A DNA stretch of 64,000 bases. Origin: Streptomyces sp. WMMC940 (GTDB taxonomy: Bacteria; Actinomycetota; Actinomycetes; Streptomycetales; Streptomycetaceae). The notes below the pieces were generated by a model that saw only the letters and a program-made list of their open reading frames with translations, was not told the DNA's origin and made no database searches. The DNA lies in NCBI RefSeq assembly GCF_027460265.1, contig NZ_JAPZBC010000001.1, positions 1,821,001 through 1,885,000 on the forward strand, in the 5' to 3' direction. Shown in pieces: positions 1 to 64,000 of this stretch (within the stretch, counting starts at the first letter, position 1; the number at the start of each line of letters is the position of its first letter). The position numbers and the translations under genes were made by a program.

Positions 1-76
1 ATTCCGGGTTGAGCTCGGCCGGCGCGAGCAGGGCGGTCGGCTCGTCGGAGTCTGGGGTGGCAGGGGACTTCGGCAC
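1..76 (-). CDS. N-terminus of a further siderophore operon gene, probably a second IucA/IucC-type synthetase (partial)
   Basis: Only the first 25 codons are inside the window; the gene reads leftward off the edge from a GTG at 76. A GAGGAG ribosome site lies five bases before this GTG, and the gap from the acyltransferase gene upstream is about 60 bases, so it looks like the next gene of the same operon. The visible peptide is a Pro/Asp-rich start followed by LLAPAELNPE. NRPS-independent siderophore (NIS) synthetases often have a short tail followed by an A-E-L-x-P-E motif, so a second synthetase is my inference. An N-hydroxylase, which such operons also carry, would be expected to show a GxGPxN nucleotide-binding motif early on; none is seen in these residues, but the fragment is too short to exclude it. 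Confidence 0.5.
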   Translation of the reverse strand, partial: MPKSPATPDSDEPTALLAPAELNPE

Positions 77-135
77 GGGGACTCCTCGTATGGAACCGAT
101 GCGGTTCGAGCGGTGTATGTAGGGCAGCGGGTCGG

Positions 136-930
136 TCACAGCACTTTGCCCAGCGCTCTGTCGCGGACCATGAGCGCTGCTCGCTTGTCGGGCAGGTCGA
201 CCTCCGCGGAGAAGCGGAAGCCGGCGCTGAGGAAGGCGGAGACGGAGGGGGTGTTGCGCAGGTCGGGTTCGGCGACGACGCGTCCGCAGCGGGGCCGGTG
301 GTCGAGCACGTGATCGGCCGCGGCCCGGAGCAGGATCGTGCCGACGCCGCGGCCGCGGTCGGCGACGCCCCCGATGAGCAGGTGGATGCCGGTGTCGTGG
401 GGCCGGGCCGGGTAGTGACGTGCGAGCGGGTCGAGGTCGGCGCGGTAGATCTCGAAGTAGCCCGTCGGCACACCGTCGAGCACGCCGAGGCAGGGGACGC
501 TGCGCCCGTCTCCCGCCAGCTGACTCCCGAGGTGGGCCTCGGTGACGGACTCCGGCCCGGCCAGCTCCCAGAAGGCCGCGACAGCGGGGTCGTTCATCCA
601 GCGGCTGATCAACCGCAGATCGCGCTCGATCAGGACGGGCACGAGCTGGAAGGAGCCGATGGGGGTGGGGACTGCACCCCAGTCGGAGAGGGCGTCCAGC
701 AGGTCCTCGCCCGGGAACGGCGCGTGGTCGGGGCGCTTGCCCCCGGGGCCTTCCCCGGGCGCCGCGCCCGGGGAGCTCTGCTCCACCGGCGCCCGGGAGC
801 CCGGTTGCCGGTCCTGTTCGAAGAGCGCCGCGAGTTCGTCGGGCAGCCGCAGTTCGAGGGTGTCCTCCACCCCACCGCCGGTGGAGGGGGTGGAGCCGCT
901 GGTGTCGGCGCTCGCGTCGGTGGGAGGCAT
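136..930 (-). CDS. GNAT-family siderophore acyltransferase (IucB/RhbD-like)
   Basis: This 264-residue protein has a disordered, Pro/Gly-rich first 75 residues and then a GNAT domain. The domain carries the pattern of siderophore acyltransferases: ERDL..ISRWMNDP near its start, HLLIGGVADRGRGVGT as the acyl-CoA pyrophosphate-binding loop, VVAEPDLRNTPSV, and GF...EVDLPDKRAALM near the end. IucB, RhbD and MbtK, which acylate hydroxylamine or amine groups of siderophore building blocks, share this layout. I infer it transfers an acyl group from CoA to a diamine-derived substrate made by the neighbouring genes. The ATG at 930 is preceded by GAGAGGAG, which supports this start. It lies 106 bases after the synthetase gene and before a second likely synthetase. 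Substrate and acyl donor cannot be read from the sequence. Confidence 0.85.
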   Translation of the reverse strand: MPPTDASADTSGSTPSTGGGVEDTLELRLPDELAALFEQDRQPGSRAPVEQSSPGAAPGEGPGGKRPDHAPFPGEDLLDALSDWGAVPTPIGSFQLVPVLIERDLRLISRWMNDPAVAAFWELAGPESVTEAHLGSQLAGDGRSVPCLGVLDGVPTGYFEIYRADLDPLARHYPARPHDTGIHLLIGGVADRGRGVGTILLRAAADHVLDHRPRCGRVVAEPDLRNTPSVSAFLSAGFRFSAEVDLPDKRAALMVRDRALGKVL

Positions 931-1036
931 GGGTGGCGCTCTCCTCTCGGCAGTTCGGACAGGTCGGTCGTCGGGGGTGCCCGTCCTGGCCGGCCGGTGC
1001 CTACGGAGACGGGATCCCCTCGGGGACGGACGACGT

Positions 1037-3016
1037 TCAGGAGTGGAGGGGGTTGGTGATGGTGACGTAGACGGACTGGGTGTCGACGGGACCGACGAGC
1101 TCGTCGAGGCCGTGCAGCCGGGTGAGGAGATTCGCCTTGCATCGCAGGGTGGGGCACTCCAGGAGCTGCGCGGGCAGCGGCGAGCCGAGGTGACGGACGG
1201 AGTCGAGGAAGCGGCGGAAGGCGGCCACGAGCACGCGTTCGTCGGCGAGCCGTTGCGATCCGAAGGCGCCGATGAGACCGAGGACGTTGTTGATGCCGAG
1301 GTAGTAGGCGAAGCGTTCGTCCGTGACGGCGTCGTCGACGAAGGTGTCGCTGAGAGTGCCGATGCCGGGAAGCCGGCGGTCGAGTTCGGCGCGGCGCGAC
1401 TCGCGGAAGTAGTAGCCCTGGTTGTCGCGGTAGCGGCCGCCGGCGGGCCAGCCCTGCGGGTCGATGATCACCAGGGTGTTCTGCTGGTGGGCCTCGAGGG
1501 CGACACCGGCCGTGGCATCGAGCCACAGCACCGGGCGCACGACCTGGTCGAGGTAGCGCAGGAACCACTCGGCGGCGACGGCACCGGTGGGGCGGCCCGT
1601 GCGGGCGGCGAGGCCGCCGATGACCTCGGCGAGACGCGAGTGGCTGCCCGTCCGGCCCGGCCAGGGCCGGGGTGCGGTGAGGCCCGCGAGGCAGACGGCG
1701 TCGTCACCGGCGCCGAACGGGTTGTGCCGGATCATGACGTCGAGTCCGGGCAGTGGCGCTCCGTCCGGGGTGTCCACTGCGAGCCACGCGGGGTCACGGA
1801 CGATGTCGAAGCGGGGGTGCGCGGTCCGCCACTGTGTGCCCAGGCCGCTGCGGAGAAGGCGGTGGACCTCGACGCCCCGGTGGAGTTCCTTGCGGAGGTT
1901 CTCACGACGGGAGTTGGTGATGCGTACGCCGAGCGAGAGCTTGAGCATGGCCGGTGCGCCGGGCTGATGCACGGTGCGGACGGACGAGGTGGGGTGCCAG
2001 GGTTCACCGGCGGGGCCCAGGTCGCGGAGCAGTCCCGCGTCGAACAGCGCGGCGGCTTCGGGGCGGTGGGTCACTTCGCGGGCCTGCCAGGGGTGCAGCG
2101 GCAGGGCGACGGTTCCGGGAGGGAGGGCGAGGCCACCGGCGAGCCGGGAGGTGAGCTGCTCTGCGGGCACCGTGCGGCCCTCTTCCGTCCAGGCCGAGTC
2201 GCCGGACAGTACGTCCCGGTCGACGGCCAGCCAGTGGAGCGGGAAGGAGCCGTACAACTCCGGTGAGTAGAGCCGGGCTTCGGCGTCGGAGAGCCCTTCA
2301 CGGCTCTTGGGGGTGGGATGAAGCGGATGGCCCAGGATCAGTGACTGTTCGGCGGTCAGGAAGAGGTCGGCTCCGTGCTGAGGGGCGGGGCGCCGCCGTC
2401 GGTCGTCGATGAAGCCGGCCGTGCGGCGGACGGAGTCCGCGACGCGTCCGGCGAGGTCGACCGCTTCGGACCGGCGGCCTTCACCGTCCTTTCGCACCAG
2501 GCCCCCGGATCCGGGTGCGCCGCCGTCGGCGCCCGGCTCACGGGTGAGGAGGACCGCGACGGTGACGGCGTCGGCCGGAGGGGCGTCCGCCGGAGCACCC
2601 TCCAGTACGGGCGGTCCGAAACGGTGCCAGCCGGTGAGGGACCAGTGGAGGACGGGGACGAGCAGTGCGGTACCGCTGGCCCGGAGCGGAATGCGCAGGG
2701 ACCCCCCGGTGGGCCTGGGCAGGTCGTTCTCCCTGACCCAGCAGCGCAGGAGGTTCTCGACGGCGCCCGCGTCGGCGGCCGTCAGCGGATCGGGGTGGTC
2801 GAGCGGGTCGGCCGCGGTGCCCGGCGTGGCTGCGGCGGGGACTTCCGCCGGGCCCGACGCCGTTCCCGGCCGGGGATCGGCGTCCTGGTCCTCGGACGGC
2901 CCCGAGGCCTGCCGCGGTACCGTCACCGGCTCGACCGTGAGGGGGTGCCTCGGGTGGTGGTCCGCGGTGGGACGGGCGCCGGGCTCTGGGGTGTCGGCAG
3001 CGGGGGTGGGGTTCAC
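1037..3016 (-). CDS. IucA/IucC-family NRPS-independent siderophore synthetase
   Basis: The 659-residue product has the hallmarks of NIS synthetases, which use ATP to condense a carboxylate such as citrate with an amine or hydroxamate. Visible motifs are HPLHPTPKSR (His230 is the first HP), LPLHPWQ (His308), PTSSVRTV, KLSLGVRITNSRREN and EAHQQNTLV in the C-terminal (FhuF-like) part. The first 110 residues are a low-complexity Pro/Asp-rich tail. I chose the GTG at 3016 because AAGGAAG lies just ahead of it and because it clears the aminotransferase stop by 28 bases. A longer frame reaching 3313 would run antisense-like through the aminotransferase gene in the wrong frame and is rejected. It sits between the aminotransferase and the acyltransferase, consistent with one operon. 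Confidence 0.93.
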   Translation of the reverse strand: MNPTPAADTPEPGARPTADHHPRHPLTVEPVTVPRQASGPSEDQDADPRPGTASGPAEVPAAATPGTAADPLDHPDPLTAADAGAVENLLRCWVRENDLPRPTGGSLRIPLRASGTALLVPVLHWSLTGWHRFGPPVLEGAPADAPPADAVTVAVLLTREPGADGGAPGSGGLVRKDGEGRRSEAVDLAGRVADSVRRTAGFIDDRRRRPAPQHGADLFLTAEQSLILGHPLHPTPKSREGLSDAEARLYSPELYGSFPLHWLAVDRDVLSGDSAWTEEGRTVPAEQLTSRLAGGLALPPGTVALPLHPWQAREVTHRPEAAALFDAGLLRDLGPAGEPWHPTSSVRTVHQPGAPAMLKLSLGVRITNSRRENLRKELHRGVEVHRLLRSGLGTQWRTAHPRFDIVRDPAWLAVDTPDGAPLPGLDVMIRHNPFGAGDDAVCLAGLTAPRPWPGRTGSHSRLAEVIGGLAARTGRPTGAVAAEWFLRYLDQVVRPVLWLDATAGVALEAHQQNTLVIIDPQGWPAGGRYRDNQGYYFRESRRAELDRRLPGIGTLSDTFVDDAVTDERFAYYLGINNVLGLIGAFGSQRLADERVLVAAFRRFLDSVRHLGSPLPAQLLECPTLRCKANLLTRLHGLDELVGPVDTQSVYVTITNPLHS

Positions 3017-3044
3017 GGGGACTTCCTTGTGGTGTCGTCCGGGA

Positions 3045-4421
3045 TCACAGAGAGGGTCCGGTGTCGTTGCGGCGGTGCGGTGCGCAGACGGCCGCTTCCA
3101 GGGAGTCGGCGAAGCGGTCGAGGACCGCTTGGGCCTGCTCGTCGGTGAGCGTGAGGGGAGGCAGCAGTCGGACGACCCCGGAGTGGCGTCCGCCGAGTTC
3201 GACGATGAGCCCGCGGCGCAGGCACTCCCGCTGCACGGCGGCGGCGAGGACGGGGTCGGCCGGCGGGACGTCGGCCTGCGGGTCGTCGACGTCGGGATCC
3301 ACCAGTTCGACACCGATCATCAACCCCCGGCCGCGTACGTCGCCGATGGACCGGTGGGTGGCGGCGAGGCCCTGGAGCTGCCCCAGCATGCGTGTGCCGA
3401 GGGTGGCTGCCCGCTCCGCCAGCCGGTGCTCCCGTACGAAGGCCAGGGTGGCCGCACCCGCCGCCATGGCGAGCTGGTTGCCCCGGAAGGTGCCGGCGTG
3501 GGCGCCGGGCTGCCAGACGTCCAGATCGGCGCGGTAGACGATCACGGCGAGCGGGAGGGAACCGCCGATGGCCTTGGACAGCACCATCACGTCGGGGACG
3601 ATCCCGCTGTGCTCGACCGCCCAGAAGGCTCCGGTGCGGCCCACCCCCGTCTGCACCTCGTCGGCGATCAGCGGGATGGAACGGGACGCGGTGAGCTCGC
3701 GCATCCGTCGCAGCCAGCCGTCGGGGGCGGGGATCACACCCCCCTCGCCCTGCACCGGTTCCAGGATCATGCCGGCGGGCGACGGGACACCGCCCTTGGG
3801 ATCGTCCAGCAGGTTCTCGGTCCAGCGGGCTGCGAGCTCGGCGCCCCGTTCGCCGCCGACGCCGAAGGGGCAGCGGTAGTTCTGCGGATAGGGCAGCCTC
3901 GTCACCCGGACGTCCGCCGCACCCCCCGACGCGTCGAGGGCCCCGGCCGTCATGCCGTGGTACGCGCCGGTGAACGCGAGCAGTCCGGTGCGGCCCGTCG
4001 CGGTGCGGACCAGTTTGAGGGCGGCTTCGACGGCGTCCGTGCCGGCCGGCCCGCAGAACTGGATGCGGGCGTCGTCGGCGAACGGTCGCGGCAACGTGGC
4101 GAACAGCTCGGTGGTGAAGGCGTCCTTGACCGGAGTGGCGAGATCGAGGACGTGCAGCGGCGCTCCTGAGGCGAGCACCTTCTTGATCGCTTCCAGTACG
4201 ACGGGGTGGTTGTGGCCGAGGGCGAGGGTCCCGGCGCCCGAGAGGCAGTCGAGATACCGTCGTCCGTCCGCCCCCTCGATCGTCAGGCCGCGGGCCCGTA
4301 CCGGGACGATGGGCAGCGAGCGGGCGTACGTCCGCGCCGCCGACTCACGGAGCGACTGGCGGCGCAGGATTCCTTCGTGTGCGACGGGCTGTGCCGGCGG
4401 AGCGGGTTCGGTCACGGCCAC
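3045..4421 (-). CDS. Diaminobutyrate-2-oxoglutarate aminotransferase (siderophore type)
   Basis: This is a class III PLP-dependent aminotransferase of 458 residues. It should convert aspartate-4-semialdehyde and glutamate to L-2,4-diaminobutyrate and 2-oxoglutarate. Seen are RARGLTIEGADGRRYLDCLSG at the N-terminal fold, TGAYHGMT, LIADEVQTGVGRTG (PLP phosphate/aspartate region), and VLSKAIGG with the Schiff-base lysine at 283. In the RhbA family this enzyme supplies the diamine for citrate siderophores such as rhizobactin 1021. The GTG at 4421 is preferred because GGAGGA lies nine bases upstream; a GTG six bases later is possible and an ATG at 4487 has no ribosome site. It is the first gene of the minus-strand operon. 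I saw no DtxR/IdeR-type iron box in the 300 bases upstream. Confidence 0.9.
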   Translation of the reverse strand: MAVTEPAPPAQPVAHEGILRRQSLRESAARTYARSLPIVPVRARGLTIEGADGRRYLDCLSGAGTLALGHNHPVVLEAIKKVLASGAPLHVLDLATPVKDAFTTELFATLPRPFADDARIQFCGPAGTDAVEAALKLVRTATGRTGLLAFTGAYHGMTAGALDASGGAADVRVTRLPYPQNYRCPFGVGGERGAELAARWTENLLDDPKGGVPSPAGMILEPVQGEGGVIPAPDGWLRRMRELTASRSIPLIADEVQTGVGRTGAFWAVEHSGIVPDVMVLSKAIGGSLPLAVIVYRADLDVWQPGAHAGTFRGNQLAMAAGAATLAFVREHRLAERAATLGTRMLGQLQGLAATHRSIGDVRGRGLMIGVELVDPDVDDPQADVPPADPVLAAAVQRECLRRGLIVELGGRHSGVVRLLPPLTLTDEQAQAVLDRFADSLEAAVCAPHRRNDTGPSL

Positions 4422-4721
4422 GGTTGTTCGTCCTCCGACTGTCACGGTTGTGTCGCGCCTCGGTACGGCGGTCGACCGCCGCGGCACGACGGTGAACGCT
4501 GGAAGCCTGCGTCCCCCGTCCGTACCAACGACGCCGGAAGCGGGGGATCACGGTCATTCCGGAAGATCCTTGAGCCCGGGAACCACGGCCCTGCCGCCCA
4601 CCGTCCCCAACGGCACCGGCATAGTGGGGGCCGCGTTGCGGCACCGGCAGCGTCGCCGGGGTGCGCGCAGGCAATCCCGTTCGTACGCACGTAACTGATG
4701 AAGTCCCAGGGGGATCACCAC

Positions 4722-5942
4722 ATGCGACCCAATCGCCCGATCTTCGCCGCACGCCGGGGGGAGAGCGCCACTCGCAGGCCGATATTCGCGGCGGGCGCGC
4801 TCGCGGCCGCGCTCGCGCTGACGGCAACGGCCTGCGGCCCCGGTGAGGACGGCGCTGCGGACAAGCCGAGTGCCCCGGCAACGGCGGCCGACGGTGCCAC
4901 CGACGGGAAGATCACGATCCCGGACGACCTCAAGGACCGGCTCAAGGAGCACGGGATCGACCTGGACAAGTGGCGCAACGGCGAGTGGAAGAACTGGGAC
5001 AAGGACACCTGGCTCCGGGAGGCCAAGGACTTCGTCAACCCGATCATCGAGGACCTCTGGGACCCGGACCGGATGCGTGAGGCCGAGGAGCCCGACAAGC
5101 CGGTCGAGGAGGAGGACATCTCCGGTGACGAGGGCGTCACCGACCCGACGCCGCAACCGGTCGAGGCCGCGCCGGTCGCCGCGCCCTACCACGGCAACGC
5201 CCCCGAGGCCGGGAAGGTCTTCTTCGACGGCCCCAAGGGCTCGATGGTCTGCTCCGCGACCGTCGTGAAGGACCCGGCCAACCCCGGAAAGTCCAACATG
5301 GTGTGGACCGCGGGCCACTGCGTCCACGCGGGCAAGGAGGGCGGCTGGTACCGCAACATCGCCTTCGTCCCCTCGTACAACAACAGCGCGAAGACCTCCA
5401 CCAAGGGGGACTCGAAGGAGCAGGTGGCCCCTTACGGCGTGTGGTGGGGCGACTGGGCGCAGACCTCCGAGCAGTGGATCTCGCAGGGCGCCGCCACCGG
5501 CGGCCAGGGCGCACCGTACGACTTCGCCGTGATCCATGTGACGCCCGAGAAGGGCGGCAACGGCAAGTCCCTCGAGGAGACGGTCGGTTCGGCCCTGCCG
5601 GTCGACTTCGACGCCCCGGCCGTGCCGAAGGTGGGGAGCGTGAGGGCGACGGGCTTCCCGGCGGCGCCGCCGTTCGACGGCGAGCGGATGTTCCAGTGCG
5701 AGGACAAGCCCGGCCGGCTGTCGCTGAAGGCCGAGGAGCCGACGATGTACCGCATCGGCTGCACCATGACCGGCGGTTCCTCCGGCGGTGGCTGGGTGGC
5801 GGCCGGCAAGGACGGCAAGCCCGCGCTGGTCTCGAACACGTCGATCGGCCCGGTGACGGCGGGCTGGCTCGCCGGACCGCGCCTCGGCGAGGAGGCCAAG
5901 GGCGTCTACGACGCGGTCAGCAGGAAGTTCGCGGGCCGATAG
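4722..5942 (+). CDS. Exported trypsin-like serine protease (S1 family), probable lipoprotein
   Basis: The 406-residue product starts at an ATG with AGGGGGAT just upstream. A basic N-terminus and a hydrophobic Ala/Leu stretch end in LALTATAC around residue 40, an acceptable if imperfect lipobox, so the mature protein is probably lipid-anchored outside the membrane. A charged linker of about 130 residues precedes the protease domain. The catalytic triad is visible as His199 in WTAGHC, Asp267 in YDFAVI and Ser354 in TGGSSGGG. Substrate is unknown. It is transcribed away from the siderophore operon and stops before a strong hairpin at 5953-5975. The last 192 bases of the gene are repeated immediately downstream as a non-functional fragment. 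Confidence 0.85.
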   Translation: MRPNRPIFAARRGESATRRPIFAAGALAAALALTATACGPGEDGAADKPSAPATAADGATDGKITIPDDLKDRLKEHGIDLDKWRNGEWKNWDKDTWLREAKDFVNPIIEDLWDPDRMREAEEPDKPVEEEDISGDEGVTDPTPQPVEAAPVAAPYHGNAPEAGKVFFDGPKGSMVCSATVVKDPANPGKSNMVWTAGHCVHAGKEGGWYRNIAFVPSYNNSAKTSTKGDSKEQVAPYGVWWGDWAQTSEQWISQGAATGGQGAPYDFAVIHVTPEKGGNGKSLEETVGSALPVDFDAPAVPKVGSVRATGFPAAPPFDGERMFQCEDKPGRLSLKAEEPTMYRIGCTMTGGSSGGGWVAAGKDGKPALVSNTSIGPVTAGWLAGPRLGEEAKGVYDAVSRKFAGR

Positions 5943-5952
5943 TGCTGCTCGG

Positions 5953-5975
5953 GGGCCCCGGACTCTCCGGGGCCC
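5953..5975 (+). terminator. Terminator hairpin after the protease gene
   Basis: A perfect 10-bp stem (GGGCCCCGGA with TCCGGGGCCC) closes a 3-base loop 10 bases after the protease stop. There is no T-run, as is usual for GC-rich actinobacterial terminators. It separates the intact gene from its duplicated 3' fragment. Confidence 0.7.
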
Positions 5976-6022
5976 ACCGGCACGGCCGCGGACGGTACCT
6001 GGTTCCAAGTCGCGACGTGGGG

Positions 6023-6214
6023 CGCATCGGCTGCACCATGACCGGCGGTTCCTCCGGTGGCGGCTGGGTGGCGGCCGGCAAGGACGGCAAGCCCGCGCTG
6101 GTCCCGAACACGTCGATCGGCCCGGTGACGGCGGGCCGGCTCGCCGGACCGCGCCTCGGCGAAGGGGCGAAGGGGATCTGCACGCCGATGAGCGAGAGGT
6201 TCGCGGGCGGGTGA
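6023..6214 (+). pseudogene. Duplicated 3'-end fragment of the adjacent protease gene
   Basis: This 192-base stretch aligns without gaps to bases 5751-5942 of the protease gene, 272 bases upstream. It begins at RIGCTMTGGSSGGG, so it includes the catalytic-serine loop, and runs to its own TGA. By eye about 23 of 192 positions differ; the first 130 bases carry only four changes, while the last 60 are much more divergent. It has no start codon, ribosome site, His or Asp of the triad, and lies beyond the hairpin, so it cannot make a protease by itself. It is the remnant of a tandem duplication or of a second, deleted protease gene. A different reading frame of the upstream gene runs into it without a stop, but that frame is a shadow. 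Confidence 0.85.
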
Positions 6215-6291
6215 CCCGCGAGCCGAGGGCCGTGCTGTCCGGCGAGCCCAGGCCCTGCCCCGAATGTCTGGTACACGCACCCCGTGGACCA

Positions 6292-6323
6292 CGAAGGCCC
6301 GCCCCGGGCGGGGCGGGCCTTCG
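6292..6323. terminator. Strong hairpin downstream of hflX
   Basis: A perfect 14-bp stem (arms 6292-6305 and 6310-6323, core GGCCCGCCCC) with a GGGC loop lies 34 bases beyond the hflX stop. It serves the minus strand and could also stop any plus-strand read-through from the protease region. Confidence 0.85.
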
Positions 6324-6357
6324 CAAGGGGCGTCGCGCGGTGCGGACCGCGGACGGC

Positions 6358-7848
6358 TCAGCGCGTCGCCGGGACGTACGGCCCCAGCGCGGCCGCGAGT
6401 TCCTCGTGCACCCGCGCCTTGAGCAGCGTGCCCTCGGAGGTGTGCTCCTCCGACAGGACCTCGCCGTCGGCGTGGACGCGCGAGACGAGCGCTCCCTGTG
6501 TGTACGGCAGCAGGACCTCGATCTCGACCTGCGGGCGCGGCAGTTCGGCGTCGATGATCGCGAGGAGTTCGTCGATCCCGGCGCCCGTACGGGCCGAGAC
6601 GGCGATGGCGTGCCGCTCGATGCGCAGCAGGCGCTGCAGCACGAGCGGATCGGCCGCGTCCGCCTTGTTGATCACGACGATCTCCGGCACGTCCACCGCG
6701 CCGACGTCCCGGATCACCTCGCGCACGGCGGCCAGCTGCTCCTCCGGTGCGGGATGCGAGCCGTCCACCACGTGCAGGATGAGGTCGGACTCGCCGACCT
6801 CCTCCATCGTGGAGCGGAACGCCTCGACGAGGTGGTGGGGAAGGTGCCGGACGAATCCGACGGTGTCGGCCAGCGTGCAGAGCCTGCCGCTCGGGGTCTC
6901 GGCCCGTCGCACGGTCGGGTCCAGGGTGGCGAACAGCGCGTTCTCCACCAGGACACCGGCGCCGGTGAGGCGGTTGAGCAGCGAGGACTTGCCCGCGTTG
7001 GTGTAGCCGGCGATCGCCACGGACGGAACCCTGTGGCGCTTGCGCTCCTGCCGCTTGATCTCGCGGCCGGTCTTCATCTCCGCGATCTCCCGGCGCATCT
7101 TCGCCATCTTCTCGCGGATCCGGCGCCGGTCCGTCTCGATCTTGGTCTCACCGGGGCCTCGGGTGGCCATGCCGCCGCTGCCGCCGCCCATCTGCCGGGA
7201 CATCGACTGGCCCCAGCCGCGCAGCCGGGGCAGCATGTACTGCATCTGCGCCAGGGCCACCTGCGCCTTGCCCTCCCGGGACTTGGCGTGCTGAGCGAAG
7301 ATGTCGAGGATCAGGGCGGTCCGGTCGACCACCTTGACCTTGACGATGTCCTCGAGGTGGATCAGCTGGCCCGGGCTGAGCTCACCGTCGCAGACGACGG
7401 TGTCGGCCCCGCTCTCGAGCACGATGTCGCGCAGCTCGTTGGCCTTGCCCGAGCCGATGTACGTGGCCGGGTCCGGCTTGTCGCGGCGCTGGATCACACC
7501 GTCGAGCACGAGGGCTCCAGCCGTCTCGGCGAGGGCGGCCAGCTCCGCGAGGGAGTTCTCCGCGTCCTGGACGGTCCCGGAGGTCCATACGCCGACGAGC
7601 ACGACGCGCTCGAGGCGCAACTGCCGGTACTCGACCTCGGTGACGTCCTCGAGCTCGGTGGAGAGTCCCGCCACACGCCGCAGCGCGGCACGGTCGGAGC
7701 GGTCGAACTGGTCGCCGTCCCGCTCTCCGTCGATCTCGTAGCTCCAGGCGACGTCCTCTTCCATCAGGGCATCGGCCCGAAGGCTCTCGGTGCGGGTGGT
7801 CTCCGCGAAGCTCTGCGCGTCCTGGGAAGTGGATGAAGAGGAGGTCAT
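6358..7848 (-). CDS. hflX: GTPase HflX
   Basis: HflX is a ribosome-associated GTPase that splits or rescues stalled 70S particles, often under stress. The 496-residue product has the HflX N-terminal domain with DPATYIGSGKANEL, the Gly-rich linker GGGSGGMATRGPGETKIE, then the G domain: GYTNAGKSS (Lys287), DTVGF, NKAD and SAR. An acidic tail of about 75 residues precedes the family core, as is common in actinobacteria. The ATG at 7848 has AAGGAT upstream. The gene is followed by a strong hairpin. Its upstream neighbour is the M1 peptidase, with 258 bases between, so it probably has its own promoter there. Confidence 0.96.
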   Translation of the reverse strand: MTSSSSTSQDAQSFAETTRTESLRADALMEEDVAWSYEIDGERDGDQFDRSDRAALRRVAGLSTELEDVTEVEYRQLRLERVVLVGVWTSGTVQDAENSLAELAALAETAGALVLDGVIQRRDKPDPATYIGSGKANELRDIVLESGADTVVCDGELSPGQLIHLEDIVKVKVVDRTALILDIFAQHAKSREGKAQVALAQMQYMLPRLRGWGQSMSRQMGGGSGGMATRGPGETKIETDRRRIREKMAKMRREIAEMKTGREIKRQERKRHRVPSVAIAGYTNAGKSSLLNRLTGAGVLVENALFATLDPTVRRAETPSGRLCTLADTVGFVRHLPHHLVEAFRSTMEEVGESDLILHVVDGSHPAPEEQLAAVREVIRDVGAVDVPEIVVINKADAADPLVLQRLLRIERHAIAVSARTGAGIDELLAIIDAELPRPQVEIEVLLPYTQGALVSRVHADGEVLSEEHTSEGTLLKARVHEELAAALGPYVPATR

Positions 7849-8073
7849 TGGATCCTTACGTCGATCGAAAGCTGATGCGGACCGTATGCGCTCGGCATGC
7901 TCCCGCGATTGTCACAACGCGTCACGGTCCCGGAACATTCCCGGTGTGCCGCGCCGGGGCGGAGGGACCGTCGGGCGGGTCCGTCCCCCCTTCGGGGGAG
8001 GCATGCCCGGCGGCGCCGCCGACCTGTCGATGGTCCCACGGCTCCGCCGCGGCCGTCACCCCGGTTTTCCCGC

Positions 8074-8095
8074 CCCTCCCCGGGCTCCGGGAGGG
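8074..8095 (-). terminator. Probable terminator hairpin after the M1 peptidase gene
   Basis: A stem of CCCTCC(C)CGG with CCGGGAGGG, with one bulged C, lies 12 bases past the peptidase stop on the minus strand and is followed by GGGAAAACC rather than a U-run. A second small hairpin, CCCCC/GGGGG, occurs near 7986-7999. The remaining 258 bases between this gene and hflX hold no gene that I can see. Confidence 0.5.
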
Positions 8096-8106
8096 CCCGT
8101 GGAGAC

Positions 8107-9606
8107 TCAGTGCTTCACGGCGGGCGCGGCATTCCGCTGGGCCGACGGGGCCTCACTGCGCCAGTCCGGGTGCCCGGGCATCCTCGGGGTCTTCTCCCCG
8201 TAGAGCCAGCCCCTGAAGAACCCGGTCAGGTCGCGGCCCGAGACCCGCTGGGCGAGGGCGGTGAAGTCCGCCGTCGTCGCCGTGCCGTCCCGGTGCTCGG
8301 CGACCCAGGCCCGCTCCAGCGTCTCGAACGCGTCCTTGCCGATCTCCTGTCGCAGTGCGTAGAGGACCAGCGCACTGCCCTCGTACACGATCGGCCGGAA
8401 CAGCCCGAGCTGCCGGCCGGGTGCCGCGGGCTTCGGGGCGGCCGGTGGCCCGCCGGCGGCGCGCCAGCCGTCGGACTGCGCGTATGCCTCGCGCATCTGC
8501 TCCTCGAGCGGCTGCTCGGCGTGCTCCTCCGCGTACAGCGAGCCGTACCAGGTGGCGTGGCCCTCGTTGAGCCAGAGGTCCGACCAGGTCCGCGGCGTGA
8601 CGCTGTTGCCGAACCACTGGTGGGCGAGTTCGTGGACCATGACCGACTCGACGTACCACTTCGGGTACCGGGCGTCGGTGAACATCGACGTCTCGAAGAG
8701 CGAAAGCGTCTGGGTCTCCAGGGCGAACCCGGTCTCGGCCTGCGCCAGGAGCACTCCGTACGTCTCGAACGGATAGCGCCCGACCTTGTTCTCCATCCAG
8801 GTGATGTGCCCGGGGGTCTTCCTGAGCCAGGGCTCGAGCCGTGCCCGCTGCGCTGCGGGGACGACGTCCCGTAGGGGCAGGCCGTGCGGGCCCTCGCGGC
8901 GGACGACGGCCGACTTCCCGATGCTGACCTGGGCCAGCTCGGTCGCCATGGGGTGCCGGGTGCGATAGACCCAGGTCCTGGTGGCGGACTTGGCGGTGGG
9001 CTCGGCGGCACCGGTCCGGGCGGCCGGGACCGGGAGGCCGTTGGCCACGGCGGTCAGCCCCGTCGGTGCCGTGATGCGGAACGTGAAGTGCGCCTTGTCT
9101 GCGGGGTGGTCGTTGCAGGGGAAGACGCGGTGGGCGGCGTCGGCCTGGTTGGCCATCGCCAGGCCGTCGGTCGTGCGCACCCAGCCGCCCGCCTCCCCAC
9201 CCTTCGGATCGCTGGTGTGGGTGACGGTGATGGCGAGGGGGGTGCCTGCGTCCACGGCCCGTCGCGGGGTGATCACCAGGTCCTCGCCGGCGGTCGTGAA
9301 CTCGGCACTGCTGCCGTTCACCTCGACAGCCCGTACGGTGCCGCTGGTGAAGTCGAGGTTGATCCGCTCCAGGTGCTTCGTGGCCCGTGCGTCGATCTTC
9401 GTCACGGCATCCAGCGGCCTGCTGTTGGCGCCCCGGTAGGTGAAGGCGATGTCGTAGGTGAGGACGTCGTACCCGGGGTTGCCCAGGTGCGGGAACAGCG
9501 GATCCCCGATCCCCAGCGGTTCGGGGCCGGGCAGTACGGCGGCGACCAGCGTGGCCGAGGCGGTGACGAGCAACGCCGCCCGCAGGCGTCGTGAGGTGAT
9601 CAGCAT
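8107..9606 (-). CDS. Secreted M1-family zinc metallopeptidase
   Basis: The 499-residue product has an N-terminal signal sequence (basic MLITSRRLRA followed by a hydrophobic ALLVTASATLVAAVL). An M1 aminopeptidase-like beta domain follows. The zinc site is HELAHQWFGN (His325, Glu326, His329) with the third ligand Glu348 in NEGHATW, 19 residues later, exactly as in M1 enzymes. The usual GxMEN exopeptidase motif is replaced by an ETQT-type motif, a variation seen in secreted actinobacterial members, so strict aminopeptidase activity is not certain. A longer frame reaching 10131 would overlap rshA in another frame; the ATG at 9606 starts exactly at the signal peptide and is used here. It is separated from rshA by 125 bases and a small hairpin. 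Confidence 0.9.
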   Translation of the reverse strand: MLITSRRLRAALLVTASATLVAAVLPGPEPLGIGDPLFPHLGNPGYDVLTYDIAFTYRGANSRPLDAVTKIDARATKHLERINLDFTSGTVRAVEVNGSSAEFTTAGEDLVITPRRAVDAGTPLAITVTHTSDPKGGEAGGWVRTTDGLAMANQADAAHRVFPCNDHPADKAHFTFRITAPTGLTAVANGLPVPAARTGAAEPTAKSATRTWVYRTRHPMATELAQVSIGKSAVVRREGPHGLPLRDVVPAAQRARLEPWLRKTPGHITWMENKVGRYPFETYGVLLAQAETGFALETQTLSLFETSMFTDARYPKWYVESVMVHELAHQWFGNSVTPRTWSDLWLNEGHATWYGSLYAEEHAEQPLEEQMREAYAQSDGWRAAGGPPAAPKPAAPGRQLGLFRPIVYEGSALVLYALRQEIGKDAFETLERAWVAEHRDGTATTADFTALAQRVSGRDLTGFFRGWLYGEKTPRMPGHPDWRSEAPSAQRNAAPAVKH

Positions 9607-9702
9607 GTCATCACCGCTACCAGCGCGGGGAACGCGGACCGCGGCGGCTCGCTCCGCGCACACCCGAAAGGGGTCAGGCGCCGGGGGCAGGGCGGTCGTC
9701 CG

Positions 9703-9718
9703 CGTCCTGAGAAGGACG
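9703..9718 (-). terminator. Small hairpin after rshA
   Basis: CGTCCT and AGGACG pair around a GAGA tetraloop 13 bases beyond the rshA stop. The stem is short (6 bp), so read-through into the peptidase gene is possible. Confidence 0.45.
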
Positions 9719-9731
9719 GCGGCGGGCCTGC

Positions 9732-11852
9732 TCAGGCGGAGGCCGGGTGCTGGGCGCGGCTCACGTCGTACACCCCCGCCACCTCGCGCATCGCCCTCAT
9801 CAGCGCGGGCAGCCCGGCGGCGTCCTGGAGCTGGAGCGTGTACGTGTGGCGTACGCGCTGTTCGCTCGGCGGTTCGACGGTGGCGGAGACGACCGCAGCC
9901 CCGGCCGTGGCGATGGCCTCGGTGAGATCCGCGAGGAGGCGGGGCCTGCCGAACGCCTCGGCGACCAGCGTGACGCGGCACTCCGCCGCCCGGCCCCAGC
10001 GCACCTCGACCGGCTCCCGCCCCATGGCGCGCATGCGGGACACGCCGGGACACTCGCCGCGGTGCACGGTGACCGCTCCGCCGCGGACCGCGAATCCGGT
10101 CACCACGTCGGGCGGCACCGGGGTGCAGCATCCGGCGAGCCGGACGGGGGCGTCGGGGAGGCCGGGCGCCTCCGCGACGGCGTTCGCGGCGGCCCGCCGG
10201 CCCCCGCCGGGGGACACGGGCGCCCGGGGCGCTGCGGCCTGCGGCTTGGCCGCCTCGGGGTGCTCGGCGAGCCAGCTGGTGATCGCGATCCGGGCCGCGG
10301 GAGTACGGGCGTGGTCGAGCCAGTCCGGCGAGGGCCCGGAGGCGGCGTCCTGGGCGAGCAGCGGCTGCACCGTGTCGCCGTCACCCAGCCGGGTGGCCAG
10401 CGCGGCGAGCCGGCCGTTGACACGGGCCCCGACACAGGCGTGCGCCGCATCGCCGTACTGCGCGTAGGCGGCGTCCACACAGCTCGCCCCGGCGGGAAGG
10501 CCGAGGGTGCCGCCGTCCGCGCGGAAGACGGTGATCTCGCGGTCCTCGGCGAGGTCCGCCTGCAGCGAGGTCCAGAAGGTGTCGGGGTCCGGGGCCGACT
10601 CCTGCCACTCCAGCAGCCGGGAGAGCCAGCCCGGCCTGGTGGGGTCGGCCCGCTCGCCGTCCGCTCCGCCGGGGGCGTCGCCCGCGCCCGCGGTGCCGCC
10701 CCCGTCCGCTGTGTCCAGCGCCGTGTACGGGTTGCCGAGGGCGACGACACCGGCCTCGGCGACGCGGTGCATCTGGTGCGTGCGGATGAGGACTTCGGCG
10801 ACGGCTCCGTCGGAGCCCGCGACCGCCGTGTGCAGTGACTGGTACAGGTTGAACTTGGGGGCGGCGATGAAGTCCTTGAACTCGGAGATCAACGGCGTGA
10901 AGCAGGTGTGCAGTTCGCCGAGGACGGCATAGCAGTCGGCGTCCTCGCCGACGAGGACGAGGAGGCGGCCGAAGTCCGTGCCGGACAGCTCGCCGCGCTT
11001 GAGCCGTAGGCGGTGCACGGAGACGAAGTGCCGTGGCCGGACGAGGACTTCGGCCGGGATGCCCGCGTCCCGCAGGACGGCTCCGACGCTCTCGGCGACG
11101 GTGGCCAGGGCGTCACCCGCGTCGGCGTTCTCCGCGATGAGCGCGCGGGTGCGTTCGTACTCCTCGGGGTGGAGGATCGCGAAGACCAGGTCCTCCAGCT
11201 CGGTCTTCAGCGCCTGGACGCCGAGCCGCTCGGCGAGCGGGATCAGCACGTCGCGGGTGACCTTGGCGATGCGCGCCTGTTTCTCGGGTCGCATCACACC
11301 GAGGGTGCGCATGTTGTGCAGCCGGTCGGCGAGTTTGATGGACATGACCCGGACGTCGTTGCCGGTGGCGACGAGCATCTTGCGGAAGGTCTCCGGCTCG
11401 GCGGCCGCGCCGTAGTCGACCTTCTCCAGTTTGGTGACGCCGTCGACGAGGTAGCAGACCTCCTCGCCGAACTCCGTCCGCACCTGGTCGAGTGTCACTT
11501 CGGTGTCCTCCACGGTGTCGTGGAGGAGCGAGGCGGTCAAGGTCGTGGTCTCCGCGCCGAGTTCGGCGAGGATCAGCGTCACGGCGAGCGGGTGCGTGAT
11601 GTACGGCTCGCCGCTCTTGCGGAACTGCCCGCGGTGCGAGGACTCGGCGAGGACGTACGCCCTGCGCAGGATCGTCAGATCGGCGTCGGGGTGGTGGGCG
11701 CGGTGCGCCTCCGCGACGTGGCCGATGGCGTCGGGGACCCGGTCCCGTGCTGTCGGACCGAGCAGCGCGGCTCTGCCCAGCCGACGGAGGTCGAGCCTGG
11801 GGCGGGCGCGTCGGCGGCTGGGAGCACCAGGGTTGGTGGCCTCTGCACTCAT
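9732..11852 (-). CDS. rshA: RelA/SpoT homologue RshA, (p)ppGpp hydrolase-type with degenerate synthetase domain
   Basis: The 706-residue protein has the long RSH layout. The HD hydrolase domain is intact: SSHRGQFRKSGEPYITHP (His73, His87), LLHDTVEDT (His111-Asp112) and IKLADRLHNMRTL. The synthetase domain (about 240-370) is recognisable by FKDFIAAPKFNLYQSLHT, but the usual GRPKH is VRPRH, the DLVGIRIL-type strand has lost its arginine, and EVQIRT is EVLIRT. I infer that synthesis is weak or absent. A TGS domain (about 450-520) and a C-terminal ACT domain (about 630-700) follow. S. coelicolor RshA is the second RSH protein alongside RelA. The ATG at 11852 has GGAGGTG four bases upstream; the frame extending to 11936 lacks such a site. 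Confidence 0.88.
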   Translation of the reverse strand: MSAEATNPGAPSRRRARPRLDLRRLGRAALLGPTARDRVPDAIGHVAEAHRAHHPDADLTILRRAYVLAESSHRGQFRKSGEPYITHPLAVTLILAELGAETTTLTASLLHDTVEDTEVTLDQVRTEFGEEVCYLVDGVTKLEKVDYGAAAEPETFRKMLVATGNDVRVMSIKLADRLHNMRTLGVMRPEKQARIAKVTRDVLIPLAERLGVQALKTELEDLVFAILHPEEYERTRALIAENADAGDALATVAESVGAVLRDAGIPAEVLVRPRHFVSVHRLRLKRGELSGTDFGRLLVLVGEDADCYAVLGELHTCFTPLISEFKDFIAAPKFNLYQSLHTAVAGSDGAVAEVLIRTHQMHRVAEAGVVALGNPYTALDTADGGGTAGAGDAPGGADGERADPTRPGWLSRLLEWQESAPDPDTFWTSLQADLAEDREITVFRADGGTLGLPAGASCVDAAYAQYGDAAHACVGARVNGRLAALATRLGDGDTVQPLLAQDAASGPSPDWLDHARTPAARIAITSWLAEHPEAAKPQAAAPRAPVSPGGGRRAAANAVAEAPGLPDAPVRLAGCCTPVPPDVVTGFAVRGGAVTVHRGECPGVSRMRAMGREPVEVRWGRAAECRVTLVAEAFGRPRLLADLTEAIATAGAAVVSATVEPPSEQRVRHTYTLQLQDAAGLPALMRAMREVAGVYDVSRAQHPASA

Positions 11853-12090
11853 GGGGCACCTCCGGCAGCGTCGACCGGCGGTGGGCGGAGCAGGTGTGCC
11901 CTCCCTGCCGGTGCTTGATGCTACCGAGCCCACCACGTAGCCGAGTTCACCTCTCGCTCAGCGTGAATCGGATCACCCATTCGAGCGATGGTTCAGGGGA
12001 TGCGCGTTCCCATCGGCGGTGCGACCCGTGCCGTGGGACGCCGGGGAGCGCGGCCGGAGGCCCGTGCCGCGGGACGCGATGGAGCGCAGC

Positions 12091-12987
12091 TCAGGCCGGG
12101 GCCTCGAGCCAGGCGGGGTCGATGTGGCCCTCGGCGACGATCACGGCGGGACCGGTCATCTCGATCTCGCCGTCCGGGTGCTCGGTGATCACCAGCCGGC
12201 CGCCCGGAAGGTCCACCGTGTACGTGACGGGGACACCGGTCACGGCGGGGTCGGCGCCGTCCCTGCGCGCCGCCGCCACGGCGACGGCGCAGGCGCCGGT
12301 GCCGCACGAACGGGTCTCGCCGGAGCCTCGCTCGTGCACCCTCATGGCCACGTGGCGCGGGCCCCGGTCGACGACGAACTCGATGTTCACTCCGTCCGGG
12401 TACACCGAGGCCGGGGTGAACGGCGGGGCGGAGAGCAGTCCGCCCGCGTGGCCGAGGTCCTCGACGAACGCGACCGCGTGCGGATTGCCCATGTTCACGT
12501 TCCGGGCGGGCCAGCTGCGGCCGTCGACGGTGACGGTGACACCGTCCTCGGGGAGCCGGGCCCGGCCCATGGCGACGGTGATGTCGCCGTCCTCGTCGAT
12601 GTGCACCCACTTGACGCCGCCGCGCGTGGCCACCGCGAGGTCACCTGCGCCGACGAGGCCCGCCCGGAGCAGATAGCGGGCGAACACCCGCACTCCGTTG
12701 CCGCACATCTCGGCGATCGAACCGTCCGCGTTGCGGTAGTCCATGAACCACTCGGCCTCGCCCGCCTGGGAACGCGCCTCGGGGTGCGCGGCGGAGCGCA
12801 CGACGTGGAGCAGCCCGTCGCCCCCGATGCCCGCGCGGCGGTCGCAGAGTGTGGCGACCACGGAGGCGGGCAGCTCGATCTCGTTGCCGGGGTCCGGGAC
12901 GATCACGAAGTCGTTCTCGGTCCCGTGGCCCTTCAGGAAGGCGATGGGCGAGAGCGGTGGCGTGGTCGGGGTGGCGTCGCTGGTCAC
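12091..12987 (-). CDS. dapF: Diaminopimelate epimerase
   Basis: DapF interconverts LL- and meso-diaminopimelate in the lysine and peptidoglycan pathway. Streptomyces walls contain LL-DAP, and the meso form is needed for lysine. The 298-residue product has both catalytic cysteines: Cys95 in EMCGNGVR and Cys228 in GSGETRSCGTGA, plus the N-terminal FLKGHGTENDFV. The start is a GTG with no convincing ribosome site; a TACGAT -10-like hexamer ends six bases before it, so the transcript may begin at the start codon. Upstream lie the small membrane protein gene and miaA. Between dapF and rshA is a 238-base gap containing a loose 33-base duplication (CCCGTGCCGYGGGACGC at about 12027 and 12060). Confidence 0.95.
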   Translation of the reverse strand: MTSDATPTTPPLSPIAFLKGHGTENDFVIVPDPGNEIELPASVVATLCDRRAGIGGDGLLHVVRSAAHPEARSQAGEAEWFMDYRNADGSIAEMCGNGVRVFARYLLRAGLVGAGDLAVATRGGVKWVHIDEDGDITVAMGRARLPEDGVTVTVDGRSWPARNVNMGNPHAVAFVEDLGHAGGLLSAPPFTPASVYPDGVNIEFVVDRGPRHVAMRVHERGSGETRSCGTGACAVAVAAARRDGADPAVTGVPVTYTVDLPGGRLVITEHPDGEIEMTGPAVIVAEGHIDPAWLEAPA

Positions 12988-12993
12988 CCGACC

Positions 12994-12999
12994 ATCGTA
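12994..12999 (-). promoter_or_regulatory. -10 hexamer placing dapF transcription start at its GTG
   Basis: TACGAT (TAnnnT type) ends six bases before the dapF GTG at 12987, the spacing expected for leaderless mRNA. I see no good -35 hexamer and no Shine-Dalgarno sequence. This is an inference from position alone. Confidence 0.45.
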
Positions 13000-13016
13000 A
13001 GGGCCGGTCCCGGCAC

Positions 13017-13478
13017 TCAGCGGAGCCGGGCCACGCGCCAGACCGCGAGGGCGACGAGGGCCGCGGCCACCACGACGTACAGGGCGATCACGCGCCAGTC
13101 GGGGCGCTCCCCGGAGCTGCGCTCGGGCAGGCCCGGCCAGGTGTGGCCGACACGGCGGGCGGCCATCATGCCCCAGCCCGCGGCGCAGCAGCTGATCAGG
13201 AGACCGAGCATGGCGACGACCGCACCGCCGTCCCCGGAACCGAACGCGAGCGGGAACGCGAACATCAGCGAACCGACGGCGGCGAGGCCCACGATGGGCG
13301 CGAGCTGCCAGATCCTGAGGCGCCGGGGCGGACGCAGCTCCACCTCGACCGCGCCGTCGGCTCCCGAGTCGTCCGCGCCGTCCGCGAGCAGGTCAACGGT
13401 CTCGTCCGGGCCGTCGGGGCTCAGACGGGACAGGTCGTTCCGTGCCCGCTGTTCTCTGTCGCGAGGGCCGGCCTCCAT
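13017..13478 (-). CDS. Small integral membrane protein, function unknown
   Basis: The 153-residue protein has about 50 acidic and charged residues (rich in Asp, Glu and Arg) followed by three predicted membrane helices: IWQLAPIVGLAAVGSLMFAF, AVVAMLGLLISCCAAGWGMMA and VIALYVVVAAALVALAVW. No catalytic motif is visible. The ATG at 13478 has GGGAGG upstream with a 10-base gap; an in-frame GTG six bases earlier at 13484 is equally possible. It lies between miaA and dapF on the same strand. I do not recognise a function. Confidence 0.75.
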   Translation of the reverse strand: MEAGPRDREQRARNDLSRLSPDGPDETVDLLADGADDSGADGAVEVELRPPRRLRIWQLAPIVGLAAVGSLMFAFPLAFGSGDGGAVVAMLGLLISCCAAGWGMMAARRVGHTWPGLPERSSGERPDWRVIALYVVVAAALVALAVWRVARLR

Positions 13479-13583
13479 CGCCACGCGCCCTCCCAACTCG
13501 GACCACTAGTCGATCGATGCTCGATGATGGCACGGCCCGAGGCACCGGAATGACGGCCGTGGCGTCCCGATGCCATCACGTGA

Positions 13584-14522
13584 TCAGGCTGTAACCGGTC
13601 GTTCGACCAACGCGAGAGCGCGTCCCGGAAGTTCCCGGCGGTCCGCGGCGGCACCGCTCAGCCAGTGCACGCGCGGATCCCGGCGGAACCAGGAGTCCTG
13701 ACGACGCGCGAAACGCTTGGTGGCGCGCACGGTCTCGGCGCGCGCCGCCTCCTCGGTGCACTCCCCCGCGAGCGCCGAGAGGACCTGCTGGTAGCCGAGC
13801 GCGCGCGAGGCGGTGCGCCCGGCCCGCAGCCCCTGGGCCTCCAGGGCCCGCACCTCGTCGACGAGACCCGCCTCCCACATGCGGTCCACCCGCAGCGCGA
13901 TGCGTTCGTCGAGTTCGGGGCGGGCGACGTCGACACCGATCTGCACGGTGTCGTACACGGCGTCGTGGCCGGGCAGGTTGGCGGTGAAGGGCCTGCCGGT
14001 GATCTCGATCACCTCCAGGGCCCGGACGATTCGCCGGCCGTTGCCGGGCAGGATCGCGCGGGCGGCCTCCGGGTCGGCTTCGGCCAGCCGCGCGTGCAGC
14101 ACTCCGGAGCCGCGCTCCTCCAGTTCGGCCTCGAGGCGGGCGCGGACCTCGGGGTCGGTACCGGGGAACTCCAGCGCGTCGATCGCACCGCGCACGTACA
14201 GCCCCGATCCCCCGACGAGGACGGGCGTACGACCCTCGGCGAGCAGCCGGTCGATCTCCGCACGGGCCAGCTTCTGGTACTCGGCGACGCTCGCCGCCTC
14301 CGTGACGTCCCAGATGTCGAGGAGGTGGTGCGGAATTCCGCCGCGCTCCTCCTCCGTCAGTTTGGCGGTCCCGATGTCCATCCCGCGGTAGAGCTGCATC
14401 GAGTCGGCGTTGACGACCTCGCCGCCGAGCTGCCGGGCCAGATGGACGCCCAGATCGGACTTGCCGGCCGCGGTGGGACCGACGACGGCGATGACCCGCG
14501 GTGCGGGGGCTGCGCTTCTCAC
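13584..14522 (-). CDS. miaA: tRNA dimethylallyltransferase MiaA
   Basis: MiaA transfers the dimethylallyl group from DMAPP to adenine 37 of tRNAs that read codons starting with U. The 312-residue product shows the P-loop GPTAAGKS (15-22), DSMQLYRGMDIGTAK for prenyl acceptor and phosphate binding, the GGSGLYVRG motif, and TKRFARRQDSWFRRDP near the C-terminus. The downstream modifier MiaB is encoded about 2 kb away at 17892. The GTG at 14522 lacks a clear ribosome site; GAGACT ends six bases before it, which again resembles a promoter hexamer. Divergent from the gene at 14706 with a 183-base gap. Confidence 0.96.
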   Translation of the reverse strand: MRSAAPAPRVIAVVGPTAAGKSDLGVHLARQLGGEVVNADSMQLYRGMDIGTAKLTEEERGGIPHHLLDIWDVTEAASVAEYQKLARAEIDRLLAEGRTPVLVGGSGLYVRGAIDALEFPGTDPEVRARLEAELEERGSGVLHARLAEADPEAARAILPGNGRRIVRALEVIEITGRPFTANLPGHDAVYDTVQIGVDVARPELDERIALRVDRMWEAGLVDEVRALEAQGLRAGRTASRALGYQQVLSALAGECTEEAARAETVRATKRFARRQDSWFRRDPRVHWLSGAAADRRELPGRALALVERPVTA

Positions 14523-14705
14523 CGGCCCAGTCTCGCAAACGACCCCGGCTGTCCCCGAACGAGCTACGTGACGGCACCTGCACGGGGTCGTTGCCTGTTG
14601 CGAGGTTCCGGCCGCCGGTCACTGAACCGGCGCCGCCGGGGCGGAGCGATGGGACGCTCCGGACGGCGCGGAATTTCGCCCACACGAGTAGGCTATGGAG
14701 TAGAT

Positions 14706-15077
14706 ATGGGCGTTTTTGCAAGGTTTCGCCGGAAGGTCAAAGTTGCTGGGGAGGCGTCGACCGAGGAAGGCACGGCCGGCCGTGTGACGGCCGGTCCCGA
14801 GGAAGGCGCCGCCGGGGAACCTGCCAAGGACGCCGTGCAGGTGAAGGAGCCAGTGGAGGCGTCCGCGGACGAGGCCACCGGCTCCGTGGACTCCCTGAAC
14901 GGTGCGGACGACGACGAGGCCGCAACCGGCGCCGAGGAGGCTCCGGCGGCCTCCGGCGCGGCCGGCGGTCCCGGACCGTCGGACGGATCCTCCGGGGCGG
15001 AGCACGTCGAGATCCCGAAGCAGCAGTCCGTCGACGAGGCCGCGGACAACGGAGCCGGGGAAGGCGCCCGTAAGTAG
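14706..15077 (+). CDS. Small acidic, low-complexity protein of unknown function
   Basis: The 123-residue product begins with a basic MGVFARFRRKVKV and then becomes almost entirely Ala/Glu/Asp/Gly/Ser/Pro. It has no predicted secondary structure motif, membrane segment or signal peptide that I can recognise. The basic start plus long acidic disordered tail suggests a binding or bridging protein, but that is speculation. GGAG lies five bases before the ATG. The next gene starts 23 bases downstream, so they are likely cotranscribed, ending at the hairpin at 15377-15400. Homologues with this N-terminus are, as I recall, found next to miaA in other streptomycetes. Confidence 0.75.
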   Translation: MGVFARFRRKVKVAGEASTEEGTAGRVTAGPEEGAAGEPAKDAVQVKEPVEASADEATGSVDSLNGADDDEAATGAEEAPAASGAAGGPGPSDGSSGAEHVEIPKQQSVDEAADNGAGEGARK

Positions 15078-15100
15078 ATCCGGATGAGCGAAGGTGACCC

Positions 15101-15358
15101 ATGGGCATCATGGACACGCTGAAGGCCAAGCTCGCCCCCGCCCGGGAGAAGGTCTCCGACCTCGCCCACCACCACGGGCACAAGATCGAGCACGGTTTGG
15201 ACAAGGCCGCACGGACGGTCGACCATCGGACCAAGGGCAAGTACAGCGACAAGATCGAGTCGGGTACCGGCAAGGCCAAGGAGGCCCTGGACCGCCTCGC
15301 CCACAAGGACGACGGCACGCAGAAGGGCGGCGAAGGCACCCCGCCGCCGGCTTCCTGA
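15101..15358 (+). CDS. MT0933/Rv0909-like antitoxin-family small protein
   Basis: The 85-residue, Lys/His-rich, helical protein starts MGIMDTLKAKLAPAREKV and continues with amphipathic helices (repeated Ala/Lys/Asp heptad-like pattern) and a disordered tail. This resembles the MT0933_antitox family (PF14013), defined by the Rv0909 antitoxin of Mycobacterium tuberculosis. No Rv0910-like (START-fold) toxin gene lies next to it, so a toxin-antitoxin role is doubtful here. It may instead be a structural or stress protein, in the way CsbD-like proteins are. Family assignment is from pattern only. It is the second gene of a two-gene operon. Confidence 0.7.
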   Translation: MGIMDTLKAKLAPAREKVSDLAHHHGHKIEHGLDKAARTVDHRTKGKYSDKIESGTGKAKEALDRLAHKDDGTQKGGEGTPPPAS

Positions 15359-15376
15359 GGGTGCGACGGCGCCACT

Positions 15377-15400
15377 GCCGCGGAGTTCCGGCTCCGCGGC
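15377..15400 (+). terminator. Terminator hairpin after the 14706-15358 gene pair
   Basis: A 9-bp stem, GCCGCGGAG with CTCCGCGGC, closes a TTCCGG loop 18 bases after the stop codon of the antitoxin-like gene. The rest of the 185-base convergent gap to 15544 shows no gene. Confidence 0.65.
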
Positions 15401-15543
15401 GGTCCGCCGTGTCCGGGGGAAGGCCGAGCCGGTCGCGGCAGCGTGGTGCTCGATCGCTCCGGCGCCTCGGGGCACGCCCGCAGACGGCCGCCGCCCGCGC
15501 CGTGAACCGGTGCGGTCGTCCCCGACGGGGTGGGGGCGCGGTG

Positions 15544-16260
15544 TCAGGACCAGGCGGCGACGAAGTACCCGACGCCGTACGGGGCGTCCTCGTAGAGGAG
15601 CTGCCCGGTCAGTCCGGCGTCCTCGGCGGCTCCCGCGAGGACCTGCCACGGTGCGCGCCCGGCCACCTGGAGCTCCCGTGCGAGGGACTCGTCGAGCCCG
15701 GCGAGCACCGCGGTGTCCGCGGCCCCGAGCGCCCGGGCGGCCTCCGCGTCGAACGGCGCCGCGCGTTCGTCCAGGTATCCCGGTGCCTTGAGGGTGCGGC
15801 GGGCACTGCCGTCGCCCATGACGAGCAATGCGACCCGCCGGGCCCGCGCGGCCAGCTCCCGGCCCGTCTCCACACAGCGCGCGGTGGTCAGACCGACGTC
15901 CACGGCGAGACCCTCCACCGGGGCGATGGACCAGCTCGCACGTTCCAGCAGCCAGGCCCCGACGGCCAGCGCCACGGGAAGCCGTCCCTCCGGCGCAGGC
16001 CCCTCGCCGGTGCCCAGTCGCACGTGCGAGGCCACGCCGAAGCCCTCGAAGGAACCGGGCGTCCCCTGGGCGTGGGCACCGGGCCGCTCGCCGGGTCCCG
16101 CGGGGCCCACCACGAACAGCACCTCGGGACGGGAGGCGGCCAGCACACCCAGCACGTCGGCACACGCGGTCCGGGCCGCGTCGAGTTCGGAGGCGGCGCC
16201 GGCGGCCACGTCGGGCACGAGGAGCGGAGGGCTGGGGCAGACAGCTGCGGCGACAAGCAT
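15544..16260 (-). CDS. LigB-superfamily (class III extradiol dioxygenase-like) protein
   Basis: The 238-residue product starts MLVAAAVCPSPPLLVPDVA, which matches the N-terminus of proteins in the LigB/extradiol class III superfamily. VLFVVGP, VALLVMGDGSARRTLKAPGYLDERAAPFD and GVGYFVAAW also fit. The canonical metal-binding His pair near the N-terminus (usually HxPxxxH) is not seen: the motif here is CPSPPLL. Catalysis is therefore uncertain, and it may be a non-catalytic or divergent member. It has no operon partner; miaB lies 142 bases downstream on the same strand. A TAGGCT hexamer ends six bases before the ATG and there is no ribosome site, suggesting a leaderless mRNA. Confidence 0.7.
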   Translation of the reverse strand: MLVAAAVCPSPPLLVPDVAAGAASELDAARTACADVLGVLAASRPEVLFVVGPAGPGERPGAHAQGTPGSFEGFGVASHVRLGTGEGPAPEGRLPVALAVGAWLLERASWSIAPVEGLAVDVGLTTARCVETGRELAARARRVALLVMGDGSARRTLKAPGYLDERAAPFDAEAARALGAADTAVLAGLDESLARELQVAGRAPWQVLAGAAEDAGLTGQLLYEDAPYGVGYFVAAWS

Positions 16261-16266
16261 GATCGC

Positions 16267-16272
16267 AGCCTA
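16267..16272 (-). promoter_or_regulatory. -10 hexamer placing transcription start at the ATG of the LigB-like gene
   Basis: TAGGCT on the minus strand is followed by six bases and then the ATG at 16260. There is no Shine-Dalgarno sequence. The -35 region is GC-rich and unconvincing. Confidence 0.45.
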
Positions 16273-16401
16273 GTGCGCGGGCTCCGGGCGGCCCCGGACG
16301 ACCGGCGACTGCCCACGACGGGTCGGCCCGGGGCATTGGTTCCCGGACCTCGCCGGACGCACCGGCACCCGGCGGCAATGGCCCGCCACGTACCCGCCGG
16401 G

Positions 16402-17892
16402 TCAGCCGACCGCCGAACAGCCGCCCGTCGGAGCGGGCAGCGGAGCGGGGACGCCGACCGTCGGCAGGCCGAGCATCACGCCGGCGGGCTGCTGAGGGGC
16501 GGCGTTGCGCTTCTCCCAGGCCTCACCGGCACGAGTACGGCGCACGGAGATCGTCTCGCCCTCGGCCAGAAGGTGGTGCGGTGCCGCGTACGTGATCTCG
16601 ACGGTCACCACGTCGCCCGGACGGACCTCGTCCACGGGCTTGGTGAAGTGGACCAGTCGGTTGTCCGGCGCACGGCCCGAGAGCCGGTGCGTGGCACCGT
16701 CCTTGCGGCCCTCGCCCTCGGCGACCATGACCTCCAGGACCCGGCCGACCTGCTTCTTGTTCTCCTCCCAGGAGATCTCCTCCTGGAGGGCCACCAGCCG
16801 CTCGTAGCGCGCCTGGACGACCTCCTTCGGGATCTGACCGTCCATCTCGGCGGCCGGGGTGCCGGGCCGTTTCGAGTACTGGAAGGTGAAGGCCTGGGCG
16901 AAGCGGGCCTCGCGCACGACGTGCAGCGTCTGCTCGAAGTCCTCCTCGGTCTCGCCGGGGAAGCCCACGATGATGTCGGTGGAGATGGCGGCGTGCGGGA
17001 TCGCGGCGCGGACCTTCTCGATGATGCCGAGATAGCGCTTCTGCCGGTACGAGCGGCGCATCGCCTTGAGCACCGTGTCGGAGCCGGACTGGAGCGGCAT
17101 GTGCAGCTGCGGCATCACGTTCGGCGTCTCGGCCATCGCGGCGATCACGTCGTCGGTGAAGTCGCGCGGGTGCGGGGAGGTGAAGCGCACCCGCTCCAGG
17201 CCCTCGATCCTCCCGCAGGCGCGGAGGAGCTTGGAGAACGCCTCCCGGTCGCCGATGTCGGAGCCGTACGCGTTGACGTTCTGGCCGAGCAGCGTGATCT
17301 CCGAAACGCCCTCGCCGACCAGCGCCTCGACCTCGGCGAGGATGTCGCCGGGACGGCGGTCCTTCTCCTTGCCGCGCAACGCCGGCACGATGCAGAACGT
17401 GCAGGTGTTGTTGCACCCGACGGAGATGGACACCCAGGCCGCGTACGCGCTCTCACGGCGCGTCGGCAGCGTGGAGGGGAAGGCCTCCAGCGACTCGGCG
17501 ATCTCGACCTGCGCCTCTTCCCGGACGCGGGCGCGCTCCAGCAGCACGGGCAGCTTGCCGATGTTGTGCGTGCCGAAGACGACATCGACCCACGGCGCCT
17601 TCGTGACGATGGTGTCGCGGTCCTTCTGGGCGAGGCAGCCGCCGACGGCGATCTGCATCCCCGGCCGCCGGGCCTTCATCGGGGCGAGCCGCCCGAGATT
17701 GCCGTACAGCCTGTTGTCGGCGTTCTCCCGGACCGCGCAGGTGTTGAAGACGACGACATCCGCCTCGCCCTCACCCGTGCCCTCGGGCGCCCGGACATAG
17801 CCCGCGTCCTCCAACAGGCCGGACAGCCGCTCGGAGTCGTGGACGTTCATCTGGCACCCGTAGGTGCGCACCTCGTAAGTCTTCGCGCTCAT
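16402..17892 (-). CDS. miaB: tRNA-2-methylthio-N6-dimethylallyladenosine synthase MiaB
   Basis: MiaB adds the 2-methylthio group to i6A37, acting after MiaA. The 496-residue product has the three cysteines of the auxiliary cluster in the UPF0004 domain (Cys13 in YGCQMN, Cys52 in NTCAV, Cys86 in GGCLAQ) and the radical-SAM triad Cys160/164/167 in [23 protein letters not shown] and a C-terminal TRAM domain (about 390-455) follow. A Pro/Ala-rich tail ends the protein. The ATG at 17892 is used; a frame reaching 18378 would cross the divergent promoter region. A TACCCT hexamer lies 10 bases upstream. It is divergent from the TAXI gene at 18056. Confidence 0.96.
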
Positions 17893-18055
17893 CTCGCACA
17901 CCAGGGTACGGGGTGACGGCCGCCCTCCGCCCCCTTGTTCCCCGGGCGGGAGAGGGCGGGAGAGGGGAGGACCGTGGGCGGGACACGGAGAGCCGATCAT
18001 GCACGGGGAGGGGAGGGCCTGGTCAGCACCGTGCGTGAACTGGCAGGATCGCGCC

Positions 18056-19054
18056 ATGCTCCCCGCTCTGTCCCGAATCAGCCGGCGCCGCGCCCTGCAG
18101 GGCTCCGCCGCGCTGGCCGTCGTGTGCGGGCTGCTGCTGTGGTGGCTGCTGCCGATGGACGACAGCAGCCCGAGCGGCCGGCTCACGTTCAGCACGGGCG
18201 TGCAGAGCGGCGTGTACCAGCGGTACGGAAACCTCCTCAAGCACGCCCTGGCCCACGACCTGCCGAAGGTCTCGATAGAACTCCGCAAGAGCGAGGGCTC
18301 CCAGCAGAACCTCGCCCGGGTGGCGAGCGGTGAGGCCGACTTCACGATCGCGACCGCCGACGCGGTGGCGAAGTACAAGCGCGACGGCAGGCCCGGCGCC
18401 GACCGGCTGCGCGGCTGCGCACGACTGTACGACGACTACGTACAGCTCGTCGTGCCCCAGGGCTCGCCCGTGGAGACCCCGGCCGATCTGCGCGGCAAAC
18501 GGGTCGGCGTCGGCCAGGACCGCTCCGGTGTCCGTCTCATAGCGGACCGGGTGCTCACGGCCGCGGGCCTGGACGCCCGCCAGGACGTCGAACCGGTGTC
18601 CGCCGGCCTCGACACCTTGCCGGGACGGCTGGAACGGGGCGAACTGGACGCCTTCTTCTGGTCGGGAGGGCTGCCGACCGGCACGATCCAGAAGCTCTCG
18701 GAACGTTTTCCCGTACGGCTGGTCCCGGTCGGCGACAGGCTCATCGGCCGCGTCCACGCGACGGGCGACGCGACGCGCCACTACCACTCGGCGGTGATCC
18801 CGGCCGAGGCCTATCCGCGTATGGGCGCCAGGTCCCCGGTGCAGACCGTCGCCGTGGCCAATCTGCTCGTCACGACGGACCGGGCGGACCCGGAGCTGAC
18901 CGAGCGGTTCACCCGGACCGTGATCAGGAGCCGGGACCGCATCGGCCGTGTGGTCCACCCGGCGCAGCTCGTGGACCTGCGGACGGCGATCTACACGGAC
19001 CCGCTGCCGCTCCACGAAGGCGCCCGCCGCTACTACAGCTCGGTGAAGCCGTAG
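18056..19054 (+). CDS. TAXI-family (TRAP-associated extracytoplasmic immunogenic) solute-binding protein
   Basis: The 332-residue product has one N-terminal membrane anchor or uncleaved signal ([20 protein letters not shown], about 14-33) and then a TAXI binding domain: [55 protein letters not shown] and [14 protein letters not shown] proteins are the binding components of TRAP transporters; a Thermus member binds glutamate or glutamine. No TRAP permease gene is nearby, so it is an orphan. It lies next to, and converges on, the GluK/GluR sensor pair, which suggests it may present a ligand to the sensor. AGGA lies eight bases before the ATG. A hairpin at 19074-19092 ends the transcript. Confidence 0.85.
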
Positions 19055-19073
19055 GACGAGCGCCGGGGACACG

Positions 19074-19092
19074 GACCCCGGACGCCGGGGTC
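19074..19092 (+). terminator. Terminator hairpin after the TAXI gene
   Basis: GACCCCG and CGGGGTC pair across a 5-base loop 20 bases after the stop codon. Confidence 0.6.
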
Positions 19093-19235
19093 GGGCGCCG
19101 TCGCGGGGGTGACGCTCCGCGGTGCCACCGGCCGGCCCCGGCTCTCGGGGCGAGCGGGCGATCGGCCCCCGCCTCCTGAGGTCGGGGGTGGCGGGGACCG
19201 GCCGGGCCGGACGCGGGCCGGTCCACCGGCGGCAG

Positions 19236-19334
19236 GCCGGCCCCGTACGGACCGCCCCGTCCCTCGTTCCCGCGCACCGGTCCCGGCCGGGAAGCCCTCC
19301 CCCTCCGGCAGCCGGCCCCGTACGGACCGCCCCG
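19236..19334. repeat. 24-bp direct repeat in the convergent TAXI/gluK gap
   Basis: An identical 24-base element, beginning GCCGGCCCCGTACGG, occurs at 19236-19259 and 19311-19334, with starts 75 bases apart. The GTACGG core makes it distinct from general GC-richness. The surrounding 290-base gap between 19054 and 19344 holds no gene. Confidence 0.7.
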
Positions 19335-19343
19335 GCCCCCGCC

Positions 19344-20738
19344 TCAGGCCGTCGGCGGGTGGCGCGGCAGTGCGACCGTCACCCGCAGTCCGCGCGGTTC
19401 GTTGTGCGCGTACGCGATCGAGCCGCCGCCCGCGGAGAGCAGCGCGCGGGTTATGGAGAGTCCGAGGCCGGAGCCCTTCACATTCTGGTGGCGGCCGCTG
19501 CGCCAGAAGCGGTCCCCGATCCGGGCGAGTTCCTCCTCCGTGAGCCCGGGGCCGCCGTCGGCGACCACGACCGTGGAGGTCGTGCCGTCGGCCGAGGCCG
19601 TGACCGTGACCTCCTCCCCCTCTGGCGTGAACTTCAGCGCGTTGTCGATCACGGCGTCCAGGGCGCTGGAGAGCGCGATCGGGTCGGCCCAGGCGGTGAC
19701 GGCCGGACCGCGGCCGTTGAGCCGGACGCCCTTCTCCTCCGCGAGCGGACGCCAGGCGGCGACCCGCTCGGCCGCCAGCTCACCGATGTCGGTGAGCCGG
19801 ATGTCGGCGGAGGCGTGCTCGGCCAGGGCCAGGTCGAGCAGATCGTCCAGGACCCGCGCGAGCCGCTTGCCCTCCGTGCGCACGGAGGCGATCTCCTCGT
19901 TGCCCTCCGGCAGTTCGAGGGCGAGGAGCTCGATCCTCAGCAGCAGGGCGGCGAGGGGGTTGCGGAGTTGGTGCGAGGCGTCGGCGACGAAGGCGCGCTG
20001 CTGCTCCAGCACCAGCTCGACGTTGTCGGCCATCTCGTTGAACGACCGCGCCAGACGTTGGAGTTCCGGTGGGCCTCCGGCCACGGCGACCCGGGAGTTC
20101 ATCCGGCCGGTCGCGATGCCGTGGGTGGCGGCGTCGAGGATGCGCACCGGCCGCAGCACCCAGCCGGTGAGCCGGAACGCCGCGCCCACGGCGACGAGCA
20201 TCGCCGCGGACTCGCCGGCCACGATGATCAGCCATCCGCGCAGGATGCGAGAGCGCAGTTGCCCCGTGGGCGAGTCGGTGACGACGACCGCGACGACGTC
20301 GCCGTCGCGCACCACCGGCGAGGCGACCACGATCCGGCCGTCCTGCTGCCAGGGCCAGACCTGCGGCGGATCGTGGCTGCGGCGGCCGAGCAGGGCCTCG
20401 GCGAACGCCTGGCGGCCCACCCCCGTCTCCGGGACCTCCCAGTGCCAGGGGGCCCGGGCCATCGCGGCACCGCTGCGGTGGAAGACGCCCGCGTGGATCC
20501 CGTACACGTCGTTGTAGCGGGTCAGTTCCTCTTCGAGGGTGGTGTGGCGCTCGTCCCGGCCCGGCACCCCCTCCGTGACGAACTGGGCCTGGGCGGCGAA
20601 CCGTGCCGTGTCGTCCAGCCGGTCGACCACCACCTGCTGCTGCTCGGCCGCCGCCAGGCTCACCGCGAGCGGGAAGCCCAGGGCGAGCAGGACGCCCGCC
20701 ATGAGGACGATGAGGAGCGGGAGAAGGCGGGTACGCAA
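19344..20738 (-). CDS. gluK: Membrane sensor histidine kinase GluK
   Basis: GluK senses extracellular glutamate in streptomycetes and phosphorylates GluR to control gluABCD. The 464-residue product has a first membrane helix (about 6-30), an extracytoplasmic sensor of about 135 residues, a second helix (about 168-190), a HAMP segment starting at LRPVRILDAATHGIATGRM, and a HisKA domain with phospho-acceptor His256 in DASHQLRNPL. The ATPase has VIDNALKFTP (N box), DGGPGL and GSGLGLSI. The start is a TTG at 20738, 15 bases after the gluR stop; no better start exists before the first membrane helix. It lies next to gluR and is divergent from the gluABCD operon, which supports the assignment. Confidence 0.9.
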   Translation of the reverse strand: MRTRLLPLLIVLMAGVLLALGFPLAVSLAAAEQQQVVVDRLDDTARFAAQAQFVTEGVPGRDERHTTLEEELTRYNDVYGIHAGVFHRSGAAMARAPWHWEVPETGVGRQAFAEALLGRRSHDPPQVWPWQQDGRIVVASPVVRDGDVVAVVVTDSPTGQLRSRILRGWLIIVAGESAAMLVAVGAAFRLTGWVLRPVRILDAATHGIATGRMNSRVAVAGGPPELQRLARSFNEMADNVELVLEQQRAFVADASHQLRNPLAALLLRIELLALELPEGNEEIASVRTEGKRLARVLDDLLDLALAEHASADIRLTDIGELAAERVAAWRPLAEEKGVRLNGRGPAVTAWADPIALSSALDAVIDNALKFTPEGEEVTVTASADGTTSTVVVADGGPGLTEEELARIGDRFWRSGRHQNVKGSGLGLSITRALLSAGGGSIAYAHNEPRGLRVTVALPRHPPTA

Positions 20739-20753
20739 GGGGAGGGCGGGCCT

Positions 20754-21455
20754 TTACGCGACGGGGTCGACCAGGCGGTAGCCGACGCCGCGCACGGTCT
20801 CGATGAGGGCGGGCATGCGGAGCTTGGAACGCAGCGACGCCACGTGCACCTCGAGCGTCCGACCGGTCCCCTCCCAGCTGGTGCGCCACACCTCGCTGAT
20901 GATCTGCTCGCGGCGGAAGACGACACCGGGCCGCTGAGCGAGCAGCGCCAGCAGGTCGAACTCCTTGCGGGTCAGCTGGACGTCCGCCCCGTCGACGCTG
21001 ACGCGGCGCGTGGACAGTTCGATGATGACCGCGCCGAGCCTGAGCGCGCTGTCGGAGGCCCGCGGGGCCTCCTCGCCGGGCGCGGTGCGCCGGCTGACGG
21101 CATGGATGCGGGCCAGCAACTCGCCCGTGTCATACGGCTTCACGACGTAGTCGTCGGCCCCGAGGTTCAGCCCGTGGATGCGCGAGCGCACGTCGCCCCG
21201 CGCGGTGACCATGATCACCGGTGTGGTGGTGAGCTTCCGTATCTTCCCGCACACCTGGTAACCGTCCTGGTCCGGCAGCCCCAGATCGAGCAGGACGACC
21301 CCGAAGGGAGCCCTGCCCTCGGCGGCCGCCGGGAGCACGGCCTGCAGCGCCTCCTCGCCGTTGCGGGCGTGGGTGACCTGGAAGCCGTGGCGTGCGAGCA
21401 CCGCGGACAGGGCCGCGGCGACGTGGTTGTCGTCCTCGACAAGCAGAAGTCTCAT
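20754..21455 (-). CDS. gluR: OmpR-family response regulator GluR
   Basis: The 233-residue protein has a receiver domain (1-120) with acidic pocket VEDD (7-9), phospho-acceptor Asp57 in LLDLGLPD, and Lys in VKPYD, then a winged-helix DNA-binding domain (about 135-230) with LTRKEFDLLALLAQRPG and LEVHVASLRSKL. As partner of GluK it is expected to control gluABCD, which begins 255 bases away on the other strand. Upstream of the ATG, a TTGACT hexamer (minus strand, 21523-21528) with a weak -10 about 18 bases on is a candidate promoter. Confidence 0.92.
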   Translation of the reverse strand: MRLLLVEDDNHVAAALSAVLARHGFQVTHARNGEEALQAVLPAAAEGRAPFGVVLLDLGLPDQDGYQVCGKIRKLTTTPVIMVTARGDVRSRIHGLNLGADDYVVKPYDTGELLARIHAVSRRTAPGEEAPRASDSALRLGAVIIELSTRRVSVDGADVQLTRKEFDLLALLAQRPGVVFRREQIISEVWRTSWEGTGRTLEVHVASLRSKLRMPALIETVRGVGYRLVDPVA

Positions 21456-21644
21456 GTGGCCCCCCTCCCGGACGTGGCTCTGGCGTTGTTACCAGGGCAT
21501 AAAGACCGATAGGCGCACCATGAGTCAAGAGGGTCACCGGCGACCTGGGGTCTTTCGTTACCCACCCGGTACTGCGGCCGCCATCCCGTTCACCCTGTGT
21601 GTCCGGTTGCAGCCGGATCGTTATGCTCAATTTCCGCTCAGATG

Positions 21645-21672
21645 TAATGACGGTGCTCGGAGTGCGTCATTA
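21645..21672. promoter_or_regulatory. Palindromic element TAATGACG-N12-CGTCATTA upstream of gluA
   Basis: A perfect 8-bp inverted repeat with a 12-base spacer lies 38 bases before the gluA start. It is AT-rich for this genome. TATGCT, a good -10 hexamer, lies at 21622-21627 just upstream, so the palindrome would sit in the early transcribed region. It could be a repressor or activator site, or a hairpin in the 5' untranslated region. I do not know the GluR recognition sequence well enough to claim it. Confidence 0.55.
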
Positions 21673-21709
21673 AGGTCCTCCCAACCGAGGAGGACGGAGC
21701 AAGAAGCCG

Positions 21710-22495
21710 ATGAGCGGAGTATCAGTGACCAAGGGCGCCGAGGACGCCGTGCCGGCCACGACGGACCTGGTCGTACTGAGCAACGTCAACAAGCACTTCG
21801 GCGCGCTGCATGTACTCCAGGACATCGACCTGACGATCGCGCGCGGCGAGGTCGTGGTGGTCATCGGGCCCTCCGGGTCCGGAAAGTCCACGTTGTGCCG
21901 CACGATCAACCGGCTGGAGACGATCGACTCCGGCTCGATCACGATCGACGGAAAGCCGCTGCCCGACGAGGGCCGGGAACTGGCCCGGCTGCGCGCCGAT
22001 GTCGGCATGGTCTTCCAGTCGTTCAACCTCTTCGCGCACAAGACGGTGCTGGAGAACGTCATGCTGGGCCAGCTGAAGGTCCGCAGGACGGACAAGAAGG
22101 CAGCCGAGGAGAAGGCGCGCGGCCTGCTCGACCGGGTGGGCGTCGGCTCGCAGGCCGACAAGTACCCGGCGCAGCTCTCCGGCGGCCAGCAGCAGCGCGT
22201 CGCGATCGCCCGGGCGCTCGCGATGAACCCCAAGGTCATGCTGTTCGACGAGCCCACGTCGGCGCTGGACCCCGAGATGATCAACGAGGTCCTCGAGGTC
22301 ATGCAGCAGCTGGCGCGGGACGGCATGACGATGGTCGTCGTCACGCACGAGATGGGCTTCGCGCGCAGCGCCGCCAACCGCGTCGTCTTCATGGCCGACG
22401 GCAAGATCGTCGAAGAGGCCACGCCGGAGGAGTTCTTCAGCAACCCGCGCAGCGACCGGGCCAAGGACTTCCTCTCGAAGATCCTGCACCACTGA
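21710..22495 (+). CDS. gluA: Glutamate ABC transporter ATPase GluA
   Basis: The ATPase subunit energises glutamate uptake with GluB, GluC and GluD. The 261-residue product has Walker A GPSGSGKS (53-60), the Q-loop MVFQSFNLF, signature LSGGQQQR, Walker [13 protein letters not shown] and the H-loop VVTHEMG. This is the polar amino acid family pattern. The ATG at 21710 has GGAGGACGG about 10-13 bases upstream; an in-frame GTG at 21725 with GGAG just ahead is an alternative. The following gene gluB is 80 bases downstream. Confidence 0.95.
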
Positions 22496-22574
22496 ACCGG
22501 GCCGTTCCTGGGCATCGTTGGCCCGGGCAGGTTCTGCTGATCGCACACATCACGTCCAACCAAGGGAAGTTCAC

Positions 22575-23426
22575 ATGAAGCTCCGTAAGGCCTCCGCCGC
22601 CGCGGCCGCCGCAGTCGCGCTCGCTCTCACCGTCACCGCCTGTGGCTCCGGCAAGAAGGACGACGCGGCCGGCGGCGGTTCCGCGGGCGGCGGCGACAAG
22701 ATCACGATCGGTATCAAGGTCGACCAGCCGGGCATCGGCCTGAAGACCCCCGACGGCAAGTTCGTGGGCTTCGACGTCGACGTGGCCAAGTACGTGGCCA
22801 AGGAGCTCGGTTACGAAGAGGGCGACATCGTCTTCAAGGAGACCAAGAGCGCCGACCGCGAGACCGCGATCGAGCGCGGCGACGTCAAGTTCATCGTCGC
22901 CTCCTACTCGATCAACGACAAGCGCCTGGCCAAGGTGGACTTCGCCGGCCCGTACCTGCTGGCCCACCAGGACATCCTGGTCCGCGCCGACGACGACTCC
23001 ATCAAGTCCCCGGCGGACCTGAACAACAAGAAGCTCTGCTCGGTCACCGGCTCGACCTCGGCGCAGAACGTCAAGGACAAGCTGGCCCCGAAGGCGCAGC
23101 TGCAGGAGTACGGCGGCTACTCCGAGTGCCTCACCGGCCTGGAGAACAAGGTCATCGACGCGCTGACCACCGACGACTCCATCCTCGCCGGCTACGCCGC
23201 GCAGGACGCCTTCAAGGGCAAGTTCAAGCTCGCCGGCTTCAAGATGAGCAACGAGAACTACGGCATCGGCCTGAAGAAGGGCGACACCGAGCTCAAGGAC
23301 AAGATCAACAAGGCACTGGAGAAGATGGTCCAGGACAAGTCCTGGGACAAGGCCGTGGCGGCCCACTTCGGCCCGGCCGGCTACCAGAACGAGCCCGCCC
23401 CGAAGATCGGCAACATCGTCAAGTAA
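22575..23426 (+). CDS. gluB: Glutamate-binding lipoprotein GluB
   Basis: The 283-residue lipoprotein captures glutamate outside the membrane. It has a signal peptide ending in LALTVTAC (lipidated cysteine about residue 23), a Gly/Ser linker, and a family 3 solute-binding domain: TIGIKVDQPGIGLKTPDGKFVGFDVDVA is the typical start, with LADRETAIERGDVKFIVA-like and SVTGSTSAQNVKDKL segments following. AAGGGAAG lies six bases before the ATG. A strong hairpin between gluB and gluC probably stabilises the gluB message and reduces read-through, giving more binding protein than permease. Confidence 0.95.
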   Translation: MKLRKASAAAAAAVALALTVTACGSGKKDDAAGGGSAGGGDKITIGIKVDQPGIGLKTPDGKFVGFDVDVAKYVAKELGYEEGDIVFKETKSADRETAIERGDVKFIVASYSINDKRLAKVDFAGPYLLAHQDILVRADDDSIKSPADLNNKKLCSVTGSTSAQNVKDKLAPKAQLQEYGGYSECLTGLENKVIDALTTDDSILAGYAAQDAFKGKFKLAGFKMSNENYGIGLKKGDTELKDKINKALEKMVQDKSWDKAVAAHFGPAGYQNEPAPKIGNIVK

Positions 23427-23440
23427 CGCCTGACCGACCG

Positions 23441-23471
23441 GGCGCGCCGCCGCTGACGGCGGCGGCGCGCC
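23441..23471 (+). terminator. Intercistronic hairpin between gluB and gluC
   Basis: A perfect 12-bp GC stem (GGCGCGCCGCCG with CGGCGGCGCGCC) with a 7-base loop lies 14 bases after the gluB stop and 39 before the gluC start. No U-run follows. It fits a partial terminator or an mRNA 3'-end protector. Confidence 0.7.
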
Positions 23472-23510
23472 GAGTCCTTCCCACTCGCAGACGCGGAAGC
23501 GCGGGAGATC

Positions 23511-24176
23511 GTGTTCGACTTTCTTGATATGGACGCCCTGCTGGGCGCCTTCTGGGTGACGGTGAAACTCACCGTCTACTCGGCCATAGGCTCCCTGATA
23601 TGGGGAACGCTGCTGGCCGGCATGCGGGTCAGCCCGGTACCGCTGATGCGGGCCGTCGGCACCGCGTACGTGAACGTCGTGCGTAACATCCCGCTCACCG
23701 TCGTCATCCTCTTCACCTCACTGGGGCTCTTCCAGACGCTGGGCGTCACCCTGGCCGGCGGCAACTTCGAGGTGATCAACTTCCGGCTGGCGGTGCTCGG
23801 CCTGATCGCCTACACCGCGGCCTTCGTGTGCGAGGCGCTGCGGTCCGGCATCAACACCGTGCCCGTAGGCCAGGCGGAGGCGGCGCGCGCCCTGGGCCTG
23901 AGCTTCACCCAGGTGCTGACGCTCATCGTCCTTCCGCAGGCCTTCCGGTCGGTCGTCAACCCGCTGGCCAACGTGCTGATCGCACTGACCAAGAACACCA
24001 CCGTCGCCGCGGTGATCGGTGTCGCGGAGGCATCGCTGCTGATGAAGGAGTGGATCGAGACGTACGCCGCCCTGATCCCGATCGTCGCGGTCTTCGCGTT
24101 CGGCTTCATCTGCCTCACGCTGCCGACCGGACTGGTACTCGGCTGGGTGAGCAGGAAGGTGGCGGTGAAGCGATGA
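23511..24176 (+). CDS. gluC: Glutamate ABC transporter permease GluC
   Basis: The 221-residue membrane protein has five predicted helices and the polar amino acid permease signature: FRNIPLTVV-type segment (RNIPLTVVILF), EALRSGINTVPVGQAEAARALGLS (the EAA loop that contacts the ATPase), and VLPQAFRSVVNPLANVLIALTKNTT. The GTG at 23511 has GGGAGA upstream. Its stop overlaps the gluD start (ATGA), so the two permeases are translationally coupled. Confidence 0.94.
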   Translation: MFDFLDMDALLGAFWVTVKLTVYSAIGSLIWGTLLAGMRVSPVPLMRAVGTAYVNVVRNIPLTVVILFTSLGLFQTLGVTLAGGNFEVINFRLAVLGLIAYTAAFVCEALRSGINTVPVGQAEAARALGLSFTQVLTLIVLPQAFRSVVNPLANVLIALTKNTTVAAVIGVAEASLLMKEWIETYAALIPIVAVFAFGFICLTLPTGLVLGWVSRKVAVKR

Positions 24177-25105
24177 GTTCCGTCCTCTACGACACCCCGG
24201 GCACGCGTGCCAAGCGGCGCAACGTCGGCTACACCGTCCTGTTCCTGGCCCTGCTCGCGCTGGCCGTCTGGTGGGTCTACGACGGCCTGAGCTCCAAGGG
24301 CCAGCTCGACTGGATCAAGTGGGAGCCGTTCTTCACCAGCTCCCAGCCGTACGCCACCTACCTCTGGCCCGGACTGCAGAACACCCTGATCGCCGCGACC
24401 CTCGCGCTGGTCATCGCACTGCCGCTCGGTGCGGTCTTCGGCATCGCCCGGCTCTCCGACCACCGTTCGGTCCGCGCCGTCGCCGGCACGGTCGTGGAGT
24501 TCTTCCGCGCCATCCCCGTGCTGATCCTGATGCTGTTCGCCAACGCGGCCTACGCCGACTTCACCGACATCAGCAGCGATGTGCGCCCGCTGTACGCGGT
24601 GGTCACCGGCCTGGTGCTGTACAACGCCTCGGTCCTCGCGGAGATCGTCCGGGCCGGCATCCAGTCCCTGCCGCGAGGCCAGACGGACGCCGCCAAGGCG
24701 ATCGGCATGCGCAAGGGGCAGACGATGCGGCACGTGCTGCTGCCGCAGTCGGTGACGGCCATGCTGCCGGCCATCGTCAGCCAGATGGTCGTCATCGTGA
24801 AGGACACCGCCCTGGGTGGCGCGATGCTCTCCTTCAACGAACTGCTGTCCTCCGTCCGGCCGATGAGCGCCAACTACGGCGCCAACACCATCGCCTGCTT
24901 CACCGTCGTCGCCGTCATCTTCGTCACGCTGAACTTCGCCCTCACCACCGCGGCGGGGTGGCTGGAGCGCAAGCTGCGGCGCGGCAAGAAGAGCACGGGC
25001 GCCGTCGTCCACGCCGGTCCCGGCGGCGGCCTGGAGACGGTGGGGCCCGCCGACGGTATCTCCACACAGGGCGACTTCAAATCGGGCGCCGGAGGCGGGG
25101 GCTGA
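24173..25105 (+). CDS. gluD: Glutamate ABC transporter permease GluD
   Basis: The 310-residue permease is longer than GluC because of an N-terminal periplasmic segment (about 45-70) and a C-terminal Gly-rich tail of about 45 residues. The EAA loop is EIVRAGIQSLPRGQTDAAKA. Helices are at about 22-40, 75-95, 110-130 and 235-260. It overlaps gluC by four bases. A strong terminator follows at 25129. Confidence 0.94.
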   Translation: MSSVLYDTPGTRAKRRNVGYTVLFLALLALAVWWVYDGLSSKGQLDWIKWEPFFTSSQPYATYLWPGLQNTLIAATLALVIALPLGAVFGIARLSDHRSVRAVAGTVVEFFRAIPVLILMLFANAAYADFTDISSDVRPLYAVVTGLVLYNASVLAEIVRAGIQSLPRGQTDAAKAIGMRKGQTMRHVLLPQSVTAMLPAIVSQMVVIVKDTALGGAMLSFNELLSSVRPMSANYGANTIACFTVVAVIFVTLNFALTTAAGWLERKLRRGKKSTGAVVHAGPGGGLETVGPADGISTQGDFKSGAGGGG

Positions 25106-25128
25106 CCCCGCAACGGGGCAGGAACCAT

Positions 25129-25165
25129 CGAAGGGCGGCGGCGCGAAGGCGTCCGCCGCCCTTCG
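25129..25165 (+). terminator. gluABCD operon terminator
   Basis: A perfect 13-bp stem (CGAAGGGCGGCGG with CCGCCGCCCTTCG) and 11-base loop lies 24 bases after gluD. Confidence 0.85.
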
Positions 25166-25279
25166 TCGCTTGACGGGGACACCGGCAGTGGGTTGCATAC
25201 GTTCTGTGATCGCACACCGGGTGCCAGCCGGCCCATTCCCCCTGTTCACTCCGTCCCGGCAGGTCTCAGGAGCAGCGCC

Positions 25280-26884
25280 GTGGACCCGGTGATCGTCGTC
25301 GGCGCGGGTCCGGTCGGGCTCGCCCTCGCCCTCGCCCTCGCCGCTCAGGGCGTTCCTTCGGTGGTCCTCGACGAGGGCGAGGGCAAGGACGAGCCGCGCC
25401 CCGCGCGTACGGTCCTCCTGCGCGCGGACACCGCGGCGCTCGCCCAGCGGCTGGGCTGCGCCACGATCCGTGACGAGGGAGCCCGCTGGGCCGGCTGGCG
25501 TTCGCTGCGGCGCAAGCAGGAACTGCGCCGGGTGGAGTTCCACGGGGAGGATCTGCCGGCTCCCGTGCACATCCCCCAGCACGCCCTGACGCGGGGACTG
25601 CGGGCGGCCGTGGACGCGGCGGACCTGGTGCGGGTCGCCACGCACAGCCGTCTCGACGCGTTGGAACAGGACGGGAGCGGTGTCACCGCGCACCCGCGCG
25701 GACCCGGGTCGACCTGGTGGCGCGGGAGTTTCCTGGTCGGCTGCGACGGGGCCAGGTCGACGGTCAGAAAGCTCCTCGGGATCCGGTTCCCGGGCCGGAC
25801 CGCCGTGGAACGCCACGCCGTCGCGGCCCTGCGCACCGAGCTGCCCTGGCCCGACGAAGGCGTGCTGCACCGGCTGCCGCCGTGGCGCGCGGTCGGGGAC
25901 GAGGTGACCGCGCGACCGCTGCCCGACGGCGTCTGGCGGCTGGACTGGCTGCTGCCCGCGCGCGGCGAACTGGTGACGCCCGACGCGCTGGTGTCACGGG
26001 TCCGGGACACGCTGGCCGGCTGGTGCGAGGGACCGCCGCAGTACGACCTCCTCGACACCGGCGTCCACACCCTGCACCACCGGCTGGCCCGACGCTGGCG
26101 TGTGGACCGTGCCTTCCTCGCCGGGGACGCGGCCCATCTCCTCGGCGCGGTCGGCACCCAGGGCGTGGACGAGGGCATGCGCGACGCCGACAACCTGGCG
26201 TGGAAGCTCGCCCAGGCCTGGCACCACGGCGCCTCCGAAACCCTGCTCGACAGCTACCAGGCCGAACGGCGCACGGCGGTTGCCGCACGGCTGCGGGCCG
26301 CGGACCAGTCCCTGCCGATACTGCGCGGCACCGGTGGCCTGCGGACGTATCTGCCGGGCGCCACGCGGGGGCACGACACGCTCCTGACGGACGGGCATCT
26401 GGGGCTCGGCGCGCTGGGTGCGCCCCCCGCCTACCCGCACTCCCCCCTCATGCCCCAGCACGCCGACGCGCACACCGCAGTCGGAACACCGGCCGGTGCT
26501 CCGGTGGCGGACGTGGCCGTGACGACGCCCGACGGGACGGCCGCCCGGCTGCGGGACCGGCTGGGCCGGGCCCGGCTGCTGGTGGTCCTGATCGCCCCCG
26601 GCACGGGCGTGTGGGACCGGCGCCACTGGGTGACGGCCGGCGTCATGCCCCGGCTCGCCTCGACGGTGTCGGAGCTGCCCGCCCGGGCGGAGCTGCTCGT
26701 CGCCGAGTCCTATCCGGGTGCATCGGCGCACACGGTGCTGCTGGTCAGGCCGGACGGACATCTCGCCGCCGCCTTCGGGGGCGTGCGTCCGGCCGAGCTG
26801 CACGCCGCGGCCGACGCGGTGCGTGGAGGTGCGCCCGCGACCTCGGAGTCCCGCGCCGAGCACGCGACCGCACGGTCGGACTGA
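25280..26884 (+). CDS. FAD-dependent aromatic-type monooxygenase (PF01494 group)
   Basis: The 534-residue product is a class A flavoprotein hydroxylase. It has the Rossmann motif VVGAGPVGLALALALA at the N-terminus, the second FAD/NAD(P)H motif GCDGARSTVRK near 160, and the third motif GDAAHLLGAVGTQGVDEGMRDADNLAWKL near 275. In that last motif the usual Pro before the GG-Q-G is replaced by Ala-Val, a mild departure. A C-terminal thioredoxin-like domain (about 400-530), as in phenol and polyketide hydroxylases, follows. The substrate is unknown. The GTG at 25280 has AGGAG seven bases upstream and begins directly at the Rossmann fold. It stands between two strong transcript boundaries and seems monocistronic. 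Confidence 0.88.
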   Translation: MDPVIVVGAGPVGLALALALAAQGVPSVVLDEGEGKDEPRPARTVLLRADTAALAQRLGCATIRDEGARWAGWRSLRRKQELRRVEFHGEDLPAPVHIPQHALTRGLRAAVDAADLVRVATHSRLDALEQDGSGVTAHPRGPGSTWWRGSFLVGCDGARSTVRKLLGIRFPGRTAVERHAVAALRTELPWPDEGVLHRLPPWRAVGDEVTARPLPDGVWRLDWLLPARGELVTPDALVSRVRDTLAGWCEGPPQYDLLDTGVHTLHHRLARRWRVDRAFLAGDAAHLLGAVGTQGVDEGMRDADNLAWKLAQAWHHGASETLLDSYQAERRTAVAARLRAADQSLPILRGTGGLRTYLPGATRGHDTLLTDGHLGLGALGAPPAYPHSPLMPQHADAHTAVGTPAGAPVADVAVTTPDGTAARLRDRLGRARLLVVLIAPGTGVWDRRHWVTAGVMPRLASTVSELPARAELLVAESYPGASAHTVLLVRPDGHLAAAFGGVRPAELHAAADAVRGGAPATSESRAEHATARSD

Positions 26885-26985
26885 GCACCCGCCCGCACTG
26901 CGGACATCCGTTGACCGGCACGGGCGCACATGGTGTACTCCGGGGCGTGACCGACACCGATGTGCGCCTGTGGCGGAGGGTCCAC

Positions 26986-27033
26986 ATGGACCTGCTCCGC
27001 TATGCGGGCTGCGTGTGTCGACGGTCTTGCTGA
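26986..27033 (+). CDS. Cysteine-rich leader peptide (MDLLRYAGCVCRRSC)
   Basis: A 15-codon open reading frame begins at ATG 26986, five bases after a near-perfect GGAGGG ribosome site at 26975-26980. Three of the last seven codons are cysteine, with two arginines between. Short peptides of the form R-x-x-x-D-L-x-R-x-x-x-C-x-C-R-R occur upstream of sulfur-metabolism genes in actinobacteria, and Cys-codon attenuators are described in mycobacteria. The next gene is cysteine dioxygenase, 114 bases downstream. I infer that ribosome stalling at Cys codons senses Cys-tRNA. An in-frame GTG at 26947 would give a longer version but lacks a ribosome site. Confidence 0.8.
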   Translation: MDLLRYAGCVCRRSC

Positions 27034-27077
27034 CCCCGCCTTCCCTCTCTCTCCCCCTGCTTTCGCGGCCGCGTTCG

Positions 27078-27097
27078 CGCACGGGTGTCCCCGTGCG
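27078..27097 (+). promoter_or_regulatory. Hairpin in the leader between the Cys peptide and cysteine dioxygenase
   Basis: An 8-bp stem (CGCACGGG with CCCGTGCG) and a 4-base loop lies 44 bases after the leader peptide stop and 51 bases before the cysteine dioxygenase start. It lacks a U-run. It could be one arm of an attenuator or a translation-masking fold controlled by ribosome position on the leader. Alternative partners were not modelled. Confidence 0.45.
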
Positions 27098-27147
27098 GGC
27101 GAGCACGTCGGCCGTGGGCGTCTCAGCGAGTCCCCAGGACGGTTCCC

Positions 27148-27675
27148 GTGACCCGGTCTGCTCCCGTGCACACCAAGGCCGCCGCACCCACCGCGGCCGA
27201 ACTCCTCGCGTTTGTGCGGCGTGCCGCCGCCGACACCGACATGATCGCCTCGCTGCCCCTGGACCCCGAGGGCCGCACCTGGGTGCGGCTGGAAGGGCCG
27301 GGCGGCAGTGAGGCGTGGTTGATCGGCTGGCCTCCCGGCACCGGCACCGGCTGGCACGACCATGCGGAATCGGTCGGCGCCTTCGCCACCGCGTCGGGCG
27401 AGCTGACGGAGAACTCCCTCGCGGTCCGGCTCCCCGCGAGCGGCTGGAAGACCCTGGAGCTGGCGGAGGACGTGGACCGCGGACGGCACCTCGGCCCCGG
27501 CGAGGGGCGGGCGTTCGGCAGGCACCATGTCCACGAGGTGCTCAACGAGTCCACCACCGAGCACGCGATCTCGGTCCACGCGTACCACCCGCCGCTGCCG
27601 CTGCTGCGGCGGTTCGGCAGGAGCGGCGCGGTACTCCGCCTCGAGCAGGTCGAACGTCCGGAGGACTGGCAGTGA
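27148..27675 (+). CDS. Cysteine dioxygenase (type I, cupin)
   Basis: CDO oxidises cysteine to cysteine sulfinate with O2 at a non-haem iron. The 175-residue cupin has the metal ligands in GWHDHAESVGAF (His70, His72) and HHVHEV (His127 or 129), typical of bacterial type I enzymes; the family G(X)5HXH(X)3,4E(X)6G motif is present in altered form. The GTG at 27148 has AGGACGG upstream. Its stop overlaps the rhodanese start (GTGA), so the two are coupled. The upstream Cys-codon leader supports a role in cysteine homeostasis. Confidence 0.9.
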   Translation: MTRSAPVHTKAAAPTAAELLAFVRRAAADTDMIASLPLDPEGRTWVRLEGPGGSEAWLIGWPPGTGTGWHDHAESVGAFATASGELTENSLAVRLPASGWKTLELAEDVDRGRHLGPGEGRAFGRHHVHEVLNESTTEHAISVHAYHPPLPLLRRFGRSGAVLRLEQVERPEDWQ

Positions 27676-28076
27676 GCGAACGGCCGACAGGAATCGACGA
27701 GTTGCTCGAGCGGGTCCGGGAGGGCCTGGACCGGGTCGAACCCCCCGAGGCGTTCGAGGCGGCCGCGGACGGTGCGCTGCTGGTCGACATCCGCTACGCG
27801 GCGCTGCGCGACCGGGACGGGCTGATCCCCGGTGCGCTGGTCGTCGAACGCAATGAACTGGAGTGGCGGCTGGACCCGCTGGGCAGCCATCGTGCGCCGG
27901 AGGCCACCGGCCATGACCTGCGGGTCGTGGTCGTCTGCAACGAGGGGTACGCCTCATCGCTCGCGGCGGCCTCACTCCGGCAGCTCGGGCTGCACCGCGC
28001 GACCGATATGGTCGGGGGCTTCCAGGCGTGGCGTGCGCAAGGACTGCCGGTGCAGGTGCCGGAGACGGCGGAGTAG
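27672..28076 (+). CDS. Single-domain rhodanese
   Basis: The 134-residue protein is a rhodanese-fold sulfurtransferase with the catalytic cysteine at 89 in VVCNEGYASS. LLVDIRYAALRDRDGLIPGA (N-terminal CH2A-like) and MVGGFQAWRAQGLPV (C-terminal CH2B-like) confirm the family. It overlaps the cysteine dioxygenase gene by four bases. It likely handles sulfane sulfur released during cysteine breakdown; the pairing also occurs in other actinobacteria. It is followed by a heavily structured 500-base gap. Confidence 0.92.
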   Translation: MSERPTGIDELLERVREGLDRVEPPEAFEAAADGALLVDIRYAALRDRDGLIPGALVVERNELEWRLDPLGSHRAPEATGHDLRVVVVCNEGYASSLAAASLRQLGLHRATDMVGGFQAWRAQGLPVQVPETAE

Positions 28077-28107
28077 CGGTCGCGAGGCGGTACGGGTGTG
28101 CGGCGTC

Positions 28108-28298
28108 TGACCGACGCACGCACGGGTGTCGGGAGTCGGCTGCCGGTGAGCCGGCGACGTACACGATGCGGGCGTGCGTCGGTCAACTGACCGTGGGGCG
28201 GCCGGTTGACATGGCGCCCCGCAGTCGGCACCGAAGCGGACCGGTGTTCCGGGACGTGGTTTCCCTCGTCCCTTCCCCTCCGTGAACACCGGTCCGCT
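28108..28298. repeat. Two long inverted repeats in the rhodanese/recX convergent gap
   Basis: The 504-base gap from 28077 to 28580 has no convincing gene. It holds a perfect 14-bp inverted repeat (TGACCGACGCACGC at 28108-28121 with its complement at 28172-28185) and a perfect 15-bp one (AGCGGACCGGTGTTC at 28235-28249 with 28284-28298). A competing small palindrome CGGTCA-AC-TGACCG lies at 28180-28193, and GGGACG/CGTCCC pairs nest inside the second loop. The structures may terminate the rhodanese transcript or fold a non-coding RNA. Farther right are a CCTCGGC/GCCGAGG hairpin near 28316 and two copies of GGTCCCGGGT near 28373. Confidence 0.65.
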
Positions 28299-28506
28299 CC
28301 CGTGGTCCTGGTGGGCCTCGGCCTCCGGCCGGCGCCGAGGGCACGGCGTTCGCCCCTCATGAACACCCGGGCGGTCCCGGGTGGTCCCGGGTGGTGAGGA
28401 GAGAACCACCAGGCGGGCTGGAAGTCACCGAGGCAGGTGAAAAGTCGTGGACGAGTCCGAACTCGGACGGGCGCTGTGCCCGGCACCGCCCGGGTGAAGC
28501 CCGCCA

Positions 28507-28525
28507 CGGCCACGACCCGTGGCCG
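28507..28525 (-). terminator. recA-recX terminator hairpin
   Basis: CGGCCACG and CGTGGCCG pair around a 3-base loop 56 bases beyond the recX stop on the minus strand. Confidence 0.65.
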
Positions 28526-28580
28526 GCCGGTTCGGCGCCCCGCATCGACCCGTCCATGAACCGTCCTTGTCTGCGGCCGG

Positions 28581-29174
28581 TCAGGACATACCGTCCTCCA
28601 GACCGTCCAGGCCCTCGGTGTCCTCGCCCTCCTCCTCCAGGGCCCGGCGGACCACCCTCAGGGCCATGCCCTCCGGGTATCCCTTGCGGGCGAGCATGCC
28701 CGCGAGACGGCGGAGGCGGCGGTCCCGGTCGAGGCCTCGGGTGGAGCGGAGTTTCCTGGCGACCAGCTCGCGCGCCGTCTCCTCCTCCTGGTCGGAGTCG
28801 AGCCGGCCGACCGCTTCGTCGATCAGCGCCGGGGCGACGCCCTTGGTGCGCAGCTCGCGGGCGAGGGCGCGACGGGCCAGTCCGCGGCCGTGGTGCCGTG
28901 ACTCCACCCAGGCGCCCGCGAAGGCCGCGTCGTCGATGAGCCCGACGTCCTCGAAGCGGGACAGCACCTCCCCGGCGGCCTCGTCCGGGATCCCGCGCTT
29001 GCGGAGCGCCTCGGCGAGTTGCTTCCGGGTCCGGGGCGTGCCGGTGAGCAGGCGCAGACAGATCGCCCGCGCCCTCTCTTCCGGGTCCTGGGGCGGCAGC
29101 TCCTCATCGGCCCTCGACGATGCGGAGCTGCCGCCCGGCCAATCCGCGGTACGCCGCGGGCTCGGGTCGGGCAC
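28581..29174 (-). CDS. recX: Recombination regulator RecX
   Basis: RecX binds RecA filaments and limits RecA activity. The 197-residue protein is composed of three-helix repeats; visible are ARAICLRLLTGTPRTRKQLAEAL, FEDVGLIDDAAFAGAWVESRHHGRGLARRALARELRTKGV and RKGYPEGMALRVVRRAL. A disordered first 30 residues is normal for actinobacteria. The GTG at 29174 is eight bases after the recA stop; there is only a weak ribosome site, so translational coupling to recA is likely. Confidence 0.94.
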   Translation of the reverse strand: MPDPSPRRTADWPGGSSASSRADEELPPQDPEERARAICLRLLTGTPRTRKQLAEALRKRGIPDEAAGEVLSRFEDVGLIDDAAFAGAWVESRHHGRGLARRALARELRTKGVAPALIDEAVGRLDSDQEEETARELVARKLRSTRGLDRDRRLRRLAGMLARKGYPEGMALRVVRRALEEEGEDTEGLDGLEDGMS

Positions 29175-29182
29175 GGTGCCGG

Positions 29183-30319
29183 TCAGCCCTTGGCCGCCGT
29201 GGCCGTCTTGGTGGCCTTCGCCGCCTTGGTGGCGGGGGCGGGCACCGACTTGGCGGGAGCGTCGGCCGGGGCGGCGGCGCTCGCCGCGTCCGCGCCGGGC
29301 TCGCCCGCCGGGGTCTCGGTGCTGCTCACCCCGACGCCCAACTTCTCCTTGATCTTCTTCTCGATCTCGTTGGCGAGATCGGGGTTGTCCTTCAGGAAGT
29401 TCCGCGCGTTCTCCTTGCCCTGTCCGAGCTGGTCGCCCTCGTACGTGTACCAGGCGCCGGCCTTGCGGACGAAGCCGTGCTCCACGCCCATGTCGATCAG
29501 TCCGCCCTCGCGGCTGATGCCCTGGCCGTAGAGGATGTCGAACTCGGCCTGCTTGAAGGGCGGCGCGACCTTGTTCTTGACGACCTTGCAGCGGGTGCGG
29601 TTGCCGACGGCCTCGGTCCCGTCCTTCAGGGTCTCGATGCGGCGGATGTCGATGCGCACCGAGGCGTAGAACTTCAGCGCACGGCCACCGGTCGTGGTCT
29701 CGGGCGAGCCGAACATCACGCCGATCTTCTCGCGGAGCTGGTTGATGAAGATCGCCGTGGTCTTGGACTGGTTGAGCGCGCTCGTGATCTTCCGCAGGGC
29801 CTGGCTCATCAGCCGCGCCTGGAGACCCACGTGGGAGTCGCCCATCTCTCCCTCGATCTCCGCGCGCGGCACGAGCGCGGCGACGGAGTCGATGACGATG
29901 AGGTCGAGCGCGCCGGAGCGGACCAGCATGTCGACGATCTCGAGCGCCTGCTCGCCGTTGTCCGGCTGGGACAGGATCAGGTTGTCGATGTCGACGCCGA
30001 GCTTCTTCGCGTACTCGGGGTCGAGGGCGTGCTCGGCGTCGACGAAGGCGACCTGGCCGCCCGCCTTCTGCGCGTTGGCGACGGCGTGCAGGGTCAGAGT
30101 CGTCTTGCCGGAGGACTCCGGGCCGTAGATCTCCACCACACGGCCGCGCGGCAGGCCACCGACACCCAGCGCGACATCGAGCGCCGTCGAGCCGGTCGGG
30201 ATGACCTCGATGGGCTCCTTCGACCGCTCGCCCATGCGCATCACGGCGCCCTTGCCGAACTGTCGTTCAATCTGCGCGAGCGCGGCGTCGAGCGCCTTCT
30301 CGCGGTCGGTTCCTGCCAT
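29183..30319 (-). CDS. recA: Recombinase RecA
   Basis: RecA drives homologous recombination and LexA self-cleavage. The 378-residue product has the P-loop GPESSGKT (66-73), [22 protein letters not shown], loop L1 and L2 regions, and [21 protein letters not shown]. The C-terminus is a Lys/Ala/Pro-rich tail of about 50 residues beyond the E. coli-like core end, a Streptomyces trait. The ATG at 30319 has GGTGGAA upstream; a frame extending to 30484 runs through the promoter. It is cotranscribed with recX. Upstream, an SOS box lies between the promoter hexamers. Confidence 0.98.
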
Positions 30320-30458
30320 GGGTTCCACCCGGTTTGCTTGAGTCGATCGCTTCACGCCAAAGACGCTAACCCCTGCCACTGACAATGCGCCCCGACGTCC
30401 CTCCAACCTGTGGATAACCCGGTGAAGACCCCGGGATCCCAAGGCCGGACCCCCATAA

Positions 30459-30484
30459 GAATGGATGTTCGATTTTGGTGTCAA
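30459..30484 (-). promoter_or_regulatory. recA promoter with SOS (LexA) box
   Basis: On the minus strand a TTGACA -35 (30479-30484) is followed by GAACATCCATTC at 30459-30470, which fits the actinobacterial SOS box GAAC-N4-GTTC with one mismatch. The -10 would be TTCTTA or TCTTAT at about 30455-30461. LexA bound here would cover the spacer. The same box sequence has been described for S. lividans recA, as I recall. Confidence 0.8.
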
Positions 30485-30596
30485 GCACGCTGCCCGCGCC
30501 GCGCGCCCCGTGCCGCACGCCGCCCGCGGGGCCGCCGGAGGACCGCGGCCGGGCCGCCGCGGCCGCCCAAGGACGGTCGGGGTCCCGGACGGACCG

Positions 30597-31937
30597 TCAG
30601 GCGCCCGCCTCCCCGTCGGCCGCCGTACCGTCCTTCTTGCTGCGCAGGGCCCGCTGGACCCGGGCGAGGACCGCCTCGCCGTGTCGCCGGTGACCGTGGA
30701 CCCGCGGGTCCTCGGTCACGGTGTAGCGCTTCACGTACGCGCCGAGGAACGCCTGCAGCGTGGCGACGGCCGGAATCGCGATCAGCGCGCCGACGGCTCC
30801 CAGCAGCGCGGTGCCGGCGATGACCGAGCCGAACGCCACCGCCGGATGGATGTCCACCGTCCTGGCGGTGAGCTTCGGCTGCAGCACGTAGTTCTCGAAC
30901 TGCTGGTAGACCAGCACGAAACCCAGTACCCACAGCGCGTACCAGGGGTTGATCGTGAAGGCGATCAGCATCGGCAGGGCCCCCGCGAGATAGGTGCCGA
31001 TGGTGGGGATGAACTGCGACACCAGCCCCACCCACATGGCCAGCGCCGGGGCGTAGGGCACGTCCAGCATCGCCAGGAGCACGTAGTGGGCGACACCCGA
31101 GATCAGCGCCATCAGCCCGCGCGAGTACAGGTACCCGCCGGTCTTGTCGACGGCGATCTCCCAGGCCCGCAGCACCTCGGTCTGCTTCGACGGCGGCAGC
31201 ACCGAGCACAGCGCGCGCCGCAGCCTCGGCCCGTCCGCCGCGAAGTAGAAGGAGAAGAGGAAGATCGTCAGCAGCTTGAACAGCCCGCCGAGCACCGTGG
31301 CCGAGACGTCGAGCACGCCGGTCGCGCTGTTCTGCACGTACTTCTGCAGCCAGTCGGAACGCAGCAGGCTGTCCTGGATCGCGACTCGCGACAGTTCGCT
31401 GTGGAAGGTCTTGTTGATCCAGTTGATCACCTGGTCCAGGTACTGCGGGAAGTCCTCGACCATCTCGACGATCTGGCCGGCCAGCATCGAGCCGAGCGCC
31501 ACGACGAAGCCCGCGCTCACGGCCAGCACCGCGATGAAGACGAGGAACGTGGCGATGCCGCGCCGCACTCCGCGGGCCGCCATCCGCCCCACCGCCGGTT
31601 CGATCGCGAGCGCCAGGAAGAACGCGATCAGCACGTTGATCAGCAGACCGATCAGCTGGTGGAAGGCCCAGCTGCCGAGCTGGAAGCAGCCGTAGAGCGC
31701 CAGTGCCAGCACCATGGCGCGGGGCAGCCAGCGGGGCATGCGCCCTGGCGGGACGACCGTGACGGCGGTCCCGCCGGCCCCGGCGCCGCCGTCGGGCGCG
31801 GTGGCGGGCGAGGGGACCCTCACCCGGTCCCCGGCCCCGGCCGGGCCGGCCCCGGTGTCGTCATCGGGCCGCCCGGCCTCCGCGTACTGGGTGGCCGGGC
31901 GGTTCTGGTCCTGGGTGGTCTCGTCATTCGGTGCCAC
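30597..31937 (-). CDS. AI-2E family transporter (YdiK/PerM-like permease)
   Basis: The product of about 446 residues has a disordered Pro/Ala/Gly-rich N-terminal region of about 65 residues, eight predicted membrane helices, and a Lys/Arg-rich tail. The AI-2E family signature is visible as [39 protein letters not shown] and [25 protein letters not shown]. The family includes permeases for autoinducer or Na+/H+ functions; the substrate here is unknown. The GTG at 31937 starts VAPNDETT; an alternative GTG at 31955 has no better ribosome site. Separated from recA by the SOS-controlled promoter. Confidence 0.85.
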
Positions 31938-32084
31938 GGAGCAAGTCTCGCCCACCGCGGCGACAACCGGGACGGCCCTGTGGACGACGCCCTGCCGACG
32001 GGCGGAGCGACGCGTCCCGGCGCCGGCCTCACCGGCGCGGGCGGCCCGGCTCCCTCCGGCGGGACGACCGCCCGGATCCCGGGC

Positions 32085-32279
32085 TCAGCGCTTGTCCGCC
32101 GGGATGCCGACCGCGGCGCAGACCCCGCGCCAGACGTCCTTGGTCTCCCAGCCCGCGGCCAGCGCCTCGTGCACCGTCCGGCCCCCGAGTTCCGTCATCA
32201 CGTGGTCGCGCGCGAAGGAGTCGGCGTACGCCGCACCGAAGTGCTCTTCCATCCGCTCCCAGAAAATCGTCAACCGCAT
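32085..32279 (-). CDS. DUF3046 protein
   Basis: This 64-residue protein matches the DUF3046 pattern: MRLTIFWERMEEHFG at the start, FARDHVMTELGGRTVHEALAAGWETKDVWRGVC in the middle. The family is confined to actinobacteria and typically lies close to recA. It has no known function. It is too short to appear as a separate frame in a longer overlapping one. Divergent from the gene at 32358. Confidence 0.9.
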   Translation of the reverse strand: MRLTIFWERMEEHFGAAYADSFARDHVMTELGGRTVHEALAAGWETKDVWRGVCAAVGIPADKR

Positions 32280-32323
32280 GGCACCAGTATCCGCCCCCTG
32301 AGGGTGAGACCCGTCCGTCGGCC

Positions 32324-32351
32324 TTGTGCGGAGCCCGTTCGCCCCTACCGT
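32324..32351 (+). promoter_or_regulatory. Promoter TTGTGC-16-TACCGT placing the start of 32358 gene at its ATG
   Basis: TTGTGC at 32324-32329 and TACCGT at 32346-32351 are separated by 16 bases; TACCGT ends six bases before the ATG at 32358, so transcription would start at or next to the A of ATG. The bases GGAG just before the ATG are too close to act as a ribosome site. Confidence 0.55.
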
Positions 32352-32357
32352 CGGAGC

Positions 32358-33263
32358 ATGGCTGGAACACCTCTGGCACGCGCCGAGCACTTCGTCTGGC
32401 TCACGGCTCGCGTGCTCGAACAGCGGCGGTTCGCGTATCACTTCCTGGGTGCGGCGGCGGAGCCGGTCGAGGCCGCGCTGACCGCGTACCTCAATGAGGA
32501 CGGCGGCTACGGCCACGCCCTGGAACCCGATCTCCGCGGCCCCGCGAGCCAGCCGCTGCACACGGCGCACGCCTTGCGCGTGCTGGACTCCATCGGGCGC
32601 TGCGGCGGGCTGCGGGCGGAGCGGATCTGCCGCTACCTGACGAACGTGGCGACGAGGGAGGGCGCCCTGCCCGTGATCCACCCCTCGCAGCGGGGCTACC
32701 CGACGGCGCCGTTCATCCCGATCGTGTCGGATCCGCCCAGTGAGCTGCTGGCCACGGGGCCCGTGGTGGGCCTGCTGCACCGCAACCAGGTGTGGCACGC
32801 GTGGCTGTTCCGCGCGACCGACTTCTGCTGGGCGGCGGTGGAGGGGCTGCGGAAGTCGCACCCGTACGAGATCCAGGCGGCGGTCGCGTTCCTGGACGGT
32901 GTCCCGGACCGGTCGCGTGCCGAGGAGGCCGCGGACCGGCTCGGACGGCTGGTGCGTGAGCAGCGGCTCGTGGTGCTCGCCCCGGACCGTTCCGACGAGT
33001 ACCCGGTCGCCGCGGGCTATGCGCCGGGCGAGTACCACTACCCCCACGACTACGCCCGCGTACCCGGCTCGCTGGCGCGGCGCTGGTTCACGGACGAGGA
33101 GATGGACCGGTCGCTGGACCACCTCGCCCGTGAGCAGCAGGAGGACGGCGGCTGGCCGGTCCGGTGGCGCCAGTGGGCGCCGAGCACCGCCCTGGAGTGG
33201 CGTCCGGTCGTGACGGTCGAGGCGCTGCGCACGCTGCGGGCACACGGGCGCGTGCTGCGCTGA
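32358..33263 (+). CDS. Terpene cyclase/prenyltransferase alpha-toroid-like protein, function unknown
   Basis: The 301-residue product contains two internal motifs of the squalene-oxidocyclase/prenyltransferase repeat type: LNEDGGYGHALEPDLRGP near 45-62 and QQEDGGWPVRWRQWAP near 260-275. These QxDGGW-like repeats build alpha/alpha toroids. No catalytic DxDD or DDXXD is seen. The protein is probably cytoplasmic. It probably has a leaderless mRNA from the promoter at 32324-32351. Role unknown. Confidence 0.75.
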   Translation: MAGTPLARAEHFVWLTARVLEQRRFAYHFLGAAAEPVEAALTAYLNEDGGYGHALEPDLRGPASQPLHTAHALRVLDSIGRCGGLRAERICRYLTNVATREGALPVIHPSQRGYPTAPFIPIVSDPPSELLATGPVVGLLHRNQVWHAWLFRATDFCWAAVEGLRKSHPYEIQAAVAFLDGVPDRSRAEEAADRLGRLVREQRLVVLAPDRSDEYPVAAGYAPGEYHYPHDYARVPGSLARRWFTDEEMDRSLDHLAREQQEDGGWPVRWRQWAPSTALEWRPVVTVEALRTLRAHGRVLR

Positions 33264-33295
33264 GCAGGCACGCGCCCCCGCGCCGGAGCCTCGTC

Positions 33296-33351
33296 AGGGG
33301 TCCGGCGCAAGGGGTCCGGCGCGAGGGGTCCGGCGCGAGGGGTCCGGCTCA
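33296..33351. repeat. Four tandem copies of a 14-bp repeat
   Basis: AGGGGTCCGGCGCR is repeated four times head to tail, the last copy diverged. The array ends across the azlD stop codon (33349-33351) so the last repeat supplies the stop. It lies in the convergent gap after the 32358 gene. Confidence 0.85.
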
Positions 33352-33657
33352 GCCTCCGAGGGCCCGAACCCCCGCGGTGACCGCCACGGAGGCGGCGACC
33401 ACGACGAGGAACGGCGCCCGGAGGACCAGTGCGATCGCGGCCGCGGCCAGTCCTGCGGCCCGGGCGTCCAGCACCAGTGCGTCGCCCGCGCTGAAGGTCT
33501 GCTGGGCGGTGAGCGCCGCCAGCAGGGCGACCGGGAGCAGGGCGGCGAGCCGCTGGACGAGCGGGCGCTCGAGGACTCCGGCCGGCACCAGCAGACCGGC
33601 CAGTTTGACCAGGTAGCAGGCGGCGGCGGTCACTCCGATCGCGATCCAGACGTTCAA
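33349..33657 (-). CDS. azlD: Branched-chain amino acid exporter small subunit AzlD
   Basis: The 102-residue membrane protein has four predicted helices (IAIGVTAAACYLVKLAGLLVP; LAALLPVALLAALTAQQTF; RAAGLAAAAIALVLRAPFL; VVVAASVAVTAGVRAL), typical of AzlD. Its partner AzlC lies upstream. The start is a TTG at 33657 overlapping the azlC stop (TTGA), so it is translated by coupling. Together they export branched-chain amino acids. The stop lies within a 14-bp tandem repeat. Confidence 0.85.
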   Translation of the reverse strand: MNVWIAIGVTAAACYLVKLAGLLVPAGVLERPLVQRLAALLPVALLAALTAQQTFSAGDALVLDARAAGLAAAAIALVLRAPFLVVVAASVAVTAGVRALGG

Positions 33658-34442
33658 CGCTCCGCTCCCTTCCGCCCGGTGGCGGTCGTCCGGCCCTGCC
33701 ACCAGAGCACGGCGGGCGCCGCGACGGCCGCGACGAGCACCGGCACTCCGGCGGGGAGCACCGGCAGCAGCCCGAGGCCGAGGACGACGGCGATGGCGGC
33801 GACCACTCGCTCGGTCGTCGAACGCAGCATCGGCGCCAGCAGGGCCAGGAAGACCGCGGGCCCCGCCGCGTCCAGTCCCCAGGCGTTCGTGTCCCCGATG
33901 GCCTCGGCGCCGAGCGCCCCGAGGAGTGTGGTGAGGTTCCACAGCACGTAGAGGGTGAGTCCGGTGACGGTGAAACCGATGCGGGCGGCGCGGCGGGTGG
34001 GCTGGGCCAGGGCCACCGCGGTGGTCTCGTCGATGACCCAGTGGGCGGCGAACGGCCGCACGGCGCGGCGCACCGCGAGGAGCTGGGAGAGCCGCAGGCC
34101 GTAGAAGGCGTTGCGGGTCCCGAGGAAGAAGGCGCCGGCTGCCGCGGTGAACGGGTTGCCGCCCGCGGCGAGCGCGCCGACCAGGGCGAACTGCGAGGCG
34201 CCGGTGAACACGAGCAGGCTGAGGACGCAGATCTGCAGGACGTCGAGTCCCGCGCCCGCGGCCGTCACACCGAACGCGAAGCCGGACAGGCCGACGGCGA
34301 CGCCCACGCCGAGGGCGTCCCGTACGACGGCGAAGTCGGCCTTCAGCGGTACGTCCGCGGTCGTCCGCGGTCCGGACCCACCGGCCGCGGCGAGCGGTTC
34401 GCCGTCTATGGGTATTTCTGCTGACGCTGTCTGTTCTGGCAC
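33654..34442 (-). CDS. azlC: Branched-chain amino acid exporter large subunit AzlC
   Basis: The 262-residue product has a disordered N-terminal 35 residues, then AzlC helices with GVAVGLSGFAFGVTAAGAGLD, VFTGASQFALVGAL, FFLGTRNAFYGLRL and HWVIDETTAVAL, all family motifs. The GTG at 34442 has no ribosome site; a TACCGT hexamer ends seven bases before it, so the transcript may be leaderless. An AraC regulator gene lies immediately upstream on the same strand, a common arrangement for azlCD. Confidence 0.9.
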   Translation of the reverse strand: MPEQTASAEIPIDGEPLAAAGGSGPRTTADVPLKADFAVVRDALGVGVAVGLSGFAFGVTAAGAGLDVLQICVLSLLVFTGASQFALVGALAAGGNPFTAAAGAFFLGTRNAFYGLRLSQLLAVRRAVRPFAAHWVIDETTAVALAQPTRRAARIGFTVTGLTLYVLWNLTTLLGALGAEAIGDTNAWGLDAAGPAVFLALLAPMLRSTTERVVAAIAVVLGLGLLPVLPAGVPVLVAAVAAPAVLWWQGRTTATGRKGAER

Positions 34443-34606
34443 GTCAGGGACGGTACGGGACCGGACGGTTCGAGGTCTTGTACGTTCTTGCGCCCGCCCC
34501 CTCGTTCCCCGCGCGACCTCCGTGCCCGCGCACCGCGTCCCGTGCCCGCCGACGCAGCCCGTGCGCGGCGCGATGCCCGGCCGCTCGTCCCTCGGGGGGA
34601 CCGGCC

Positions 34607-35440
34607 TCAACGCCGCCCGCCGACGCCCCGTCCCCGCTGGTAGGCGCCTGGGGGCACCCCGACGATCCGGGTGAAGTGCCGGTTGAGGTGCGGCTGATCG
34701 GCGAACCCGACGGCGGCGGCCGCCTGCGCCGGGGGCGCGCCCATGTCCAGCAGCCGGCGGGCCCGACGGACGCGGGCGTCGGTGAGCCAGGTGTGCGGTG
34801 GCATTCCGTAGCGGTCGCGGAAGGCCCGCAGCAGGGCGAAGGGGCTGGTGCCCAGCTCCGCGGCGAGGGTCTGGAGCGTGGGCGGGTCGTCCATCCGCTC
34901 CTCCAGCACCGCCCGGGCGCGTGCCGCGTCGCGGGCGCCCGCCGTGAGCGGTTCGCGCGCCGGAAGGCTGCTCCCGTGGTTCCGCAGCAGCCGCGCCACC
35001 ATGATCCGCAGCACGCTGTCGGCGGCGAGCGCATTGCCTTCCTCGGCCGCGCGATGGACCTCGCGGATCAGCCGGGCCGCCTGCTCGTCGACCACGTCGG
35101 ACTCCTCGAAGCCGGCGGTGCCCCTGATCGTCGTCGTCTCCGCCGCTATCTCCGCCACCACCCGGGACGACGGGTAGAGCGTCGAGTACACCCAGCCCTC
35201 CGCCACTCCGGCCCTGGCGGTGTGCGGAACCTCCGGATTGATCATCACGACCGTGCCGGGCCCTGCGTGCACCACGCCGCCCGGGAGCCCGACCTCCTCC
35301 ACACCGCGCGTGATGGTCGCGAAGACGTATCCCTCGTGGCTGTGGCGGGGGAAGGTGTGCCGTACGTAGCGGGCCCGGAGCAGATCGATTCCCGGCAGCC
35401 GCTCGTGCTGCCAGTACCGCGCCCACTCGCCCTCGGCCAT
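34607..35440 (-). CDS. AraC-family regulator of azlCD
   Basis: The 277-residue protein has an N-terminal cupin sensor domain (about 20-110; FPRHSHEGYVFATITRGVEEV) and a C-terminal double HTH of the AraC type (about 175-270) with PPTLQTLAAELGTSPFALLRAFRDRYGMPPHTWLTDARV and VGFADQPHLNRHFTRIVGVPPGAYQ. The azlC start is 165 bases downstream. It is divergent from lhr with only a 56-base gap. A CTGACA hexamer with a 17-base spacer to GAATGT precedes the ATG. Confidence 0.88.
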   Translation of the reverse strand: MAEGEWARYWQHERLPGIDLLRARYVRHTFPRHSHEGYVFATITRGVEEVGLPGGVVHAGPGTVVMINPEVPHTARAGVAEGWVYSTLYPSSRVVAEIAAETTTIRGTAGFEESDVVDEQAARLIREVHRAAEEGNALAADSVLRIMVARLLRNHGSSLPAREPLTAGARDAARARAVLEERMDDPPTLQTLAAELGTSPFALLRAFRDRYGMPPHTWLTDARVRRARRLLDMGAPPAQAAAAVGFADQPHLNRHFTRIVGVPPGAYQRGRGVGGRR

Positions 35441-35496
35441 GTCGACATTCTCGCAGGTCCGGGCGCTTGTCAGTGGGGCGGTGCACGATGGGTGTC

Positions 35497-38400
35497 ATGG
35501 TCGGCAGTGCACTCGACAGCTTCGCCCCCGCGACCCGCGGCTGGTTCAGGGCGGCTTTCAGCGCGCCCACCGCGGCCCAGGAGGGCGCGTGGCGGGCGAT
35601 CGGCCGCGGCTCGGACGTGCTGGTCGTCGCCCCGACCGGCTCCGGGAAGACCCTCGCAGCGTTCCTGGCCGCCCTCGACGGTCTGACGTCCGCCCCGCCT
35701 CCGGCGGACGTGAGGAAGCGCTGCCGCGTGCTGTACGTGTCACCGCTGAAGGCCCTCGCGGTCGACGTCGAGCGCAATCTCCGCAGCCCGCTGACGGGCA
35801 TCCGGCAGGAGGCCGTGCGGCTCGGGCTGCCCGAGCCCGAGGTGCGTGTGGGCATCCGGTCCGGTGACACACCCGCGGCCGAGCGGCGGGCGCTGGCGAC
35901 CCGTCCGCCGGACATCCTGATCACCACCCCAGAGTCGCTGTTCCTGATGCTCACGTCCTCCACCCGCGAGGCGCTGAGCGGCATCGAGACGGTGATCGTG
36001 GACGAGGTGCACGCGGTCGCGGGCACCAAGCGCGGCGCGCACCTCGCGCTGTCCCTGGAGCGGCTGGACGAGGTCCTGTCCCGGCCGGCCCGACGGATCG
36101 GCCTCTCGGCGACCGTCCGGCCGGTGGACGAGGTGGCGCGCTATCTGTCGCCGCGGCGCAGGGCGGAGATCGTCCAGCCGCCGTCCGGCAAGGAGTTCGA
36201 CCTGTCCGTCGTCGTCCCGGTCGAGGACATGGGCGAGCTCGGCGGTTCCCCGGCCTCCGAGCCGGACGGCCCCGGCGAGAAGCCGTCGATCTGGCCGCAG
36301 GTGGAGGAGCGGATCGCCGATCTGGTGCAGGCGCACCGCTCGACGATCGTCTTCGCGAACTCCCGCCGTCTCGCGGAGCGGCTGTGCAACCGGCTCAATG
36401 AGATCGCGTACGAGCGGACCGTGGGAGAGCCGCTGCCCGAGGGCGCCCCGCCGGCGGAGCTCATGGCCCAGTCCGGAGCGGCGCAGGGCGCGCCGCCGCT
36501 GCTCGCCCGCGCGCACCACGGTTCGGTCTCCAAGGAGCAGCGCGCTCTCGTCGAGGAGGACCTGAAGGCGGGCCGGCTCCCCGCCGTCGTCGCGACGTCC
36601 AGCCTGGAGCTGGGCATCGACATGGGCGCGGTGGACCTGGTCGTCCAGGTCGAGTCCCCGCCGTCGGTCGCCTCCGGTCTGCAGCGGGTCGGCCGCGCCG
36701 GGCACCAGGTGGGCGCGGTCTCCACGGGCGTCGTCTTCCCCAAGTACCGGGGAGATCTGGTCCAGGCGGCCGTCGTCACCGAGCGCATGCGCACGGGTTC
36801 GATCGAGTCGCTCCGCATCCCGGCCAATCCGCTGGACGTGCTGGCCCAGCAGCTGGTCGCCATGGTCGCCCTCGACACCTGGCAGTTCGACGACCTGCTG
36901 GCCGTGGTGCGGCGCGCCGCCCCCTTCGCCTCGCTGCCGGAGTCGGCGTTCACGGCGGTGCTGGACATGCTGGCCGGGCGGTATCCGTCCGACGCGTTCG
37001 CGGAGCTGCGCCCCCGTGTGGTGTGGGACCGGGTCGCCGGGACGGTCACGGGGCGTCCCGGAGCCCAGCGGCTCGCCGTCACCTCCGGCGGCACGATCCC
37101 GGACCGCGGGCTGTTCGGCGTGTTCCTGGCCGGCGCGGACCCGAAGAAGGGCGGGGGCCGGGTCGGCGAGCTCGACGAGGAGATGGTGTACGAGTCCCGG
37201 GTCGGCGACGTCTTCACCCTGGGCACGACCTCCTGGCGGATCGAGGACATCACCCGCGACCGGGTGCTCGTCTCCCCCGCACCCGGAGTTCCCGGCCGGC
37301 TGCCGTTCTGGAAGGGCGACCAGCTGGGCCGGCCGCTCGAACTGGGCCGCGCGGTGGGCGCCTTCCTCCGCGAGGTCGGATCACTGCCCGAGGAAGACGC
37401 CCGGTTGCGGCTGATGACCGCCGGTCTCGACGAGTGGGCCGCCACCAACGTCCTCTCTTACCTCGACGAGCAGCGCCGGGCCTGCGGGCATGTGCCCGAC
37501 GACCGCACGATCGTCGTCGAGCGGTTCCGTGACGAGCTGGGCGACTGGCGGGTCGTGGTGCACTCGCCGTTCGGTGCCCAGGTCCACGCGCCCTGGGCGC
37601 TGGCGCTGGGCGCACGCCTCTCCGAGCGGTACGGCATGGACGCCCAGGTCATGCACGCGGACGACGGAATCGTGCTGCGGCTCCCCGACGCCGAGCTGAT
37701 GGGCCTGGACCTGCTGGACCAGGACCCGGTCCACCTCGACACCTCGTACGACGGTGAGCAGGCCCCGGTCGCCGCCGCCGACACCCTCTTCGACAAGGGC
37801 GAGGTCAGCCAGATCGTCACCGACCAGGTGGGCGGATCCGCGCTGTTCGCCTCCCGCTTCCGTGAGTGCGCGGCACGCGCCCTGCTGCTGCCTCGCCGCA
37901 GCCCCGGCAAGCGGACGCCCCTCTGGCAGCAGCGTCAGCGCGCGGCCCAGCTGCTCCAGGTGGCCAGTGAGTTCGGCTCGTTCCCGATCGTCCTCGAGGC
38001 CGTGCGGGAGTGCCTCCAGGACGTGTTCGACGTCCCCGGGCTCGAGGAGCTGATGGGCGACATCGAGGCACGCAAGGTGCGGCTGGTCGAAGTCACCACC
38101 CCAGAGCCGTCGCCCTTCGCCCGCTCCCTCCTCTTCGGCTATGTGGCCCAGTTCCTGTACGAGGGGGACTCACCGCTCGCAGAGCGCCGGGCCGCGGCAC
38201 TCTCCCTGGACTCCCGGCTGCTCGCCGAGCTGCTGGGCCGGGCGGAACTGCGCGAACTGCTCGACGCGGACGTCCTGGGCGAGCTGGAGCAGGAGCTCCA
38301 GTGGCTCACCGACGACCGCAGGATCAAGGACGTGGAGGGCGTCGCGGACCTGCTGCGGGTGCTCGGACCGCTCACGACCGAGGAGCTGACCGAGCGCGGT

Positions 38401-40119
38401 GCCGATCCGCACTGGCCCGGGGAACTCGCCGGGGCCCGCCGCGCCATCAGGGTACGGATCGCCGGCGTCGGCCACTGGGCGGCGATCGAGGACGCCGGAC
38501 GGCTCAGGGACGCACTGGGCACGGCGCTCCCGGTGGGCGTCCCCGAGGCGTTCACGGAACCGGTGAAGGATCCTCTCGGCGATCTGCTGGCCCGTTTCGC
38601 CCGCACACACGGGCCGTTCACCTCGTCGCAGGCAGCCGCACGGTTCGGGCTGGGCGCGGCCGTCACGGACGGGGGCCTGCAGCGGCTCGCAGCGGCCGGG
38701 CGGGTCGTCCAGGGCGAGTTCCATCCTTCGGGCATCGGTCAGGAGTGGTGCGACGCCGCGGTGCTGCGCCGGCTGCGGCGCCGCTCCCTCGCCGCGCTCC
38801 GCGAGGAGTTGGAGCCGGTGCCGCCCGCCGCGCTCGCGACGTTCCTGCCCCAGTGGCAGCACCTGGGGAACAACAGCCTGCGCGGCATCGACGGGCTGGC
38901 CCGTGCCGTCGAGCAGCTCCAGGGCGCCCCCGTGCCCGCCTCCGCGCTGGAGAAGCTGATCCTCCCGTCCCGGGTGGCCGGATACTCGCCGGGCATGCTC
39001 GACGAGCTGACCACGACGGGCGAGGTGGTGTGGGCCGGAGCCGGCGCGCTGCCGGGCAAGGACGGCTGGGTCTCGCTCTATCTCGCGGACGCCGCCCCGC
39101 TGCTGCTGCCGCAGCCCCACCCGCTGGAGCCGACGGCACTGCACGAGTCGGTGCTCTCGGCCCTCTCCGGCGGCTACGGCCTGTTCTTCCGCCAGATCAC
39201 GGACCGGGTGCGGGCGACGACGCATCCCGATGCCACGGACCCCCAGCTGGCAGACGCCCTGTGGGACCTGGCCTGGTCGGGCCGGCTCACCAACGACACC
39301 CTGGCGCCCCTGCGCTCGCTCCTGGGGTCCGGCCGGACGGCGGGTTCCACGGCACACCGCGCCCGCCGCACGGTGCCGCGCGGGCGGTACGGCTCGTTGA
39401 CGGCGGCTGCCAGGACCGCGTCGCGCAGTGGTCCGCCCACCGTCTCCGGACGCTGGTCCCTGCTTCCCGGGCAGGAGACCGACCCCACGCACCGCGCCCA
39501 CGCCCTGGCCCGTACGCTGCTGGACCGCCATGGCGTCGTCACCCGGGGCGCGGTCGCCGCCGAAGGTGTCGAGGGCGGATTCTCGGCGACGTACCGCATC
39601 CTGTCCGCCTTCGAGGACAGCGGGCAGGCTCGCCGCGGCTATGTGGTCGAAGGGCTCGGGGCCGCCCAGTTCGCGATGGACGGCGCGGTGGACCGGCTCA
39701 GGGCCGCGGCCGGCGCCCGCGAGCGTGCCGACGGGCACACCTCACCGCGTGCGGTGGTCCTGGCGGCCGCCGACCCGGCCAACGCCTACGGGGCGGCGCT
39801 GTCCTGGCCCGAGCCGCCCGACGGCGCGAGCCACAAACCGGGCCGCAAGGCCGGGTCGCTCGTCGTACTGGTCGACGGGGAGCTCACGCTCTACATGGAG
39901 CGCGGCGGGAAGACCTTGCTGTCCTGGCCCGCCGAGCCGGACGATCCGGCGCTCCGAGCGGCGGCGGAAGCGCTCGCGGAAGCGGGCAGGGCGGGGATGC
40001 TCGGCACGATCACGGTCGAGCGGATCAACGGCGCGGCGGCATTGACCTCGCCGCTCGCCCGCCCGTTGGAGGAGGCCGGCTTCCACGCCACCCCCCGCGG
40101 CCTGCGCGTTCGGGCCTGA
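35497..40119 (+). CDS. lhr: Large superfamily 2 helicase Lhr
   Basis: Lhr is a very large DNA helicase of about 1,500 residues in actinobacteria that unwinds RNA:DNA hybrids and is linked to mitomycin C and repair responses. The 1,540-residue product has Walker A APTGSGKT (45-52), DEVH (169-172), motif III LSATV, motif V SLELGIDMGAVDLVVQ and motif VI LQRVGRAGHQ. The remaining 900 residues are the Lhr-CTD, winged-helix and beta-barrel regions. Start: the ATG at 35497 is used; an ATG at 35488 (GGGGCGG seven bases upstream) is an alternative. It is next to a Nei-type glycosylase gene. Confidence 0.93.
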   Translation: MVGSALDSFAPATRGWFRAAFSAPTAAQEGAWRAIGRGSDVLVVAPTGSGKTLAAFLAALDGLTSAPPPADVRKRCRVLYVSPLKALAVDVERNLRSPLTGIRQEAVRLGLPEPEVRVGIRSGDTPAAERRALATRPPDILITTPESLFLMLTSSTREALSGIETVIVDEVHAVAGTKRGAHLALSLERLDEVLSRPARRIGLSATVRPVDEVARYLSPRRRAEIVQPPSGKEFDLSVVVPVEDMGELGGSPASEPDGPGEKPSIWPQVEERIADLVQAHRSTIVFANSRRLAERLCNRLNEIAYERTVGEPLPEGAPPAELMAQSGAAQGAPPLLARAHHGSVSKEQRALVEEDLKAGRLPAVVATSSLELGIDMGAVDLVVQVESPPSVASGLQRVGRAGHQVGAVSTGVVFPKYRGDLVQAAVVTERMRTGSIESLRIPANPLDVLAQQLVAMVALDTWQFDDLLAVVRRAAPFASLPESAFTAVLDMLAGRYPSDAFAELRPRVVWDRVAGTVTGRPGAQRLAVTSGGTIPDRGLFGVFLAGADPKKGGGRVGELDEEMVYESRVGDVFTLGTTSWRIEDITRDRVLVSPAPGVPGRLPFWKGDQLGRPLELGRAVGAFLREVGSLPEEDARLRLMTAGLDEWAATNVLSYLDEQRRACGHVPDDRTIVVERFRDELGDWRVVVHSPFGAQVHAPWALALGARLSERYGMDAQVMHADDGIVLRLPDAELMGLDLLDQDPVHLDTSYDGEQAPVAAADTLFDKGEVSQIVTDQVGGSALFASRFRECAARALLLPRRSPGKRTPLWQQRQRAAQLLQVASEFGSFPIVLEAVRECLQDVFDVPGLEELMGDIEARKVRLVEVTTPEPSPFARSLLFGYVAQFLYEGDSPLAERRAAALSLDSRLLAELLGRAELRELLDADVLGELEQELQWLTDDRRIKDVEGVADLLRVLGPLTTEELTERGADPHWPGELAGARRAIRVRIAGVGHWAAIEDAGRLRDALGTALPVGVPEAFTEPVKDPLGDLLARFARTHGPFTSSQAAARFGLGAAVTDGGLQRLAAAGRVVQGEFHPSGIGQEWCDAAVLRRLRRRSLAALREELEPVPPAALATFLPQWQHLGNNSLRGIDGLARAVEQLQGAPVPASALEKLILPSRVAGYSPGMLDELTTTGEVVWAGAGALPGKDGWVSLYLADAAPLLLPQPHPLEPTALHESVLSALSGGYGLFFRQITDRVRATTHPDATDPQLADALWDLAWSGRLTNDTLAPLRSLLGSGRTAGSTAHRARRTVPRGRYGSLTAAARTASRSGPPTVSGRWSLLPGQETDPTHRAHALARTLLDRHGVVTRGAVAAEGVEGGFSATYRILSAFEDSGQARRGYVVEGLGAAQFAMDGAVDRLRAAAGARERADGHTSPRAVVLAAADPANAYGAALSWPEPPDGASHKPGRKAGSLVVLVDGELTLYMERGGKTLLSWPAEPDDPALRAAAEALAEAGRAGMLGTITVERINGAAALTSPLARPLEEAGFHATPRGLRVRA

Positions 40120-40361
40120 CGCCGGATACGGACGCCGCGGCGGACCGGGCGGTCACGGCCGCCTGCACCAGGAGCGGCTCCGGCCTGTGCGTGAAGGGCG
40201 GCCGGGGGCGGACGGACCCGCCCCGCTCCCCCGCCGGCGTTCACCGTGCATGCGCGCGACGAGAGCGCCCGGCCCTGCGCCGCCCCGGCCGGGCGGCCGG
40301 GACGAGCACCGGACCGCGATGCCGCGGCCTCGCCATGACCGCCGTCGCGCATCATGGAGGC

Positions 40362-41195
40362 ATGCCCGAAGGAGACACCGTCTGGCTGACCGCACGGAAG
40401 CTGCACGCCGCCCTGGCCGGACGGACGCTGACCCTCTCCGACCTCAGGGTGCCCCGGTTCGCCACCGCCGACCTCACCGGCCGGGAGGTGCTGGACGTCA
40501 CGGCCCGGGGCAAGCATCTGCTCACACGCATCGAGGGCGGACTCACCCTCCACTCCCACCTGCGAATGGACGGCTCCTGGCGGGTCTTCGCCGCAGGCGA
40601 GCGCTGGCGCGGGGGCCCGAACCACCAGATCCGGGCCGTCCTGGGCAATGCCGACCGCACGGCCGTCGGCTACCGCCTTCCCGTGCTGGAACTGCTGCGC
40701 ACACGGGACGAGGACCGGGCCGTGGGACATCTCGGCCCGGATCTCCTGGGCTCCGACTGGGATCCGGAGACGGCCGTCCGCAACCTGCTCGCCGACCCCG
40801 CGCGCCCGATCGGCGAGGCGCTGCTCGACCAGCGCAATCTCGCGGGAATCGGCAACGTCTACAAGTCCGAACTGGCCTTCCTCGCCCGGGTCACTCCGTG
40901 GCTCCCGATCGGCGACCTGCCCTCGGGCGTTCCCGAGCGCCTCGTCGCCACGGCCCGGCGGCTGATGGAACTCAACAAGGACACGTTCGACCGGCGCACC
41001 ACGCCCGGTGGAAACGCCGGCGGTCCCGGGGACGACCGGCGCCGGAGCCCGCTGCGTCCCGGCGGGCAGCACCTGTTCGTGTACGGGCGCCGAGGCCACC
41101 CGTGTCTGCGCTGCGGTACCGCGATCCGCGGAGCCGGCCGGGACGACCGGGTCTCGTACTGGTGCCCGGGCTGCCAGTCCGGGCCCGCACCCTGA
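40362..41195 (+). CDS. Formamidopyrimidine-DNA glycosylase family enzyme (Nei-type)
   Basis: The 277-residue enzyme is a bifunctional DNA glycosylase/AP lyase. The catalytic Pro2-Glu3 is in the start MPEGDTVWLT, which fixes the ATG at 40362, since the mature N-terminus must be Pro. LRMDGSW (H2TH region earlier), DQRNLAGIGNVYKSE and a C-terminal zinc finger with the CxxC pairs in CLRCG and CPGC are visible. Pattern MPEGD without a following PE typical of MutM suggests the Nei2-like actinobacterial group. It is 242 bases after lhr; that gap has no gene. Together with lhr it may form a repair cluster. Confidence 0.9.
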   Translation: MPEGDTVWLTARKLHAALAGRTLTLSDLRVPRFATADLTGREVLDVTARGKHLLTRIEGGLTLHSHLRMDGSWRVFAAGERWRGGPNHQIRAVLGNADRTAVGYRLPVLELLRTRDEDRAVGHLGPDLLGSDWDPETAVRNLLADPARPIGEALLDQRNLAGIGNVYKSELAFLARVTPWLPIGDLPSGVPERLVATARRLMELNKDTFDRRTTPGGNAGGPGDDRRRSPLRPGGQHLFVYGRRGHPCLRCGTAIRGAGRDDRVSYWCPGCQSGPAP

Positions 41196-41291
41196 CGGCC
41201 CGCCACCACCCTCACGTCCGACGCCCCGCCGCGTGGACGCCGGCCCCACCCCGAACGCCTCCGCACACGCGATCCCGCACCGGACCAGGAA

Positions 41292-41321
41292 TTGACGGAT
41301 CGTCAGGAGCGGTCGTACCGT
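41292..41321 (+). promoter_or_regulatory. Promoter TTGACG-18-TACCGT with palindromic -35 region, leaderless SDR gene
   Basis: TTGACG (41292-41297) and TACCGT (41316-41321) are separated by 18 bases and TACCGT ends six bases before the SDR ATG at 41328. No ribosome site is present between. The -35 lies in TGACG-GAT-CGTCA, a short palindrome that could bind a repressor such as a TetR-family protein; none is encoded nearby. Confidence 0.65.
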
Positions 41322-41327
41322 CCCGGC

Positions 41328-42104
41328 ATGCCCGTCACCGCGTACGACCTCACCGGCCGCACCGCGTTCGTCACCGGCGCGGCGAGCGGCATCGGCCGCG
41401 CCACCTCCGTTCTGCTCGCCGAGGCGGGCGCCACCGTGCACTGCGCGGACGTGGCCGAGAAGGACCTCGCGCAGACCCTGACGACGATCGAGGACGCGGG
41501 CGGCACGGCGCACCCCCATCTCGTCGACGTGAGCGACCGCGCCGCGCTCGACGCGGCGATGACGGCCGCCGTGTCGGCCTCCGGACCGCCGCGCGTTCTG
41601 GCCGCCGTCGCCGGCATCATGCACTCCAGCCCGGTCCTGGAGACCAGGGAAGAGGACCTCGACCGGGTCCTCGCGGTCAACTTCAAGGGCGTTCTGTACG
41701 CCTGCCAGGCCGCCGCCCGCTCGATGATCGACGCCGGCGTACCCGGTTCGATCATCACCATGGCATCCGGCGCGGTCGACGCCGCGAATCCGGGTCTGCT
41801 CTGCTACAGCGCCGCCAAGGCGGCCGTCGTCCAGCTCACCAAGACCCTGGCCGCGGAACTCGGCAGGCATGCGATCCGGGTCAACGCCGTCGCACCGGGC
41901 TGGGTTCGCACCCCCATGACGGACCGCCATGACGCGGAGTCGCAGCGGCGGGCGGAGGCGGCCATGGCCAGGATCTCACCGCTCGGCCGGGTCGGTGAGC
42001 CCGCGGACGTCGCCCATGCGGTGCTGCACCTCGCCTCCGACGCGTCGTCGTTCACGACGGGCCAGATCCTCCGGCCGAACGGGGGCGTCGCGATGCCGTG
42101 GTAG
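41328..42104 (+). CDS. Short-chain dehydrogenase/reductase
   Basis: The 258-residue product is a classical SDR: cofactor motif TGAASGIG (16-23), an NAG-like catalytic-support position replaced by AVAG, and Tyr160-x3-Lys164 in YSAAK. The ending PGWVRTPMT and GRVGEPADVAHAVLHLASDASSFTTGQILRPNGG is typical of 3-oxoacyl-ACP reductase-like members. The substrate is unknown. It is transcribed alone from a leaderless-type promoter. Its 3' end overlaps the last 53 bases of the small convergent gene at 42052-42306. Confidence 0.9.
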   Translation: MPVTAYDLTGRTAFVTGAASGIGRATSVLLAEAGATVHCADVAEKDLAQTLTTIEDAGGTAHPHLVDVSDRAALDAAMTAAVSASGPPRVLAAVAGIMHSSPVLETREEDLDRVLAVNFKGVLYACQAAARSMIDAGVPGSIITMASGAVDAANPGLLCYSAAKAAVVQLTKTLAAELGRHAIRVNAVAPGWVRTPMTDRHDAESQRRAEAAMARISPLGRVGEPADVAHAVLHLASDASSFTTGQILRPNGGVAMPW

Positions 42105-42306
42105 CCGTGGTCGTTCCCCCGGCCCTACCGGCGTCCCCGGACCGCGACGCAACATGCACCGGCAACAGGCTGAGCCCCCACCCGCCTGCCGCCACTGCCC
42201 CCTCGACGAGTCCCGCATGCTCCGGCACCAGCGCCAGCCGCAGCACGGCCCACCACCACAGAGCGCCCAGTGCGAGCGCCGGCAGCAGGACCCATCGCCT
42301 CACCAT
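42052..42306 (-). CDS. Small membrane protein, antisense-overlapping the SDR 3' end
   Basis: The 84-residue product begins MVRRWVLLPALALGALWWWAV after a strong GGAGGAGG site eight bases before the ATG. It has two hydrophobic stretches (WVLLPALALGALWWWAVLRLALV; LVEGAVAAGGWGLSLLPVHV) and a polar tail. Its last 53 bases overlap the end of the convergent SDR gene. Function unknown. Confidence 0.6.
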   Translation of the reverse strand: MVRRWVLLPALALGALWWWAVLRLALVPEHAGLVEGAVAAGGWGLSLLPVHVASRSGDAGRAGGTTTATTASRRPRSAGGSGPS

Positions 42307-42477
42307 GGCCGCCTCCTCCGGTCGACGCTAGACCGGACCGATCACGCGGCGGGAGGGCGCACCGGTTGCACACCCGGCGCGCCCGCAGCGTATGCGCCAG
42401 GCGCCCCAGGGGTTCGTGCTCCGGGCCGTGCGCCCGCGCATCCATCCCCTTGTGGTGATGTCCGGTCCGGCCGCGGC

Positions 42478-42495
42478 CCCGGAGGAGGCTCCGGG
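42478..42495 (-). terminator. Hairpin after dps
   Basis: CCCGGAG and CTCCGGG pair around a GAGG loop 12 bases past the dps stop on the minus strand. Confidence 0.6.
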
Positions 42496-42506
42496 TATGC
42501 CCACGG

Positions 42507-42977
42507 CTAGACGCTCTCCGCCTGGAACATCCACGCGTGCTTCTCGAGGTCGGCCGTGAGCGAGATGAGGATGTCCTGGCTCACCGGATCCGGCTCGTCC
42601 GTGGCCTGGATGCGCTCACGCATCCGTTCGATCACCGCGGTCAGCGACTTCACCATGGTGCTGACCACGTCGGTGTCCTGGATCCAGCCGTCCGGGACCT
42701 TGCCGATGGCACTGGCCGAGGCGACGGTCGAGGCGCGGCCGTCGGGCGCGACACCGATGGCGGAGGCGCGCTCGGCCACGACGTCGGAGTGCTGCCGCGC
42801 CGTGGCGACGACCTCGTCCAGCTGGAGGTGAACCGAGCGGAATCGGGGCCCGACGACGTTCCAGTGCACCTGCTTGGCCACGAGCCCCAGATCGATCAGA
42901 TCGACCAGCGCGCCCTGCAGGGCCTCACCGGTGATCTTGCGCGCGTCCTCGGGCAGCAGGCTCTTCACCGCAGACAT
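42507..42977 (-). CDS. Dps-family ferritin-like DNA-protecting protein (DpsC-like)
   Basis: Dps dodecamers oxidise and store iron and condense DNA under stress and during development. The 156-residue four-helix protein has the family signature KQVHWNVVGPRFRSVHLQLDEVV with the ferroxidase His and Asp, and DVVAERASAIG. It lacks a long basic N-terminal DNA-binding tail. S. coelicolor has three Dps proteins; DpsC lies at this position, as I recall. The ATG at 42977 has GGAGGTC seven bases upstream. It is followed by a short hairpin. Confidence 0.9.
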   Translation of the reverse strand: MSAVKSLLPEDARKITGEALQGALVDLIDLGLVAKQVHWNVVGPRFRSVHLQLDEVVATARQHSDVVAERASAIGVAPDGRASTVASASAIGKVPDGWIQDTDVVSTMVKSLTAVIERMRERIQATDEPDPVSQDILISLTADLEKHAWMFQAESV

Positions 42978-43052
42978 AGTGACCTCCGTTCGGTGACACC
43001 GCTCTCCACCATGACACACATGGCACAAAACGGTCATTCGGGGGATAAAAGA

Positions 43053-43084
43053 AGCCCCGGTCGGGTACCCACCCGACCGGGGCT
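43053..43084 (-). terminator. Rho-independent terminator after clgR
   Basis: A perfect 14-bp stem (AGCCCCGGTCGGGT with its complement) and a 4-base loop is followed on the minus strand by TTCTTTTAT. This is one of the few U-rich intrinsic terminators in the window. It lies 12 bases past the clgR stop. Confidence 0.9.
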
Positions 43085-43096
43085 CACACGTGGAAA

Positions 43097-43477
43097 TCAG
43101 GCGGCGACGACGTCCACCGCTTCCGCCGGTGCCTTGATCGTCACCCGTTCCGTCGGCACGCCCGCGACCGATGTCACGGACACGGAATTGAGCGGCCGCA
43201 CCGGCGCGGACACCGGCTCGCTCGCCGCTGCCGACTCGGCCAGCTCGGCGAGCGACAGCTCGTCGCTCACTTCCCGCATGAGCTCGGACATCCGTACGTC
43301 AAGCGCGTCGCAGATGGCGGAGAGCAGTTCGGAGGAAGCCTCCTTCTGCCCCCGCTCCACCTCGGAGAGATAGCCGAGAGAGACTCGGGCGGACGAGGAG
43401 ACTTCGCGCAGAGTACGGCCCTGGCGCTGGCGCTGCCGACGCAGCACGTCACCCAGCAGGCGACGGAGCAGAATCAT
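43097..43477 (-). CDS. clgR: ClpP-gene regulator ClgR
   Basis: ClgR is an XRE-type activator of clpP1 and other protease genes in actinobacteria. The 126-residue protein has an HTH at about 15-70 ([54 protein letters not shown]). It ends VVAA; the terminal Ala-Ala is a degradation signal for ClpP in S. lividans ClgR, giving feedback. It lies next to cinA and pgsA, which is the conserved actinobacterial neighbourhood. The ATG at 43477 has GGAGGG ahead. Confidence 0.93.
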
Positions 43478-43586
43478 CGGTGGCTCCCTCCTCGGACCGC
43501 GTAGCCGCATCCTTCACGCCCCACCGTACCGCCTCGCGCTGCGGCCGTGCGGGGAGCGATGTCGTGTTCACTCAGGGCTGCAAACA

Positions 43587-44096
43587 TCAATTCCCCCCGT
43601 TCTGTTCCGTATCCTGTGCCCGCCCCTTACCCGAGAGTTCGCCGGCGAGCAGTTCCAGCACGCTCCGGACACTCTCTCTACGGATTTCCGAGCGGTCGCC
43701 GTTCAATCTCAGCCGCGCCACTTTCCGGGCGCCGTGGGGGCCCGCGACCGCGACGAACACCGTGCCCACGGGCTGTCCGTCCTGGGGATCGGGACCCGCG
43801 ACACCGGTGGTCGCGATGCCCCAGCCGGCCTCCATCCGGGACCGCACGCCCGCTGCCATCTGGGCCGCGACCTCCGGGTGCACCGCGCCGTGCTCGGCGA
43901 GCAGGGCGCCGTCGACCCCCAGGAGGTCCCGCTTGAGGCCGGTCGCGTAAGCCGTCACGGAGCCCAGGAAGCTCTTCGACGCCCCCGGAACGGAGGTCAG
44001 CTCCGCGGCCACGAGACCGCCCGTGAGGGACTCCGCCACAGCCAGGGTCTCACCGCGTTCCCCGAGAAGGGCGAGCACGCCGTCGGCACTGCTCAT
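43587..44096 (-). CDS. cinA: CinA-family nicotinamide-nucleotide amidase (PncC-type)
   Basis: The 169-residue protein is the CinA C-terminal (PncC) domain alone. It converts NMN to NaMN and ammonia in NAD recycling. Visible are LAVAESLTGGLVAAELTSVPGASKSFLGSVTAYATGLKRDLLGV and GIATTGVAGPDPQDGQPVGTVFVAVAGPHG. The N-terminal molybdopterin-like domain of longer CinA proteins is absent. The ATG at 44096 has GGAG eight bases ahead; a GTG at 44105 in frame is an alternative. It closely follows pgsA. Confidence 0.9.
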   Translation of the reverse strand: MSSADGVLALLGERGETLAVAESLTGGLVAAELTSVPGASKSFLGSVTAYATGLKRDLLGVDGALLAEHGAVHPEVAAQMAAGVRSRMEAGWGIATTGVAGPDPQDGQPVGTVFVAVAGPHGARKVARLRLNGDRSEIRRESVRSVLELLAGELSGKGRAQDTEQNGGN

Positions 44097-44112
44097 CGCG
44101 GCCACTCCGCGC

Positions 44113-44790
44113 TCATCGAGAGGACCCCGCGCGGTCCCGCCCGGCGGACCGCTCGGCGGCGAGGCCCCTGCGCCGCAGGACCACCGCCTGACGCACGTAG
44201 TCCAGCCCCGTCACGACGGTCAGGAGGACCGCCACTGCCATCACCCACCAGCGCAGCGTGGCCAGCGGACCGGTCAGCACGAGCACGTACATGCCGACCG
44301 CGGTGCCCTGCGCGAGGGTCTTCAGCTTGCCGCCGCGGCTCGCCGGGATCACTCCGTGCCGGATCACCCAGAAGCGCATCAGGGTGATCCCCAGCTCGCG
44401 GAAGAGGATCACTCCGGTCACCCACCAGGGCAGGTCCCCGAGGGCCGACAGACAGATCAGCCCCGCGGCCATGATCGCCTTGTCGGCGATCGGGTCCGCG
44501 ATCTTCCCGAAGTCCGTGACCAGGTTGTACGTACGCGCCAGATGCCCGTCGAACACGTCCGTGATCATGGCGACGGCGAAGGCCGCCCAGGCCCAGGCGC
44601 GCCAGACCGGGTCGTGTCCGCCGTCCATGAGCAGCAGCACCACGAACCCGGGCACGAGCAGCAGGCGCACCATGGTGAGGATGTTGGCGATGTTCCACAG
44701 GCTGGCCTGGTCGACGGCCGCAGCGCCCAGCTTCCCGCCGGGCGCCGGCCTTCCGGTCCCGCCCGCTGCGGATGCCGGCGCTCCGGTCAT
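44113..44790 (-). CDS. pgsA: CDP-diacylglycerol-glycerol-3-phosphate 3-phosphatidyltransferase
   Basis: PgsA makes phosphatidylglycerol phosphate. The 225-residue membrane enzyme has the full CDP-alcohol phosphatidyltransferase motif: Asp78, Asp81-Gly82, Ala85-Arg86, Gly95, Asp99, Asp103. Several membrane helices surround it. The first 30 residues are a Gly/Pro/Ala-rich cytoplasmic tail. The ATG at 44790 overlaps the rimO stop (ATGA) and has GAGGCGGG upstream, so it is translationally coupled. Confidence 0.94.
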
Positions 44791-46268
44791 CTGCCCGCCT
44801 CCTCGCGGCACTCCGAAACCACGTCGGCCGTGAGATCGACGCCCTCCGTACCGACGACCTTCGCTTCGACCATACGTCCGGATGCCAACCCGACGGCACT
44901 CGTGAAGACCACCTGCCCGTCGGTCTCGGGCGCCTGGTGCGCGGCACGGCCCACGGCGCCGTCCTCGTCGTCCACGGACTCGACGAGGACCTGCAGGGTC
45001 TGCCCCATGCGCTCCTCGGCCCGCTGGGCGGTCAGCTCCTCCGCGAGCCGGGACAGATGCGCCAGGCGCGCGTCGACGACGTCCTGGTCGAGCTTGCGCT
45101 CGTAGCCGGCGGCCTCGGTGCCCTCCTCGTCGGAGTAGCCGAAGACGCCGATGGCGTCCAGCCGCGCCTCGGTGAGGAAGCGCTCCAGCTCCGCGAAGTC
45201 CGCCTCGCCCTCGCCCGGGAACCCGACGATGAAGTTGGACCGCACACCGGCCTCCGGGGCCTTGCCGCGGATGGTCTCCAGCAGCTCCAGGAACCGCTCG
45301 GTGTCGCCGAAACGCCGCATGGCGCGCAGCACACCGGGGGCGCTGTGCTGGAACGAGAGGTCGAAATAGGGTGCGACCTTCTCGGTGGACGTCAGGACGT
45401 CGATCAGTCCGGGGCGCATCTCGGCGGGCTGCAGGTAGCTGACCCGCACCCGCTCGATGCCGTCGACGGCCGCGAGCTCGGGCAGCAGCGTCTCCAGCAG
45501 CCGGATGTCGCCGAGGTCCTTGCCGTACGAGGTGTTGTTCTCGGAGACCAGCATGATCTCCTTCACGCCCTGTTCGGCGAGCCAGCGGGTCTCGCCCAGG
45601 ACGTCGCTCGGCCGCCGGGAGACGAAGGACCCGCGGAAGGACGGGATGGCGCAGAACGAGCAGCGCCGGTCGCAGCCGGAGGCGAGCTTCACCGAGGCGA
45701 CCGGACTGGTGTCCAGCCTGCGGCGGAGGGGGGCGCGCGGCCCGGAGGCGGGCGCCAGCCCCTCGGGGAGGTCGGCCGGCACGTCCTCCGGGGCGGGGGC
45801 CTGCGCGTGCCCCGGGAGGGCCACGTCGGCGCCCTGGCGGTCCGCCGGGCTGATCGGCAGCAGCTTGCGGCGGTCGCGCGGCGTGTGGGACGCGTGGATG
45901 CCGCCGCTCAGGATGGTCCGGAGGCGGTCGGAGATGTCGGCGTAGTCGTCGAAGCCCAGTACGCCGTCGGCCTCGGGCAGGGCCTCGGCGAGTTCCTTGC
46001 CGTAGCGCTCGGCCATGCAGCCGACCGCGACGACGGCCTGGGTCTTCCCGTGGTCCTTGAGGTCGTTGGCCTCGAGCAGGGCGTCGACGGAGTCCTTCTT
46101 GGCGGCCTCGACGAAGCCGCAGGTGTTGACGACCGCGACATCCGCGTCGGCGGCTTCCTCGACGAGCTCCCAGCCGTCCGCTGCCAGGCGGCCTGCGAGC
46201 TCCTCCGAGTCCACCTCGTTACGGGCGCAGCCAAGAGTGACAAGGGCGACGGTACGGCGTTCGGGCAT
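44787..46268 (-). CDS. rimO: Ribosomal protein S12 methylthiotransferase RimO
   Basis: RimO methylthiolates an aspartate of ribosomal protein S12. The 493-residue product has the auxiliary-cluster cysteines Cys14 ([12 protein letters not shown]), Cys50 (NTCGF) and Cys84 (VGCMAERYG), and the radical-SAM triad Cys199/203/206 ([10 protein letters not shown]). [18 protein letters not shown] and the C-terminal TRAM domain follow. It differs from MiaB by the SGCDRxCxFC cluster and the LGCARN start. The insert of about 45 residues at 130-180, rich in Pro/Ala, is longer than in E. coli. It is coupled to pgsA. Confidence 0.95.
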
Positions 46269-46362
46269 GGGCTCAAGACTACTTCGTCCCGGCCCACGCC
46301 CGGTCCGCGAGGGTTGCCGCCCGGGGTACGGGCGGTGGATGGTCGATTTCCGGCCTGTCCGG

Positions 46363-47184
46363 TCAGCCGGCCTCGGGGTCGCCCTTGGCGTAGGACAGCC
46401 GTTCCACCTGACCGTTCTCGAACTTGTCCTCGATCTTCCTGCCGTTCACGAACAGCTCGATCGCGCCGGCGTTGCCGAGAATGAGGTCCAGGCGCTCGCC
46501 GTCCTGGAAGGTCTTGGACTCGCCCGCGAGGAGCAGCCCGTCGAAGAGCAGCTTGCCGTTGGCGGACTTGGCGGAGATCCAGCTCTTGTCGTCGACCGCC
46601 GTCAGCTTCACCGTCACCTTGTCCTGCGGGACGGCGGCGATCGCGCTCTCGGAGGCGTCGGGCTTGGGCGCCACCGGCTTGGCCGGGGGCGGCTGGGGGC
46701 TGGTCCGCTCGGGCGTGGAACCCTCGGCGACCTGCTTGGTGCCGTTGGTGCCGTCGGACCCGCCGAAGAGGGTGAAGCCGACGAAACCGATGACGGCGAC
46801 GATCGCCGCGACCATCGCGGCGGTCCAGTTGGGGCGCCTGCGCTCGGGGCGGATGCGTTCCGCCTCGAAGAGCGGGGCCGCCGGGGTCGGCGAGGGACGG
46901 CCGCCGTGCTCGGCGTCGTACCGCGCGACGAGAGGGTCCGGATCCAGCCCCACGGCACGCGCGAGCGTCCTGATGTGCCCGCGCGCGTAGACATCGCCAC
47001 CGCAGCGCGAGAAGTCGTCCTGCTCGATCGCCTGCACGATGGGGACGCGCACACGGGTGGAAGTACTGACCTCGTCGACGGTGAGGCCTGCGTCGGTGCG
47101 CGCCTGCTGGAGCGAGCGACCGATCGAAGGCCCGTCGTCTTCGAGAGAAGGACGGGCGTCTTCGGGGGAGTTGCCGATGGACAC
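46363..47184 (-). CDS. RodZ-like membrane protein with N-terminal helix-turn-helix
   Basis: The 273-residue protein has a RodZ-type HTH (about 18-90: [61 protein letters not shown]), one membrane helix (about 119-141), a Pro-rich linker, and an outside DUF4115 beta domain (about 190-273). RodZ links MreB to the cell envelope. The GTG at 47184 has AAAGG eight bases upstream. It lies downstream of ftsK on the same strand; both work at the envelope. Confidence 0.88.
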
Positions 47185-47248
47185 GGGGGCGCCTTTCGAG
47201 CGTGTAGCCACCTGCTGGAGGTTCAGTCTATGGGTGGTACGAAAGGGT

Positions 47249-47363
47249 GGGGCAACCGGGCGGATGCAGTTTGTACGCCATCGGAATGGCCGGACGGCGG
47301 GAGCACGGGGCATGTCCCGCCCTCCATCCAACTTGACGTACGACCAAGGGAAACGGTTGCCCC
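47249..47363. repeat. 10-bp inverted repeat framing the ftsK/rodZ intergenic
   Basis: GGGGCAACCG at 47249-47258 and CGGTTGCCCC at 47354-47363 are perfect complements 95 bases apart. They frame most of the gap between the ftsK stop (47372) and the start of the RodZ-like gene (47184). The right arm starts just past the ftsK stop. Confidence 0.5.
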
Positions 47364-47371
47364 GCCCTCCC

Positions 47372-50143
47372 TTACGAATCAGACTCCCCACGGATCACCG
47401 CGAGCACTCCATCCAGCTCATCGGGTTTCACCAGAACATCACGCGCCTTGGAGCCCTCGCTGGGGCCCACGATGTTCCTGGACTCCATGAGGTCCATGAG
47501 GCGGCCGGCCTTGGCGAAGCCGACCCGGAGCTTGCGCTGGAGCATGGACGTCGACCCGAACTGGGTGGTGACCACCAGTTCCGCGGCCTGGCAGAGCAGG
47601 TCGAGGTCGTCGCCGATGTCCTCGTCGATCTCCTTCTTCTGCTTCGTGCCGACGACCACGTCGTCCCGGAAGACGGGGGCCATCTGCTCCTTGCAGTGCC
47701 GGACGGCGGCCGCGACCTCCTCCTCCGTCACGAAGGCGCCCTGCATACGGGTGGGCTTGCCGGCCCCCATGGGCAGGAACAGACCATCGCCCTTGCCGAT
47801 CAGCTTCTCCGCGCCCGGCTGGTCCAGGATGACCCGGCTGTCGGCGAGGGAGGAGGTGGCGAAGGCGAGCCGCGAGGGCACATTGGCCTTGATCAGCCCG
47901 GTGACGACGTCGACCGAGGGCCGCTGGGTGGCCAGGACCAGATGGATGCCGGCGGCGCGGGCCAGCTGGGTGATCCGGACGATGGCGTCCTCGACGTCGC
48001 GCGGGGCGACCATCATCAGGTCCGCGAGCTCGTCGACGATCACCAGCAGGTACGGATAGGGCTGGAGCTCGCGCTCGCTGCCCTCGGGGGCCTTGACGCG
48101 GCCGCCGCGCACGGCACGGTTGAAGTCGTCGATGTGCCGGAAGCCGTACGCGGCGAGGTCGTCGTAGCGCAGGTCCATCTCGCGCACGACCCACTGCAGG
48201 GCCTCGGCGGCCCGCTTGGGGTTGGTGATGATCGGCGTGATCAGGTGCGGGATGCCCTCGTAGGCCGTGAGCTCGACCCGCTTGGGGTCGACGAGGACCA
48301 TCCGGACGTCCTCCGGGGTGGCCCGCATCATCACGGAGGTGATCAGGCAGTTGATGCAGGAGGACTTTCCGGAGCCGGTGGCGCCCGCGACCAGGATGTG
48401 CGGCATCTTCGCCAGGTTGGCCATGACGTAGCCGCCCTCGACGTCCTTGCCGAGGGCGACCAGCATCGGGTGGTCGTCCTCGGCCGCGTCCGCCAGTCGC
48501 AGCACGTCGCCGAGATTGACCATCTCCCGGTCGGTGTTCGGGATCTCGATGCCCACGGCGGACTTGCCCGGGATCGGCGAGATGATCCGTACGTCCGGGC
48601 TCGCGACGGCATAGGCGATGTTCTTGGTCAGCGCGGTGATCCGCTCGACCTTCACCGCGGGGCCGAGCTCGACCTCGTAGCGGGTGACCGTCGGCCCGCG
48701 GGTGAAGCCGGTGACCGCGGCGTCGACCTTGAACTCCGTGAAGACGTTCGTGAGTGCGGCGACGATCGCGTCGTTGGCGGCGCTGCGGCTCTTGCCCGGT
48801 CCGCCGCGCTCCAGCAGGTCCAGCGACGGCAGCCCGTAGGTGATGTCCCCGGAGAGCTGCAGCTGCTCGGCGCGCGGGGGGAGGGGCTGCGACTCGGGGG
48901 CGGGCTTGGTCAGGTCGGGCACGGAGCCCGACGGGGACTGCTTCTCCCCCGTGGCGGGCGGAGCGGCCGAGGGCTGGTCGGTCCGCGCCCCGGGCAGCGG
49001 CCCGGCGGCACGCTCCCGGTCGGCGGTGAGGTCGCGGGTCAGACCGGCGACGACGGGTGACGGCGGCATGCCGTTGAGGACGGCCCCGTCCAGGGCGGCA
49101 GCGGCGGCCGCGGCGACGTCGACCGCGTCCATCGGCAGGCCGGCGTCCGGCTGCGCGGTGGGCCCTCGGCGCCGGCGCCGGGACAGCGCCGCCTCCTCCG
49201 CCCGGTCGGCGTCGTGCACCTCGCTGTCGCGGCGCGCGGGAGTGCGGGGGCGCGCGGGCCGCTCCCCGCGCCACTCGTCGTACTCCCCCCGCTCCCCGGT
49301 GTCGTCCTCACCGGGCTCGTACGGCGCCTCCAGGATCCCGAGCCTGACCCCGAGCCTGCGCATCCGCTGTGGGATGGCGTTGACCGGCGTGGCGGTGACG
49401 ACGAGCAGACCGAAGACCGTGAGCAGCACCAGCAGCGGTACGGCGAGGACCTCGGTCATCATGAAGATCAGCGGCTTGGAGGCGGCCCAGCCGATCAGAC
49501 CGCCCGCGTCCTGCATGGCCTCGGCGCCGTCCTCGCGCCCCGGTGAACCGCAGGCGATGTGGACCTGGCCGAGCACGCCGACCACGAGTGCGGTCAGCCC
49601 GATGACGATCCGGCCGTTGGCGTCGGGCCGCTCGGGATAGAGGATCAGCCGCACGGCGACGGCGACGAGCAGTATCGGCACAAGCAGATCGAGCCGGCCG
49701 AACGCGCCGGTGACGAGCATCTCGACGAGATCGCCCACCGGGCCGCGCAGATTGGACCAGGTGCCCGCGGCGACGATCAGCGAGAGGGCCAGCAGCAGGA
49801 GCGCGAGCCCGTCCTTGCGGTGCACCGGATCGAGTCCCTTGGCGCCGCGTCCTATGCCGCGGAGCAGCGCGCCGAGGGCGTGGGCGACACCGAGCCACAC
49901 GGCACGGATCAGCCACAGCACGCCTCCGGTGGGATTCGGCGCGGGCCTGGGCGCGGTCTTCTTCGCCGCAGCCCGGCGCGCGGGTGCCTTCTTGGCGGGG
50001 GCGCGTTTGCCTGCCGCCGGCGTCTTCGCCGCGGTCTTCCTGGCGGGCGCCGCCTTCTTCGCGGCGCCGGTCGTACGGCCGGCGCGCGGCTTCGCGGTGC
50101 CCGCCGTGCCCTGGGAACCCTTGCCGGACGTACGTGAGGCCAT
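47372..50143 (-). CDS. ftsK: DNA translocase FtsK
   Basis: FtsK pumps DNA at division septa and during sporulation. The 923-residue product starts with an Ala/Lys/Pro histone H1-like tail (about 15-60), followed by four membrane helices (about 70-240), a Pro/Arg linker, then the motor: Walker A AGATGSGKSSCIN (Lys593) and Walker B LLVIVDELADLMM. A C-terminal gamma domain with GRLMDLMESRNIVGPSEGSKARDVLV reads KOPS sites. The ATG at 50143 begins at the histone-like tail. Confidence 0.96.
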   Translation of the reverse strand: MASRTSGKGSQGTAGTAKPRAGRTTGAAKKAAPARKTAAKTPAAGKRAPAKKAPARRAAAKKTAPRPAPNPTGGVLWLIRAVWLGVAHALGALLRGIGRGAKGLDPVHRKDGLALLLLALSLIVAAGTWSNLRGPVGDLVEMLVTGAFGRLDLLVPILLVAVAVRLILYPERPDANGRIVIGLTALVVGVLGQVHIACGSPGREDGAEAMQDAGGLIGWAASKPLIFMMTEVLAVPLLVLLTVFGLLVVTATPVNAIPQRMRRLGVRLGILEAPYEPGEDDTGERGEYDEWRGERPARPRTPARRDSEVHDADRAEEAALSRRRRRGPTAQPDAGLPMDAVDVAAAAAAALDGAVLNGMPPSPVVAGLTRDLTADRERAAGPLPGARTDQPSAAPPATGEKQSPSGSVPDLTKPAPESQPLPPRAEQLQLSGDITYGLPSLDLLERGGPGKSRSAANDAIVAALTNVFTEFKVDAAVTGFTRGPTVTRYEVELGPAVKVERITALTKNIAYAVASPDVRIISPIPGKSAVGIEIPNTDREMVNLGDVLRLADAAEDDHPMLVALGKDVEGGYVMANLAKMPHILVAGATGSGKSSCINCLITSVMMRATPEDVRMVLVDPKRVELTAYEGIPHLITPIITNPKRAAEALQWVVREMDLRYDDLAAYGFRHIDDFNRAVRGGRVKAPEGSERELQPYPYLLVIVDELADLMMVAPRDVEDAIVRITQLARAAGIHLVLATQRPSVDVVTGLIKANVPSRLAFATSSLADSRVILDQPGAEKLIGKGDGLFLPMGAGKPTRMQGAFVTEEEVAAAVRHCKEQMAPVFRDDVVVGTKQKKEIDEDIGDDLDLLCQAAELVVTTQFGSTSMLQRKLRVGFAKAGRLMDLMESRNIVGPSEGSKARDVLVKPDELDGVLAVIRGESDS

Positions 50144-50333
50144 GGTGGTGAGGTTACCGGTGCGACAGGCGGGGCACACGCGTGACCACCGGTTCACCCG
50201 TTCGTGTCGCCCATGCCTGGCTCGGAAACTGACGCCCGCTCAGCGGGCGGGCGCCGGCGCGAGCTTCGCGGCGTTGCGGAACCCCCGCCCGGCCCGCCCC
50301 TCGGGCGGTCGGCGCCGGTTCCCGCAACACGAC

Positions 50334-51017
50334 CTAGCTCTGGGACGGAAGCGTCGGCGAACCGGCGCCCGCACCCGGCTCCAGGGCGTCCAGCGCCCTG
50401 CGCAGTCCGGTGAGTTTGCGCTCCAGGTGGGCTGCGGTGGCGACGGCCGCGGCGTCGGCGGATTCGTCGTCCAGCTGCTTGGAGAGCGCCTCGGCCTGCT
50501 CCTCGACCGCCGCGAGCCGCGCGGACAGTTCGGCGAGGAGTCCCGCCGGTTCCTTGTTGGCCTCACCCGCGCCGTGTCCGCCGCCCTCCAACTGGAGCCG
50601 GAGCAGAGCCGCCTGCTCCCGAAGCTGGCAGTTCTTCATGTAGAGCTCGACGAAGACGGAGACCTTCGCCCGGAGCACCCAGGGGTCGAACGGTTTGGAG
50701 ATGTAGTCCACCGCGCCCGCCGCGTACCCGCGGAAGGTGTGGTGCGGACCGTGGTTGATCGCCGTCAGGAAGATGATCGGGATGTCTCTGGTCCGTTCGC
50801 GGCGCTTGATGTGCGCCGCGGTCTCGAATCCGTCCATTCCCGGCATCTGGACGTCCAGCAGAATGACCGCGAAATCGTCCGTCAGCAGCGCTTTGAGCGC
50901 TTCCTCCCCTGACGATGCCCGCACCAGCGTCTGATCGAGCGCAGAGAGGATGGCCTCCAGCGCCAACAGATTCTCCGGCCGGTCATCGACCAGGAGGATC
51001 TTGGCCTTCTGCACCAT
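50334..51017 (-). CDS. osaB: Response regulator OsaB
   Basis: OsaB is a receiver protein essential for osmoadaptation in S. coelicolor. The 227-residue product has a receiver domain (acidic pair DD11-12, phospho-acceptor Asp55 in LLDVQMPGMDGFE, Thr/Lys LTAIN and SKPFD) and a C-terminal coiled-coil region (about 130-215: long heptads AELSARLAAVEEQAEALSKQL) with no DNA-binding fold. The coiled coil suggests protein-protein interaction. The ATG at 51017 has GAGGGCGAGG ahead. It is separated from osaA by 306 bases; that gap has no gene. Confidence 0.9.
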   Translation of the reverse strand: MVQKAKILLVDDRPENLLALEAILSALDQTLVRASSGEEALKALLTDDFAVILLDVQMPGMDGFETAAHIKRRERTRDIPIIFLTAINHGPHHTFRGYAAGAVDYISKPFDPWVLRAKVSVFVELYMKNCQLREQAALLRLQLEGGGHGAGEANKEPAGLLAELSARLAAVEEQAEALSKQLDDESADAAAVATAAHLERKLTGLRRALDALEPGAGAGSPTLPSQS

Positions 51018-51323
51018 GCCTCGCCCTCCTCGCCCCGGCTTGGGGTCTCCCCAGCTCGATGAGCCGGGGGAAACACCGGGCGCCGCCCCGAGGGACGACT
51101 CCCTTGCGCCGCCCGTCCTTGTGCCGGTCATGGTAGCCGCACCCCGCCCGTCGCCACACCCTGTCACCGCGATGTCACTGTGCACATAGCAGAAACGCGG
51201 TGGGAGACGAGAAGGTTCCCCGGATCCTGCCTCCCCACACGCCCACGGGCACACTCAGTCAGCAATTCATAGAAATCCGTACAGTCTGCAATCAGACTGT
51301 GATGTGCACGCGGGCAACCGTCG

Positions 51324-56822
<5,499 letters not shown>

Positions 56823-57094
56823 CGTGTCCCTCCCGCGGGGGTTGACCATGTTGCTCGGGCTGTCTCAGGAAGCTTTCCCAGTGTTTCACCGCAGCCGAAC
56901 CAGGCCATAACAGTTCGGCAGCTTCGCATAGCGTCCCCACCCCTGGAAGGCGGAAACGGCGGTGACCGGCATCCGCTCGGACAGCGAAGGTAAGTAACCT
57001 GGCATCCGGCTGTCCAACCGCCCCGGTCGCCCGGCGGGGGGCGGCATGGCGCAAGGACTACCAGACCGGGCACCGGGAGGGGCGGACATCGACC

Positions 57095-59749
57095 ATGGCC
57101 GAGCCGGGCGTCGAGACGCGTACGAGAAGTTCCGAGATCACCGCACGGGCGGCTGCCAGCTTCGAACCGGTCGGCCGGTCGGTGGCCACGGCACGCGCCT
57201 TCGTCCGCGACACCCTCCAGGGCTGGGGGCACTCCGACGTCGTCGACGACGCCGTCGTCCTCACCAGTGAGCTCGTCACCAACGCGGTGATCCACGCCGG
57301 CACCGCCGCAGAGGTGCTCTGCCTGCGCACCGTGGAGGGCGTACGGGTCGAGGTCGCCGACCGGTATCCGGAACGCGAGATCCCGATGCAGGGCGGCACC
57401 AGAGCCGTCGCCCACCCCGATCGGGAGAACGGGCGCGGACTGCTGCTCTGCGCCGCGCTTGCCTCGCGCTGGGGCGTCGAGTACACACCGACCCACAAGC
57501 ACGTCTGGTTCCAACTCGACCTGCCGCAGCGCGCGGTGGGCACCCGGTCGGCCGGTCCGGTCCTTCCGCCCGATCTCCTTCCCGTCGCCGACGAGCGCGT
57601 CCGCGTCGCCGTGATCCAGATCGACCGCAACGGCGCCATCGGCTCCTGGAACGACGACGCCGAGCACCTTTTCGGATATGCGACGGACCAGGTGCTCGGC
57701 AAGCCCCTCGGCGACTTCGCCGCCTGGCCGCACACCCCGGGGACCGGCACCGGCCTGGCCGAGGCGCTCCAACTGTCCCGCTGGGAGGGCAGCTACGGAA
57801 TCCGCGGCACGGACGGCCGCGTCGTCCCCGTCTACGCCTCCCACCTCCGCGTGCGCGACACCCTGGGCGAGGCGTCCACCGTCTGCCTCCTGGTGCGCGA
57901 CTACGAGCGGGCCGTGCTGCAGACGCCGACGCGCGCGCCCGCCGGGGACGGCGCCGGCCACGACAACCGCAACGCCGATCCCTTCGAGGTCTTCATCGGA
58001 TCCCCGGCGCCCGACGACCTCGACGGCCTCCTCCAGCGCACGGTCGAACGCGCCCGCGACATGCTCGACGGCGACGCCGCGTTCCTGCTGCTGGCCACCG
58101 ACGACGAGACGGAGCTCGAGGTACGGGCCACCACCGGACTCCCCTCGGCCCGCCAGCGCTTCGCCCGGGTCCCGGTCGAGGCCGGGACGGGACGCTACGG
58201 ATCGGCCCGTATGCCCGCCGTCCACGAGGACCTCACCGCGGTCCCCGGGGCCGTCCCTCTCCTCAGTGGCACCGGGATGCGCTCCGTGGTCACCGTCCCG
58301 CTCAAGGTCGAAGGCCGGCTCACCGGCTCCCTGGGCGTGGCCGCCGAGGGCTCGGGCCGCTACTCCAACGAGGAGGCGCTGCGCCTGCAGTTCGCAGCCG
58401 ACCGCATCGCGCTCGCCGTCGAGTCCGCACGCCTTGGCGAGCTGGAGCGGCTGCGCCGGGGATCCCTCAGCTTCCTCGTCGAGGCCTCGGACCTGCTGGC
58501 CGGCACTCTCGACCGCGACCAGACACTGGCGCTGATGGCACAGATGACGGTGCCGACGCTCGCCACCTGGTGTGCCGTGTACACGATCTCCGACCAGTCC
58601 TCCGAGCCGTACCTCTCGTACGTCCTCCACGAGGACGAGGAGCGCATCGACGGCCTGAAGGCCCTGCTCGCCAAGATCGACCCGCCGGACCCGGTTCCCA
58701 CGCCCGGCGCACGGGTGTGGACCGCCCCGGCCGAGGCCGCGCACCAGGCCGCACTGCGCACCTCCATGCGTGAACTCGGCCTCGGCGCGGCCCATGTGTC
58801 GTCGGGCATCGGCACGACCCTGGCCACGGCCTCCGCGGTCGGCGGCGAGACCGTGGTCCTCCCTCTGGTCGCCCGAAATCGCGTCATCGGCATGCTGACG
58901 CTCGGCAAGCCGTCCGACGACCACTTCCGCCAGGAGATCCTGGAACTCGCCGAGGACCTTTCCCGCCGGGCCGCCCTCGCCCTGGACAATGCCAGGCTCT
59001 ACTCGGAGCGCACGGCCATCAGCCAGTCCCTGCAGCGCAGTCTGCTGCCGCCGGGCCTGCCCCAGGTGCCGGGCGTTGAGGTGGAGGTCATCTACCGCGC
59101 GGCCGGCGAGGGCAACGAGGTCGGCGGAGACTTCTACGACCTCTTCCCTATCCGCGACGGGGCGTACGGCTTCGCCATCGGCGACGTCTGCGGAACGGGC
59201 CCGGAGGCCGCCGCGGTCACCGGTCTGGCCCGGCACGCCCTGCGGCTGCTGGCCCGGGAGGGCTTCGGAGGTCCGGCGGTGCTGGAACGCCTCAACGCGG
59301 CGATCCTCGACGAGGGCGCCCGCAGCCGCTTCCTCACGCTGCTGTACGGCGAGCTCTGGCCCCAGGAGGACGGCTCGGCGCTCCTGAAGGTCGTCTGCGC
59401 CGGACATCCGCTGCCGCTGCGGCTGCGCCAGGACGGCTCCGTGGAGCCAGCGGCCGATCCGCAGCCGCTGCTGGGCGTGATGGACGACCTGGAACTGTAC
59501 GAGCAGACCGTCACTCTCGACCCGGGCGACGTCCTCCTCTGCGTCACGGACGGTGTCACGGAACGCCGTGAGGGAACGCGCATGCTCGGCGACGACGGCC
59601 TCAGCGACGTTCTGACGACGTGCACGGGCTTGACGGCCGGCGCGGTCGCGGCACGGGTTCTCCGCGCTGTCGAGCGCTTCGCTGCCGAACCCGCCTCGGA
59701 CGACATGGCGATCCTCGCGATGCGCGTGCCGGAGCCCCACGCGAGCTGA
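57095..59749 (+). CDS. osaC: Multidomain PP2C-type regulator OsaC
   Basis: OsaC is the osmoadaptation regulator that tempers sigma-B in S. coelicolor. The 884-residue product has an anti-sigma-like HATPase (about 20-140; ELVTNAVIHAG N box), a PAS domain (about 165-270), two GAF domains (about 300-435 and 450-620), and a SpoIIE-type phosphatase (about 660-880) with GGDFYDLFPI, IGDVCGTGPEAA and CVTDGVTERREG. This lets one protein both bind a sigma factor and dephosphorylate partners. It is divergent from osaA with 272 bases between. The ATG at 57095 has GGGAGGGG 13 bases upstream. Confidence 0.92.
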   Translation: MAEPGVETRTRSSEITARAAASFEPVGRSVATARAFVRDTLQGWGHSDVVDDAVVLTSELVTNAVIHAGTAAEVLCLRTVEGVRVEVADRYPEREIPMQGGTRAVAHPDRENGRGLLLCAALASRWGVEYTPTHKHVWFQLDLPQRAVGTRSAGPVLPPDLLPVADERVRVAVIQIDRNGAIGSWNDDAEHLFGYATDQVLGKPLGDFAAWPHTPGTGTGLAEALQLSRWEGSYGIRGTDGRVVPVYASHLRVRDTLGEASTVCLLVRDYERAVLQTPTRAPAGDGAGHDNRNADPFEVFIGSPAPDDLDGLLQRTVERARDMLDGDAAFLLLATDDETELEVRATTGLPSARQRFARVPVEAGTGRYGSARMPAVHEDLTAVPGAVPLLSGTGMRSVVTVPLKVEGRLTGSLGVAAEGSGRYSNEEALRLQFAADRIALAVESARLGELERLRRGSLSFLVEASDLLAGTLDRDQTLALMAQMTVPTLATWCAVYTISDQSSEPYLSYVLHEDEERIDGLKALLAKIDPPDPVPTPGARVWTAPAEAAHQAALRTSMRELGLGAAHVSSGIGTTLATASAVGGETVVLPLVARNRVIGMLTLGKPSDDHFRQEILELAEDLSRRAALALDNARLYSERTAISQSLQRSLLPPGLPQVPGVEVEVIYRAAGEGNEVGGDFYDLFPIRDGAYGFAIGDVCGTGPEAAAVTGLARHALRLLAREGFGGPAVLERLNAAILDEGARSRFLTLLYGELWPQEDGSALLKVVCAGHPLPLRLRQDGSVEPAADPQPLLGVMDDLELYEQTVTLDPGDVLLCVTDGVTERREGTRMLGDDGLSDVLTTCTGLTAGAVAARVLRAVERFAAEPASDDMAILAMRVPEPHAS

Positions 59750-59798
59750 CGGAAAACGCACATACGACGATGGCCCCCGCCGTGAGGCGAATTCGAGG

Positions 59799-59812
59799 GG
59801 TCGTTGCAACAC
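59799..59812. repeat. IS30-family left inverted repeat
   Basis: GGTCGTTGCAACAC is matched by its exact complement at the other end, 61097-61110. Confidence 0.85.
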
Positions 59813-59818
59813 TGCTGG

Positions 59819-61078
59819 TCAGCTGGCTAGGTCCAGTAGCTTAGCGAGGCGCTCGGCTGGGGTTTCCCAGTCGAGCGTTTTGCGTGGGCGGCTGTTGAGT
59901 TCGGCGGCGACGGCCTGGAGGTGCTCGGGGGTGTGGGTGCTCAGGTCGGTGCCCTTAGGGAAATACTGCCGCAGCAGGCCGTTCGTGTTCTCGTTCGAGC
60001 CCCGCTGCCAGGGACTGGCCGGGTCGCAGAAGTAGACCGGGATGTCGGTGGCGACGGTGAACGACCGGTGGGCGGCCATCTCCGAACCCTGGTCCCAGGT
60101 CAGGGATCGCCACAGATGCGGCGGGAGGGTCTGGACGGTGGCGGCGAGCGCGTTGCGGGTGGCGAGGGCGCTGTGGCCCGTCGGCAGGTGCACGAGCATC
60201 ACGTAGCGGGTGGACCGTTCGACCAGGGTGCCGATGGCGGAGCGTCCGTCCTTGCCGATGATGAGGTCGCCTTCCCAGTGGCCGGGGACGGCACGGTCTT
60301 CGGCTTCGGCGGGCCGGTCGCTGATCAGGACCATGTCCTTGATGGCGCGGGAGGTGCGCTTGTGGGCCTGGCGGTGCGGGCGCCGGCGGGCACGTCCTGT
60401 GCGAAGTGCGCGGGTCAGTTCCCGGCGGAGTTCTCCGCGGCCGTGGACGTAGAGGGCCTGGTAGATCGTCTCGTGGGTCACGTGCATCTCCGGCCGGTCG
60501 GGGAAGCGTGCCCGCAGAGCCTGGCAGATCTGCTCGGGGCTCCACCGCATCGTGAGGTGGTCCTGGATGAAGTCCCGCAGTTCGGGGTTCTGGCCGATCT
60601 TGCCGGTCTTGGGGCGGGGTCGGCGGGCATCGGCCCGGGCCTGGGCGGTGTGCGGCCGGTAGTACCAGCCTCCCTTGGGCATGGTCCGCCGGTTGCGGCG
60701 TATCTCGCGGCTGATGGTGGACGGGCTGCGGCCCAGCTCGGCGGCGATCTGCCGCATCGACGCCTTCTCCCGCAGCCGGTCGGCGATGTGGATGCGGTCG
60801 TGCTCCTGGAGATACCGCGAAGGGCCGCAAGGCGGCGCCTCCAGATCTCCCGCAGTCACGGACGCGTGCCCGTGCTCGGGATGGATCGGAGGAACTACCT
60901 TGCGGCCCCTCGTGTGACCGTTGCGCCACTTCTTGCCCGTGCGCCGGTCGATGCCGACGATCCGGGCCGCTTCCCGGGTGCTGTAGCCCTGCTCCATGAG
61001 CTGGAAGTATGCGGCCCGCTCACGGAGCAACGGCTTGGGCCCCTGCGGCTTCCTGTTCTTGCGGATCTCGAAGTCCAT
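59819..61078 (-). CDS. IS30-family transposase
   Basis: The 419-residue protein has an N-terminal HTH (about 20-60), a second HTH (about 95-130: REKASMRQIAAELGRSPSTISREIRRN, typical of IS30), and a DDE catalytic core with Asp271 in GHWEGDLIIG, Asp329 in TWDQGSEM and Glu363 in RGSNENTNG. All three acidic residues are present and no frameshift is seen, so it may be active. The ATG at 61078 has AAGGGG upstream. The end of the gene is seven bases from the left inverted repeat. Confidence 0.95.
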   Translation of the reverse strand: MDFEIRKNRKPQGPKPLLRERAAYFQLMEQGYSTREAARIVGIDRRTGKKWRNGHTRGRKVVPPIHPEHGHASVTAGDLEAPPCGPSRYLQEHDRIHIADRLREKASMRQIAAELGRSPSTISREIRRNRRTMPKGGWYYRPHTAQARADARRPRPKTGKIGQNPELRDFIQDHLTMRWSPEQICQALRARFPDRPEMHVTHETIYQALYVHGRGELRRELTRALRTGRARRRPHRQAHKRTSRAIKDMVLISDRPAEAEDRAVPGHWEGDLIIGKDGRSAIGTLVERSTRYVMLVHLPTGHSALATRNALAATVQTLPPHLWRSLTWDQGSEMAAHRSFTVATDIPVYFCDPASPWQRGSNENTNGLLRQYFPKGTDLSTHTPEHLQAVAAELNSRPRKTLDWETPAERLAKLLDLAS

Positions 61079-61096
61079 GACACCCCTTGAACTGGG

Positions 61097-61110
61097 GTGT
61101 TGCAACGACC
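61097..61110. repeat. IS30-family right inverted repeat
   Basis: GTGTTGCAACGACC is the exact complement of the left end at 59799-59812. Confidence 0.85.
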
Positions 61111-61149
61111 ACTAGAACTGAAGTGAGGCGGGGGCCATCGTCCGTTCGG

Positions 61150-61222
61150 AGCCCCCAAACGGAATCGAACCGTTGACCTTCTCCTTACCATGGAGACGCT
61201 CTGCCGACTGAGCTATAGGGGC
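61150..61222 (-). tRNA. tRNA-Thr (GGT anticodon)
   Basis: The 73-base minus-strand gene folds as a complete cloverleaf: acceptor GCCCCTA with TGGGGGC, D-arm GCTC/GAGC, anticodon stem TCTCC/GGAGA with loop ATGGTAA (anticodon GGT), and a T-arm AACGG-TTCGATT-CCGTT. The CCA end is not encoded. The anticodon reads ACC and ACU. It is downstream of the rRNA operon on the same strand but beyond its terminator. Confidence 0.95.
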
Positions 61223-61261
61223 CTGTTGCTCATTGCGGTATCCCGCTCGGCAACGGCATGA

Positions 61262-61291
61262 AGCATACCCCGAACTGACGTGTGCTCCTAA
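61262..61291 (-). promoter_or_regulatory. Promoter of tRNA-Thr
   Basis: On the minus strand TTAGGA (61286-61291) and TATGCT (61262-61267) are separated by 18 bases, 39 bases upstream of the tRNA 5' end. Confidence 0.6.
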
Positions 61292-61410
61292 TCGGCCGCA
61301 GGCAACCATTCTGAGCATGTGTCAGCAGTGGCAGAGCGTTCTCGTCGCCGGTCGGCGGCTCTCACCGGTTGTGCAGAGAGACGGTGCGGGATCAGCCCCG
61401 GAACGCGAAA

Positions 61411-61449
61411 AAGCCTCAACCCCCGGGTTTCACCCGGGGGTTGAGGCTT
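61411..61449 (-). terminator. rRNA operon terminator
   Basis: A perfect 18-bp stem (AAGCCTCAACCCCCGGGT with its complement) and 3-base loop starts eight bases past the 5S end on the minus strand; a short TTTCG follows. It is the strongest hairpin in the window. Confidence 0.95.
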
Positions 61450-61457
61450 CAAAAATT

Positions 61458-61576
61458 GTTCGGCGGTGTCCTACTCTCCCACAGGGTCCCCCCTGCAGTA
61501 CCATCGGCGCTGAAAGGCTTAGCTTCCGGGTTCGGAATGTAACCGGGCGTTTCCCTGACGCTATGACCACCGAAAC
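61458..61576 (-). rRNA. rrf: 5S ribosomal RNA
   Basis: The minus strand reads GTTTCGGTGGTCATAGCGTC at the 5' end and ends CACCGCCGAAC, with the conserved CCCGGTTACATTCCGAACCC core. Length is about 119 bases. Ends are set from the known 5S terminal stem. Confidence 0.95.
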
Positions 61577-61667
61577 TCTATGAAGATGTCGAACCCGACC
61601 GACCATCCACATGGTCCCGGCATGTTCGTTACTTCAGAACTGACACAGTGGACGCGAGCAACTGAGA

Positions 61668-64000
<2,333 letters not shown>

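Follow-up and report, generated by a model that had tools for sequence, protein, structure and literature searches.

The cysteine dioxygenase/rhodanese operon of Streptomyces sp. WMMC940 is preceded by a short leader reading frame that is best explained as part of a cysteine-responsive attenuator acting mainly on translation (probability roughly 0.6, judged from sequence). The operon would most likely be on when cysteine runs short, not when it is plentiful. Coordinates refer to the window, i.e., the whole stretch of 64,000 nucleotides analyzed, and the features described below, from the leader promoter to the rhodanese gene, lie on its + strand. The cysteine dioxygenase-like gene (27148..27675) matches CDO_I (PF05995, 3.2e-45), with a profile match to solved cysteine dioxygenases. 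The start of the rhodanese-like sulfurtransferase gene (27672..28076; PF00581, 4.2e-12) overlaps the dioxygenase stop. Both genes are those named in an earlier, sequence-only reading of the window, and in 77 of 80 named loci a rhodanese gene lies beside that of the dioxygenase.

Concerning the substrate of the dioxygenase, mammalian cysteine dioxygenases contain a substrate-binding Arg, and Arg47 of the dioxygenase was invariant in the 16 sequences compared. It is an uncertain marker of substrate type, since aligning it with solved enzymes gives no clear match to the substrate-binding Arg. Chain 8qfl and the others closest among the solved structures carry the label cysteine dioxygenase; we take them to be ergothioneine dioxygenases, for which the literature search gave no confirmation.

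The leader frame runs from GTG 26947 to 27033 (28 codons plus stop) and encodes VTDTDVRLWRRVHMDLLRYAGCVCRRSC. It matches the NCBIfam model NF042934.1 (cis_reg_atten, 'putative leader peptide') with 37 bits against a cut-off of 27, over residues 6–24, and was also above the cut-off in a genome-wide profile scan (35.3 bits). As the match exceeds the curated cut-off, the leader is a member of a catalogued family. The sequence-only reading had pointed to a 15-residue frame at 26986–27033, which is present (MDLLRYAGCVCRRSC), and to a GGAGG located 6 nt 5′ of its ATG 26986, which is also there. Neither appears to be an initiation site, as both lie inside the longer leader, where GGAGG is part of two Arg codons within an internal hairpin. 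The family match starts upstream of ATG 26986, and the longer frame opens with GTG or ATG at 141 of 152 dioxygenase loci, while codon 14, the ATG 26986 of the window, is ATG in only 113 and Leu or Val in 39. The true translation start is thus very probably GTG 26947, and ATG 26986 was rejected as an internal codon.

A promoter precedes this start at 26911..26939, with a −35 TTGACC (26911–26916), a 17-nt spacer and a −10 TGTACT (26934–26939) that ends 8 nt 5′ of the GTG. A TTGA..T..A(C/A)T layout occurs at the leader start in all of 80 loci (79 named plus the window), and the stricter TTGACC-16/18-T(G/C)TACT in 64 of them. The consensus promoter scan left it unreported because that scan demands A at the second position of the −10 element. 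A conserved promoter beside the start codon fits a leaderless transcript, which the leader probably has. Leaderless leader peptides have been reported in Streptomyces lividans, where 17% of transcripts are leaderless (PMC8079986, cited, like the other PMC papers here, from excerpts). A FAD_binding_3 monooxygenase gene (PF01494, 25193–26884) stops 62 nt 5′ of GTG 26947; the leader appears to be served by a promoter separate from that gene.

A leader of the NF042934 type was found 5′ of the dioxygenase in all 152 Streptomycetaceae loci examined, 145 of which are distinct when judged over the leader plus 60 nt (7 repeat another). The enzyme, not the leader, was the criterion for choosing these loci: 80 kept of at least 490 relatives, a further set of 6, another of 25, 40 hand-picked from the match list behind those 25, and the window; some leader counts cover 146 loci, codon counts all 152. 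The first scan displayed the leader in 79 of the 80 named Streptomyces loci, and in the remaining one (L057) it lies 381 nt upstream of the dioxygenase match start. Among 71 further Streptomycetaceae loci it was immediate in 66 and was recognized upon closer reading in L258, L277, L280, L281 and L272. In 76 Streptomyces loci, the mean pairwise identity was 0.949 for codons 8–21 and 0.972 for codons 22–24, while it was 0.651 over the promoter, 0.327 at positions −150 to −60, 0.569 over the 10 nt that follow the leader stop and 0.365 farther on. The comparisons were ungapped, which lowers the flank values somewhat. Third positions differed in 8.8% of comparisons in leader codons 8–24 versus 29.6% across a stretch of 20 dioxygenase codons, which indicates a constraint on the leader RNA in addition to that on the peptide. 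Its place in the family, its conservation and the promoter at its start strongly support the earlier claim of a Cys-codon leader ahead of this operon.

Upstream of a dioxygenase paralogue, in five loci (L151, L159–L162), the family motif was not found. Two of these loci, L159 and L161, have short frames with CSCCRRSGC and CSSCRPS, which could be due to chance or represent another leader type. In another actinomycete family, a 48% identical dioxygenase (L150) is preceded by two different Cys-rich small open reading frames, one ending in CHGVMRCRCCA and the other containing YRRIHLDLLLTQGSVC; this suggests that cysteine control of the dioxygenase gene recurs.

The Cys codons of the window leader are ordered as CVCRRSC, with no run of consecutive ones: Cys22 (TGC, 27010..27012), Cys24 (TGT, 27016..27018) and Cys28 (27028–27030, within the leader tail). 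After Asp15, the 152 leaders contain three Cys in 115 cases, two in 28, one in seven and four in two. In the alignment across streptomycetes, which the sequence-only reading had proposed as a check, the Cys positions are conserved: codon 22 is Cys in 144/152, and the codon nine positions after the conserved Asp, Cys24, is the rare UGU in 152/152 (identity of codons 22–24, 0.972, as above). Cys24 is the proposed regulatory codon.

The fixation of UGU extends beyond the dioxygenase. A census of the leader family comprised 139 loci with 130 distinct leaders: five from the genome G000, 110 of 125 profile matches and 24 further best scorers, the 15 matches outside the census being all below the family cut-off; as the 24 added loci are best scorers, the sulfatase and PALP classes are over-represented. 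The locked position was Cys in 134 of these leaders, encoded by TGT in 129. The five TGC correspond to two single loci and to all three members of one class (census cluster 10; L128, L184, L232), which precedes a winged-helix Trans_reg_C protein and constitutes a natural exception. As controls, TGC and TGT were counted at other Cys: 40 versus 5 in the DLC motif, 17 versus 0 in the two codons preceding the locked codon, 44 versus 15 in the four codons following it, and 257 versus 12 in the downstream genes. A Fisher test of the locked codon against the DLC Cys gave p = 9e-29, a value that is descriptive and not a probability, since the sequences are related. In leaders from other families (22 loci, i.e., the 29 best-scoring ones minus six Streptomycetaceae and the unreadable L317; 11 are from one family, f3) the locked position was TGT in 22/22. 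As UGU is commoner there in general, the contrast rests mainly on the DLC Cys (18 TGC versus 2 TGT), the other controls being 16 versus 10 just before the locked codon, 10 versus 23 just after it and 27 versus 9 in downstream genes.

Pairing of the UGU with a GACAC near the leader 5′ end, suggested by the window fold, was considered as the reason for its fixation and rejected, because UGU persists where the partner is lost and in other gene classes; pairing is also an unlikely cause since neighboring codons and bases vary. The simplest reading would be that slower wobble decoding by tRNA-Cys(GCA), to our knowledge the only Cys tRNA, makes the codon a sensitive gauge. The rare codons of the enterobacterial leu leader offer a parallel.

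The leader peptide itself is conserved far from its Cys residues. This would be expected if the RxHxDLxR peptide, like TnaC, arrested the ribosome as a nascent chain in response to a sulfur metabolite, in which case the Cys codons would not be the sole sensor. The Arg four residues before the Asp was present in 138 of the 138 census leaders read, leaders that were aligned on the Asp itself and were all found with a profile of this same peptide. In the dioxygenase class, however, part of the peptide conservation is explained by an RNA hairpin, H1, and nascent-chain arrest is considered improbable. H1 (26971..27002, within codons 9–19) is formed by UGGCGGA/UCCGCUA around GGUCC/GGACC and includes the GGAGG and ATG mentioned above. 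In 68 sequences, 91.3% of its cells were paired, versus 30.6–50.0% in slid registers. Its covariation score was 0.069 versus 0.035 in shuffled alignments, with 0 of 500 shuffles as high, the slid register +2 reaching 0.080. One of its pairs was found as GC in 53 cases, CG in 8, GU in 3 and UG in 1; two-sided changes occurred at only two pairs, a number reached by 185 of 500 shuffles. As a predicted structure, H1 is supported.

The other RNA feature of the leader that bears on regulation is its tail (27022..27029), CGGTCTTG in the window and CCGTCCTG in most relatives. In most loci, the CCGTCCTG tail is exactly complementary to the dioxygenase Shine-Dalgarno CAGGACGG (27135..27142 in the window). 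Since the end of the leader can hide the ribosome-binding site of the operon, the leader probably senses cysteine supply. A Shine-Dalgarno of this type was found in 134 of the 146 loci scanned, the other 12 being all from other genera of Streptomycetaceae; outside Streptomyces the tail differs, e.g., LHRRVHLDLLRYAGCVCTAAR or ILVRRTHLDLVRYLGALCTPG. Among the 134 loci, the tail forms 8/8 pairs in 96, 7/8 in 25, 6/8 in nine and five or fewer in four (all eight pairs in 91/127 when distinct sequences are counted once). The fraction paired was 0.945 against at most 0.744 in slid registers, and this register was the unique best in 105/134.

In an alignment of 53 of the 134 loci, selected by a gap limit (104 nt) and a similarity filter, the tail/Shine-Dalgarno helix was paired in 94.3% of cells. 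The whole two-helix structure was paired in 85.6% versus 29.5–48.3% when slid. By eye, UUCGC, located directly 3′ of the stop, faces GCGAA in core Streptomyces, this pair being replaced in several divergent clades by UGAUC facing GAUCA; a matching two-sided change, CCGUCCC with GGGACGG, occurs in L273/L278. Two-sided changes occurred in six cells of the sequestering structure (at least as many in 6 of 500 shuffles; 3–9 in slid registers), which had a covariation score of 0.056 (reached by 5 of 500 shuffles; exceeded in three of six slid registers), so that its support by covariation is modest.

Folding results were mixed. The minimum free energy structures of three chosen relatives (L030, L292 and L273, full element) include the tail/Shine-Dalgarno helix, and that of L302, folded from the tail onward, includes part of it; two of these four folds were no better than shuffles (L273, z −0.85; L302, z 0.26). 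The window copy is degenerate, with six contiguous pairs possible (GUCUUG/CAGGAC). Its minimum free energy structure is without the helix, and the tail pairs there just upstream of the Shine-Dalgarno (CUUGCUGA/UCAGCGAG). RNAalifold, on the 53 sequences, preferred a competing hairpin of codons 20–21 with 27–28, paired in 98.1% of cells, with the Shine-Dalgarno paired elsewhere.

The proposed attenuator would work as follows. With ample Cys-tRNA, the ribosome would complete the leader and depart, and the freed tail would pair with the Shine-Dalgarno, so that the dioxygenase/rhodanese operon would stay low. Under a shortage of charged tRNA-Cys, the ribosome would wait at the UGU of codon 24 or at Cys28, cover the tail and free the Shine-Dalgarno, and the operon would be on. 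The operon would then form part of a sulfur-limitation regulon, and it might serve to recover sulfur from cysteine-like or other thiols instead of removing surplus cysteine. It is metabolically odd that a cysteine-consuming enzyme be induced under cysteine shortage, and this counts against the explanation.

The sequence-only reading had proposed the opposite logic, with the operon on when Cys-tRNA is charged; in its favor, the enzyme is predicted to consume cysteine. Cys22, with Cys in 144/152, is the first of the Cys codons met. On the basis of a ribosome footprint of about +15 nt, a ribosome stopped there would be too far upstream to open the helix, while ribosomes at the stop codon would open it briefly, which leaves some room for that sign. 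Nevertheless, the universal codon is UGU24, while Cys22 is lost in 8/152, and a ribosome held near Cys24 or Cys28 should expose the Shine-Dalgarno, giving expression under Cys-tRNA shortage. Moreover, the tail can sequester the Shine-Dalgarno in most relatives, and other members of the family front sulfur assimilation genes (sulfite reductase, cysteine-synthase-like, two-domain rhodanese and organosulfur genes), for which starvation induction is to be expected. Induction by charged Cys-tRNA thus seems unlikely.

The step affected by the leader could also be transcription. There are 114 nt between the leader stop and the dioxygenase GTG 27148, as had been stated before, and they begin with a pyrimidine-rich tract (27034..27064), seen by eye at the same place in many relatives. 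It could serve to load Rho whenever the leader carries no stalled ribosome. Such Rho-dependent attenuation would have the same sign as translational attenuation, and both could hold together. A role of Rho has been suggested for mycobacterial cys leaders (PMC1262725), and no terminator-like site was found in 26850–27200, unlike classical trp-type attenuators, which have an intrinsic terminator with a U-tract. The complementarity of tail and Shine-Dalgarno points instead to translation control, and Rho is regarded as a doubtful, though not negligible, candidate for the main step. Concerning the hairpin that had been noticed between leader and dioxygenase, a strong local one does exist in the window fold at about 27078..27097, but it was not seen in the relatives inspected by eye, many of which have a GCGCGC-type hairpin in its place; with no U-tract after it and no terminator-like site, it was discarded as an intrinsic terminator. 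Rfam covariance models gave only two matches in 26800–27300, both below the gathering score. Finally, the leader might only support expression by delivering ribosomes, without sensing cysteine. Reinitiation at leaders has been proposed (PMC4833913), and nothing specific favors it here; the invariant UGU and the 114-nt gap speak against it, and it is very improbable.

Concerning the leader family at large, its core is RxHxDLxR, with a Cys nine residues after the Asp. It was above the cut-off in 150/150 sampled Streptomyces genomes and in 177/296 genomes of a class sample (199 at E up to 0.001). The census clusters include sulfatases (24 loci), PALP cysteine-synthase-like enzymes (21), nitrite/sulfite reductases (15), two-domain rhodaneses (15) and the dioxygenase (13), downstream genes having been picked by a length and GC3 rule rather than by annotation, and cluster sizes being biased to strong scorers. 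In the PALP loci inspected, a ThiS-like gene precedes the PALP enzyme. Further downstream classes are binding-protein/ABC transporters, a dicarboxylate-type symporter, luciferase-like monooxygenases and flavin reductases. In the sulfatase cluster (cluster 0, e.g., L093; PF00884), the leader often has SAIC and then further Cys codons. A weak family match (19.7 bits; G000:C1:4228476, L005), with TGT at the Cys, precedes a 2OG-Fe(II) oxygenase gene by 111 nt; in another genome, a homologue of that gene follows a stronger match (L091). For the other gene classes of the family, visual inspection gave no evident sign of Shine-Dalgarno sequestration. It may tentatively be proposed that the cysteine leaders of actinomycetes constitute one family in which tRNA-Cys charging is sensed at a single UGU, locked in position and decoded by wobble, and that in Streptomycetaceae this response to starvation is wired by Shine-Dalgarno sequestration to a thiol dioxygenase/rhodanese operon, which would then serve to recover sulfur and not to dispose of cysteine.

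With the rest of the NF042934 family, the window leader shares the core and the Cys nine residues after the Asp; the dioxygenase leader adds Cys22, the Shine-Dalgarno-complementary tail and a cysteine-oxidizing operon downstream. Polycysteine leaders from genomes of another family are matched by the model as well, and one of these leaders (L315) precedes a probably CysA2-like protein. The mycobacterial polycysteine leaderless attenuators (Canestrari et al. 2020, as cited in PMC9094748, PMC9031893 and PMC13236596) are likewise Cys-rich and upstream of sulfur genes, a leaderless state being probable for the dioxygenase leader too, and the polycysteine leaders found here match the same model as the dioxygenase leader. 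The latter differs from those attenuators in having two or three separated Cys codons, with no run, and a catabolic-looking target. In mycobacteria, a Cys-rich leaderless frame with ribosome occupancy lies upstream of cysA2 (PMC4633059), and cysteine genes of Mycobacterium smegmatis are described as regulated by translation attenuation, with uORF pairing that masks the Shine-Dalgarno in such systems (PMC13236596). Induction by shortage agrees with the accounts of mycobacterial cysteine leaders (PMC9031893, PMC13236596).

The actinobacterial leaders of Seliverstov et al. 2005 (PMC1262725) share with the dioxygenase leader the Cys codons near the stop and the lack of an intrinsic terminator, but those in the excerpts belong to cys and cbs operons of Mycobacterium, Propionibacterium and Bifidobacterium, not to a Streptomyces dioxygenase. 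The uORFC-8-2 motif before cysS of Rhodobacterales (PMC8632094) is likewise a Cys-codon attenuator; it differs in its intrinsic terminator, the dominance of UGC with some UGU, and a different peptide and clade. None of the eight S. lividans leader peptides seen in the excerpts of PMC8079986 precedes a dioxygenase. The one before metNIQ, called methionine-dependent, ends in RCMCRRMCAF, with three Cys (Table 4 of that paper), and may be a cysteine leader. As a leader that would control a catabolic-looking operon, the dioxygenase leader has a counterpart in TnaC, which senses free tryptophan via its nascent chain. The literature search, thin on subscription journals, showed no Streptomyces leader before a cysteine dioxygenase and no recognizable report of a fixed UGU codon, which is weak evidence for the novelty of both.

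If induction by shortage is the true sign, an enzyme family read as cysteine disposal would be induced when cysteine is scarce, and the role assumed for bacterial cysteine dioxygenases located beside rhodaneses would change. As to the locked codon, a change of UGU to UGC keeps the peptide, and thus gives a single-base handle on whether codon choice sets the sensitivity of the attenuator.
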